A stretch of 64,000 nt of DNA, from NCBI GenBank assembly GCA_029582155.1, contig CM055911.1, positions 29,745,741 through 29,809,740 on the forward strand, written 5' to 3'. The position numbers were made by a program, and so were the translations under genes. Shown here in pieces: positions 1-64,000 of this stretch (the stretch's first letter is position 1; each line of letters begins with the position of its first letter). This DNA comes from Panopea generosa (lineage: Eukaryota; Mollusca; Bivalvia; Adapedonta; Hiatellidae). Below the pieces are notes generated by a model, which was given only the letters and a program-made list of their open reading frames with translations, was not told the origin of the DNA and searched no databases.

Positions 1-676
1 TTTTTTTTTTTGAAACAGTATTTCCTTTTATTTCATCTAGACAATTCCATACATGTGTATGACATTCATTGTATTTTTTAGCAATATTTTTGTTTAATTT
101 CTTACCTACCCAATCTTAAAAACAGGATCTTGAGACAACAAACAAACATTATTTTGATATTGGTCTTGCGCAATTTCATTGAACTGCCGCATGTTTGCAT
201 GAATTGATATTTATAAAAAAATTGGAAATGAAATGTATAAATGCACAGATTGTTTGAATGACAAAAGAATTTGGTCTTGATTAAAGTATTAATGCAAGTT
301 TGTTTTTTAACTTTTTCTATTAGACACAAGGAATTAGTTGAGTTTCAATTGGTAATCAAAAAAAATTGTGAAGTGACAATAATTTCTATTTTAAAATTTA
401 TGGAAAAATTGCTGAATTTAACATGCGTGTAATTTACCATTTAATCCTAAAAAGTAGCTAACAATGTCAAGTTTTGGTTGATAATGATAAATTTTCTCAT
501 TTTTTTTTTCATTTCATTTTTTTAAGAACTGTAAATTGCATAATTGTGTGGTAGATAATTTCGTATTTTCATATTTTTCCTGTATATTTAATAAAAGCTT
601 TTACGTTCTTTATGTATTATTTTGTTCCTTTTCTGCATTTCTCAATATCATATACACATCATGAATTCTGGCTATT
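1..676. other. AT-rich noncoding DNA starting with an oligo-T tract
   Basis: No coding exon or known repeat recognised. Bases 1-11 are a T-run. Read on the minus strand, an AATAAA-containing stretch precedes an A-run by about 15 bases, like a polyadenylated transcript or retroposon end. It could be a 3' end continuing from this window or a chance A-tract. Confidence 0.4.
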
Positions 677-888
677 TTAACCCTTTACTTCATATAAACG
701 CATTTGGACACCTCTAATGTAGACGCCTTTGGACACCTAATATAGAAGGCTTTTCAAGTTTTGAATTATTGGGTGAATTATGTTACCATTAACTGACAGA
801 GTGGAAAAAAAGCAATCTGAACTCTTCCTGCACTGTTTTCAAAGGCCTTCTGTGATTGGAAAACACGTATCTATGGAGTAAAGGGTTA
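677..888. mobile_element. piggyBac-type MITE (TTAA target site), 212 bp
   Basis: It begins TTAACCCTTTACTTCAT and ends ATGGAGTAAAGGGTTAA, so the CCCTTTACTcCAT inverted ends abut TTAA on both sides, as expected of piggyBac-family elements. No transposase is encoded. A second copy lies at 13001-13229. Confidence 0.65.
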
Positions 889-1010
889 AAATAATTCTGT
901 TCTCGGTGTCATTGGTCAGGTGAAGTGCCAATCATTTAAATGAATTGTTCACTGGGCTTATCAATTTGGTTCATTAAATCAGGCTTGTCCATTTGTATTA
1001 AAAGATTTAA

Positions 1011-1240
1011 GGGTCCTACGTGGCGGAGTGGTCTAAGGCGTCGTCTAAAGATAGTCACCTCTATGTTTGAGTCCCTTTCTCTCAAAAGCTTTGTGAGAAT
1101 GTTTGCCTGTTACTTGTGGAAGGACTGTGGTTCTACTCGTATTCATTCGTATTCATTCTGAGGTCCTCCTCCACCAATAAAACTGGATCTGACATATACA
1201 CCTGAAATATGTTGAAAAGGCGTTGAACCCCGTTGAAAAA
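1011..1240 (+). mobile_element. tRNA-derived SINE, family A (tRNA-Leu-like head)
   Basis: The head contains an A-box-like TGGCGGAGTGGTCTAAGG and a B-box-like GTTTGAGTCCC. It is followed by a tRNA-unrelated body ending in a segment that reads ...TTGAACCCCGTTGAAAA, then an (AT)n microsatellite to 1269. Related copies of differing completeness lie at 4668-4760 (+, 3' end only), 9277-9502 (-), 13511-13650 (-, truncated), 15635-15837 (-), 42170-42300 (-, degraded), 44278-44395 (-) and 44838-44960 (-). Confidence 0.75.
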
Positions 1241-1269
1241 ATATATATATATATGTATATATATATATG

Positions 1270-1751
1270 CCTTAAAATTGGTAATAAAAGCTAACCAAAC
1301 TTGGTACCAAGCATTTAGAGTACATGTACTGTAGCAACACCTAACGGTTATAAAGGGACTGTAGGAAGGCAAATTCTGGGTTCATTCTCCATGTACAAAA
1401 TTAACCGAAAAAATCATGAATTGATGCAGAATGAACTTGGGCTGCATTCAGTAACATTAAACATCAGCTAATTTTATCTAATATATTTTTTTGTTGGACA
1501 TGATGTGGCTTCAAATAGACATCTGTAATATTACATAATTTATATAACTTGGCTGTAAATGTATATGCAGGGCAGTAGTGCAGTGGATAGTGTTGGTCAC
1601 TCACATTGGTTTTGGTTAAATTCTTGGCTCAGATAATTATTGTGGCCCTCAATTTGACAAATTGAAAATTGCATTACTTGAAAATGTGTGGACTCCAACC
1701 CGGAAAGTTTTCATTTGTTCTTCCTTAAACTTGTGCAGACTAGTATTTTTA

Positions 1752-1791
<40 letters not shown>

Positions 1792-3766
1792 AAAAATTTT
1801 GGGTGGCATATATTAATCGCAGCGTCCTTCCGTCCGGTATTTCGTTTCCGGCTTGTAACTTTGTCATGCATAAATGGATTTTGTTGATACTTGCAACAAA
1901 TGATCAACAGAACACCCGTTCTTCAAAGGTCAAGGTCACAATTTCAGTTTGTTTGACAACACTTCGAGTTTGTGAGATTTCGTTTCTGGCCTGTAACTTT
2001 GTCATGCATAGATGAATTTAAATGATACTTGCTACAAATGATCAGCATAACATCATGACATGTTGGGGGGGCATGTGACACTTAACAGTGACATTTCTTG
2101 TTATATCTATAATATCTCTCCGAACATGTGTATGAGGAGCTTGTATTACCGGGTATCAAAAATTGCCTTCGGGGATTGTTTCCTCTGCCACAGGTTAGGA
2201 AATTGGGACCAAAATGACCCTCGTGTTGTAAATGGTCAATTCGTCCCATTTTCTTGTCAGCTTTACTCTTTTCAACTTCTCAATCAATTTTCACCAAACT
2301 TGCTAGGGAGTATCAATATGAAGTCTTGTTGCTGAAATCATCCTCGTTTTTTAGTCTATCAGCTTTTAGTGTAGATATTTTAGTTCAGGTTATTTTAAAT
2401 GCAGAATATATGTGCATGTGTCTGACACATATTACGGAATATCTGTATAAAGTCCAGTTGCTGTTATTGTTACCTTGCACTCCATCAACTTTTAGTGGCG
2501 TTACAGCCCTTTACTTTGTTTTATTCCCTACTTGGCTAAACATTGTGATATTCCATATGAAGTCTCATTGTGTTTTTGTTCATCGATTTAAAGACCCAAC
2601 ATCTGATCAGACTAAGTTGCTCTACAGGGCATGTTTTATCAACTGGGAGTGTATAATATGGTCTTACAATAGAACAGTGCTAATAGCAGACACCAAAATG
2701 TTTGTAAAAAAGATGCTGAAGGTTTACATTGTAACTGATACAGAAATGTTGACTCGGGGGTCAATATCACATCCTGCTTTAGCATTAGGGACTACAGGGT
2801 CTTTACTGTTTTTTACAGGTAATTACTGTTTTATCAACACTATTAAGTGATGTGATAATGTTTTCGATTGCTATCGAAGTAATTATGTATATGAACATAT
2901 GTGTCTATTAATTTTAAACCACAATTCAAGCATTATAATCAGTGTAACAGATATGGCCAAAATCCCTATATTCAAGTTGGTATAGCCCTTTATGAATCAT
3001 TTAGTATGATTTGGAGGGAAATTAAAATACATAGATATGTCAATGTTATGTGCTGATATTTTTGTCACTTTTAGTGACGGAAAATAAGAACTTGCAATTA
3101 TATTCATACTTGGATATTATATTGATACTGGGATGTTATTGATATAAAAGTAATAATTAACACTTTGTTGAATATATAAGGAATTAGACTTGAACTAATG
3201 TTGATGTGATTAAAAATTGCAAAAGGTGTCTTTTTCAACACAATACCTCAAATCATACCTTGGATACAAAGTTGAGTGATAGAGATTGTGCTAATAATAA
3301 ACATAAATTAATGTTGGTGTTTTATCATGCATGTGTATTAACTGTAAATTATAAATTGTGGTGATTATGAACAATGTCAAGGCCGCGCATACCAAAAACA
3401 AAATAAAAAGTGAAAAAATCATTAAAAAATTGGTTCGTGTTATAACAATGTAGTACACGGAGGGATACTAAACTCTTCAACTTCATTAAAGCAGAAATCA
3501 TAATGAATAAATCAGTTGTAATTAAGAATTTACTGTCAGATAATATTAATAAAGAAAAGACCAGAAATGTTTTTTGATTTGGTAATTTTAAGGCACTTTC
3601 AATAGCTTTCATTTTACAAAAGTCGTTTATATATATATATATATATATATTTATGATATTCCTGGTGAAAACACTATCTTTTGTTTTAATCTAAAACTAT
3701 CATTTCTGTTTCATGTGATATAATACGCATGTAAAATGATTCATTCATGTGGCACCATAATTTTTT
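1270..3766. other. Noncoding AT-rich DNA with a poly-C run and degraded dispersed repeats
   Basis: It contains a 33-base C-run at 1754-1786. A dispersed repeat of about 120 bp follows (from about 1800), with internal direct copies of a GTAACTTTGTCATGCAT motif near 1855 and 1996. An (AT)n tract lies near 3629-3651. Open frames here are short and show no recognisable domain. Confidence 0.5.
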
Positions 3767-3778
3767 TTAATAAAGAAG

Positions 3779-4090
3779 AGTGACCGCTGTATGGTCTAGT
3801 GGTAGAGTGTCCGCCTCGCATGCGGGAGGTCGTGGGATCAGTCACGGCCCGGTCTACCAAAGACTTTAAAAATGGTACTAGAAGCTTCCTCGCTTGGCGC
3901 TCAGCATTTGGAGGAGAGTTTTAGGTCTGGTCAGCCCGGTGTCAGTATAATGTGACTGGTGGAGTATCATACCATGTGTGTGCAGCATGATACTCCAGTG
4001 TGACGGCGCTTAGAATACTGTCTCAAGTAGACACCGTCGCAATATGACTGAAAAATTGATGAAAGCGAAGCTAAACACCATACAACAACA
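3779..4090 (+). mobile_element. tRNA-derived SINE, family B, full length with 12-bp target duplication
   Basis: The tRNA-like head has A-box TGGTCTAGTGGTAGAGTG and a GGTCGTGGGATC B-box region. The body carries a GCTTCCTCGCTTGGCGCTCA core and ends ACACCATACAACAACA. The direct repeat TTAATAAAGAAG flanks it at 3767-3778 and 4091-4102, confirming retroposition. Confidence 0.85.
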
Positions 4091-4102
4091 TTAATAAAGA
4101 AG

Positions 4103-5198
4103 TAATTCAATTAATATGGTGATATACAACTGTTGGTGATTAAAAATAGGATTATAGAAGGAATCATTTAAAAGTTTGGTAAGTCTTGCATGATTTGTAG
4201 TTTGTATTTAACTATTATATCTTAAATACAGCCATGTGAGCTACAGCATGCCAGTTTGTTTACAAACATTGGTCACATGACAAATGTTGACCAGCTTGCT
4301 CCTCCCACAAAATTCAAATTTCTCTGTAACTGATTGTCTGTTGAAAGCAATAAGTAATAAATTATCGCATATTTTATTCTGAAATTTTCAGGAACTGTGA
4401 GTAAAATAAGAATATGTTGCATGACAGATTTCAAATTTTTCAATCCATTAATTTATTTTAGATTTGAAAATAACCCCCAGATCTGAATGTGTTTTGAAAA
4501 ATAAGGGAAAACACTCCCACCGCCATTACCTCCCTTTTATACCCAGGTTGGGTCTTAAAAGCAGAGCTGTGTGAAAATTTTAATTGTATTTCTTGTAAGC
4601 ACTTTATATCCTTAACTTCTGAACTGATTTTGTCCAATATTGTAAAGAGATTATTGATAATTACTCAATCTGAGGTCTTCCTCCACCAGTAAAACTGGAT
4701 ATGCCATACTAGTATATAACCTGATATGTGTTGAAAATGGTGTTAAACCCCATTAATATATGAAGGCACAGTTATGGCCCTTTAATTATAATTGTAATAC
4801 TCATAAATTTATTAACGGATTATGATAAAAGTTTGCTAGTATCAATACAAAATTCTGTTGTACATACAAGTATTGTCATCTCTGTAGATGTACTAACGTC
4901 ACTGCTCGAAACTCAGTATGATATTGCTACAATAAAGCTAAGCACATGTCATTAGGCTAGTTTGTTCTTAATTAAACTGGTCAGAAAATATAAGTAAAAA
5001 CAATTTCTACAAAATGTAATTCCATAGTTCAAATGAAAAGACAGTCCTACTCTGGTGCCCATATTTCATCCTTACCCTGTTTCAAATATGGCTCTGTCTT
5101 AATTATATTAAGTCCATAGAAATAATTCCATATCATAAACAAAATATCTGTTTGCCTTGGCTTCTCTCTGAATTTTTTATTTGGCCTGTATATTTGTA
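4103..5198. other. Noncoding, no gene seen
   Basis: AT-rich sequence containing only a SINE-A 3' fragment (4668-4760). No coding segment or other structure recognised. Confidence 0.5.
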
Positions 5199-5206
5199 AT
5201 CTATGA

Positions 5207-5517
5207 TGTTGTATGGTGTTAGCGTCGCTTTCAACAATTTTTCAGTCATATCGCGACGGTGGCTACTTGAGACAGTATTCTAAGCGCCGTCACACTGGAG
5301 TATCATGCTGCAGACACATGGTATGATATCCCACCCAGTCACATTATACTGACACCGGGCCGACCAGACCTAGAACTCTCCTCTTAATGCTGAGCGTCAA
5401 ACGAGGAAGCTTCTAGTACCATTTTTAAATTCTTTGGTATGACCCGGCCGGGAATTGAACCCATGACCTTCCGCATGCAAGGTGGACACTCTACCACTAG
5501 ACCACGCCGTGGTCTGT
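5207..5517 (-). mobile_element. tRNA-derived SINE, family B, inverted copy
   Basis: Reverse-strand copy of the 3779-4090 SINE, with the tRNA head at 5445-5515 and the body core near 5400. The short direct repeat ATCTATGA at 5199-5206 and 5518-5525 is a plausible target duplication. Confidence 0.8.
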
Positions 5518-5525
5518 ATCTATGA

Positions 5526-8500
5526 AGTAATTTTGAAAAAAAAAAAACATCTTATCAATACAAGCATATTTTATTAAATTTGAGTAGTACTTTTTGATCA
5601 AGATGAACATCACATAAACAGAATTGACATATAGGTTTTATAAAGTCGACAGGAAGGAAAATTCCAGGTTAATTCTCCATATCCAAAAAAAAAGCAAAAT
5701 TGAAAAATATCAACATATGATTATCAATGCAAAATGAACCTAGATCTGTAATACCTGCAGTTTCAGTAAATTTGAGTTAAATGACCAATTTTTCACCTTT
5801 ATACGACATGCACTAGCTATGGTCTTGTTCTTGCCGTCACTTATTTGGAACCACACAGACTGGTAATTAATCACAATAATGAACACAACAATTCATATAA
5901 GCTCTAAGCTTTATTCGCAATCAAGCTAAAATAAATTTGTATAAACTTAGAGTTTAAATTGTAGTCAAATTGGAACTGGATTCAACAACACAGAATATTT
6001 TTGAAACTTTAAAATATCATTTTTATTTCAATTTCATGTTAAAAAACGAAAACAATTATTTTCATAAATAATGAATATTATATAACAAAACATTCTAGCA
6101 AACAATGTTAAACAAGACTTCAGACTGTAAAACGTGATGACAGTATTACCGTAAAATAAAAACATAAATTTCACAGCTGTCTTCCTGTTACCGTCCTTGA
6201 TAAAAAAAGCTGGGACAAGTTACAAATGAATACCATCAACGCATGTCTTGTCAAAATATACAAGTTACAGATACCTCACATGTACACTAAACATTTACAC
6301 AAAACACTTTTATTCAATTTGCATTTATATTATTTTTCATTAATTCTCCTTTTTACAAAAAAATCCACTTTTACATAAAACACAAATAGTTACAAGAAGC
6401 GTTAGGTGCAAATACCCGAATGATAATTAAAGTTTAATTGGATAAGGGTTTGAAATAGAAAAATTGTAGCTTTGAAATAAAAACTCCAGGTCCAAAAGAA
6501 ATATTAACAATCATTTATCTGTGTTTAGTTCAACAGCAGAATGCTTCATATTCTGAATATGTATAAAGTTTAAATTGTTCTCTAATTGTCATAAGCCATT
6601 CATACAGTCCAACAAGGGGAAAAAGTTTGTTGAAAGATTATGGAGAATAACAGACCTGGACTGCGTTCAGTTTGGTTTAACGTTTGTTAACATAAGCGAA
6701 TATATTTTCCTGGACACTGGATCAACCTCATATTAGTATGCAGTACACAATTATTTTAGGGAACCAGGCATTAAACATGCAGTAATAATTTGCATCTTCA
6801 ATTACCAAGCTACTCTATATTCAGTAAGGGAGGCAAGTTTGTTAAAAAATCAAGATACCGTATCAGTTCACATCAGGCCATCTTTGTAAACAGTTGACCG
6901 GACACGACTATCACTACGCTCACTGGCCACATGGCATTTGCCCAAGTAAATACAATGAAATGCTACCAGTGTTTGCTTAGATATGGTTCATTTGTCTTAG
7001 AAAAATGGCAACATAGCAACCAATATCAATCACTCATTGGATTATCTATTTGATTGACAGTCCACGTCGGGTCAATTGTGTGAAGTTTCATGATTCCCAT
7101 GAACAGACACTGACATACAAATTGTTGACTGACTGGTGGAGAAATTGACTAAATGAAAATGGCTGGAGGATGGACATCGTCAAACTATAGATGTGGAAAT
7201 AATTAATTATTTGGTCAATGAAATGTTTTTCATATTGCCATGGAAATATAAATGAGAAAGTGTTGCTATCTAATGAGAATCTGGCAAGCTGGCAGTACAT
7301 ATTTTATCACATATAGCAGCAAAAAAACAAATATTCCAAATGCAGATATAACGTTAAATCTCTTCTCGAAGAATTCTCTTGTTTTAACAAATTCCTGTTT
7401 TGTTCTGCTTCTATTATAACAACATGGCCAGTGCTCAAGTGAATATTTTGAATATTTTCTAAAGGGGAGCAGTTGAATCGTTGGAGTGTCTACTAGGAGA
7501 TCGGTTGAGTTTGCATTAGCAAGTGCTAATTTTTTATATTAAGCATCATTTTAAAGCCATCAAAGGCTAACAGATGATCAGTACTCGAGCACACTCATCT
7601 CTGCAAGTAACTGATAATTTTCTTACTTGGATGAGCAGTGAGCGACGAATGACATTGAGATGTAATTAGGGTTAGATCTTATATTAATCATCACATCTAC
7701 TGTCGTCAGACGAGGCTTTAAACATGCGACCCCTGGATTGAGTCGACACGCTGCAGGATTGGCCGGCTAAACATAAAACAAGAGAACCAGCAGTATTTAA
7801 TGTGTACAGCGAACTGTGAAGCAATCGCAAAAATATTAGTGTTTCAGAAGAAGTTTACATGAACCATGTTAATGTAGTCGTATGACATTATCTGTAAAGG
7901 TCAAAGTCATTATAAAAAATGCTACATGATTATGTGTAGTGCTGCCCATTACATAAATATGGACCAAAATTGTGTTGGACTACAGGCCAAATAGCTTCTG
8001 AGAAACAGCTTCATGTATAAATTTTACATTGAAATGTTGACACCATGAACAAAAATTATATAGAAGGATAGGAAACTTGTATCATCTGAATAAATGTTTA
8101 TAAAAAAAGCATTTGAATTATGAATATTTGTCAAATATGCTCAGGCAACTGCTTTCGGGTACATAAAATGCAAGTGGTATGTGATCTAAGAAGTTTTATA
8201 ATGTTTCGATCATGCCATATGATCTTAAATCAAAACTATTGTAGTTTGAAGTAAAATTAGGTATTTTTAGTTGCAGTATACAAATTGAGTATTGCCAGAA
8301 GTACTTTAACAATTTTAAACACAAATTGCCGGGAATGGTTTCGTTTTATTGAGAATTTCATTCTGCAAAGTGAAGAGATTTTGATTCGTTTTTCTCAGAT
8401 GAATGGCAATAAAGATAATTGAAAACAAGATTTCACAAGATTAAGCATATAATTATATGCAAGCATTCACAAAATGTCAGTAAGTTGCTTTTGCTTCTCT

Positions 8501-9050
8501 ATGTAAGTCTGTGTCATCCTGGATATTTCTCATAATCAAATTTACATTCTTATTTTAAGGATTTTAGATCAACATTTTAATCTTTTCTGAATAACTGGGT
8601 GACATCTGGCATTTAAAATCATCTAAAATTGTTAAAATATTCTAACAATAAACTATAATTTTAAGATATGTATATAATTTAGAGCTATACAATGTACTTT
8701 CTACAGAAAACTGAAGAGAGTAAAGTTATGATTTATTACGACATATTATGATATTTTGAAAATTCATTTTGATTAAAGACATTTTGTTCACATAACAATG
8801 TTGTCACAACCTTCCCGTCTGGCTTCATTCGAATATTTATTACTAGTATATTACATGGCATTACAAGGTTTGTGTAAGAAAGTGATGACAAAACAATCCA
8901 AGTTTAAAAGTCATTTTTTTGCTCTTTTCATTGGCTAATCAAGACTTTGCGACTGTAACGGACAAAATGACTGCAATAGCAATCAGGGATTGGACAAACC
9001 TTGTAAGAATGTGAAAGAAAATTGGCATGTGGTATTATATTATATACAAG
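5526..9050. other. Long noncoding AT-rich stretch
   Basis: No exon or intact element recognised. A dispersed repeat segment near 5638-5760 is related to one near 1345-1455. A degraded tRNA-SINE (family C, minus) lies at about 7552-7745. The only longer open frame (7088-7300, minus) has no recognisable domain. Confidence 0.5.
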
Positions 9051-9276
9051 AATGTAGGGTGTCAAACCTGTCTGTGTAAGCAGTCACCTCTATTCAGCAA
9101 ACACTTTGTCTTAAGCAGCCACATTTGCTATTTCCTATTTCTAACTAATTTGTTTATAGCAACAGCCTACATTAAAATGCCAATTTTACTTTTTGTCTGA
9201 CTGCTATACTTGGATATAGAGTTAATGAGTTATTTTCTTGAAATAAAGATATCATCATTATTATTACAATAGTAAA

Positions 9277-9502
9277 TGGGGTTTAACGCCATGTTCAACA
9301 CATTTCAGGTTTTATATGGCATATCCAGTTTTACTGGTGGAGGAAGACCTCAGACTGAGTAGAACCACCGTCCTTCTGCAAGTAACTGGAAACTTTTTCA
9401 CATAAAGTTTTTGGAGCAAGTGTGACTCAAACCCACGTCCTTAGCAGTGAGAGGTAAGTGATCTTGAGATGGCGCCTTAGACCACTCAGCCAAGGAGGAC
9501 CC
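9277..9502 (-). mobile_element. tRNA-derived SINE, family A, inverted copy
   Basis: Nearly full-length reverse copy of the 1011-1240 SINE. The body includes the CATATCCAGTTTTACTGGTG segment, and the tRNA-Leu-like head lies at the right end (TTAGACCACTCAGCCAAGG on the plus strand). Confidence 0.8.
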
Positions 9503-9591
9503 ATTATAATAGTGTTCACTTCATTGGTATTGTTATATGATAATTATGAGTATATCATGAACATGTAGTTGTTCTATATTATAAGTAGAAA

Positions 9592-11190
9592 AACAAGAGG
9601 CCCAACAGGGCCTTAGGACACTCTACTGGCTCACAGTGGCCATAGCACTTCTTTTTTAAATTTTACACTATTAACCCTCTTTGGGCGTCGTTTTAACCCC
9701 TTATGGAAAAAAAAACACCACACCCATACTGAACAAAAAGTTAATTGCTATAAAAAGGAAATACTTTGAATTCCCAAACCATTCATCTGTAAAAAAAATA
9801 TAGTCCCTGTACCCTTATACATCCCAGCTCCTTGATTTGTCAAAACTTTAATCAACCACTCATATGGTTTTGTTATGAGCAGAAATGCTTTTGATTTAAA
9901 AAAGAAGTTTTTTTATACACACGGATGCGAAAATTTAAAATTTCAGTTTTCCTAATAACATTCCTAAGTAAAAGTCACCTTGCAGGGTCCCTATAAATCC
10001 CAGCCCTTTGATTTGCAGAATCATCAATTCCTTGCAGATGTAAGGACAATTTATATCATAATATATATGAACAAGCTTGACAGAAAGGTTACTGAGAGGA
10101 ATATTTATGAAAAATCCCAATTTTAACCATATTGCCCCCCACCTGGTCAAATATGAACACATTTGACTGAAAATGTTCAATTTTAACCATTTTGCGACTC
10201 CACCTGGCTCCTTTTGGAAAGCCAACCCTTCCTATAGAACAAAATCTTATTTGTTATAACTAGAATGTGCTTCAGAACTGAAACTGAATAAAAAAATCAT
10301 AAATGAATGAAAACATTAGAAATTTCTGTATTCCCATAGTATTTCTATATAAAACTCAAAGTCCCCTTTCAGGGCCCCTATAAATACAAGCCCCTTGATT
10401 TGTACAAATCCATACTCATTGGGATAATCTATATTAAATATGAACAAATTTGACTGAATGGTTGTTGAAAAGAAGATTTTTGAAAAGTTTCTATTTTAAC
10501 CCTTTTTTGACCCACCCTGGCCCCTAATGAATAGTCAATTCTCCTTGTTAAACAAAATCTTATTTTCTATGACTAGATGATGCTTCAGAACTCAAATTGA
10601 ATAATAATTTTGTCCAAATGGATGAAAAAATGAGAATTTTCTGTTATCCCATAGTATTTTCATGTAAAATTCTAAGTCCCCTTACAGGGCCCCTATAAAT
10701 ATTAGCCCCTTAATTCTTATCTTCATTCAAACCCTTACACATAAGGATAATATATGCAAAACAGGAACAAATCTGACTGACCGGTTCTTAAGGAAATGAT
10801 TTTTGTAATTCCCAATTTTTATTCTTTTGGGGCCCTCTTGACCCCTTAAGACAGTGAAACCCTGTCATTTTTACAAATCTGAACCTCCTTGAACAAATTT
10901 AATAGAACTATAGTTGGTTATCATTACTACATAAATATTTTCAAAATCTGTTGGGCAATTTATGAGAAGAAAATTTTTAAGTTTAGACTATTTTTAGTAA
11001 TGGTGGCCATCTTGAATATCAGACTGAAAAAAAAGTCTTTTATATAGTCTCCTAAGCAATAGAAACATCAAGTGAAGTTTTGAGTTCAATTGGCCAAGTG
11101 GATTAAGAGAAAGTGCTGCTAACGGACGACAGACAACAGACAATGCACCATCGCATAAGCACTTCTGGCCTTTAACCAGTAGGGCAAAAA
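9592..11190 (+). repeat. Dispersed repeat (AACAAGAGGCCC... family), 1.6 kb
   Basis: It starts AACAAGAGGCCC and ends near GCATAAGCACTTCTGGCC. Internally it holds three to four diverged copies of a block of about 250-300 bp containing CCCCTATAAAT and a PyTTGACTGA-like motif. Related copies lie at 23293-24361 and 58216-58822, and a similar start occurs at 45197. No transposase or reverse transcriptase frame; class unknown, nonautonomous. Confidence 0.7.
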
Positions 11191-11799
11191 ATCATACAAA
11201 AACTAAAACGGAAAATTCATTTAAATATAACCTCCATATTAACAAGATTGATAAACTCCCACAAACAGTTATTTACAAGTTTTTCTGAATTTTTTCGAAC
11301 AAAATGAAATATTATGAGATATTGTTCTGAAATTATTTTGAAGCTGTAGAAATCATGAAATCATTTTTCTCCTCTGCTGAATGACCAGTATATGAAGATA
11401 TTTCTTTTATAAAGAAAGAACAATTTGTTTATGATTTACATATTTTCCCGGATGTCAGAAATTTCCGGACATATACATATATAAATACTAAATCATTTAC
11501 ATTATTCCTCTGATCCTGTCTAATTAAAATATTGATAACAGCAAGTTTATATACATGGTTTTTGACGATAAACAACGGTATTTTGCACCAGACATGATAC
11601 AGATAGTCACAATTTATACTAAATATTACAATTATACAAGTTTTCAATTGTTTTCAAAGGATATAAATACTAGTTACGCAGCTTAAAAAAATTTAACAGC
11701 GCATGTATACACAAATTATTACTAGTATCTGAAATACAATACATGTATATCACGTGAAATCTGCATTGCGAAATGGCTTTGATATTTATATAAATTTAT
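11191..11799. other. Noncoding, no structure seen
   Basis: AT-rich sequence downstream of the presumed CASD1 3'UTR. No coding segment or repeat recognised. Confidence 0.4.
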
Positions 11800-12504
11800 A
11801 CGAGGCATTTGATTTTATTTTACTGAAAAAGAGATATAAAAATAATAAAAGTGGACAAGCAGTCAGCAATTAATACTATTAACACGCCCCATTAGTTATG
11901 TAGAACTTTGTTTGTTCATTGGAAAATGGAATGAACTGGCTGTCGTCAGCCTTGTGGCGCGATACATTCCATTCAAGTTAGCAAGATCAGCTTGTAAATT
12001 CCTGATAACATGTGTTGTTTTTTTTTCTTGTATCATTAACTCTTGATCCAGAAGTAAAGTAAACAATACTGGAGATTGTTATAGGTTTAGCCTACACAAC
12101 TGCCATCCGGGACTCTCTTACACTATTTTCTGTGTCACTTATGCTGCAGACCTGCAAGTACCGGAAAGGTAATCAAGTACAACTTCACCGCTAACATTCA
12201 CTTAAAAGCATATGAACACAGTTGTTTGGGCGGTCACCACTTTTCATCTTCCCTCTCGGTATGTCTTACATTCAATAAGCAAATATCACAGTAAAGATAA
12301 TAAATGCCCTCCATTTGAGGGTACAGGCCGGCATCTCAACTTTATAGAATCCACCTCTCCTTTTAATGTCGTACCCATTTGTTACATTTCAATCTCTTTG
12401 TATTTCTCATATCCCATTTGTTACGTACCCATTTGTTGCATTTTCATTTCCATGTTTGTGTCCAACATGTGTAATCCCACTTGTCTCATTCCCCGCAAAA
12501 CAAC
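11800..12504 (-). other. Probable CASD1 3'UTR with candidate poly(A) signal
   Basis: Noncoding sequence directly after the stop. The first AATAAA I recognise on the minus strand is at plus-strand 11814-11819, about 690 bp downstream of the stop. No transcript evidence is available, and AATAAA is frequent in this AT-rich DNA, so the end is uncertain. Confidence 0.3.
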
Positions 12505-12756
12505 TCAGATCACGCCACGCGTAATACAGATCGGCACCAGAATCAGTCCAAACAAAGTCATGTTCCGTAACAATGCCTTCCATTCGCTCGGCACAGCATA
12601 CTTCGTTAGAGTAATGGTTACTGTGGAGATTTCATGACTGACACAGATAAATATGAAGCTGGTAAGTATTACATTCAGGACCGGGTAGCTAGGAATCATG
12701 ACTAAAACACCGTGAGTGTCCGCTGCCAACCAGATATGATACTGTGATATAAACAG
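12505..12756 (-). CDS. CASD1: CASD1 last coding exon with [10 protein letters not shown] motif and stop
   Basis: 252 bp including TGA (plus-strand 12505-12507), acceptor CATTTCAG. It encodes 83 residues: [77 protein letters not shown] and ITRGVI. It aligns with vertebrate [38 protein letters not shown] and has two final membrane helices. The tail after the last helix is short; the Lys-rich C-terminal end of vertebrate CASD1 is not seen. Confidence 0.96.
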
Positions 12757-12893
12757 CTGAAATGGAAAATATAACAATTTTAATCCCAAGTGTTACAAGG
12801 CCTTCCATATTAAGAGAAAGCTTCTTACATTTGTACACCATTTCCACTCATGTGTGCAGATTTTAAGACTTTTGAGATGGATTGTGCATCATG

Positions 12894-13300
12894 TACAGTC
12901 AAACCTGTGTATGGGGTCACCTCTATTAAGCAGCCACCTGTCTTAAGCAGCCACATTTGCTATTTCCCATTTACATGCTTTCATAGCAAATGAACCTGTA
13001 TTAATCCTTTGCTTCATAAGCATTTTCTTGGACTCTTCCAAATTGAAAGTATTAATTCACCACGTATCAGCAATGGGTGAATTATGTTTATATTAACTGA
13101 CAGAGTGGAAAACAGTGCAGGAAGTGTTCAGATTGCTCGTTACGAGCAATCTGAACTCTTCCTGCACTGTTTTTAAAGACCTTCTGTGATTGGTGCGGTA
13201 AAACACATATTTATGGAGTAAAGGGTTAAGCAACAACCTGTCTTAAAAGATAACTTTTGCTCCTTCCCTTCACTGGTTGCATAAGAAAGGTTTTACTGTA
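12894..13300. mobile_element. MITE (TACAGTCAAACCTGT ends) interrupted by a piggyBac-type MITE
   Basis: Its ends TACAGTCAAACCTGT and AAAGGTTTTACTGTA form inverted repeats. The interior carries several TTAAGCAGCCAC / GTCTTAA motifs in both orientations. Sister copies without the internal insertion lie at 28112-28291, 34990-35170 and 62355-62522, with a partial near 9057-9200. Here the MITE is split at a TTAA by the element at 13001-13229. CATG flanks both ends. Confidence 0.75.
13001..13229. mobile_element. Nested piggyBac-type MITE with a 30-bp-arm hairpin
   Basis: Same ends as the 677-888 element (TTAA then CCTTTgCTTCAT; ATGGAGTAAAGGG then TTAA). Inside, 13111-13140 and 13142-13171 are inverted copies with one mismatch and a one-base loop, giving a potentially very stable hairpin. 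The host MITE has a single TTAA at the insertion point, so a TTAA target duplication is directly visible. Confidence 0.75.
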
Positions 13301-13976
13301 CATGTACAGGATATTTTAAAAATTAAAAAAAAATTCAAGCGAATTTGTTAAAGATCAATAGATTTCGGAAATGTTTTATATGTTCTGATGTTAATTTCAG
13401 GACAATTTCTTTATGGGAGATAGATTAAAGATTAAAACTACCTGGTAGCCTAACAATAAAAATATCGTGTAAGTAACTGATTTTAAAAAATTCAAGCGGT
13501 TGTTCAGTGATGTCAATGGGGTTGAATGCCATTTTTAACACATTTCATTATATTGGTGGATGAGTCTGCGTGGAATCACCGTCCTTCTGAAAGTAATTTG
13601 CAAACTTTCTCACATAATTTTTTTGAGCAAACGAGACTTGAACCTTAGTGGTGGGGTGAGATCAATAATTTGAAGCAGATTTCATTAATATTACATGTCA
13701 CCGGTCACGTTCACCATGTGTAAATTTTTCTTTCATAGCAGCATTGTTTGATATAGAGAAGAGATTTGAGCTTGTTAAGCAGGGTGTATAATGTAATGGC
13801 CATTTTCTGCAAAACATTTATACAAACACACATATGAATATGTAGCTTTACATCCCAGCTGTAGCTTTAAATCCCAGCTGTAATGGTGGCTCCGTATCAG
13901 ACGGTGAAAAAGAAGTTTTTTTTAAAAAGAAAGGTAAATTGCTCCACACTGTCACTTTATATATCAAATTATTTTA

Positions 13977-14462
13977 TTAGAAAAGTTGCAGTTTATTCCA
14001 TTTGTTTTCATGTTGTGTAATTTTTTCTTTTGTCAGTGCAATTAATCTTTCAAGGATTTCATGGTATTTTAAATATTTTTTAAAATTGTTAAAATTCACT
14101 ACTGTGTTTGCATATTTGTTTTTAAAAATGAAGTATTTTGCGTATATCGATATACAGTTTAATAAGTTAGTGTAGCTACTCTGGTCCATATATCCCAAGG
14201 AGACCATTAAATAATTCAGATATATGTATATTTGTTTTTCATTTAAAAACATTTGAATTTCTGTCAAAAAACTTCTCGAAATGTGACATTCCCAAAATAA
14301 GTGTTTATTAGATTCCTCATGCATACTGCAAAAATAACACGATCTTGTGTTATTAATATTACATTTAAACAGAAATTTTTTGTTTGGGATTATTCTCATC
14401 AAGTTATATTGAAACACCCTTAATTTTGTATTTATTAAAGATTTATTAAGTTTGTATTTTTA
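13977..14462 (-). pseudogene. LINE reverse-transcriptase C-terminal remnant (zf-RVT-like)
   Basis: An open frame on the minus strand includes KLRVFQYNLMRIIPNKKFLF, then CYFC, a six-residue gap and KHLFWECH. This is the Cys-rich zinc-binding segment found after the reverse transcriptase of many non-LTR retrotransposons (CxxC...HLFWEC). An in-frame stop precedes it near 14463 and no RT core is found upstream. It lies in the CASD1 intron between the last two coding exons and is a dead fragment. Confidence 0.65.
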
Positions 14463-15456
14463 ATGTTTGATACTGTAATGAAGAATATTTTCATAGGGTA
14501 TCTATTTCGAAATAAATATAAATTTCATAATAAGTAGACATACATAGTTAAGTCTTAAAACATCCCTAATAAACGAGACTGCACTAAACTGTGTGCCAAT
14601 CAGACTTTTGAAAGTGCCAACTTTTAAACCGGGTTTCTCAAAGTGAGTGACCTTCGGTATTTTCATATTTTTTGCTTCAAACAAATTGTACAATTTGTTT
14701 TAATACAAAATAAAAAGTTTCAAGTGGTGATTTTATCCTATCTTTGTTGAAATTAAATGCTGAGAAAAGCCTTTACGATTGCACTGTTTTGTTTACTTGT
14801 AAAATGCTCTCAGTAATACACAATTTAAATTAGTTTGACGAAAATGGTGATCTTCCAGATAACCTACAGTATTCCACAACTTTATTACATACTTTTAAAT
14901 GAGCTGATCAGAATTTATACAAAATAGGGCCTATTACAGCATATTACAGAACTTTTCTGTAATAATGTTTAACATTTCTGAACCTATCATCAATTTGAAA
15001 TCAACCATGATTGACAACATATTACATGTACATTTGCTTCAAGGACTACTTTCATTGTTGATATGCGATATGCTAATTAGTTTATTTTTCGTACATTAAA
15101 AAGTTACTTCCACCAGACAGATACATAAAAAATCAAGAACTACTTACTCTTGAGCAGTTAGAAGGTGTATATGAAATGAACTCAATTTCCCAACATCCTA
15201 CAATAATAATGGCACTACCTGTACACATAGCTTCCTTGCTTAAAAGTTAGCTAGAGGAGGGGGTCTCAGGTTTGATCCCTGGTTCAACCGAATTGACCTC
15301 TCAAAATTACCAACTTACCACTCAGTACTGCTTCTACCTAGTAAGCGGGCTTGAGAGCTTGAGAGCAATTCATATAAGCTCTTGATTTACTTCCCGAAAA
15401 ATCAGTATAAACTTAATAAGAAGATAATTACAGAAAAAAAAGAAGATTTTACTTAC

Positions 15457-15549
15457 TTCTAATGATATTCTTCCAAACCATGCAAAAAACGAGCTATAGC
15501 GAGTTCTGATCCAGCCCGGTACGTTCCTCAACAATATAAACGAGACTAT
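15457..15549 (-). CDS. CASD1: CASD1 coding exon with YSSFFAWFG motif
   Basis: 93-bp, phase 0-0 exon, acceptor ATTTTGCAG, donor GTAAGT. It reads [18 protein letters not shown] then [14 protein letters not shown](N)[17 protein letters not shown](K/R)ISLE is one of the most conserved CASD1 blocks and leads into QYHIWLAAD of the last coding exon. Confidence 0.95.
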
Positions 15550-15634
15550 CTGCAAAATAAAGTAAAACAGTGTCATCCATAAGCTGCAGAAAATGAAAGT
15601 GACTTTGATGGTAAATGTTTAGTTGTTTTTTTAA

Positions 15635-15837
15635 AGGGTTTAACATCATTTTCAACACAACAAAGGTCACTTATGGCATCAAGTGGTGAAGAAACTACAT
15701 GCACCTCTGACTGCAAGTCACTGGCAAATTTTCTCACAACATTTTTGTAACGAGATGAACACTTGAACCAACAACCTCAGCAGTGAGAGGTAAGTGATCT
15801 TGAGACAACGCCCTTGACCACATGGTCAGGAGGTTGC
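15635..15837 (-). mobile_element. tRNA-derived SINE, family A, inverted and diverged
   Basis: Reverse-strand copy. The body includes GGTTTAACATCATTTTCAAC, and the head retains GCAGTGAGAGGTAAGTGATC and GACCACATGGTCAGGAGG in place of the tRNA-Leu-like box. It is about as long as the other copies but with many substitutions. Confidence 0.65.
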
Positions 15838-16634
15838 CTCTGATGGTGAAATTTCACTTGTTTATGCCAGGTCACATAAAAAATATTTTGTACAGTATCA
15901 AAGCAACGCCTTAAAATTTGGACCTACATAAAAAAAACATTTAGGCTATGTAAAATCAATACATTTTGTCTGTTAATGTTGCATGCAAATTTAACTAATG
16001 CTACTAAATATTTGATATACAAAAGTGGCGGGTTAGCTGTTCCATTCAGTATATGTGTATACTAGTATGATTATATAGCTCTAGCTTCACTATATTAAAA
16101 AAAAAAAAAAAAAGACGTTTTTTTTTCTGTGTTTATTGTTTTATCAATTGTTATTCCTCAAATAGACCTCATTTGTACTGATACATGAATGTTGAGTCCA
16201 GGGCTGTGTTTCGCAAAATAATTTGTTATTAAAATCGTCGTATGTTAATTTGACAATTTTTTCATCACATGTTCAAATATTGTTAAACATTTTTAATGAC
16301 TGTATTTCGAGAAGAGGTTTCATTTTCAGCATGATCTAAACCAAGTTTGGATGAACCTTAAAAATATAATAAATGGTTGTGGATTTAAGTTTTTTGTGAA
16401 ACGCACCCGAGATCTTTGAGGAAGATTTTATTTTATCAATTAAGCCTGCTCATTAGCACAGATCTAGACTGAGTCTTGATTATTTACTCTACAAAGTTTG
16501 ATTAAACCCAGAACACAGTCTATACATGTATGTCCACGTATCCCAGTCAACCACCAATAGACGGGTCTGTAAACATCTTGATTAATCGAAAAACAATATA
16601 AACTAATTATTTTTGGCTCGTAGAAACTACTTAC

Positions 16635-16712
16635 AGGAATAAAGGTAATATAGGAATGTACTTCATTACACTCTTGCTTGTTTCTGCACAGGCAAGAAAA
16701 CGCGGCATAACT
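16635..16712 (-). CDS. CASD1: CASD1 coding exon with NKQECNEVHS motif
   Basis: 78-bp, phase 0-0 exon, acceptor CATATTTCAG, donor GTAAGT. It reads SYAAFSCLCRNKQECN then EVHSYITFIP. The C-xNK-xECN(E)xH signature matches CKNKAECNELHP of vertebrate CASD1, a luminal loop with two conserved cysteines that may form a disulfide. Confidence 0.92.
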
Positions 16713-17062
16713 CTGAAATATGAAATGGAAAATTATTTCTAGTATATACATCTTGCACAACTTTATCTGAAACTTACTTTTAAAATGTACAGAGAGTGGA
16801 AATGTAAATGTTACATGAGTGTTAGACAACTGCATCATTAGAATTGACTAGTTATGGACACAATCATTCCCACTTTCATATGCCATACGCTTTTCCCTAT
16901 TTATTGATTTATTTACATCATCTTATTCTTTTACCTACTCAGACTCGATGTAAAATTATTAAATTAATGACAAATTTATCTTGGCTTAAGTGTCATGGAT
17001 GATTAAGAAGTGGTTGCTAACAAATAGACCATGAAACCAACATCATATAACTGACCATAAAT

Positions 17063-17377
17063 ATATTTGTAGCGGTGGTATAAGGGTCGTCTCCACCTCG
17101 CTTGCAGAAGGTCATGAGTTTGATTCCCTGCCAGGTCAAACCAAAGACTTGAGAAATGGTACTATAAGCTTCCTCGCTTGGCGCTCAACATTTAGAGGAT
17201 AGTTCTAGGTCTGGTCGGCCCAGTGTCAGTATAATTTGACTGGATGAGGGTTATCATACCAATTTATCTGCGGCATGATACCCCAGTGTGGCAATTCTTA
17301 GTATACTGTCTCAAGTGGACACCATCACGCTATAACTGTAAAACTGTTGAAAGTGACACTTAACACCATACAACATG
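17063..17377 (+). mobile_element. tRNA-derived SINE, family B, with 10-bp target duplication
   Basis: Diverged full-length copy with tRNA head at 17071-17130 and body core TTCCTCGCTTGGCGCTCAAC. The direct repeat GACCATAAAT lies at 17053-17062 and 17378-17387. Confidence 0.8.
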
Positions 17378-17830
17378 GACCATAAATGTTCACTATCAAA
17401 GGGGCCATGGCAATTTTGATAAATTTCAAATAATTCTGTTTTTTGAAATTTATATATCTTTACAATGCAAATATGAAATTAAAGTACACTAGTAGACGTG
17501 CAGATTACTACCGTAGTTTTGTTTGTATTTTAAAAAAGCCCATAACTCTTGTAAATGGATAAAAGGCATCATACTTCAAATAAAGAATAATTTGACCTAC
17601 TTCAACAAGTATTGAATTTGACCTGTACTTTATAATTATACAGCAACACACAAAATATTAATAGAATGCATAGACCATCAGAAGTTATTTCTTCAGAAAC
17701 CAATTTGACACATAAAAGCACAAACTGACAGACGGCTGGACAACAGGGGTACAATTTTAATAATGCTTCTTCAGCATTCTTCTAATGGCGAGGGGATAGA
17801 AATGTAAATGAATTCTTACTGTTAAGCTTC

Positions 17831-18076
17831 TGGGCCCAGTTGTTCAAAGCTTGGTAAGCTTAACCTTGGGTTAAGATAAATTTTCATATCACAATACTTT
17901 TTAGATTTTCAACTCTTTAAGTTATAATTTTATTAAATATTATGAAAGTATGCCATTTTGTTTCTAAAAAATGCATTTAAATTGCCATAAAATCATCTAA
18001 GTATAGAAAATATTGAAGATACAAAATTTCACTTAACCCAAGGTTAAGCTAACCAAGCTTTGAACAACTGGGCCCA
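17831..18076. mobile_element. MITE with about 45-bp terminal inverted repeats (246 bp)
   Basis: The left end, starting TGGGCCCAGTTGTTCAAAGC, is matched by the right end in reverse complement over about 45 bases with a single mismatch (GTAAGC versus GTTAGC). The core is AT-rich and noncoding. I see no clear target duplication. Confidence 0.8.
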
Positions 18077-18486
18077 GATAGGTATACTTGGGGATTGTAG
18101 ATAGCTTTATCTGTTAATGTGTTCAAAGATGTAATAATTAGTTTGCTGATTATAAGCTTGACAAAAATTCATTTTTAACATTGCCTTGTGTCCCTTTAAA
18201 AGAAGCTAAATTACTTCTTTTTTGCTTTTGAAAGTTTGATTGGGGGCTTAGTAACATGGTCAACATATACGGTAACATGGCAACCAGTTAACCTGGTACT
18301 AGTGGAAGAGACCTCAGATTCTTAGTAGAGCTAATGCCCTTTGGAAAGTACTTAATTTGGAAACTTTTTAACTTGAGATACCTGGATCCAACGCAGGACC
18401 AGAACAAGGCAACGGGTGTTTCTGAGACAGTCCCACAGTCTATATCTACCTTATACTGTAGATTCATTAATTCATAAATAGCCAGA

Positions 18487-18766
18487 CTTGGTTAGCTCAG
18501 TCGATAGAGCATCTTGACTACCAATCCAAGGATCTCAATTTCAAATTCTCGCCTAGCCACAGCCTCTATGATGATTAATATACAACATTATGTCTCATTG
18601 TCATTCGTCTCTCACCATTGATTCAAGTGGGAAAGTTATCAGTTACTTGTGAAGCTGGGTGTGCTCTCTTACCATTTAACCTTTCAGGAAAGATTGGTTA
18701 GCTTAACTAATTTTCAGACAGCCCATGATGACATAATGAAGCTTAACATTCAAACAAACACAATTA
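18487..18766 (+). mobile_element. tRNA-derived SINE, family C
   Basis: The head reads TTGGTTAGCTCAGTCGATAG with A-box character. The body includes ATTGTCATTCGTCTCTCACC and CAGTTACTTGTGAAG. Copies lie at 46368-46613 (+), 58349-58635 (+, 5' truncated, with intact B-box GTTCGAATCC), 35255-35535 (-) and about 7552-7745 (-). The right end lies just 20 bp from a CASD1 exon. Confidence 0.75.
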
Positions 18767-18785
18767 ACTTATAATGTATACATAC

Positions 18786-18926
18786 CCCAATGCCTATCAA
18801 CCCAAGACCAATGGTGCCCCAGGATATTCCTGTAGAAAACAAATTTTTATTGTCCATATCCTGTATCAGTCGGTACCTCTTTAATACTTGGTAGCCAAAC
18901 GCGAACAGCATTCCATATATTACACT
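18786..18926 (-). CDS. CASD1: CASD1 coding exon with GMLFAF motif
   Basis: 141-bp, phase 0-0 exon, acceptor TGTATTACAG, donor GTATGT. It reads SVIYGMLFAFGYQVLKRYR, LIQDMDNKNLFSTGI and SWGTIGLGLIGIG. The vertebrate counterpart is VVFHGMLFAF ... LFSNKIS followed by a helix. Two hydrophobic segments are separated by a charged loop. Confidence 0.92.
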
Positions 18927-19129
18927 CTGTAATACAAAATATACAGTGGACTTGTTGCTGGTGAAATTACTGAACTTACAGGTCAACATTACTGTTTAAA
19001 TTTGTCTATGACAGCAAATTGTTAGAAAAACTGCCCAGGACCAATCATAAACAAAATTGGACAAGAAATTTTACTGTACATGTAGACACTGTTGAAAATA
19101 TACCATGTACAGTAAAATTTATGTGATGA

Positions 19130-19356
19130 ACTTACATATCACTGAGGAAATTATCTGATATCACTGAAAAATTTATATTATGTACTTACATAACTATAAC
19201 TTAATAAATTATGTGATGCATTAACATATCACATAAGAAATAATGTGATGAACTTACATATCACTGAAGAAATTATGATATCACTAAAGAAATTATATTA
19301 TGTACTTACATATAATTCAATAAATTATGTGATGCACACATCACTAATGCACTTAC
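19130..19356. repeat. Degenerate tandem repeat carrying copies of a CASD1 5' splice site
   Basis: A block of about 122 bp is repeated twice. ACTTACAT (minus strand ATGTAAGT, a consensus donor) occurs at 19130, 19184, 19252, 19304 and 19351; the last is the true donor of the exon at 19357-19461. The intervening sequence is rich in AAATTATGTGATGCA and TATCACT motifs. Confidence 0.7.
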
Positions 19357-19461
19357 ATATCTGTCGAGTTGCCACCTAAACCTCCACTCATGAATAGAAT
19401 CATCTGACGTTACAAACAGGGGTTTGAACGGTCTGGTCAGGAACACCTTCTCAAAAAATAC
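19357..19461 (-). CDS. CASD1: CASD1 coding exon with FRWQLDRY motif
   Basis: 105-bp, phase 0-0 exon, acceptor TTTATTAG, consensus donor GTAAGT. It reads VFFEKVFLTRPFKPLFVTS then DDSIHEWRFRWQLDRY. EW(W/R)FRW(R/Q)LDRY is strongly conserved and marks the luminal loop before the next helix. Direct repeats in the following intron carry copies of its donor sequence. Confidence 0.93.
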
Positions 19462-20028
19462 CTAATAAATAACAAACAAAACCTATGATGTCGCATGAAA
19501 ACAATACTTCTCTAATACATTATTCTGATTTATTAAGGTCTTTCACTACACAGAAACCTGGGGCCCATTTCTGTAACGATCGGAAGTTTAAACATTCTCA
19601 GTGCGAGTCTTTGTGTTGCAAGCTCGGGGAGGTCCATTCCTCCACATTTCACAAAAACAGAATTACATAATGAAAACACTGCCCAACACTTGAACACAAA
19701 CCTTTCTTACAAATTAAAAAATATTAATAGATTTCTAAGAAACTAATAAAAAGTGGGTGGGTGGGGGCTTGCATGTGTAAAAAAGTTTAAGATTTTCATA
19801 AATGTAATATCTGAAGCTATGGAAATAAGTCACCAAAATACGTTTAGCATACCGATTACTGCATCATAAGAACTTTGCAAGTCTAAGAAAACATTATTTG
19901 AATTTAAATTCACAAGAACTCTGTGTTACTGAAACAGCTGTAGGTTTCCTCATTGTTTGTACGAAAGATTCCTTCAATTGTATTCTCTATTAAAACTTTT
20001 AAACATCAAACACTACATCGTTACTCAC

Positions 20029-20108
20029 CTCTGACAGGTAGAAGAGGGTGACGAGTGTCACCAGAATAATAAACTTCAGTAACATGAACAAATAGTGGGG
20101 ACTCTTCT
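20029..20108 (-). CDS. CASD1: CASD1 coding exon: membrane helix
   Basis: 80-bp exon, acceptor TATTTTTCAG, consensus donor GTGAGT. With the carried G it reads EKSPHYLFMLLKFIIL then VTLVTLFYLSE. It corresponds to the FGLLLKLGFLLLFICFLAYS helix region of vertebrate CASD1. Ends in phase 0. Confidence 0.9.
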
Positions 20109-22487
20109 CTGAAAAATACATGAAAATTATTTTTTTGAAGCCATCTTGTTAATAACAGCTGCCTAAACCATTTAAATTATGGTATCATTATAAAGCATAA
20201 TTAGATATTACTCTGATACTTGTTACAGAATACAGTCATATATAGAGCCCAGAAGTCCTTACAGCATGTGAGCCACTGAGATGGATCTGTTTGTTTGATA
20301 ATTTGACTTTTAAGTCATGAATGGCTAACTGATGATCAAATGAGAGCGAGAGTGAAAGTCAAATTTTTGTATGTTTTCTCACAACAGAGAAATAAATTTT
20401 ATCCACTGCAGGGCGTTTTTACCTTATTAAATGGAGGCAGAAATTTGGTGACTTCCCAATTTAACAAGAATTCCGCGTAATGATGTCTCGCCGAGTCTGC
20501 TTTGACCGTTAATACACACATGGGATATGGGGTATTATTGTAATATCTGATAATCATTGGTTAGAACATGATCTTAACAGTGTTATGCTTTGTTTTCCAA
20601 TTTGCTAAAGCCTTAAATTTTTTCCCCAATTTCCCCTAAATCTCGCTGTTTTTTCCCAATCTTGAAGGCTTGGGCCTCTTCCCAATTTCCAGAAAAAAGG
20701 CTCTGCACTGCCATAAAGACCATAATCTGTTCTAGTACACCAAACGAACGCAAACAAAACGGATATCAAACGCATTTTAAACGTTATAGACTAAAAATGC
20801 ATACGATAAACGAAACAAAACAATACGAAACAATAAACGAAATGATAAATGAAACGATATGCGTATGCAACAGGATGGACGATCCACGAACGATACAAAA
20901 CTATAATGCAAACATTAAACCCAACAAAGATAAAAGATTCTGATACTCTCTAATATTACCGTAGTTATATTGATAATGAAATAAATAATTAAACGAAATG
21001 ATTGCTCTCTTTGTCATTTTTATCTTTAAATTGCTTTACCTGTAACTTTAATTTAACTTCTTTGTTATAAGTTTAAATCTCGAATTATCCATGAAAAACA
21101 TTGCCTCAAGCATGGTTTCTTTGTTTGTAAAAGTGTGATAAAACAATCAGGTGACACATGGCCTGCTTACACAACTTTCCCAATAACTTATCTAATAATC
21201 TGAACACCTATTTATGTTGCTGTTCTGTTAATATATGATTGAGAATCATGAAAAGTTTTCACGCTATTTTAGAAAATCTGTTAAATTAACTTAATTAATT
21301 CAACATGCAGTATACAATTAAAACCAATTATAAACACACTTGCCAAATTATCATAACAAACTTCTCGCTCTTTAAGACAGTGGGAATATTATGACATGTA
21401 GAAATTACCTCACACCTTTGAATGTGTGAACAAACATGGCAAACTTCTCTGATTTTCTTTATATTTGATCAGCCCTTCGACCGAAAGGTGCGAAAAACAC
21501 AGGTAAGTGTGTTGGTGGGACCTAATTTCTAGTTCGACTGTTTCATCTATCAGTATTCTAGCCATCGGTGGTAGAACAATAGGAATTTTGCAGGGAGTGG
21601 GTTAGTTGTTCGAGCGATCGGTGGTGTTCCAGTCAACCGAGTTCATGCTATCGAAGTTTTACTGTATATACTTTTTCGATACCCTAATGTTAACTTTAGT
21701 GTAAACCAGTCTGGCATTGTTTAGCAATCTAATGATTACGTGACTGTAATGTGTTTATCTGATGAAATTGAAATGGCGAGCTTACCGTGTGTATTAAATT
21801 TCAATGATTGAGTTTTATGTAACATATTAATCTGCTGTCATGCAACAAATCATCACCTATATGGTAGACCATATCTAAAACAATGTGGTGTAGTCAGCAA
21901 TATTTCAGAAAGATTTTAATCAATATTATTTTGATTTATTTAATTAATATACTATCATATAAAGCCCGGCAGTTTCATTAAATCTTTAGTTCTTACTATT
22001 TATTCTACTGCGGTGTTACAATTGGACAACCAGAGATGATGCAATTGGTGAACATGCCGTGTAAACGATAAATGGTAAACAAACACGGTAAACGATACAC
22101 GGTAAACGATTCGAACGCAAAAGCAGGCTAAAATGTGTTTAGTATCGTTTTATTCGTATTTTCTCTAACGTTAACCATAAAAAAATGCAAACCATAAATG
22201 AAACTAAAATGCATTTAAAACGCAAAATTTGAAATGCATTTTTGGTGTACTTGAAAGGATTACGGTCTGTAGCAACCACACTTTTTTGTTCTTTCAAAAA
22301 AGCAAAAATAATTTGCATACTCTCTCATTGCTCTCTTCTTTCTTGCCAATTTTTGTAAAGTTTTGTCTGGTCATTTTTGTTACTGCAGGATCCATATTTT
22401 CCTGTACAGACAGACGGACAGACGGTAAGTTAACATAATAAAGTCACTGCCACTGGATCACAATAATAAGACATGTTTTGTACCAAC
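20109..22487 (-). other. CASD1 intron, AT-rich, no other gene
   Basis: Intron between coding exons. It contains short A-rich stretches with repeated AAACGATA-like words (20740-20900 and 22055-22215). The 93-codon open frame at 20662-20943 is a product of this biased sequence, with no recognisable domain. Confidence 0.5.
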
Positions 22488-22644
22488 CTTCCGCTGTTTT
22501 CTCTGACACCTGGGGCCACAGCACCATGGTTACATATATAACTATGAACCAAAATGAGACTAGAGGAACAAAGTAGTAGAACTGGTATGGCCGGTTCATC
22601 ACGAAGCACAGAGATATCACCAGCAGGTTCAAACGGAATAACAC
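22488..22644 (-). CDS. CASD1: CASD1 coding exon with NRPYQFYYFVPL motif
   Basis: 157-bp exon, acceptor ACTTTCAG. It reads VLFRLNLLVISLCFVMNRP, YQFYYFVPLVSFWFIVIYVT and MVLWPQVSEKTAE, then one base. Two membrane helices flank the conserved (D/N)RPYQFYYFVPL block. The donor is GTTGGT, a non-optimal but GT-containing site; the phase of the next exon supports it. The exon follows a 22-kb intron region full of minisatellites. Confidence 0.94.
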
Positions 22645-22750
22645 CTGAAAGTAAAACAGTAATAACCTACAACGCTGTTTGGAAACAAAATAGGTTAAAT
22701 CAAATTCTTAAAAAAATATCAAACAAAGGCACAAACGGACAAATAGACAA

Positions 22751-23005
22751 TTGTTGTTGTGTTAGCATTGCTTTTTCAAAAAAAATGTTCAGTTATATCG
22801 CGACGGTGTCTACTTGAGACAGTATTCTTAGCACTGCCACAATGGAGTATCATGCAGCAGACATGTTGTATGATACCCCACCCAGTCACATTATACTGAC
22901 ACCGGGCCGACCAGACCTAGAACTTTCCTCTAACTGCTGAGCATGCCAAGTTTCTGGCACCGATTTTCAAATCTTTACTATGACCCAGCTGGGGATCCAA
23001 CCAGC
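22751..23005 (-). mobile_element. tRNA-derived SINE, family B, head-truncated inverted copy
   Basis: Reverse-strand body of the family B SINE (TATCGCGACGGTG..., ACACCGGGCCGACCAGACC) next to the exon at 22488-22644. The tRNA promoter head is missing or degraded. Confidence 0.75.
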
Positions 23006-23292
23006 AAATAAAAAATCCAACTGTTTGGCTATCTCGATCTTTTAAAAAAATACCTGGGTAGGCCTTTAACACAATGTGACTTGGATAGTCACGTTGAACA
23101 TATGGATCTCAAATGAAGATTAACACACTGTTTCGCCTTGATATGAACAGGAGCGTAAAATCCAGCCATAAGTTACATCCTGAACAGGATTGGACCAACT
23201 TTTGATACCTTGATTTAGAGGGTATGGATCTAAAATATTCAGACAGACAAGTAGACAAAGACTATGATTGTAATCCAAGTGAAATGCTATTG

Positions 23293-24361
23293 AACAAGAG
23301 GCCCAAGTGGGTTTTAGGATGCTCTACTGACTCATAGTGGCCATAGCACTTTTTGAAATTCTCCTATGCAATAGAAATATCGGGGCGGAGTCATTTTTAA
23401 CACTAGGGACACCAATTGAACAAATCTAACAAAACAATAGTTGGTCATCATTACTACATAAACATTTTGAAAATCTGTTGGGCCATTCATGAGAATAAGA
23501 TTTTTGAAGTTTTGTACTATTTTTAGTAATGGCAGCCATCTTGAATTTCAGATAAAAAAAAATATTCTGTATAGTCTCCTATGTGATAGAAACATCCATA
23601 TGAAGTTTCAGTTTAATTGGTTTAGTGGTTTCCGAATAGATGAAAGAAAAAGAGAATTTTCTGTTTTCCCACAGTATCCCTATGTAAAGTTCTAAGTGCC
23701 CTTACAGAGCCCCTATAAATTTTAGCCCGTTAATTCCTATCTGCAATCAAACCCCTACACATAGGGATAATTTATGCCAAATATGAACAAATCTGACATA
23801 CCGATTCTTAAGAAAAGGATTTTAGTAATTCCCAATTTTTACCCTTTTAGGGCCCCTCCTGACCCCTTAAGACAGTGGAACCCAGTCATTTTTTCAAATC
23901 TGAACCTCCTTCACCAAACAATGCTTCAGTAAAGATATAGGCAAAATCATTTCCATTTTAAAAATATATGTATATATATATTATAATGACAAGTGTCCCC
24001 TAATTGAACCCTCGGGGCGGGGTCATATTTAAGCCTTGAGACACCATTTGAACAAATCTAACAAAACTATAGTTGGTCATCATTACTACATAAACATTTT
24101 GAAAATCTGTTGGGCCGTTTATGAGAAGAATTTTTTAAGTTTTGGACTATTTTTAGTAATGGCGGCCATCTTGAATTTCAGATCGAAAAAAATTAATCTT
24201 CTGTTTAGTTTCCTATGCAACAGAAACAGCAATGTGAAGTTTCAGTTTAATTGGCCTTGAGGTTTCAGAGAAAGTGCTGCTAACAGACAACAGACGACAG
24301 ATGACAGAAGACACACGCGCCATCACATAAGCACTTCTGGCCTTTGGCAAGTAGAGCTTAA
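23293..24361 (+). repeat. Dispersed repeat (AACAAGAGGCCC family), second copy
   Basis: Starts AACAAGAGGCCCAAG and ends near GCACTTCTGGCCTTTGGC, parallel to 9592-11190 but about 1.07 kb. Contains two copies of the CTATAGTTGGTCATCATTAC block (about 23430 and 24068). Confidence 0.7.
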
Positions 24362-27300
24362 AACCTACAGTCAAAAATAAGCAAAAGTAACAAGCTCAGT
24401 CCAGCGGTATCTGAAATTAAGTACCCCCGGTAATGACAAATGGAACAAAGTTCACAACCTAAAGTGACACTTTCCTAACAGAATATGTGTGATTTTATGA
24501 TTGCCAGACAGACACAAGCAAATGATTGTTAATTAATTTTAGTTAATGCCCACAAAAGCAATGCTGCAAGCCTTCCTTTTGAAAAAAAACAATTTGCCAA
24601 CAAAATTTTCTCAGGATATCTTAATGGAAAGTCAAATTATCATACAGAAAGTGTTTTTCCTAATATAGTAACAGTGACCTTGACCTTTATGCCAATGACC
24701 TCAAACACAATCCCCAAGCTTATTTTTATATGCAATTTGAGCAACTAATTAAGTGAAACCAGTTATTGAAACATTTTATTTTAAAAGTGACCTCGAGAAA
24801 AATGACCTCAAACACAAGAATTATTTATATCTCCTGAAATTCATTCAATAACTTACAGGGAGTATATCAGTCTTAAAAAATAAAATAATTATTAAAATAG
24901 CTAAAAAACATATCATTATCATTAATAAATATAAACCATGGAACAGTTTAGTTTATTAAATCCACCTAAACATGACAAAATCTATATTTAAATTTGAGTC
25001 GTAAACATGAAATTAAATCCCAATTCTAAAAATAGACAGCACTTAAATACTGCTTGACATCATTTCTAAGATGAAACCATTTTTACTACATGTAAATCTG
25101 TGTAACAGATCAAATTGATATCAAAATAAAATCACATGACCCATTTAATACATCACAAAATAAGTTAGCACATTTAAGTGGGAAATCTATTTTAGTCTAA
25201 CATAGACGCATAGGCCAAATTAGGAAATCCCTTTTCAATATATTATTTTAGCATGTTTAAATATGTTTCATTTTGGCAATATGGTGTCAGTGAGTATAAA
25301 TAGGCATGCTATATGGTGAAAAATATGTGTTCAGCCACTTTAAAAGTTTGAAAAATCCTGATAAATTCCCTTTAAAGGGAGCTCAATAATCAAACAAAAA
25401 CCATTTTTCACTTTTATCAACAGTGACCTTGATCATAACCAAGGGAACTGAATATTAGCTAAATGTACCACTTAGCTTCCTTTACAAGTAAAATACCTGC
25501 TGTCATTGTTTCATCAACTATTTTAAGGAAACGGAAGAATAAAAGTCTATTTTAAGAAAATACCAAAAGGGAACCAACTATTTTTTTCCCTTTCATTATA
25601 AATGTATACAGTTCTATAAATTAAGAAGTGATCCAAATATTGTGATCTCAGATTTTAAGCTGACACAGCCATCTTGGATTTCAGAATGACCTTAACTTTC
25701 TTCAGTACAACTTTCATTCAGTAGACAATTTGTACAACATTGCTGTGAAGTTTTATGAAAATCTGACCAATAGTTTCAGAGGAGTAGTCACAACAAACTA
25801 AAGTTGACAGACAGACAGACAGACTTATGGCTGGACGATGTTATATGGCATTGGCTCACCTGGTCACCTGATCAGTGGACCTAAATCTACTTTAACAATT
25901 CAGATGAGAAAAAATTTGCTACTTGAGAAATTGTGGCCGAGGATCGAATTCACGACCCTCTAATCTTGGATCCGATGCTCTACCACTGGGCCACACGCGT
26001 CACATATATATGCAACAATCTGAGAGGTCTTAAACTTAGATAAGAAGGAAATTTACCCAAAAATTATTTATAAGACTACAGCTTTGTACAGTGCTCCAGA
26101 TAAGCACAATAAGCATATTACCACCTTTGGAAAAAGGAAGTGCTTCCGCAGGGTAGTTGCATAATGGCAGTTATAAATAATCCTTGTTTCTTCTTCTTTA
26201 AAAATGCATTTTCAATATTTAAATGCTCATTTTTTTTATTTTAATGGAATTATTGATGTATTTTGAACATTTTGAAAGCATTGCTATCATGTTTGAATTA
26301 TGAAATTAGAAAAAAAAGAAATTGGGGTATGAATACATGATTTCTGAAGTCTACTTTCACTTTGTCAACAGTGTACACACTGAGCAGGAAAAAAATCTCT
26401 TATATGACACGTGACCCCAACATTTCTCATTATATTTTGGTAGTGCAGAGGTTGACAAACAGTAAAATGTAAGTTTCACTTCTTTCATTTGGGTCTCTCT
26501 ATGAATGACAAGCCTTCAAACTTTTATTATTTGCTCTAGAATAACAAACAAACAATCAATGGTGGGCTTACACCTATATGGCCTTATTTAAGCATTGAAA
26601 TTCCTGAATAAAGCATTGAAATTTAAATTAAAGGGTAAAATAAGCATTGTTTATTCTTAATTTCATTGTTGTTTAGTTTGTCTTAAATGGCAATTTGATA
26701 AGAATGTTCATTTTTACCCTTAACTTTTTAAAAATAAGCATTGCATACTAATTAAAGGGGTAAAATAATCATTTGAAGAAACGCTTATATGGCATACTGC
26801 ATGTAGAATGACCATTCCCTATTGGCATGCTCTTGAAATCAATTTTCTTGCCCTTTCATAGCTGTTTAATGAAATACGTTCCAAAATAAGAACAAGGCAT
26901 TGTAATTTCACTTCAATGTAATTTGAAATAACAAATGTACAGATGTACTACATATCTAATTTTTTTCTAAAAATGTACAATAAGCCGTTATAAATTAATT
27001 GCTAGCCTATCATCCAACTTTTTCTTAAAAATGGGGAGGATGGGAAGATTTTAATTTTTATATTCATTTTTAAAATTTTTGATGTTTTTTTATTTATTCA
27101 TTTTTTTTTAATATTTTGTTTTTTATGAAAATAAAAAGGGTTGGGATGGCATGAAAATTAGGGGGAGGGTGGGGATGATAATCTAGCAATTCATTTATTA
27201 TGGCCAAACCAGTACCAAAATCATTGAAAAAATCTTATTTTTCTAAAATCATATACCATATACTTACATATATGTAACAAAACTCCGAAATGATGAGATT

Positions 27301-28111
27301 CCCTTAATCTCAGACTGAATTTTGTTACTTTAAGAAAAGGTATCAGATTTTTGTTTTAACTTGTTTATATATATATATTCAAACAGCGAAAACTAACACT
27401 ATAATGTTTAAATGTTTAAATGTTTAATTTCTTTTATAAAAAAAAATATATTTTCTATATATACATCCCATCATGTATGTAAAATTTACCAAAAATAAAC
27501 ATTTTCTGCCTTGTCATCAGCATATTTTGTACTTAAACCTGCATTAATATTGGTGAAAAATGCAAATTTCTTCTGTGAGTTGCGTTCATTGCAATCCTTA
27601 AACTTATGTATTTTACAATGACTGTAAAACAGTGCTCCAGATAAGCACCATTTGGGGGTATTTAAGCATTGAAATTTCTGGGGGAAAAATGCACTGGAAT
27701 TTCAATGTAAGGGGTAAAAATAAGCATTGGATTCTGACACATTCAGTGTTGATAAGTTTATTTTTAATAGCAATTTTATTAAAATGTTCATTGTTACCCT
27801 TAACATTTTAAAAATAAGCATTGCATACTTATTTAAAGGGTAAAATACTCATTTAAAGAAACGCTTATTTGGAGAACTGGTAAAACAAAAGTTTGCAACT
27901 TCATACAAATCCCACTCAAAGGTTTCTAAGTATAAGCAGATATAGTGTCTTGCTCAAGAACACCACATATGAGCGTGGAAGAGGATCAAACCACCAACCC
28001 TCTAATGCTTTGCCATAACAACATATGCCCCTTGTTGCAATCCTTAACCATGTACTTGTATACTGGTGCTAGGATTTTCTAAGCCCTGACATGTAAATGT
28101 GATATTATATA
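24362..28111. other. Intronic noncoding DNA with small repeats
   Basis: No exon recognised. A tRNA-like head on the minus strand lies at 25936-26000 (plus-strand ends GATGCTCTACCACTGGGCCA). An inverted-end element at 27630-27879 and its relative at about 26555-26801 are described separately. A homopolymer-rich stretch lies near 27050-27130. Confidence 0.45.
27630..27879. mobile_element. hAT-like MITE (CAGTGCTCC ends), about 250 bp
   Basis: The left end CAGTGCTCCAGATAAGC and the right end GCTTATTTGGAGAACTG are imperfect inverted repeats. The direct repeat GTAAAAC abuts the right end and overlaps the left end by one base. A related copy spans about 26555-26801, ending GCTTATATGGCATACTG. Assignment to hAT rests only on the CAG(T)G end. 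Confidence 0.55.
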
Positions 28112-28291
28112 TATAGTCAAACCAGTGTTAGTCGTCACCTCTACTAAGCAACCACTTGTCTTAAAGAGCCATATTTTCTATTTACCATCTTTATAGTTCT
28201 AGTTTTAATCAACCTCTATTAGGCTGCCACCTGCCTTAAGGGGTCATTTGCTCTTTCCCTTGAGTGGCTGCTTAAGACAGGTTCGACCGTA
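28112..28291. mobile_element. MITE, TACAGTCAAACCTGT family
   Basis: Diverged uninterrupted copy (AGTCAAACCAGTG...GACAGGTTCGACCGTA) of the family seen at 12894-13300, 34990-35170 and 62355-62522. No coding potential. Confidence 0.65.
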
Positions 28292-28504
28292 CAAAAAGCT
28301 TGATGTTAATTCCAAATCAAAACATTGTTCCCTCTGCAAGCTGCTGTATTTATAAGAAGAGTCAATGAAACAAAGTATAATGAAGGGAGAAAAAATAGAC
28401 AAAACCAGAATATATATCTTAGTTTCTGCCTGCAAAAAATATCCGGAAAATACAAATCATTGAAACAAGTGAACAAGCAAAAGATAAAGGCAAATTAATC
28501 TAAA

Positions 28505-31340
28505 AATCATGGATATGAATATTTGACAGCTTAATAAAGATGGTTGTTTTATACAGGTAAAATAAAATAAATTCACAAACATATAAGCATAATAAAGGTT
28601 GTTGTTCTATACAGGTTAAATAAACTTAATTCATGGACAAGAATAGTTGACAGCTTGATAAAGGTGGTTGTTTTATACTTATTTCATGGACAAGAATAGT
28701 TGACAGCTTGATAAAGGTGGTTGTTTTAAATTGGTTAAATAAACTAAATTCACAGACATGAAATGTTGACAGCTTGATAAAGCTTGTTGTTCTATACAGT
28801 TTAAATAAACTAAATTCATGGACATGAATAGTTGACAGCTTGATAAAGGTTGTTGTTCTATAAAGTATAAATAAACTAAATTCATGGACATGAATAGCTG
28901 ACATCTTGATAAAGGTGGTTGTTCTATACAGGTTAAATAAACTAAATTCATGGACATGAATAGTTGACAACTTAATAAAGGTGGTTGTTCTATATAGGTT
29001 AAATAAACTTAATTCACAAATATGAATAGTTAACAGCTTGATAAAGGTGGTTGTTCTTTATAGGTTAAATAAACTAAATTCATGGACATGAATAGATGAC
29101 AGCTTGATATAGATGGTTGTTCTATATAGGTTAAATAAATAAATTACACAAACATGAACAGTTGACAACTTGATATAGATGGTTGTTTTAAGTTAAATAA
29201 TCTAAATTCACAAACATGAATAGGTGACAGCGTAATAAAGGTGGTTGTTTTATACAAGTAAAATTAAATCACTGAAACGAAACTAAATTCATGGACAAGA
29301 ATAGTTTACAGCTTGATAAATGTTGTTGTTTTATAAAGTATAAATAAACTAAATTCATGGACATGAATAGTTGACAGCTTGATAAAGGTTGTTGTTCTAT
29401 AAAGTATAAATAAACTAAATTCATGGACATGAATAGTTGACAGCTTGATAAAGGTGGTTGTTCTATACAGATTAAATAAACATAATTCATGGACATGAAT
29501 AGTTGACAACTTAATAAAGGTGGTTGTTCTATATAGGTTAAATAAACTAAATTCACGAACATGAATAGTTGACAGCTAAATAAAGGTGGTTGTTCTATAT
29601 AGGTTAAATAAACTTAATTCATGGACAAGAATAGTTGACAGCTTGATAAAGGTGGTTGTTTTATACTTATTTCATGGACAAGAATAGTTGACAGCTTGAT
29701 AAAGGTGGTTGTTTTAAATTGGTTAAATAAACTAAATTCACAGACATGAAATGTTGACAGCTTGATAAAGCATGTTGTTCTATACAGTTTAAATAAACTA
29801 AATTCATGGACATGAATAGCTGACAGCTTGATAAAGGTTGTTGTTCTATCAAGTATCAATAAACTAAATCCATGGACCTGAATAGTTGACAGCTTGATAT
29901 AGGTTGTTGTTCATTAAAGTATAAATAAATTAAATTCATGGAAATGAATAGATGACAGCTTGATAAAGGTTGTTGTTCTATAAATATAAATAAACTAAAT
30001 TCATGGAAATGAATAGCCGACAGCTTGATAAAGGTTGTTGTTTCTATAAATATAAATTAACTAAATTCATGGACATGAATAGTTGACAGCTTGATAAAGG
30101 TTGTTGTTCTATAAATATAAATTAACTAAATTCATGGACATGAATAGTTGACAGCTTGATAAAGGTTGTTGTTCTATAAAGTATAAATAAACTAAATTCA
30201 TGGACATGAATAGCTGACATCTTGATAAAGGTGGTTGTTCTATACAGGTTAAATAAACTTAATTCATGGACATGAATAGTTGACAACTTAATAAAGGTGG
30301 TTGTTCTATATAGGTTAAATAAACTTAATTCACAAACATGAATAGTTAAAGCTTGATAAAGGTGGTTGTTCTTTATAGGTTAAATAAACTAAATTCATGG
30401 ACATGAATAGATGACAGCTTGATATAGATGGTTGTTTTAGGTTAAATAATCTAAATTCACAAACATGAATAGGTGACAGCTTAATAAAGGTGGTTGTTTT
30501 ATACAAGTAAAATTAAATCACTGAAATAAACTAAATTCATGGACGAGAATAGTTGACAGCTTGATAAATGTTGTTGTTCTATAAAGTATAAATAAACTAA
30601 ATTCATGGACATGAATAGTTGACAGCTTGATAAAGGTTGTTGTTCTATAAAGTATAAATAAACTAAATTCATGGACATGAATAGCTGACAGCTTGATAAA
30701 GCTGGTTGTTCTATACAGATTAAATAAACTTAATTCATGGACATGAATAGTTGACAACTTAATAAAGGTGGTTGTTCTATATAGGTTAAATAAACTAAAT
30801 TCACGAACATGAATAGTTGACAGCTAAATAAAGGTGGTTGTTCTATATAGGTTAAATAAACTAAATTCATGGACATCAATAGCTGACAGCTAAATAAAGG
30901 TGGTTGTTTTATAAAGTATAAATAAACTAAATTCATGGACATGAATAGCTGACAGCTTGATAAAGGTGGTTGTTCTAAACAGGTTAAATAAACTTAATTC
31001 ATGGACATGAATAGTTGACAACTTAATAAAGGTGGTTGTTCTATATAGGTTAAATAAACTAAATTCACGAACATGAATAGTTGACAGCTAAATAAAGGTG
31101 GTTGTTCTATATAGGTTAAATAAACTAAATTCATGGACATCAATAGCTGACAGCTTGATACAGATGGTTGTTTTAGAATGAATGAATGAATGAATGGTGT
31201 TTTACGGCACGTCGACACATAAATAGGTCATTTTGTGCGCGCAATGGTTGTTTTAGGTTAAATAATCTAAATTCACAAACATGAATAGGTGACAGCGTAA
31301 TAAAGGTGGTTGTTTTATACAAGTAAAATTAAATCACTGA
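28505..31340. repeat. 66-bp minisatellite array (about 43 units)
   Basis: Unit includes GACAGCTTGATAAAGGTGGT and AACTAAATTCATGGACATGA. Larger blocks recur: the variant junction TACTTATTTCATGGAC appears at 28677 and 29664, giving a higher-order period of about 1 kb. Units divisible by three leave partial open frames on the minus strand that are not genes. Interrupted at 31176-31243 by a small retroposon fragment. Confidence 0.93.
31176..31243 (-). mobile_element. 68-bp SINE 3'-end insertion in the 66-bp array
   Basis: Inserted sequence begins with four to five GAAT repeats on the plus strand, i.e. an (ATTC)n tail on the minus strand after a CGTGCCGTAAAACACC motif. It is flanked by a 12-bp direct repeat, ATGGTTGTTTTA, at 31164-31175 and 31244-31255, so it is a severely 5'-truncated retroposon. 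Confidence 0.75.
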
Positions 31341-33050
31341 AATGATTCAAGGCTCCACCAGTCAAACATGTTATGAACTAATCACTTGTAAAATCGATTT
31401 AAGTCATATAACATTAATATAAATTGTGTAATTTTGCCTAAAATTTAATTGAGATTACAGATGCAAAACAATACACTGAGAAATCGAAAAGGAGGTTTAC
31501 GGGAGTTAGTCAGGCTATTTTGGAACAACCCTCGTATTCAAGACATACATGTCCAACACATGGTAGACACTGAGCACATAATTAAGGCAATCACAGCAAA
31601 CTAGGGCATACACTCCAGTCCATTAAGTAGGCCAAGGTCAGTGATGTAAACTGTTTAACATGATGGTGATCAGATTACAGAATCAATATGTATTGCTGAA
31701 AACAAAATAGATTTTTAAAAAGAATCACAACCCGGCTAAACAACAAGAATTCCGTGGAATGATATGTCTCGCCGTGTCAACTTTGACAGTTAATACACAC
31801 ATGGGAGAGAAAAAAATTAAAATATTATATTCATACAAGAGTTATCTAACTTGGTTAATGTAGTAGGTTTAATGACTAAGAAATAATGTAGGAAGTGTTG
31901 TGTGAAGTTTCGATCAAATACATTAAGTGATTTTTGAGATATGAACTCACAAAACTTTAACCAGTATTTTTAAGTAAAATATATTTATAAACTTTAACCA
32001 GTATTTCTAAGTAAAACATATTTCTAAAATAAAAAAATAAAAAAAATACATATATATTTCTGAGTAAAACATATCTTAAAAAAAAGAAAAGTACTCAGCA
32101 TCTGCATTATATAATGCAGGGTGCTAGTTGTAACTATGATCCAAGTATGAGTCATAACACTAGTAGAAATAGTGTAAAAATGAAAACTTAACATTTGAAG
32201 TTAATGCAAAATTCAGCATCAAACAATGTCAGTGGACCATGAAAGGTAGGTCACACTCAGCATCTGCAGAATATAATGTGATGCAGGGTGTTAGTTGTAA
32301 CTATGATCCAAGTACGAGTGTCATAGCACTTGTACTTGTTGAGAAATAGTGTCAAAACAAAAACTTAACATTGGAGCTAAATGCAAAATTCAGCATCAAA
32401 CAATGTCAATGGACCATGAAATGTAGGTCACACTCAGCATCTGCAGAATATAATGTGATGCAGGGTGTTAGTTGTAACTATGATCCAAGTATGAGTGTCC
32501 TAGCACTTGTGCTTGTTGAGAAATAGTGTCAAAACAAAAACTAAACGTTGGAGCTAAATATAAAATTAATGTTTGACACCACCTCCCTAGTCGACGGAAA
32601 AGCAACACCTAAGTCTCATCTCTCTTTCGTCGCGGTGAGACAAAAACCTTAATCCTACGGGTTTTAAAGCTTAAAGCATGAACATGATATGAATGTGTTA
32701 ATGAAGTTTATCGACTGTTACAAAAGTACTTTGTTCAGAAACAAGAAAAAGTCTAAGCTTAACATAAAACGTCACCCAAAACACAATAATGCTGCCAGGG
32801 CCACGGCAATAGCTTTCGTCTTTTCTTTTTAAAAAGACGACCTTATCTGCAAGTCTTTGGCTCAGTCAAGCTAACATGCTAAAAAAATCAACTTAACCCA
32901 TACATTCAAAAAGACTATATAGAAAGCTTTGAGCAAAATACACTACAATGTTATATACATATACAATTTTCTAAACTACAGAGATTAATAAAGCAGAGTG
33001 ATTACATGGAGTTACGGACACATCACACAGTAACTTAGATGAGAACTTAC
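31341..33050. other. Intronic DNA with short local repeats
   Basis: A block of about 185 bp containing CACTCAGCATCTGCAGAATA is repeated at about 32090, 32251 and 32432. The rest is AT-rich and noncoding. Confidence 0.6.
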
Positions 33051-33116
33051 TTCAAACAGTCTGCGTAAGCCGTTCTTTCTCATTTGCCAATATTGAGGTA
33101 AATGACGACACCCACT
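33051..33116 (-). CDS. Candidate 66-bp cassette exon of CASD1 (22 residues)
   Basis: Minus-strand 66-bp open segment with strong borders: acceptor CATCTTTCAG and donor GTAAGT, phase 0 to 0, encoding SGCRHLPQYWQMRKN then GLRRLFE. Skipping it joins CQ directly to VLFRLN as in vertebrates; including it adds 22 basic residues at that loop without changing frame. Its last residues (GLRRLFE) resemble the end of the preceding exon (GLFRYCQ). It lies 14 bp from a 67-bp satellite. It could be a lineage-specific alternative exon or a chance pseudo-exon; only transcript data can decide. Confidence 0.5.
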
Positions 33117-33130
33117 CTGAAAGATGAAAG

Positions 33131-34346
33131 CACAAATTTATAGGCATCGTGTCTGGGGAAAGCCTGCAGCCATGTCTCTCGGGAAGCTTGAGATATATAC
33201 TAATTCATAGGCACTTTGTCTGGGGAAAGCCTGCAGCCATGTCTCCTGGGAAGCTCGAGATATATACTAATTTATAGGCACTTTGTCTCGGGAAAGCCTG
33301 CAGCCATATCGCCCGGGAAGCTTGAGATATATACTAATTCATAGGCACTGTCTCGGGAAAGCCTGCAGCCATGTCTCCTAGGAAGCTCGAGATATATACT
33401 AATTTATAGGCACTTTGTCTCGGGAAAGCTTGCAACCATGTCTCCCGGGAAGTTTGAGATATATAATAATTGATAGGCATCATGTCTGGGGAAAGCCTGC
33501 AGCCATGTCTCCCGGGAAGTTCCGAGATATATACCAAATTATAGGCACTTTGTCTGGGGAAAGCCTGCTGTCATGTCTCCCGGGAAGCTCGTGATATATA
33601 CTAATTTATAGGCACTTTATCTGGGGAAAGCCTGCAGCCATGTCTCCTGGGAAGCTCGAGATATATACTAATTTATAGGCACTTTGTCTCGGGAAAGCTT
33701 GCAACCATGTCTCCCGGGAAGTTTGAGATATATACTAATTTATAGGCATCATGTCTGGGGAAAGCCTGCAGCCATGTCTCCCGGGAAGTTCGAGATATAT
33801 ACCAAATTATAGGCACTTTGTCTGGGGAAAGCCTGCTGTCATGTCTCCCGGGAAGTTTGAGATATGTACTAATTCATAGGCACTTTGTCTGGGGAAAGCC
33901 TGCAGCCATGTCTCCCAGGAAGCTCGAGATATATACTAATTTATAGGCACTTTGTCTGGGGAAAGCCTGCAGCCATGTCTCCCGGGAAGTTTGAGATATA
34001 TACTAATCTATAGGCATTGTGTCTGGGGAAAGCCTGCAGCCATGACTCCCTGGAAGTTCGAGATATATAATAATTTATAGGCACTTTGTCTGGGGAAAGC
34101 CTGCAGCCATGTCTCCCAGGAAGCTTGAGATATATTCTTATTTATAGGCACTTTGTCTGGGGAAAGCTTGCAGCCATGTCTCCCGGGAAGCTCGAGATAT
34201 ATTCTTATTTATAGGCACTTTGTCTGGGGAAAGCCTGCAGCCAGGTCTCCCGGGAAGCTCGAGATATATTCTTATATATAGGCACTTTGTCTGGGGAAAG
34301 CCTGCCGCCTTGTCTCCTGGGAAGCTCGAGATATATACTAGTTTTA
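33131..34346. repeat. 67-bp GC-richer minisatellite array (about 18 units)
   Basis: Unit contains GGGGAAAGCCTGCAGCCATG, TCTCCCGGGAAGCTCGAGAT and ATATACTAATTTATAGGCAC. It starts 14 bp from the candidate cassette exon. On the minus strand each unit has a CTTTCCCCAG stretch resembling a 3' splice site. The 67-bp period shifts reading frame every unit. Confidence 0.93.
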
Positions 34347-35546
34347 AGGATTTTGCTTTGTCAAAAAGCAGCTTAACGATCTCAGTTCTTCTATCTTTGC
34401 CAACCTTCAAGTTACATTGAAAAATGCAGCTTTACAAAATGTGACGGGCAAGTGCACATGGCATGTGGTCTTCAACTGTTGGTAAATGAGCTTATTGTAA
34501 TCTCATCTTTTAATCTCTCTGAAACCATGCCCAATATCCACTGTGGTATATATAACTTGTTGCTGGATAATGAGTGTATGTTTGCCGTGTCTCTAAAACA
34601 AAAGAGACTCTTCAGCTTTAACCAAATGTATTGATAATTCAAACATGATTCACAGTGATAAGCTAATGGAACCAGTCATTTGAAGCAGATTTCAATTACC
34701 AGACACCAAGCTACAGGTGCATTTAAATGTTTACATCATCCACCATAACCATTAAAATATCCCATAATTGTTTTCTAAAATCACTGCTGAAAGACAATCT
34801 TTCAGATCTTGGCGAAGTTATGTAACAACGTAATTGGTAATTAATTGGCATGTATGGGCTGCTTTAATATTACAATCTGTTAAAACGACAGCTGGCAGCT
34901 AAATAGGCAAATCCAATGAAAAGGAATCTGGTAATTGTGTGCTACATAGGTAAAACCCAACTGTAGTCTTTTGGATGTTAACATGCAAATACAGTCAAAC
35001 CTGTCTTAAGCAGCCAGTCAATGGAAGGAGCAAAAGTGGTCTTTTAAGACAGGTGGTTGCTTAATACAGGTTAATTTACTCTGAAAGCATAGAAACCGGA
35101 AAGAGAACATATGGTTGCTTAAGACAGGTGGCTGCTTAATAGAGTTGACCGCTTACACAGGTTTGGCTTTGAAATCAAAATTGTTTGATCTGACAAAAGT
35201 TATTGTCATAATTGAATAGCAAGGTACAGTATGAATGCGTCTGTTTGAATAGTTAACAACATTTTAATGCCATCGGAGGGCAAACAGACAATCAGTTAAT
35301 CTAATCCCTCTTTGCTGGGATCCTGGAAGGTTAATCAATACTCCACTACACCCATCTCCACAAGTAACTGATAACTTTCTGAACTTAAATCAATGTTGAG
35401 AGACAAGGAGACACAATGTTGTATATCTTGCATCATGGAAACTGTGGTTGGGCGGGTATACAAACTCATGACCCCTAGATTGATAGTTACATGTGGTAAC
35501 GACTGAGCTAACCAGATCAGGTGGTATGAATGAGAGGAATAGTTAT
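34347..35546. other. Spacer between arrays holding a MITE and a degraded SINE
   Basis: Contains a TACAGTCAAACC-family MITE at 34990-35170 and a minus-strand family C SINE at 35255-35535. No exon recognised. Confidence 0.6.
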
Positions 35547-38500
35547 GTATGACAGTCAGGATGACCTTCTATGACATAATGATATGACAGTCAGGATGAC
35601 ATTCTATGACATTATTTTATGACAGTCTGGATGACCTTCTATGACAGTCTGGATGACCTTCTATGACAGTTTAGTTGACCTTTTATGGCATATTGTTACA
35701 ACAGTCAGCATGACCTTCTATGACATAATATTATGACAGTCAGGATGACCTTCTATGACAGTCCAGATGACCAACTATGACAGTAAGGATGAACTTCTAT
35801 GGCAGTCAGAATGACCTATTATGACAGTCAGGATGACCTACTATGACAGTCAGGATGACCTACTATGGCAGTCAGGATGATCTACTATGTTAGGATGGCC
35901 GACTATGACAGTCAGGATGACCTACTATGACAGTCAGGATGATCTATTATGACAGTCAGGATGATCTACTATGACAGTCAGGATGATCTATTATGGCAGT
36001 CAGGATGGCCTACTATGACAGTCAGGATGATCTACTATGGCAGTCAGGATGGCCTACTATGACAGTCAGGATGACCTACTATGACAGTCAGGATGATCTA
36101 TTATGACAGTCAGGATCATCTTCTATGGCAGTTAGGATGACCTACTATGACAGTCAGGATGATCTACTATGACAGTAAAGATGATATTCTATGACAGTGC
36201 AGTCAGGATAACTTACTATGACAGTCAGTATGACCAACTATGACAGTCACGATGACCGACTATGGCAGTCAGGATGACCTACTATGACATGACAGTCACG
36301 ATGACCTACTATGGCAGTCAGGATGTCCTACTATGACAGTCACGATGACCTACTATGGCAGTCAGGATGACCTACTATCACAGTCAGGATGACTTACTAT
36401 GACAGTCAGGATGGCCTTCTTTAACAGTCAGGATGACCAACTATGGCAGTCAGGATGATCTACTATGACAGTCAGGATGGCCTACTACAGCAGTCAGGAT
36501 GATTTTCTATGACAGTACAGTCAGGATGGCTGACTATGACAGTCATGAAGACCTACTATGATAGTCACGATGACCTACTATGACAGTCATGATGACCTAC
36601 TATGACAGACATGATGACCTACTATGGCAGTCACGATGACCTACTATGACAGTCAGGATGACCTTCTATGGCAGTCAGGATGATCTACTATGACAGTCAG
36701 GATGGCCAACTTTGACAGTCAGAATGGCCAACTATGACCATCAGGATGATCTTCTATGACAGTGCAGTCAGGATGGTCTACTATGGCAGTCGGGATGACC
36801 TACTATGGCAGTCAGGATGACCTACTATGACATGGCAGTCAGGATGACTTACTATGGCAGTCAGGATGACCTACTATGACAGTCACAATGACCTACTATG
36901 GCAGTCAGGATGACCTACTATGACAGTCAGGAAGACCTACTATGACATTCAGGATGATCTTCTATAAGTCAGGATGACCTACTATGGCAGTCAGGATGAC
37001 CTTCTAAAGCAGTCAGGATGATCTACTATGACAGTCAGGATGGCCAACTATGACAGTCAGGATGGCCAACTATGACAGTCAGGGTGACCTACTATGGCAG
37101 TCAGGATGATATTCTATGACAGTGCAGTCAGGATGGTCTACCATGGCAGTCAGGTTGACCTACAATGACAGTCCGGATAACCTTGATCTTGATAATCTTC
37201 TATGACAGTGCAGTCAGGATGACTGACTATGACAGTCAGGAAGACCTTCTATGACAGTCAGGATGGCCTACTATGACAGTCAGGATGACTTACTATGACA
37301 GTCAGGAAGACATACTATGACAGTCAGGATGACCTACTATGGCAGTCAGGATGAACTACTATGGCAGTCAGGATGATCTTCTATGACAGTGCAGTCAGGA
37401 TGATCTACTATGACAGTCAGAATGACCTACTATGACAGTGCAGTCAGGATGACAGACTATGACAGTCAGGAAGACCTACTATGACAGTCAGGATGACCTA
37501 CTATGGCAGTCAGGATGACCTACTATGGCAGTCAGGATGATCTACTATGACAGTCCCGCTGACCTACTATGACAGTGCAGTCAGAATGTCTGACTATGAC
37601 AGTCAGGATGATCTACTATGACAGTCCGGATGACGTACTATGGCAGTCAGGATGATCTTCTATGACAGTGCAGTCAGGATGTCTGACTATGACAGTCAGG
37701 ATGATCTACTATGACAGTCAGGATGGCCTACTATGGCAGTCAGGATGATATACTATGGCAGTCAGGATGACCTACTTTGGCAGTCAGGATGACCTACTAT
37801 GGCAGTCAGGATGACCTACTATGGCAGTCAGGATGACCTACTATGGCAGTCAAGATGACCTACTATGACAGTCAGGATGATCTACTATGGCAGTCAGGAT
37901 GACTTACTATGACAGTCAGGATGACCTACTATGGGAGTCAGGATGATCTACTATGGGAGTCAGGATGATCTTCTATGACAGTCAGGATGGCTGACTATGG
38001 TGATGGCCTATTATGACAGTCAGGATGACCTACTTTGGAAGTCAGGATGATCTTCTATGACAGTGCAGTCAGGATGACTGACTATGACAGTCAGGATGGC
38101 CAATTATGAAAGTCAGGATGGCCTACTATAACAGTCAGGATGATGATCTACTATGACAGTCAGGATGGCTGACTATGGCAGTCAGGATGGCCTACTATGA
38201 CAGTCAGGATGACCTACTTTGGAAGTCAGGATGATCTTCTAAGACAGCGCAGTCAGGATGACTGACTATGACAGTAAGGAAGACCTACTATGACAGTCAT
38301 AATGATCTACTATGACAGTCAGGATGGCTGACTATGGCAGTCAGGATGATCTTCTATGACAGTCAGGATGATCTTCTATGACATTGCAGTCAGGATGACT
38401 GACTATGATATTCAGGATGACCTACTATGACAGTCAGGATGATCTACTATGACAGTCAGGATGATCTACTATGGCAGTCAGGATGATCTTCTATGACAGT

Positions 38501-39860
38501 GCAGTCAGGATGGCCTACTATGGTAGTCAGGATGGCCTACTATGACAGTCTGGATGATCTACTATGGCAGTCAGGATGACCTACTATGACAGTCAGGATG
38601 GCCTATTATGACAGTCAGGATGATCTTCTATGACAGTGCAGTCAGAATGGTTTACTATGATAGTCAGGAAGACTTACTATGACAGTCAGGAAAATCTACT
38701 ATGGTAGTCAGGGTGACCAACTATGGCAGTCAGAAAGACCTACTATGACAGTCAGGAAGATCTACTATGACAGTCACAATGACCAACTATGACAGTCAGG
38801 ATGATCTACTATGACAGTCAGGATGGCAGACTATGGCAGTCAGGATGATCTTCTATGACAGTGCAGTCAGGATGGTCTACTATGACAGTCAGGATGACCT
38901 ACTATGACAGTGCAGTCAGGATGACAGACTATGACAGTCAGGAAGACCTACTATGGCAGTGCAGTCAGGATGACAGACTATGACAGTCAGGATGATCTAC
39001 TATGGCAGTCAGGATGATCTTCTATGACAGTGCAGTCAGGATGATCTACTATGACAGTCAGGATGACTTACTATGACAGTGCAGTCAGGAAGACCTACTA
39101 TGACAGTCAGGATGATCTACTGTGGTAGTCAGGATGATCTAATATGGCAGTCAGGTTGGCCTACTTTGAAAGTTAGGATGATCTACTATGGCAGTCAGGA
39201 TGGCCTACTATGAGTCAGGATGATCTACTACGGCAGTAAGGATGGCCTTCTATGACAGTCAGGATAATCTACTATAGCATTAGGATGACCCAATAAGGCA
39301 GTCAGGATGATCTACTACAACAGTGCAGTCAGGATGACCGACTATAGCAGCCAAGATGACCAACTATGACAGTCAAGATGACCTACTATGGCAGTCAGGA
39401 TGACCTACTATAGCAGTCAGGATGATCTTCTATGACAATGCAGTCAGGATGACCTACTACGGCAGTCAAGATGACCTACTATCACAGTCAGAAAGACCTA
39501 CTATGACAGTCAAGATGATCTACTATGGCAGTCAGGATGACTGACTATGACAGTCAGGATGCCCTTCTATGAAAGTAAGGATGACCTACTATGACAGTCA
39601 GGGTGACCTTCTATGGCAGTCAGGAAGACCTATTATGGCAGTCAAGATGGTCTACTATGACAGTCAGGATGACCTACTATGGCAGTCAGGATGACCTACT
39701 ATGGCAGTCAGGATGACCTTCTATGGCAGTCAGGATGACCTACTATGACAGTCAGGATGACCTACTATGGCAATCAGGATGATCTACTATGGCAGACTGG
39801 ATGACCTACTATGACAGTCAGGATGACCTACTATGGCAGCCAGAATGACCTACTATGACA
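35547..39860. repeat. 22-bp minisatellite array, 4.3 kb (about 190 units)
   Basis: Unit AGTCAGGATGACCTACTATG plus AC or GC. Variants alternate (CTAC/TTCT, TGAC/TGGC, occasional GTGCAGTCAGG expansions), giving mosaic higher-order patterns. No coding potential. Confidence 0.95.
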
Positions 39861-39965
39861 CCATGTTCAACAATTGATCATGAAAACATATTAATTATTT
39901 TGATGTGATAGCTACAAATTATATTTAAACTATGGACACATACAGACTATAGACACTGACAAAGC

Positions 39966-42034
39966 CTGGTGACACTAGCAAACAAATTTTGTGACACCAC
40001 CTCACTTACTTGGTGACACAAGCTCACATACCTGGTGACACCAGCTCACATATTTGGTGACACTAGCTCACTTACTTGGTGACACCAGCTCACTTACTTG
40101 GTGACAACAGCTCACATGCTTGGTGAAACTAGCTCACATAATTGGTGATACTAGTTCACTTACTTGGTGACACCTGCTCACATACTTGGTGACACCAGCT
40201 CACTTACTTGGTGACACCAGCTCATTTACTTGGTGACACTTGCTCACATATTTAATGAAACCAGCTCACATACTTGGTGACACCAGCTGACATACTTGGT
40301 GACACCAGCTCTCATACTTGGTGATACCAGCTCTCTTACTTGGTGACAACAACTTACATATTAGTGACACTAGCTCACTTGGTGACACCAGCTCACTTAC
40401 TTGGTGACACAAGCTCACATTCTTGGTGACACTAGCTCACTTACTCGGTGACACCAGCTTACATACTTGGTGAGACTAGCTCACATACTTGGTGACACCA
40501 GTTCACATACTTGGTGATACTAGCTCACATGTTTAATGACACCAGCTCACATACTTGGTGACACCAGTTCACAAACTTGGTGACACAAGCTCACATATTT
40601 AATGACACCAGTTCATATACTTGGTGACACCAGCTCACATACTTTTGACACCAGCTCACATATTTGGTGACTCAAGCTCAAATACTTGGTGACACCAGCT
40701 TACATACTTGGTGACACCAGCACTCATATTTGGTGACACTAGCTCACATACTTGGTGACACCAGCTAACATATTTTGGTGACATCAGCTCACATATTTGG
40801 TGACACCAGCTCACATACTTTGTGACACCAGCTCACATACTTGGTGACACCAGCTCACATACTTTGTGACACAAGCTCACATACTAGTTGACAACAGCTC
40901 ACATACTTGGTGACACCAGCTCACATACTTGGTGACACCAGCTCACTTACTTGGTGACACAAGCTCACATACTAGGTGACAACAGCTCACATACTTGGTG
41001 ACACCAGCTCACATACTTGGTGACACCAGCTCACTTACTTGGTGACACTTGCTCACATACTTTGTGACACTATCTCACATATTTTATGAAACCAGCTCAC
41101 AAACTTGGTGACACCAGCTCTCATACTTGGTGACACAAACTTTCTTACTTGGTGACACCAGCTCTCTTACTTGGTGACACCAACTTACATATTTGGTGAC
41201 AGTAGCTCATTTGGTGACACCAGCTCATGTACTTGGTGACACCAGCTCACTAACTTCGTGACACCAGCTCACTAACTTGGTGACACAAGCTCACATACTT
41301 GGTGACACTAGCTCACTAACTTGGTGACACCAGCTTACTTACTCGGTGAGACTAGCTCACATACTTTGTGACACCAATTCACATACTTGGTGATACTAGC
41401 TCACATATTTAATGACACCAGCTCACATACTTGGTGACACCAGTTCACAAACTTGGTGACACTAGCTCACGAATTTAATGAAATCAGCTCACATACTTGG
41501 TGACACCAACTCACATACTTGGTGTCACCAGCTCTCATACTTGGTGTCACCAGCTCTCATACTTGGTTACACCAGCTCACATACTTGGTGACACCAGCTC
41601 TCATACTTGGTGACAACAACTTACATATTAGTGACACTAGCTCACATACTTGGTGACACCAGCTCTCACATACCTGGTGACACAAGCTCACATACTTGGT
41701 GACACTCACTCACATATGTAATGACAGCAGCTCACAAACTTGGTGACACCAGCTCACATACCTGATGACACCCGCTCAGATATTTAATGACACCAGCTAA
41801 CATACTGTGTGACAGCAGCTCACATACTTGGTGACACTAGCTCACATATTTGGTGACAGCAGTTCACATACTTGGTGACACCAGCTCACATACTTGGTGA
41901 ACCTTGCTCACATATTTGGTGACAGCAGCTCACATAATTGGTGACACTAGCTCACATACTTGGTGACACTAGCTCACATACTTGGTGACAGCAGCTCACA
42001 TACTTGGTGACACCAGCTCACATACTTGGTGATA
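39966..42034. repeat. Second 22-bp minisatellite array, 2.1 kb (about 94 units)
   Basis: Unit CACATACTTGGTGACACCAG plus CT, with a variant carrying TTTAATGAC in place of CTTGGTGAC. It starts about 105 bp after the preceding array but has an unrelated sequence. Confidence 0.95.
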
Positions 42035-44277
42035 GGAACACATTTTTTACTCATGTGAGAGTATAATACAAACTATCAAAACTAATTGTGTGATAACAAA
42101 TTATAACAAGAGGGTCAATTTGGACAAAAGTTATAATACATCAAAATAGAAGAAACTAAGTTTTTTTTTATTTTTAATGCCATTTTCATCCCATGACAGT
42201 TTATATAATAAAATATGGCATATCCTGATTAATTGGAAGAAGAGAAAGAACTCAGAATGAATCTGACAGCGCCTTACACCACTCAGCCAAGTAGGGCACT
42301 AAATTAAGTTGACCCTAACTTTATTGATTACCAGTACATGTAAGTAACAACAATGTTTATATGGAAATACAGTGTAACCTTGACTAAGTATCCAGGTGGA
42401 TAAACCACTCTGTTATGGTTACTTTATACGGATTTATAACTTTTAACAAACTTAGTAATTGAGCACTCAAACACTTAATGAATAATCGAACAGAAAAGAA
42501 CTGTAATGCACAAGAAAATTCAGCTGAAAGAACTACTGTCTCCTTCAAAAGGTTGTAATGATAGCTCAAAGGTCTAAATGATTAGAATGAGATAAGAACT
42601 GTATAAGATGCATGTAAGAAAGTCCATACTACATTTCAATTGATCAAGTGAGTTATTAGAGGTCATGTAAACGAAGACACTTCACCACAGCCTTGGTAAC
42701 AGTTAAAAGCCTACATGTATGTACACAATATACTACTGCACAAAGATTTACAGACAGAAGATTACATAAAGAATGTGTATATAAATATTTCATCATTAAA
42801 TTTTGTCTCAAAGCTTTCTATATAATTATATTCACTTAACATATGAACAAATCATAATATGGAAACAACAAATGCACATCAAGAACACAATAGCTGCTCT
42901 TCTGTATTTTCCATTCATGTTGATAGTCATACAGTCATGTGCTAAGAAAAAATGCTTTTGCTCCTGTTAATTTCTGTTGTTTTTTTACCAGGGCATTGGG
43001 TGCAAGTTGTGGCTGTGAAAGAAAAAATAAGGGGTCTTCCAAGAAACTTCTACCTTATACATTTAGTGAACCTGTGAACTTTGGCCGAGTGTAGCTTGCG
43101 CAAACTTTTACATTGTTGTGATTTCAATTATCTCCCTTTATGAAATAGCATTATTCTGATTTCACCGTATCTTCATGATCTGACAGATTTCCATGGCTGT
43201 CCTTTATTTAGCGTGTGAGTAGTTATGAATCCTTAACTGGATCCTACTCATATAAAACTATCAGTACATGTATGTAAATTGTGCCTACAGTCAAGATGTG
43301 GCGCATGTTAGACCACTGTATATAAGTTATGGTTGAAACCAATTCTATTGAGTTGGTTGATTCTATAGTCTTGTGTCCTTGGTTTGCATTGTAGCTAGAT
43401 ATAGCATTGAGATTTTGAGTGGACAAACAAATGGAAGAGGCTGAAAACTTCTAGTAAAAACAGATATACTCATATTCCAACTACAGGAGCTGTGCTCCTG
43501 TACATAATATATACTGATTTTGTGTCTAACTAACTTCTGAAACATTTCAACAGCACAGCACCCCTTCCCCACCACACATTTTTAAATGTCAAAAGATATA
43601 AAATATTAAAATAAAACATGTAGAAAACAATAATATGATAATGGTTTGCATATAAACATCCATACAGAAACTAAGCCATGACCTTTTGATCAGCTTGAAT
43701 GTAATGTTTAATGTATGCATGTCAGGGGTGGATCCAGGATATCAGTTGGGGGTGGACTTAGGGGACGCAACAAATTCTGAACGCATGTTTTTCGGTAGAA
43801 ATATAGAGGAATTTAATAAAATATAGGAGTTTAGGGTGGGGTGGATCCTACATTGCATGTAAACATAAGAGGTCATTACACTACTCCAAGTACAATCGCC
43901 ATCCTCCCTGATGTAACTATAACAAAATACGCATGCAAAACCTTCAGCCCAACCATACAATCCAAGTGTTTAGTGTTGAGAACTTTATGACCATCAATTG
44001 TAATATTATATTACTTAAATCTACTGGATCAACTGGACATGGGTGACCTCTGAGAGAAATGTGATGGTTAAAACAATATTAGGAAAATGTTTATTTAGAC
44101 AAGAATGGATGGATGGGCAGACATATGGACAGACAAGTGTATTTAGTGTAAGGTTAGAAACGATCAAAGCATTTCCCAATTGAAACATAACTATTACCAC
44201 TGAGTTGCTAACACCACACAGTGCTCTTGTGATCTACTGGGACTATGGTATATAAAAGATCATATTAATAAAAATTA
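42035..44277. other. Intronic noncoding DNA
   Basis: Contains a degraded family A SINE (42170-42300). Short open frames (for example 43363-43575 and 43742-43960, minus) have no recognisable domain or splice-consistent link to CASD1. Confidence 0.5.
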
Positions 44278-44395
44278 AATTGGCGTAATGCCATTTTCAA
44301 CATATTGCATGTTATATATGGTATCCAGTCCTATATTGGTAGAGGAAGACCTCATCATTAGTCTGGGTACAACCATTATCCTTCAACAAGAAAAA
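44278..44395 (-). mobile_element. SINE family A, truncated inverted copy
   Basis: Body portion only (GGCGTAATGCCATTTTCAAC... GAGGAAGACCTCAT), ending about 200 bp from a CASD1 exon. A second truncated copy lies at 44838-44960 on the other side of that exon. Confidence 0.6.
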
Positions 44396-44598
44396 GAGGA
44401 TAAAAAAGTACATATTTTCATGAACAGAATTGTTTTGTCAAGAGATAATTTTATGAATGCCCCACACTATGTAGATAAAGAGCCTGCATACAAAATTTCC
44501 AGGTTAGACACCACACCATTCATATAATCTACAGAGAAGCTACCACTGTACAATACCCAGGTTTGACAACACCACTTGTTGGCATGCTCTGTACTCAC

Positions 44599-44718
44599 CT
44601 GGCAGTAGCGGAACAGGCCAAATTCTCCTTTCTTCCAGAAGTATGTGAAATGTCCATAGCCAGTCAAAAACAGGTAACACGATACGAGGACTCGGATATG
44701 CATGTAAATTGGCAACAC
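44599..44718 (-). CDS. CASD1: CASD1 coding exon with MHIRVLV / GYGHF motifs
   Basis: 120-bp, phase 0-0 exon, acceptor ATATTACAG, consensus donor GTGAGT. It reads VLPIYMHIRVLVSCYLF then LTGYGHFTYFWKKGEFGLFR and YCQ. MHIRVLVxxYLFxTGYGHFxYFWxKGxFGxxRxCQ is the hallmark block of CASD1 and is shared with fungal Cas1p-type capsule O-acetyltransferases. The next residues expected from homology, VLFRLN, are supplied by the exon at 22488-22644. Confidence 0.96.
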
Positions 44719-45196
44719 CTGTAATATTAAACCATGGTAGTCTGTAATTGCCAAGTTTTATAGAATTTGTTATTGCAGTCTTTCTCGGCACATGCCGTGT
44801 AAAATGAGAAGTTATTCCATGTCTAATATTTTGTTTAGAATGGGGTTTAACATCACTTTCAACACATTTCAGGTTATCTATGTTATATATCTATATCAAT
44901 ATCTATATTATTGCATTTTGAACCAAAAGACTGCAAGTCATTTATCATTGGGACGATGAAAATTCTCTTTTTTTTGTTTGTTTGATGACTAGTCTCGACA
45001 TTGAATAAGAACATTCTAAACATGCAATGTGTCAGTATTTTGAGACATGTCACGATTCAATTGGTGTAAACAACAATTAAGATAAATTTTTTGTTGCCCT
45101 CACACTATGTAATATTTGAACATTGTGAAACATAATCCCCACATGAACATATTCTTGTTCCCACAGAGGATAGAGCAGACATGATGGTAAGTTAAC

Positions 45197-46105
45197 AAAC
45201 AAGAGGCCCAGGGCCTTACAGTCACCTGATTATCTATAAAAACATTCACATAAGTCTATTAAGTCATAAGAAATAACTTTTTTTGTCAGTTTCTCTTAAA
45301 AAGATTTAGTATAGTAGGCCCCCACCCTCAAGGCCAAACCGTGAGACCCAGGGACATGAAATTCACAAATTTTATAAAGGACCTATAGTCGTCAATAATT
45401 ATGCTCAAAATTTGTTTCTGAACGCTTCCTTTAATAATAAGATTCTTAAAGTTTATCTTGAATTTGACTTTTTGGCCCCGCCCCGCCACGCCCCTAAGAC
45501 CTCATGGGGGTGGGGACCATGAAATTCACATAGGTATTATCCGTCATGTCAGCAACAACAAATCACACCAAAAAACATTCACAAAGTCTATTCAGTCAAA
45601 AGAAATAACATTTTTTTGTCATTTCCCTTATATAGATTTAGTAAAGTAGGCCCCACCCCAAGGGCCATACCGTGAGACCCAGGACCATGAAATTCACACA
45701 TTTTATAAAGAACCCATAGGTGTCAATAATTGTTCCTGAGTGCTTCCTATAATAATAAGACCAAGGGACATGCAAATCACAATTTTTATAAGGGACCCAT
45801 ATATGTTCCTAACCATGCTCACCATTTGTTTCCCAGTGCTTCTGATAGTAAGAGGAGGTTTAAAGTTTACCTTGAATTTGACTGTTTTGACTGACCCCAA
45901 GGCCCTAGGTGGAGCGGGGACCATGCAATTCACACTTTTGATTCACCCATAGGTACAAAAGCTGCATACAACATTTCACTACAATTGAGCTTACGGTTTT
46001 TGATAGGAAGTCAAAAATGTAAAATGTTTACAGACGCACGATGGAAAAAAGGCGATCACAAAAGGTCCTTTGAGAAAAAGTCTTAGGTTACCTAAAATTA
46101 AACAT
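45197..46105 (+). repeat. Dispersed repeat starting AACAAGAGGCCC, different body
   Basis: Shares the start with the 9592 repeat. Its body has three diverged copies (about 45320, 45520 and 45660) of a block with GGCC and ACCATGAAATTCACA motifs, and it ends near AAAAGGTCCTTTGAG. Possibly a related nonautonomous element. Confidence 0.55.
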
Positions 46106-46367
46106 TAAGTATAACAAATATTTTTAGCATATCTATATGGACAGTCACTTCTCCCTCCTCCGCATTTTCAATGTCACTTCTTTCTTGATATCAGACCCAG
46201 CATGGTCCCTGATGGGGGAAAACAAATTCCCGAAGTCATTTAGTTTTTTGTTCTACTGGCATTAATAGTGAAATTCAGAAAGGATTTATACATTCTGGAT
46301 ATGCTCCTATAGATATATATATTCACGAATCACAGATAGAAATAACCAGTTGTCCTGGTGTTCTATG

Positions 46368-46613
46368 CCGGACCTCGTTAGCTCAGTTGGTAGCACAAAT
46401 GACTATCAATTCAGGGGCCAAAAGTTCATCTGTGATGATTGATATATGACATTGCATCTTAATGTTATTCTCTCACCGCTGATTAAAGTGATAAAGTTTT
46501 CAGTTACTTGCGTAGATGAGTGTGCTCGAGTACTGGTTTACCTTCCAGGATCCCGAGAAAAAGTCGTTAAGTTTACTAATCATCTGTTAAGCTTAATATT
46601 TAAACAAAAAAAC
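46368..46613 (+). mobile_element. tRNA-derived SINE, family C, second copy
   Basis: Begins GCCGGACCTCGTTAGCTCAG and ends in a poly-A-like TTTAAACAAAAAAAC. The body matches the 18487-18766 copy. The B-box is degraded. Confidence 0.75.
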
Positions 46614-47242
46614 AATCTATGCAATATTAATCCTTAGTAAAGCAAATTAAACTAAATGTGAAATTCAAGAACATGTACCAGAGCATTGTTATGCAATCAT
46701 GCATTAATGTTCGACACATATTGTTTTTAAACCCGCAATTTAATCTGGTGGAAATGATTAGATGTAAAGGTAAAATAATTTGCATTTTATCTGGATGAAA
46801 GTTATAATCTTTACAAGGTAATTTAAAAATGTTGTTAAAAACACTTTGAATTAATATTGATCATTTTATAAGGGAAAATCGGCAAAAATCATCCAAAAAA
46901 TACAAACCGCTAGGGGGCGCTGTTTTCAAAAATCTGTGGACACAAGCTAAAATGAAAGCTGAGATTTTATAGTACAGGTGTACAGATATATAATAATTTA
47001 CGCTAGATGTAAAAAAATCCAATAGGAACACTACGAACCACCTTAAATATTTTAATGCATGGAATTATTCATGAAATGTTTATATGTATACTGAATGAGT
47101 TGATTAAATGTGATATGTAATGTTTTATGAATATGTGATGTTTTATAATAAAAATTATGATGTAAATATTGAATAAAAGTTATATTATAAAAAAAAAAAA
47201 AAATTGTTAAAGTATATTTTGGTTAATTTTTGCATACTGTAC

Positions 47243-47332
47243 CTTACTGGCTCCTGTCAGATGATATATCAATATGACCAGCTGCATCCAGCCCTTCCAC
47301 TCATCTGTCTGGTCCCTGTGTAGTACCTCAGT
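47243..47332 (-). CDS. CASD1: CASD1 coding exon whose 5' end is copied into the adjacent satellite
   Basis: 90-bp, phase 0-0 exon: [17 protein letters not shown] then [13 protein letters not shown], donor GTACAG, acceptor [24 protein letters not shown] is a strongly conserved CASD1 block. The first 26 coding bases (plus-strand 47307-47332) and the 37 intronic bases before them (47333-47369) are identical to the consensus of the 63-bp unit repeated through the next 10 kb. Because the protein segment matches vertebrate CASD1, the exon is the source and the satellite is derived. Confidence 0.94.
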
Positions 47333-47550
47333 CTATAAACATTACAGCATAATTACATAACAAGCTAACGTCTGGTCCGTGTGTAGTACCTCAGTCTATA
47401 AACATTACAGCATAATTACATAACAAGCTAATGTCTGGTCCCCGTGTAGTACCTCAGTCTATAAACATTACAGCATAATTACATAACAAGCTAACGTCTG
47501 GTCCCTGTGTAGTACCTCAGTCTATAAACATTACAGCATAATTACATAAC

Positions 47551-50500
47551 AAGCTTATGTCTAGTCCCTGTGTAGTACCACAGTCTATAAACAATACAGC
47601 ATAGTTACATAACAAGCTAACATCTGGTCCCTGTGTAGTACCTCAGTCTATAAACATTAAAGCATAATTACATAACAAGGTAACGTCTGGTCCCTGTGTA
47701 GTACCTCAGTCTATAAACATTACAGCATAATTACATAACAAGCTAACGTCTGGTCCCTGTGTAGTACCTCAGTCTATAAACATTACAGCATAATTACATA
47801 ACAAGCTAACGTCTGGCCCTGTGTAGTACCTCAGTCTATAAACATTACAGCATAATTACATAACAAGCTAACGTCTGGTCCCTGTGTAGTACCTCAGTCT
47901 ATAAACATTATAGCATAATTACATAACAAGCTAAAGTCTGGTCCCTGTGTAGTACCTCAGTCTATAAACATCACAGCATATTTACATACATGTAACAAGC
48001 TAACGTCTGGCCCTGTGTAGTACCTCAGTCTATAAACATTACAGCATAATTACATAACAAGCTAACGTCTGGCCCTGTGTAGTACCTCAGTCTATAAACA
48101 TTACAGCATAATTACATAACAAGCTAACGTCTGGTCCCTGTGTAGTACCTCAGTCTATAAACATTACAACATAATTACATAACAAGCTAAAGTCTGGTCC
48201 CTGTGTAGTACCTCAGTCTATAAACATTACAGCATAATTACATAACAAGCTAAAGTCTGGTCCCTGTGTAGTACCTCAGTCTATAAACATTACAGCATAA
48301 TTACATAACAAGCTTACATCTGGTCCCTGTGTAGTACCTCAGTTTATAAACATTACAGCATAATTACATAACAAGCTTAAGTCTGGTCCCTGTGTTATAC
48401 CTCAGTTTATAAACATTACAGCATAATTACATAACAAGCTAATGTCTGGTCCCTGTGTAGTTCCTCAGTCTATTAACATTACAGCATAATTACATAACAA
48501 GCTAACGTCTGGTCCCTGTGTAGTACCTCAGTCTATAAACAATACAGCATAATAACATAACAAACTAACGTCTGGTCCGTGTGTAGTACCTCAGTCTATA
48601 GCATTACAGCATAATTACATAACAAGCTAACGTCTGGTCCCTGTGTAGTACCTCAGTTTATAAACATTACAGCATAATTACATAACAAGCTTACATCTGG
48701 TCCCTGTGTAGTACCTCAGTTTATAAACATCACAGCATAATTACATAACAAGCTTACATCTGGTCCCTGTGTAGTACCTCAGTCTATAAACATAACAGCA
48801 TAATTACATAACAAGCTTACATCTGGTCCCTGTGTAGTACCTCAGTCTATAAACATTACAGCATAATTACATAACAAGCTAAAGTCTGGTCCCTGTGTAG
48901 TACCTCAGTTTATGAACACTACAGCATAAATACATAACAAGCTAACGTCTGGTCCCTGTGTAGTACCTCAGTCTATAAACATTGTAATACAGCATAATTA
49001 CATAACAAGCTAACGTCTGGCCCTGTGTAGTTCCTCAGTCTATAAACATTACAGCATAATTACATAACAAGCTAATGTCTGGTCCCTGTGTAGTACCTCA
49101 GTCTATAAACATTACAGCATAATTACATAACAAGCTAAAGTCTGGTCCCTGTGTAGTACCTCAGTCTATAAACATTACAGCATAATTACATAACAAGCTT
49201 ACATCTGGTCCCTGTGTAGTACCTCAGTTTATAAACATTACAGCATAATTACATAACAAGCTAAAGTCTGGTCCCTGTGTAGTACCTCAGTTTATAAACA
49301 TTACAGCATAATTACATAACAAGCTTACATCTGGTCCCAGTGTAGTACCTCAGTTTATAAACATTACAGCATAATTACATAACAAGCTAAAGCCTGGTCC
49401 CTGTGTAGTACCTCAGTTTATAAACATTACAGCATAATTACATAACAAGCTACCGTCTGGTCCCTGTGTAGTACCTCAGTCTATTAACATTACAGCATAA
49501 TTACATAACAAGCTAACGTCACGTCCGTGTGTAGTACCTCAGTCTATAAACATTACAGCATAATTACATAACAAGCTAACGTCTGGTCCCTGTGTAGTAC
49601 CTCAGTTTATAAACATTACAGCATAATTACATAACAAGCTAACGTCTGGTCCATGTGTAGTACCTCAGGCTATAAACATTACAGCATAATTACATAACAA
49701 GCTAACGTCTGGTCCATGTGTAGTATCTCAGTCTATAAACATTACAGCATAATTACATAACAAGCTAAAGTCTGGTCCCTGTGTAGTACCTCAGTTTATA
49801 AACATTACAGCATAATTACATAACAAGCTTATGTCTAGTCCCTGTGTAGTACCACAGTCTATAAACAATACAGCATAGTTACATAACAAGCTAACATCTG
49901 GTCCCTGTGTAGTACTTCAGTCTATAAACATTAAAGCATAATTACATAACAAGGTAACGTCTGGTCCCTGTGTAGTACCTCAGTCTATAAACATTACAGC
50001 ATAATTACATAACAAGCTAACGTCTGGTCCATGTGTAGTACCTCAGTCTATAAACATTACAGCATAATTACATAACAAGCTAAAGTCTGGTCCCTGTGTA
50101 GTACCTCAGTTTATAAACATTACAGCATAATTACATAACAAGCTAACGTCTGGTCCCTGTGTAGTACCTCAGTCTATAAACATTACAGCATAATTACATA
50201 ACAAGCTAACGTCTGGTCCGTGTGTAGTACCTCAGTCTATAAACATTACAGCATAATAACATAACAAGCTAACGTCTGGTCCATGTGTAAAAAAACTCAG
50301 TTCATAAACATTAATGCATAATTACATAACAAGCTAACGTCTGGTTCCTTTGTAGTACCTCAGTCTATAAACATTACAGCATAATTACATAACAAGCTAA
50401 CGTCTGGTCCGTGTGTAGTACCTCAATCTATAAACATTACAGCATAATAACATAACAAGCTAACGTCTGGTCCATGTGTAGTACCTCAGTCTATAACATT

Positions 50501-51654
50501 ACAGCATAATTACATAACAAACTAACATCTGGTCCCTGTGTAAAAGAAACTCAGTTTATAAACATTAATGCATTATTACATAACAAGCTAACCTCTGGTC
50601 ACTGTGCAGTACCTCAGTCTATAAACATTACAGCATAATTACATAACAAGCTAACATCTGGTCCCCGTGTAGTACCTCAGTCTTTAAACATTACAGCATA
50701 ATTACATAACAAGCTAACGTCTGGTCCCCGTGTAGTACCTCAGTCTATAAACATTACAGCATAATTACATAACAAGCTAACGTCTGGTCCGTGTGTAGTA
50801 CCTCAGTCTATAAACATTACAGCATAATTACATAACAAGCTAACTTCTGGTCCATGTGTAGTACCTCAGTCTATAAACATTACAGCATAACTACATAACA
50901 AGCTAACTTCTGGTCCCCATGTAGTACCTCAGGCTATAAACATTACAGCATATTTACATTACAAGCTAATGTCTGGCCCTGTGTAGTACCTCAGTCTATA
51001 AACATTACAACATAATTACATAACAAGCTAACGTCTGGTCTCCATGTAGTACCTCGGTCTATAAACATTACAGCATAATTACATAACAAGCTAACGTCTG
51101 GTCCATGTGTTGTACCTCAGTCTATAAACATTACAACATAATTACATAACAAGCTGATGTCTAGTCCCTGTGTAGTACCTCAGTCTTTTAATATTACAGC
51201 ATAAATACATAACAAGCTAACGTCTGGTCCATGTGTTGTACCTCATTCTATAAACATTACAGCATAATTACATAACAAGCTACCATCTGGTCCCTGTGTA
51301 GTACCTCAGTCTATAAACATTACAGCATAATTACTTAACAAGCTAACGTCTAGTCCCTGTGTAGTACCTCAGTCTATAAACATTACAGCATATTTACATA
51401 ACAAGCTACCGTCTGGTCCCTGTGTAGTACCTCAGTCAATAAACATTACAGCATAATTACATAACAAGCTAACGTCTGGTCCCTGTGTAGTACCTCAGTC
51501 TATAAACATAACAGCATATTTACATAACAAGCTAATGTCTGGTCCCCGTGTAGTACCTCAGTCTATAAACATTACAGCATAATTACATAACAAGCTAACG
51601 TCTGGTCCCTGTGTAGTACCTCAGTCTATAAACATTACAGCATAATTACATAAC
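47551..51654. repeat. Higher-order block 1 of the 63-bp array (about 4.1 kb)
   Basis: The series of unit variants is reproduced in order in block 2. Marker variants: CCACAGTCTATAAACAATAC (47578 and 51682), a CATACATGTAACAAG insertion (47985 and 52151) and an AAAAAACTCAGTTC variant (50289 and 54456). Offsets are 4104, then 4166-4167, a difference of one 63-bp unit. Confidence 0.88.
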
Positions 51655-54600
51655 AAGCTTATGTCTAGTCCCTGTGTAGTACCACAGTCTATAAACAATA
51701 CAGCATAGTTACATAACAAGCTAACATCTGGTCCCTGTGTAGTACCTCAGTCTATAAACATTAAAGCATAATTACATAACAAGGTAACATCTGGTCCCTG
51801 TGTAGTACCTCAGTCTATAAACATTAAAGCATAATTACATAACAAGGTAACGTCTGGTCCCTGTGTAGTACCTCAGTCTATAAACATTACAGCATAATTA
51901 CATAACAAGCTAACGTCTGGTCCCTGTGTAGTACCTCAGTCTATAAACATTACAGCATAATTACATAACAAGCTAACGTCTGGCCCTGTGTAGTACCTCA
52001 GTCTATAAACATTACAGCATAATTACATAACAAGCTAACGTCTGGTCCCTGTGTAGTACCTCAGTCTATAAACATTATAGCATAATTACATAACAAGCTA
52101 AAGTCTGGTCCCTGTGTAGTACCTCAGTCTATAAACATCACAGCATATTTACATACATGTAACAAGCTAACGTCTGGCCCTGTGTAGTACCTCAGTCTAT
52201 AAACATTACAGCATAATTACATAACAAGCTAACGTCTGGCCCTGTGTAGTACCTCAGTCTATAAACATTACAGCATAATTACATAACAAGCTAACGTCTG
52301 GTCCCTGTGTAGTACCTCAGTCTATAAACATTACAACATAATTACATAACAAGCTAAAGTCTGGTCCCTGTGTAGTACCTCAGTCTATAAACATTACAGC
52401 ATAATTACATAACAAGCTAAAGTCTGGTCCCTGTGTAGTACCTCAGTCTATAAACATTACAGCATAATTACATAACAAGCTTACATCTGGTCCCTGTGTA
52501 GTACCTCAGTTTATAAACATTACAGCATAATTACATAACAAGCTTAAGTCTGGTCCCTGTGTTATACCTCAGTTTATAAACATTACAGCATAATTACATA
52601 ACAAGCTAATGTCTGGTCCCTGTGTAGTTCCTCAGTCTATTAACATTACAGCATAATTACATAACAAGCTAACGTCTGGTCCCTGTGTAGTACCTCAGTC
52701 TATAAACAATACAGCATAATAACATAACAAACTAACGTCTGGTCCGTGTGTAGTACCTCAGTCTATAGCATTACAGCATAATTACATAACAAGCTAACGT
52801 CTGGTCCCTGTGTAGTACCTCAGTTTATAAACATTACAGCATAATTACATAACAAGCTTACATCTGGTCCCTGTGTAGTACCTCAGTTTATAAACATCAC
52901 AGCATAATTACATAACAAGCTTACATCTGGTCCCTGTGTAGTACCTCAGTCTATAAACATAACAGCATAATTACATAACAAGCTTACATCTGGTCCCTGT
53001 GTAGTACCTCAGTCTATAAACATTACAGCATAATTACATAACAAGCTAAAGTCTGGTCCCTGTGTAGTACCTCAGTTTATGAACACTACAGCATAAATAC
53101 ATAACAAGCTAACGTCTGGTCCCTGTGTAGTACCTCAGTCTATAAACATTGTAATACAGCATAATTACATAACAAGCTAACGTCTGGCCCTGTGTAGTTC
53201 CTCAGTCTATAAACATTACAGCATAATTACATAACAAGCTAATGTCTGGTCCCTGTGTAGTACCTCAGTCTATAAACATTACAGCATAATTACATAACAA
53301 GCTAAAGTCTGGTCCCTGTGTAGTACCTCAGTCTATAAACATTACAGCATAATTACATAACAAGCTTACATCTGGTCCCTGTGTAGTACCTCAGTTTATA
53401 AACATTACAGCATAATTACATAACAAGCTAAAGTCTGGTCCCTGTGTAGTACCTCAGTTTATAAACATTACAGCATAATTACATAACAAGCTTACATCTG
53501 GTCCCAGTGTAGTACCTCAGTTTATAAACATTACAGCATAATTACATAACAAGCTAAAGCCTGGTCCCTGTGTAGTACCTCAGTTTATAAACATTACAGC
53601 ATAATTACATAACAAGCTACCGTCTGGTCCCTGTGTAGTACCTCAGTCTATTAACATTACAGCATAATTACATAACAAGCTAACGTCACGTCCGTGTGTA
53701 GTACCTCAGTCTATAAACATTACAGCATAATTACATAACAAGCTAACGTCTGGTCCCTGTGTAGTACCTCAGTTTATAAACATTACAGCATAATTACATA
53801 ACAAGCTAACGTCTGGTCCATGTGTAGTACCTCAGGCTATAAACATTACAGCATAATTACATAACAAGCTAACGTCTGGTCCATGTGTAGTATCTCAGTC
53901 TATAAACATTACAGCATAATTACATAACAAGCTAAAGTCTGGTCCCTGTGTAGTACCTCAGTTTATAAACATTACAGCATAATTACATAACAAGCTTATG
54001 TCTAGTCCCTGTGTAGTACCACAGTCTATAAACAATACAGCATAGTTACATAACAAGCTAACATCTGGTCCCTGTGTAGTACTTCAGTCTATAAACATTA
54101 AAGCATAATTACATAACAAGGTAACGTCTGGTCCCTGTGTAGTACCTCAGTCTATAAACATTACAGCATAATTACATAACAAGCTAACGTCTGGTCCATG
54201 TGTAGTACCTCAGTCTATAAACATTACAGCATAATTACATAACAAGCTAAAGTCTGGTCCCTGTGTAGTACCTCAGTTTATAAACATTACAGCATAATTA
54301 CATAACAAGCTAACGTCTGGTCCCTGTGTAGTACCTCAGTCTATAAACATTACAGCATAATTACATAACAAGCTAACGTCTGGTCCGTGTGTAGTACCTC
54401 AGTCTATAAACATTACAGCATAATAACATAACAAGCTAACGTCTGGTCCATGTGTAAAAAAACTCAGTTCATAAACATTAATGCATAATTACATAACAAG
54501 CTAACGTCTGGTTCCTTTGTAGTACCTCAGTCTATAAACATTACAGCATAATTACATAACAAGCTAACGTCTGGTCCGTGTGTAGTACCTCAATCTATAA

Positions 54601-55760
54601 ACATTACAGCATAATAACATAACAAGCTAACGTCTGGTCCATGTGTAGTACCTCAGTCTATAACATTACAGCATAATTACATAACAAACTAACATCTGGT
54701 CCCTGTGTAAAAGAAACTCAGTTTATAAACATTAATGCATTATTACATAACAAGCTAACCTCTGGTCACTGTGCAGTACCTCAGTCTATAAACATTACAG
54801 CATAATTACATAACAAGCTAACATCTGGTCCCCGTGTAGTACCTCAGTCTTTAAACATTACAGCATAATTACATAACAAGCTAACGTCTGGTCCCCGTGT
54901 AGTACCTCAGTCTATAAACATTACAGCATAATTACATAACAAGCTAACGTCTGGTCCGTGTGTAGTACCTCAGTCTATAAACATTACAGCATAATTACAT
55001 AACAAGCTAACTTCTGGTCCATGTGTAGTACCTCAGTCTATAAACATTACAGCATAACTACATAACAAGCTAACTTCTGGTCCCCATGTAGTACCTCAGG
55101 CTATAAACATTACAGCATATTTACATTACAAGCTAATGTCTGGCCCTGTGTAGTACCTCAGTCTATAAACATTACAACATAATTACATAACAAGCTAACG
55201 TCTGGTCTCCATGTAGTACCTCGGTCTATAAACATTACAGCATAATTACATAACAAGCTAACGTCTGGTCCATGTGTTGTACCTCAGTCTATAAACATTA
55301 CAACATAATTACATAACAAGCTGATGTCTAGTCCCTGTGTAGTACCTCAGTCTTTTAATATTACAGCATAAATACATAACAAGCTAACGTCTGGTCCATG
55401 TGTTGTACCTCATTCTATAAACATTACAGCATAATTACATAACAAGCTACCATCTGGTCCCTGTGTAGTACCTCAGTCTATAAACATTACAGCATAATTA
55501 CTTAACAAGCTAACGTCTAGTCCCTGTGTAGTACCTCAGTCTATAAACATTACAGCATATTTACATAACAAGCTACCGTCTGGTCCCTGTGTAGTACCTC
55601 AGTCAATAAACATTACAGCATAATTACATAACAAGCTAACGTCTGGTCCCTGTGTAGTACCTCAGTCTATAAACATAACAGCATATTTACATAACAAGCT
55701 AACGTCTGAACCTGTGTAGTACCTCAGTCTATAAACATTACAGCATTACATAACAAGCTT
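51655..55760. repeat. Higher-order block 2 of the 63-bp array
   Basis: Near-identical second copy of block 1, with one additional ACATTAAAGC-type unit near 51780-51845. High similarity suggests a very recent duplication or an assembly duplication. Confidence 0.88.
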
Positions 55761-55794
55761 ACGTCTGGTCCATGTGTAGTACCTCAGTCTATAA

Positions 55795-56865
55795 GGCCTA
55801 AAAAAATAAATGATGTGTTTAAGGTTTCATGCTGAAAAAAAATTGGGTCGGTAGGTAGGACTATTTTTTTTTTTTGGCTGATTTTTTTAGATGCAAAATC
55901 AAAGGGTTGGTGTTTTTTGGTTATTTTTTTCTTCATTTTCTCTCGCAGTTACTCAATTTTGAATGCGAAGTAATGACACCTTTTTCAAAAGCATTTGGTG
56001 ACAACATAATTATTGTATACTTTAGTAGTTTGTCTGCTTTTGTAGTTTGAATGTTTTCCTTTCCACTTTCAATATATTCTCATTTGTTCTGCACCATGTG
56101 CACCATATTGTAATAGGTTAGATTGGGTATTCAACAGAATATGTTAAAAAAGTATTATTAAATATATAAAAGGAATTTAATTTTATATATTTAATATATC
56201 TGTGAAAATATTTCAAAACTACCTACCAATTTTGACACTTGGACATAATCCTGAATTTCAAAGTCTTAACAAGTGCTTATGTAGATAAATATCCGCTTTG
56301 ATCTTGCGATTTTCCCGTCCAATAAAAAAACAAGGCAAATACCGGAAAATAGTCCGATGTTTAAACCGAGATTAGAAAGTTGCACATGCGCGCCTTGATA
56401 CCTTATACAAAAAATGGCGAACGATTCGCAATGAATAGATTCCTTGGAGATTCAACAAGAATTTCCTCGTGTTATAACTTATTGCCGAGGAACATTCAAT
56501 GTCTAGTTTGCAAATGATTTAATAATTATAATTGCGTTGAAATGTAGAAAGAATAAATTCTGTAACCATTTCAGAAACGAATTTGTGTCATTTCTTTTTC
56601 ACAGTTTTTCAGATTGTTTACTTTTGGTCTTCAGGCACAGTTGTGCTTCGAATTTCAAGTCGCACTTTTCTAAAAGTTTCGTCTTTGGTATACAGTTTTA
56701 TATATTGGTGTTCGCCCGATACTTGGAGCACCTGAACCATCCCTAACACGACAGTCGGCGAATTATTTTAAAATTTTTTTTTTTTGAAAAAAAAAATATA
56801 CGGTCGGGACCTTTTACTATGGGTCGGTCGGGAAACCGTTAACACAACATTTATTTTTTTAGGCC
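55795..56865. mobile_element. Harbinger-like nonautonomous DNA element, 1071 bp, with TAA target duplication
   Basis: Ends GGCCTAAAAAAATAAATG and its reverse complement CATTTATTTTTTTAGGCC. It is flanked by TAA at 55792-55794 and 56866-56868; the interrupted satellite unit has a single TAA there, so the 3-bp duplication is certain. A TWA-type 3-bp target is typical of PIF/Harbinger. The interior is AT-rich with no transposase; the 69-codon frame at 56537-56746 has no recognisable domain. Confidence 0.8.
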
Positions 56866-57045
56866 TAAACATTACAGCATAATTACATAACAAGCTAAAG
56901 TCTGGTCCCTGTGTAGTACCTCAGTCTATAAACATTACAGCATAATAACATAACAAGCTAACGTCTGGTTCCCGTGTAGTACCTCAGTCTATAAACATTA
57001 CAGCATAATTACATAACAAGCTAACGTCTGGTCCCAGTGTAGTAC

Positions 57046-57211
57046 ACGGCTTTCATTAAGTTTTGAAGTAGTAGGGTGAAAGGAAAAAGTAGAAGGGGGG
57101 TCTAGGGGTCCTCTGCCAAAAAACAGAAGAAACTCAGCTAAAAATAGCCGTGTGTTCAAGTAAAAATAGCCAGGGGAAATCCCCAGCACCCGGCTTCTCA
57201 TGACAGCCCTG
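57046..57211. mobile_element. 166-bp insertion in the 63-bp array with 7-bp target duplication
   Basis: Interrupts a unit between two copies of GTAGTAC (57039-57045 and 57212-57218). The ends (ACGGCTTTCATTA and TCATGACAGCC) form an imperfect inverted repeat. Noncoding; family unknown. Confidence 0.7.
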
Positions 57212-57367
57212 GTAGTACCTCAGTCTATAAACATTACAGCATAATTACATAACAAGCTAACAGTTAACAGAATACAGGAAAACACCCTTGTTTGTAGACA
57301 GGTCATGTCAAGTTTCATAACTTTGTTTGTCGGGTGTATAATAAAGGGAGATAGGTATGTATTTTAC

Positions 57368-57476
57368 CTTATCAGTACTTTCTGTAAAGAAGAATCCGAG
57401 AATCATCACATAGGCAAAAGGAAGAAAGAAGTTCACATGGGTGTAATACTTGTTCTCCTTCATGAAGAAATTCGTC
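57368..57476 (-). CDS. CASD1: CASD1 coding exon with MKENKYYTH motif
   Basis: 109-bp exon, acceptor TTATTCCAG, donor GTAAAA. It completes Arg and reads TNFFMKENKYYTHVNFF then LPFAYVMILGFFFTESTDK, ending in phase 0. MKENK(F/Y)YTH is one of the most conserved CASD1 blocks, followed by a transmembrane helix. The exon lies only 107 bp from the end of the 63-bp satellite array that fills the next intron. Confidence 0.94.
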
Positions 57477-58076
57477 CTGGAATAAAAGTGTACAAAAATG
57501 TTACAAAAACGCAAAGAAGAAACTCCCTGAAGAATAACACAAAATCTGTCCAACCATGGATGCAAAATTCCACTCATTCGCTCACACTGGCGAGTTGAAG
57601 TCACAGTTTGGCAAATAAGAATTTGAAATTGCTTGTCCGATAGGGCGAGTATGTTTCCACTGCATAATTATTTCCATAGGCAAATAAAATATTGTAACAT
57701 CAAATTTTTTTGATAGTGAAATTACAAAACAATGGTTGAATCGCTAGATGCTTTAGAAATCCAGATCAACATGCGCAAGTTGCTCTCGGAAATGAACACC
57801 AAACGTAATTTTTGCTATTCAACAATGAAAAATAATCATAATCTTAATCGGAAGATTGAATTGCAAGACAACTATGAGTAATAACTGATCACAGCAACAA
57901 TAATTATCATGAAAAGAAAAAGATTCCAGCAACATTTATGAATAATCAATGATCACAGAATCAATTATTGGTAATAATAAACAACATAGCAAGGCTTATG
58001 AATGTGCTCATTTTGGATGACGTAAAACTTACATACCATACATGTGCGCTTATCAAGTAATTGTTGAGTTACCTAC

Positions 58077-58203
58077 CTGTCACAGAGGAAGAAGTAGGCC
58101 ATGATTATTCCGAGTTTTGACAAAGATGTCAGTATCTCGTAGAGTGACTGTGACTGTTCCACCTGAGATGTCAAAGATCCGTTTCCATTCCTTGATCCAT
58201 TTT
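58077..58203 (-). CDS. CASD1: CASD1 coding exon: variable cytosolic loop and next membrane helix
   Basis: 127-bp exon. The acceptor is a weak TTTAAG and the donor is GTAGGT. With the G carried over it reads ENGSRNGNGSLTSQ, then VEQSQSLYEILTSLSKLG and IIMAYFFLCD, leaving two bases. The Gly/Asn/Ser-rich start is a low-conservation linker. LYEILTSLSKLGIIMAYFFLCDR aligns with the vertebrate LEILLQSFCKLGLIMAYFYMCDR region. The acceptor was chosen because it alone restores phase with the previous exon; the alternative AG ten bases downstream breaks the frame. Confidence 0.88.
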
Positions 58204-58215
58204 CTTAAATTACAA

Positions 58216-58590
58216 ACAGGTTGATACAAGACAGTGAAACCCAGTTATTTTTGCAAATTTGAACCTCATTAATCAAGCAATTCTTCAGTACAAATAAAGG
58301 TAAAATCAGTTCCTTCTTAAATACAAATATTAATGTTAATTATAATGATTACGCGTCTGATAATCAAAACAGGTGTCGTGAGTTCGAATCCTCGCATGGC
58401 AACAGTCTCTGCGATGATTGAAATATGACATTGTGTCTCATTATCATTCGTCTCTCACCACGATTCAATTGGGAAAGTTATCAGTTACTTGCGAAGATGG
58501 GGTGTGCTCAATTACTGGTTAATCCCAGGAAACAGTGGTTAGGTTAACTGATCGTCTGTTAGCCCACAATGGCATAAAAATGATGCCAAT

Positions 58591-58638
<48 letters not shown>

Positions 58639-58822
58639 ATAATGACATGTGTCCCTAATTGAACCCTCGGGGCAGGGTCATTTTTAACCCCAGGAACACC
58701 ATTTGAATAAATCTAATAGTTGGTTATCATTACAACATTAATATTTATAAAATCTGTTTGGCATTTTTTTTTCAGTTTTTGACTATTTTTAGTAACGGTG
58801 GCCATCTTTAATTTCAGAAATG
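58216..58822 (+). repeat. Dispersed repeat (AACAAGAGGCCC family) fragment split by a SINE
   Basis: The left part to 58348 and the right part from 58636 match contiguous sequence in the 23293-24361 copy (around 23876-24180). A family C SINE sits between them. Confidence 0.75.
58349..58635 (+). mobile_element. 5'-truncated family C SINE with (CAAT)n tail and 10-bp target duplication
   Basis: Keeps the B-box GTTCGAATCC and the SINE body, ending in twelve or so CAAT repeats (58590-58635). The direct repeat ATTATAATGA lies at 58339-58348 and 58636-58645. It is inserted into the older dispersed repeat. Confidence 0.85.
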
Positions 58823-58879
58823 GCGATGTACATGTATATGTTTATGCTAATAAAGTTTTGACTCTGACTTTGACTTATA

Positions 58880-61800
58880 ATCAAGAGTGGACATGGAAAT
58901 GGTATGGTCAATAGAGGACACTATAATGGTATGGTCAATAGTTGACATTGAAATGGTCTGGTCAAATGAGGGCACTGAAATGGTATGGTCAATAGTGGAC
59001 AATGAAATATTATGGTCAAGAGTGGACACTAAAATGGTTTGGTCAAGAGTGGACACTGTAATGGTTTGATCAAGAGTGGACACTGAAATATTATTGTCAA
59101 GAGTGGACACTGAAATATTATGGTCAAGAGTGGACACTGAAATGGTGTGGTCAATAGTGGATACTGAAATGGTAAAGTCAAGAGTGGACACAGAAATGGT
59201 ATGGTCAAGAGTGGACACTGAAATGGTATAGTCAAGAGTGGACACTGAAAAGCTATGGTCAAGAGTGGACACTGAAATGGTATGATCAAGAGTAGACACT
59301 GCAATGGTATGATCAAGAGTGGACAATGAAATGGTATGGTCAAGAGACGACATTGAAATGTTATACTTAAAAGTGAACACTGAAATGGTATGGTCAAGAG
59401 TGGATACTGAAATGTTACGGTCAAGAGTGGACACAGAAATGCTATGGTTGAGAGTGGACACTAAAATGGTATGGTCCAGAGTGGACACTGAAACTGTATG
59501 GTCAATAGTGGACACTGAAATGTTATGGTCAAGAGTGGACACTGCAATGGTATGGTCAAGAGTGGACACTGAAATGTTACGGTCAAGAGTGGGCACTGAA
59601 ATGCTATTGTCAAGAGTGGACACTGAAATAGAATGGTCAAAAGTGGACACTGAAATGGTATGGTCAAGAGTGGGCACTGAAATGCTATGGTCAAGAGTGA
59701 ACACTGAAATAGCATGGTCAAAAGTGGACACTGAAATGGTATGGTCAAGAGTGGACACTGAAATTGTATGGTCAATAGTGGAAAATGAAATGTTATGGTA
59801 AAGAGTGATCAATGCCATGTTATAGTCAAAAGAGGACACTGAAATAGTATGGTCAAGAGTGGACGCTGAAATTTTATAGTCAATAGTGGACAATGAAATT
59901 GTATGGTCAACAGTGAACACTGAAATGTAATAGTCAGGGAGTGGACACTGAAATGGTATGGTCAATAGTGGACACTGAAAAATTATAGTCAATAGTGGAC
60001 ATTGAAATGGTGTGTCTAATAGTAGACACTGAAATGTTATAGTCAAAAGTGAACACTGAAATGTTATGGTCAGGAGTGGACACTGAAATGGTATGGTCAA
60101 GAGTGGACACTAAAATGGTATGGTCAAGAGTGGACACTGAAATTCTATGATCAAGAGTGGACACTGAAATGGTATTGTCAAGAGTGGACACTAATTTGGT
60201 ATAGTCAAGAATGGACACTGTAATGGTTTGGTCAAGAGTGGACACTGAAATGTTATGGTCAAGAGTGGACACTGAAATGTTATGGTCAAGAGTGGACACT
60301 GAAATGGTATAGTCAAGAGTGAACACGGTAATTGTTTGGTCAAGAGCAGACACTGAAATGTTATGGACAAGAGTGGACACTGAAAAATTATGGTCAAGAG
60401 TGGGCACTGAAATGGTATGGTCAAGAGTGGACACTGAAACAGTATGGTCAATAGTAGACACTGAAATGGTATGGTCAAGGTTGGACACTGAAATGTTATG
60501 GTCAAGAATGGACACTGTAATGGTTTGGTCAAGAGTGGACACTGAAATGTTATGGTCAAGAGTGGACACTGAAATGGTTTGGTCAATAGTGGACACTGAA
60601 ATGGTATGGTCAGGGTGGACAATGAAATTGTATGGTCAAGTGTGGACAGTGAAATGGTTTGGTCAAGAGTGGACACTGCAATGGTATTGTCAAGAGTGGA
60701 CACTGAAATAGTATTGTCAAGAGTGGACACTGAAATGTTACAGTCATGAGAAGGCACTGAAATGGTTAGGTCAAGAGTGGACACTAAAATAGTATGGTCA
60801 AGAGTTGATACTGAAATGTTATGGTCAAAAGTGGACACTGAAATGCTATGGTCAAAAGTGGACACTGAAATATTATAGTCAAGAGTGGACACTGCAATGG
60901 TAAGGTCAAGAGTGGACACTGAAATGGTATGGTCAAGAGTGGACACTGAAATGGTATAGTCAAGAGTGAACACGGTAATTGTTTGGTCAAGAGCAGACAC
61001 TGAAATGTTATGGACAAGAGTGGACACTGAAAAATTATGGTCAAGAGTGGACACTGAAATGGTATGGTCAAGAGTGGATACTGAAATGGTAAAGTCAAGA
61101 GTGGACACAGAAATGGTATGGTCAAGAGTGGACACTGAAATGGTATAGTCAAGAGTGGACACTGAAAAGCTATGGTCAAGAGTGGACACTGAAATGGTAT
61201 GATCAAGAGTAGACACTGCAATGGTATGATCAAGAGTGGACAATGAAATGGTATGGTCAAGAGACGACATTGAAATGTTATGGTCAAGAGTGGACACTGC
61301 AATGGTATGGTCAAGAGTGGACACTGAAATGGTATTGTCAAGAGTGGACACTGAAATGTTACAGTCACGAGTGGGCACTGAAATGGTTTGGTCAAGAATG
61401 GACACTGAAATAGTATGGTCAAAAGTGGACACTGAAATGGTATGGTCAAGAGTGAAATGGTATTGTTGAGAGTGGACACTGAAATGGTATGGTCAAGAGT
61501 GGACACTGAAATGGTACGGTCAAGAGTGGACACTGAAATGCTACTGTCAAGAGTTGATATTGAAATGCTATGGTCGAGAGTGACACTGAAGTGGTATGGT
61601 CAAGAGTGGAAACTGAAATGTTATGGTCAAGAGTGGACACTGCAATGTCATAGTCAAGAGTGGACACTGAAATGGTATTGTCAAGAGTGAACACTGAAAT
61701 GTTATAGTCAATAGAGGACACTGAAATGATATGGTCAAGAGTGGACACTGAAATGGTGTAGTCAAGAGTGGACACTGAAATGTTACAGTCACGAGTGGGC

Positions 61801-61985
61801 ACTGAAATGGTTTGGTCAAGATGGACACAGAAATAGTATGGTCAATAGTGGACACTGAAATGGTATGGTTGAGAGTGGACACTGAAATGGTATGGTTGAG
61901 AGTGGACACTGAAATGGTGTAGTCAAGAGTGGACACTGAAATGGTATGATCAAAAGTGGACACTGAAATGGTATGGTCAAAAGCA
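58880..61985. repeat. 27-bp minisatellite array, 3.1 kb (about 115 units)
   Basis: Unit GAAATGGTATGGTCAAGAGT plus GGACACT. The period is nine codons with no stop in several frames, so both strands show long open frames (minus VSTLDHTIS-type, up to 417 codons; plus EMVWSRVDT-type). Higher-order repetition: the variant GAGACGACATTGAAATG occurs at 59343 and 61260. It lies within a CASD1 intron, between the exons at 58077 and 62249. Confidence 0.95.
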
Positions 61986-62248
61986 GCAAAGCCACAAGTG
62001 AGGATGCCAATTTAAGTGTTTGTGAGTGAAATTTAATTTATATCTTTCTGAAACTAACATTTTTATTTATGATTGAAAACACTAAACAGTGAAATTAAAC
62101 AGAGAAATTACCATTTTAATAGTAAAATTATCAATAATAACTCAACTGAGAAATAACTTGATTTTTGCCATTGAAGAACTTTTAATTTAAAACATTTTTA
62201 ATAGGTACTGTTACATCTTACATGATGTGTAAGAAGAAAAAAAATTAC

Positions 62249-62319
62249 CAGCTCTTATTTTGATGCCATTTCTTCTCATTCTCCTGCGGTATATCACCAA
62301 AGCCAGCGTTGATACCATG
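62249..62319 (-). CDS. CASD1: CASD1 coding exon: membrane segment and basic cytosolic stretch
   Basis: 71-bp exon, acceptor ...ATTTCAG, donor GTAATT. It finishes the split Cys codon and reads CMVSTLALVIYRRRMRRNGI then KIRA, leaving one base (G). The hydrophobic run completes the transmembrane helix begun in the previous exon. The RRRMRR cluster is a positive-inside stop-transfer signal, placing the following loop in the cytosol. Vertebrate CASD1 has the same hydrophobic-then-basic pattern here. Confidence 0.88.
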
Positions 62320-62354
62320 CTGAAATTATAAAGTGTCCTCATAGTACATATGCG

Positions 62355-62522
62355 TAAACAGTTAAACCTGTCATAAGCAGCCAGTCAAGGCAATGAGTAA
62401 AAGTGGTCTTTTAAGACAGGTTATTGCTTAATATAGGTTAATTTGCCCTGAAGGCACAGAAATGGCAAATAGCATATGTGGCTGCTTAAAAGAGGTGACC
62501 GCTTCCACAGGTTTGGCTGTAT
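62355..62522. mobile_element. MITE, TACAGTCAAACCTGT family
   Basis: Uninterrupted copy (ACAGTTAAACCTGTCATAAG ... CACAGGTTTGGCTGTA) 36 bp upstream (in gene direction) of the exon at 62249-62319. Inverted ends and internal TTAAGCAGCC motifs match the 34990-35170 copy. Confidence 0.75.
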
Positions 62523-63124
62523 ATACATGAATAACCAACATAAAATCGATGATTGAGTCACAGAATGCAAGTAAAGAAAATAGCACACTCAATTTTTATC
62601 GAGTCAGTTCATGACAAATGAGAAATTGCAACACCAGTCCACCCATGCCACACTACCACAGTTTACCAGCTTAAGTGCTGTTACATTTTTTGAGCAACAT
62701 TGAATGAACTGCACGGCTCCAAGGAATCAGGCATGATCATGAAAACTGCAAATTATACAGTAGTTCGCACCACAATGATTGCAATTTTGTGAATACAGCA
62801 ATTTTACTGAGTGCAAGGGCAATAACTCTGCAAAGAATTAAGTCAGTGTCACAAAACGTGTGTCCCAAACATCTACACGATACTGATCATGTATGCAAAG
62901 TTTCAATTCAAACTGAAAACTGCGGGAAAAAGTCCGCTCCACAAGAATTGCAATATGGTAAATACTGAGGATGACCTACAAAATGGGCTAATGGAACAGC
63001 TCTGATGATTTCATGGTAAACTGACATGTGATTTAAACCAACAAATTGTCACAAAATCTGATCAAAATAGTGCAAATGCAACAAAGAGAAGTCTTTAAAA
63101 ATGTATTTTCTTAGAGATGCCTAC
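62523..63124 (-). other. CASD1 intron sequence without recognisable feature
   Basis: Plain AT-rich intron between a MITE and the exon at 63125. No repeat or open segment of note. Confidence 0.5.
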
Positions 63125-63249
63125 CAGACGAGGAAGAAGGCAGCTACGATGACCTGTAATGTAGTTGTGGCCTCTGGGTTACTGCAGCACGTGCCATCAT
63201 CGTGGTTCATGTGATTGTTGCAGTACATGTTCATCAACATCTGTGCATC
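63125..63249 (-). CDS. CASD1: CASD1 coding exon (first in window): end of luminal domain and start of first CAS1 membrane segment
   Basis: 125-bp exon. On the minus strand the acceptor is a CATGCAG border and the donor is GTAG. It translates as DAQMLMNMYCNNHMNHDDG followed by TCCSNPEATTTLQ and the hydrophobic VIVAAFFLV. The (A)xxLMNxYCN start and the Cys-Cys pair match the segment that in vertebrate CASD1 directly follows the SGNH catalytic domain. It ends with two bases of a split codon, completed by the next exon. Lying 751 bases from the window end, it is preceded by an intron containing a 36-bp minisatellite. Confidence 0.93.
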
Positions 63250-63333
63250 CTGCATGTGAAAATAATTTATTACAATAACTCAATTTTACCAATTTGGGGG
63301 CTTGAACATTTTTGTTTTTATATGTGTATAACC

Positions 63334-64000
63334 GTATTGTTGCCAGTCTAGATTCAATACTATTTAAAAAGTACCGTCGCCAGTCTAAAATCAATACTAT
63401 TCAATAGTACTGTTGCCAGTCTAAAATCAATATCATTCAAAAGTATTGTCACCAGTCTAAAACAAATACTATTCAAAAATACTTTCGCCATTATAAACTC
63501 TCAATACTATTCAAAAGTACTGTTGCCAGTCTTAAAACATTACTATTCAAAAGTACTGTCGCCAGTCTAAAATTAAAACTATTCAAAAGTACTGTCACCG
63601 GTCTAAAATCAATACTATTCAAAAGTACTGTTGCCAGTCTAAAATTAACACTATTTAGAAGTAGTGACACCAGTCTTAAATCAATACTATTCAAAAGTAC
63701 TGTCGCCTGTCTAAATTCAATTCTATTCAAAAATACTTTTGCCATTATAAACTCTCAATACTATTCAAAGTACTGTTGCCAGTCTTAAAACAATACTATT
63801 CAAAACTACTTTTGCCATTATAAACTCTCAATACTATTCAAAAGTACTGTTGCCAGTCTTAAAACAATACTATTCAAAAGTACTGTCGCCAGTCTAAAAT
63901 TAATACTATTCAAAAGTACTGTCACCAGTCTAAAATCAATACTATTCAAAAGTACTGTTGCCAGTCTAAAATTAACACTATTCAAAAGTACTGTTGCCAG
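63334..64000. repeat. 36-bp minisatellite array running off the window
   Basis: Unit CAATACTATTCAAAAGTACT plus GTCGCCAGTCTAAAAT, about 18 units seen. Variants CTTTCGCCATTATAAACTCT recur in a higher-order pattern (63484, 63739 and 63809). In the intron upstream of the first exon seen; its true length is unknown. Confidence 0.93.

Follow-up and report, generated by a model that had tools for sequence, protein, structure and literature searches.

A 63-bp minisatellite at the intron-exon boundary before CASD1 exon 13 in Panopea generosa, a probable mirage

The CASD1 locus and the extent of the array

The window analyzed here, 64,000 nucleotides long, corresponds to positions 29745741-29809740 of contig C18 in an assembly of 1.47 Gb and 39 contigs. 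It carries a CASD1 gene on the minus strand, for which we placed 17 acceptors and 17 donors between window position 12756 and position 72164 of an extended sequence (the window plus four adjoining 10-kb stretches). The peptide encoded by exons E12 and E13 matches the Cas1_AcylT domain (PF07779) with an E value of 4.8e-36, protein positions 1-67 aligning with profile positions 91-157 at equal lengths across the junction. The donor of E13 was set at AAG/GTACAG because the following exon continues in phase 0 (Table 1). Contig C11 has a second Cas1_AcylT gene, in which a single open frame spans positions 172-481 of the 482-position profile; its homology starts, as judged by eye, at RDQTEEWKG, beside a TCTAG that is possibly a slightly shifted intron end. 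A search of solved structures returned 0 matches. Conservation of E13 is judged from the Pfam match, from this paralogue, and from human CASD1. The neighboring introns are filled by other, unrelated tandem arrays.

Table 1. Features of the CASD1 locus in transcription order, in window coordinates
Feature	Position	Strand	Details
Upstream CASD1 exon E12	57368..57476	-	Ends ...ESTDK; donor AAG/GTAAAA; Pfam PF07779, tblastn, junction listing
Single-copy intron sequence, 106 nt	57262..57367	-	The intron's only such part; precedes the first unit
First unit in transcription order	57212..57261	-	50 bases, identical to the founder, before insert A interrupts it
First decoy acceptor	directly before 57224	-	In the first unit
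Insert A, within a unit	57046..57211	.	166 bp with the flanking repeat GTACTAC counted once; ends read by eye
About 3 further units	56866..57045	-	TRF, wrap-around alignment
Insert B, within a unit	55795..56865	.	1071 bp with the flanking TTA counted once; inverted ends GGCCTAAAAAAATAAATG
Main 63-bp array, about 135 units	47307..55794	-	TRF, wrap-around alignment
Exact duplicate, 3,918 bp	47618..51535 = 51785-55702	-	Offset 4167, 0 mismatches
Founder (real) unit	47307..47369	-	Putative productive acceptor TTTATAG/ACTGAG at 47333/47332; equals the array consensus at 63/63 positions
CASD1 exon E13, 90 nt	47243..47332	-	First exon base 47332; donor AAG/GTACAG; Pfam, junction listing
CASD1 exon E14, 120 nt	44599..44718	-	VLPIYMHIR; continues in phase 0

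The intron between E12 and E13 is now 10,035 nt long and, apart from two inserts, is filled from 57261 to 47307 by a 63-bp unit. Read on the minus strand, the unit joins 37 intronic nt, the last of which are TTTATAG, to the first 26 coding nt of E13 (ACTGAGGTACTACACAGGGACCAGAC), a composition that a sequence-only reading had proposed and that the alignment bears out. Wrap-around alignment resolves the array into three blocks (57261-57207, 57045-56866, and 55794-47307) with 138 acceptor columns, namely, 137 upstream copies and the real acceptor, the same number as the earlier reading had estimated. TRF gives 134.5 copies with 92% matches for the main block and 2.9 copies for the block at 56866-57045. 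Within one copy of the exact duplicate, the identity between units is flat with distance (0.927-0.935), and a higher-order repeat of units is not supported there.

The 3,918-bp exact duplicate, which the earlier reading had not noticed, could be either a recent segmental doubling or an assembly artifact, and the copy number of the array therefore rests on the assembly. The duplicate is at most suggestive of the length instability between alleles expected of mirages. That a misassembly inflated this number, leaving a real array about half as long, is unlikely, though it deserves serious weight: 3,918 bp are duplicated without a mismatch while units differ by about 7%, but a recent doubling would look identical. 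If the duplicate is a misassembly, the rest of the array still holds about 72 units.

To judge by their sequences, the gaps between the array blocks, which the earlier reading had missed, are transposon-like inserts. The ends of insert A seem hAT-like by eye. For insert B, a 901-bp query has related sequences in at least 39 other places of the genome, with 96-98% identity over query positions 1-540, among the 40 of 1335 candidates that were scored.

Splice signals in the repeated units

The 137 upstream copies, which we call decoys, carry AG at the acceptor position in 107 cases, AA in 26, TG in 2, and GA in 2, in line with an earlier estimate of about 100 intact acceptors. Every one of the 107 AG-bearing copies is followed by an in-frame stop, as the same reading had predicted, at a distance of 21-60 nt and most often at 51 nt (75/107); in none of the 107 does the frame stay open into the real exon. 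Identity to the real acceptor extends from -20 to +3 in 54 of the 137 decoys, from -37 to +26 in 8, from -63 to +26 in 2, and from -100 to +26 in none. When acceptor strength was scored unit by unit, a check that the earlier reading had suggested, 84 of the 137 decoys equaled or exceeded the real site and 30 lay above it; the matrix (PWM) was built on the 16 other acceptors of CASD1 in a leave-one-out design, by which the real E13 acceptor is the second weakest of the 17. With so many decoys sharing the core sequence of the real acceptor or scoring at least as high, the real site does not stand out from them by local strength.

The units also contain a potential donor, as the GT at GAG/GTACTA is kept in 128 of the 138 units. 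There are 99 decoy exons running from an AG to a GT, of which 85 are 69 nt long. Predicted pairing with U1 is -7.9 kcal/mol for the donor of E13 versus -5.7 for 120 of the 138 in-array donors, and the donor of E7, which is presumed to work, also pairs at -5.7 kcal/mol.

An array with so many decoy exons, with GT and AG kept in most units and a stop behind every AG, would be expected if the decoys, with their 69-nt exons, were used or bound factors, lowering or regulating CASD1 output like poison exons. We consider such a function improbable, as arrays of this kind also lie at exon edges of unrelated genes (see below), and as G at position -1 has become A in 14 of the 72 units of one duplicate copy, unlike what would be seen in maintained decoys. 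This substitution could in turn be read as selection that silences decoys by removing harmful acceptors, and the 12 changes inferred at position -1 place it third among the 63 columns, for which the mean is 2.25. That reading is more doubtful still: columns outside the acceptor change comparably (17, 13, 11, and 9 changes at -37, +17, +26, and -35, respectively), the tree of the 63-bp units is weak, the changes look by eye to be linked to markers of neighboring units, so that independent events are probably few, and 107 of the 137 decoys keep their AG. Selection against decoy AGs is thus not supported.

Origin of the array and choice of acceptor

When the units were aligned against 47307-47369, as the sequence-only reading had advised, the consensus of the units from one duplicate copy of the main array was identical to the real unit at all 63 positions. 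Among the same units, mean identity is 96.1% to the real unit versus 93.1% between units, and their relationships appear star-like and centered on the founder. A 127-bp query matched the genome 139 times (counts are lower bounds), and all 139 matches lie within the CASD1 array locus, none at the other loci where a dispersed satellite would have copies. Because the consensus equals the real unit and all matches are found at the CASD1 locus, we take the start of E13 to be the founder of the satellite, a claim of the earlier reading that the PF07779 match across the junction also upholds. It is hardly credible that an existing satellite instead supplied or converted the acceptor, as the tandem arrays in neighboring introns might suggest, since 26 of the 63 bases of the unit encode part of a conserved domain and all the matches counted, as lower bounds, are local.

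Before the expansion the intron would have measured 143 nt, made up of the 106 nt of single-copy sequence and the 37-nt intronic part of one unit. A slip or an unequal exchange may first have duplicated 63 bp spanning the acceptor of exon 13; further rounds, the latest perhaps a doubling of 4.2 kb, would have brought the intron to its present length. The array would be mostly a passive by-product of a genome in which minisatellites readily expand.

In amphioxus, the name "mirages" has been given to tandem repeats that straddle the border of an exon and an intron, on either side of exons of Adh3 and globin genes (PMC3087553), to which a later report adds troponin C and PGBD5 (PMC3902484); according to the portions of these reports consulted, splicing is apparently undisturbed. 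In structure the CASD1 array corresponds to a mirage, as its unit spans the exon-intron boundary, its founder is the junction of the adjacent gene, and its copies largely retain their AG and GT, and we are highly confident of this identity. That the structure is new in kind is not supported, as the amphioxus mirages are published and the Panopea genome contains more of them (see below). Our data extend the published cases in array size and to a further animal genome, and they add a rate estimated by sampling along with its control. In the consulted text, the amphioxus mirages (Adh3, globin BflGb6/BflGb9, troponin C, and PGBD5) resemble the CASD1 array in having tandem copies across the intron-exon boundary and, like those of the Panopea genome, include both acceptor-side and donor-side cases with AG or GT in many, not all, copies. 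They differ in scale, with haplotypes of 6 and 3 units in BflGb6 and a triplication in PGBD5, versus about 138 acceptor units in CASD1 and about 81 donor units in a kinesin gene.

Three other systems are comparable, as far as the sections consulted describe them. Internal tandem repeats of human segmental duplications (PMC2812944) are likewise minisatellite expansions at exon-intron boundaries that alter gene structure, but their units average 30 bp in 4 copies and novel introns are proposed, whereas in CASD1 an existing intron was enlarged. Intron gain in a potato RdRp gene (PMC4974935) also involves a tandem duplication within a gene that is tied to intron structure; the opening of that abstract mentions a tandem duplication and a gained intron and no satellite, which CASD1 has. 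The competition between duplicated splice sites studied by Reed and Maniatis (as cited in PMC9225289) similarly opposes 3' sites within one transcript, but in laboratory experiments rather than in a natural array of 138. Among the titles listed in our literature searches, none dealt with the CASD1 array locus or with arrays of such size, and the phrase "mirage minisatellite" had no match.

Taken as a whole, the locus is probably a mirage minisatellite grown from the 3' junction of CASD1 E13, with the mRNA rescued by cross-exon pairing. By geometry the real copy is the last in an acceptor array, or the first in a donor array, since the remainder of the exon adjoins a single copy, and this supports the earlier placement of the real acceptor in the last copy. 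That splicing uses this copy is suggested by the conservation of the coding sequence; the spliceosome would then pass by the intact decoys, as the earlier reading had supposed. For the rescue itself we lean toward exon definition, because the encoded protein needs the last copy: if splicing pairs sites across the exon, the donor of exon 13 would pair with the closest acceptor upstream of it, that of the last copy; no decoy carries the body of the exon, and any splicing to the decoys would yield mRNAs with early stops, presumably destroyed. In the consulted part of PMC9225289, cross-exon pairing between long introns is documented from human data and minigenes. Two rules are described there, an intron-centric proximity rule where introns are short and an exon-centric rule where an exon lies between long ones; the choice of the 3' site retains an upstream preference that is merely reduced between long introns.

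The stronger U1 pairing of the E13 donor would count in favor of exon definition. Against it, the original intron of 143 nt would persist as the E12 donor plus the first unit, for which the intron-centric rule predicts use of the first decoy, and exon definition could also choose among the 99 decoy exons, as their donors pair as well as that of E7. The weakness of the E13 acceptor would likewise count against this explanation, and so could the 3.9-kb exact duplicate as a possible assembly error. Sequence strength is a usual confounder when the choice of splice sites is studied. In the CASD1 array, with 54 of the 137 decoys sharing the -20 to +3 sequence of the real acceptor, it is position and exon context that differ. 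An intron-centric rule would here predict the first copy, which leaves a 143-nt intron, and an exon-centric rule the last. The array also shows how an intron can lengthen by many kilobases and how a satellite can arise from a known founder.

Junction-spanning copies elsewhere in the genome

In CASD1 itself, local junction-spanning copies are found in 3 of the 34 junction windows: at the E13 acceptor, at the E8 donor (several diverged copies with about 18 coding nt plus the donor, in 115-bp units, 3.9 copies), and at the E4 donor (one copy, 80% over 69 bp). We did not count the E3 acceptor and the E10 and E17 donors, whose copies are distant, or the E16 donor, where the junction is not spanned. 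Outside CASD1, self-BLAST was applied to 60 loci from two families, the top 30 of 81 myosin matches and the top 30 of 126 kinesin matches, and 6 of the 120 exon edges of these loci have junction-spanning copies, two on the acceptor side (L033 and L045) and four on the donor side (L023, L028, L046, and L069); L023 and L045 are neighboring exons of one gene. The count would be 7/120 with L068, which was dropped, as its HMM match itself starts within an ATG-rich repeat. L042, L056, and L078, where arrays end about 7-34 nt outside the exon, were not included. The edges are HMM edges, and because 16 of the 60 matches contain stops, visual inspection was used to place the exon boundaries of 12 loci.

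The same self-BLAST test detects duplication at 24 of 180 random flank positions, in 16 of the 60 loci, and at none of the 60 exon middles. The idea of a junction hotspot was rejected, as random flanks are duplicated at least as often as edges. Fisher's test against 24/180 gives p values of 0.051 for 7 of the 120 edges and 0.019 for 6; when L068 is removed and the central position alone is scored, 5 edges remain and p is 0.009. Each edge had three chances, against one for each random position. A depletion of copies at junctions is suggested, not established, by these figures, as the random set was filtered differently from the edges: it had no repeat filter, and its 24 hits include 3 in L068, 2 in the TCA-rich L041, and 1 in the junction array of L069.

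We put forward only tentatively the wider view that such arrays form a large genome-wide class, at about 1 in 20 sampled edges, with up to 138 copies on acceptor and donor sides, which splicing would ignore by strict cross-exon pairing. If true, the genome would hold a standing natural experiment, with local splice-site strength fixed and position as the sole variable.

The kinesin donor array (L069) would provide the mirror test of the acceptor array in CASD1. It consists of 81 copies of a 43-bp unit over 3.5 kb, and all 72 copies found by pattern have GT. U1 pairing of its 71 decoy donors equals that of the real donor in 60, is clearly stronger in 4, slightly stronger in 3, and weaker in the remaining 4.

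Tandem repeats in the CASD1 span

Besides the 63-bp array, the CASD1 span contains six tandem arrays, in which a BLAST search with the exons found no exon copies. The exon 8 donor junction is duplicated as a mirage, a tandem repeat spanning an exon-intron boundary, whose 115-bp unit includes about 18 diverged coding nucleotides. A second Cas1_AcylT gene is located at C11:31348616-31358217 of the assembly (loci L020 and L013), where a single 339-aa open frame covers most of the domain.

Coordinates of repeats and insert (ext, window plus four adjoining 10-kb stretches)
Feature	Location	Description
Tandem array	window 28624-31172	unit ~66 bp
Tandem array	window 33135-34344	unit ~67 bp
Tandem array	window 35548-39860	unit ~22 bp
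Tandem array	window 39967-42032	unit ~22 bp
Tandem array	window 58881-61980	unit ~27 bp
Tandem array	window 63334-64000	unit ~36 bp
CASD1 exon 8 donor mirage	ext 67430-66880, in locus L009, about C18:29812620-29813170	
Transposon-like element	window 55795-56865	inverted ends, TTA flanks; within a unit of the 63-bp array
Kinesin donor-junction array	L081 (C11:30819001-30826900), L069	43-bp unit, ~81 copies, 3.5 kb

Transposon-like insert

Sequence related to the insert, 96 to 98% identical over part of the element, was found at at least 39 other places (40 of 1,335 first-look candidates scored), so the element has probably been recently active.

Kinesin and P450 genes

The GT is kept in all 72 copies of the kinesin donor array matched by pattern, 4 of which carry AGG|GTAAGT and so exceed the exon's real donor in strength. 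Kinesin exons at C3:268755-273301 (+) and C3:4500416-4505040 (-) lie in opposite orientation with equal or nearly equal scores, the result either of a duplication with inversion or of the assembly including one region twice. Many P450 matches in the assembly span the domain in one intronless open frame, some 500 aa long.
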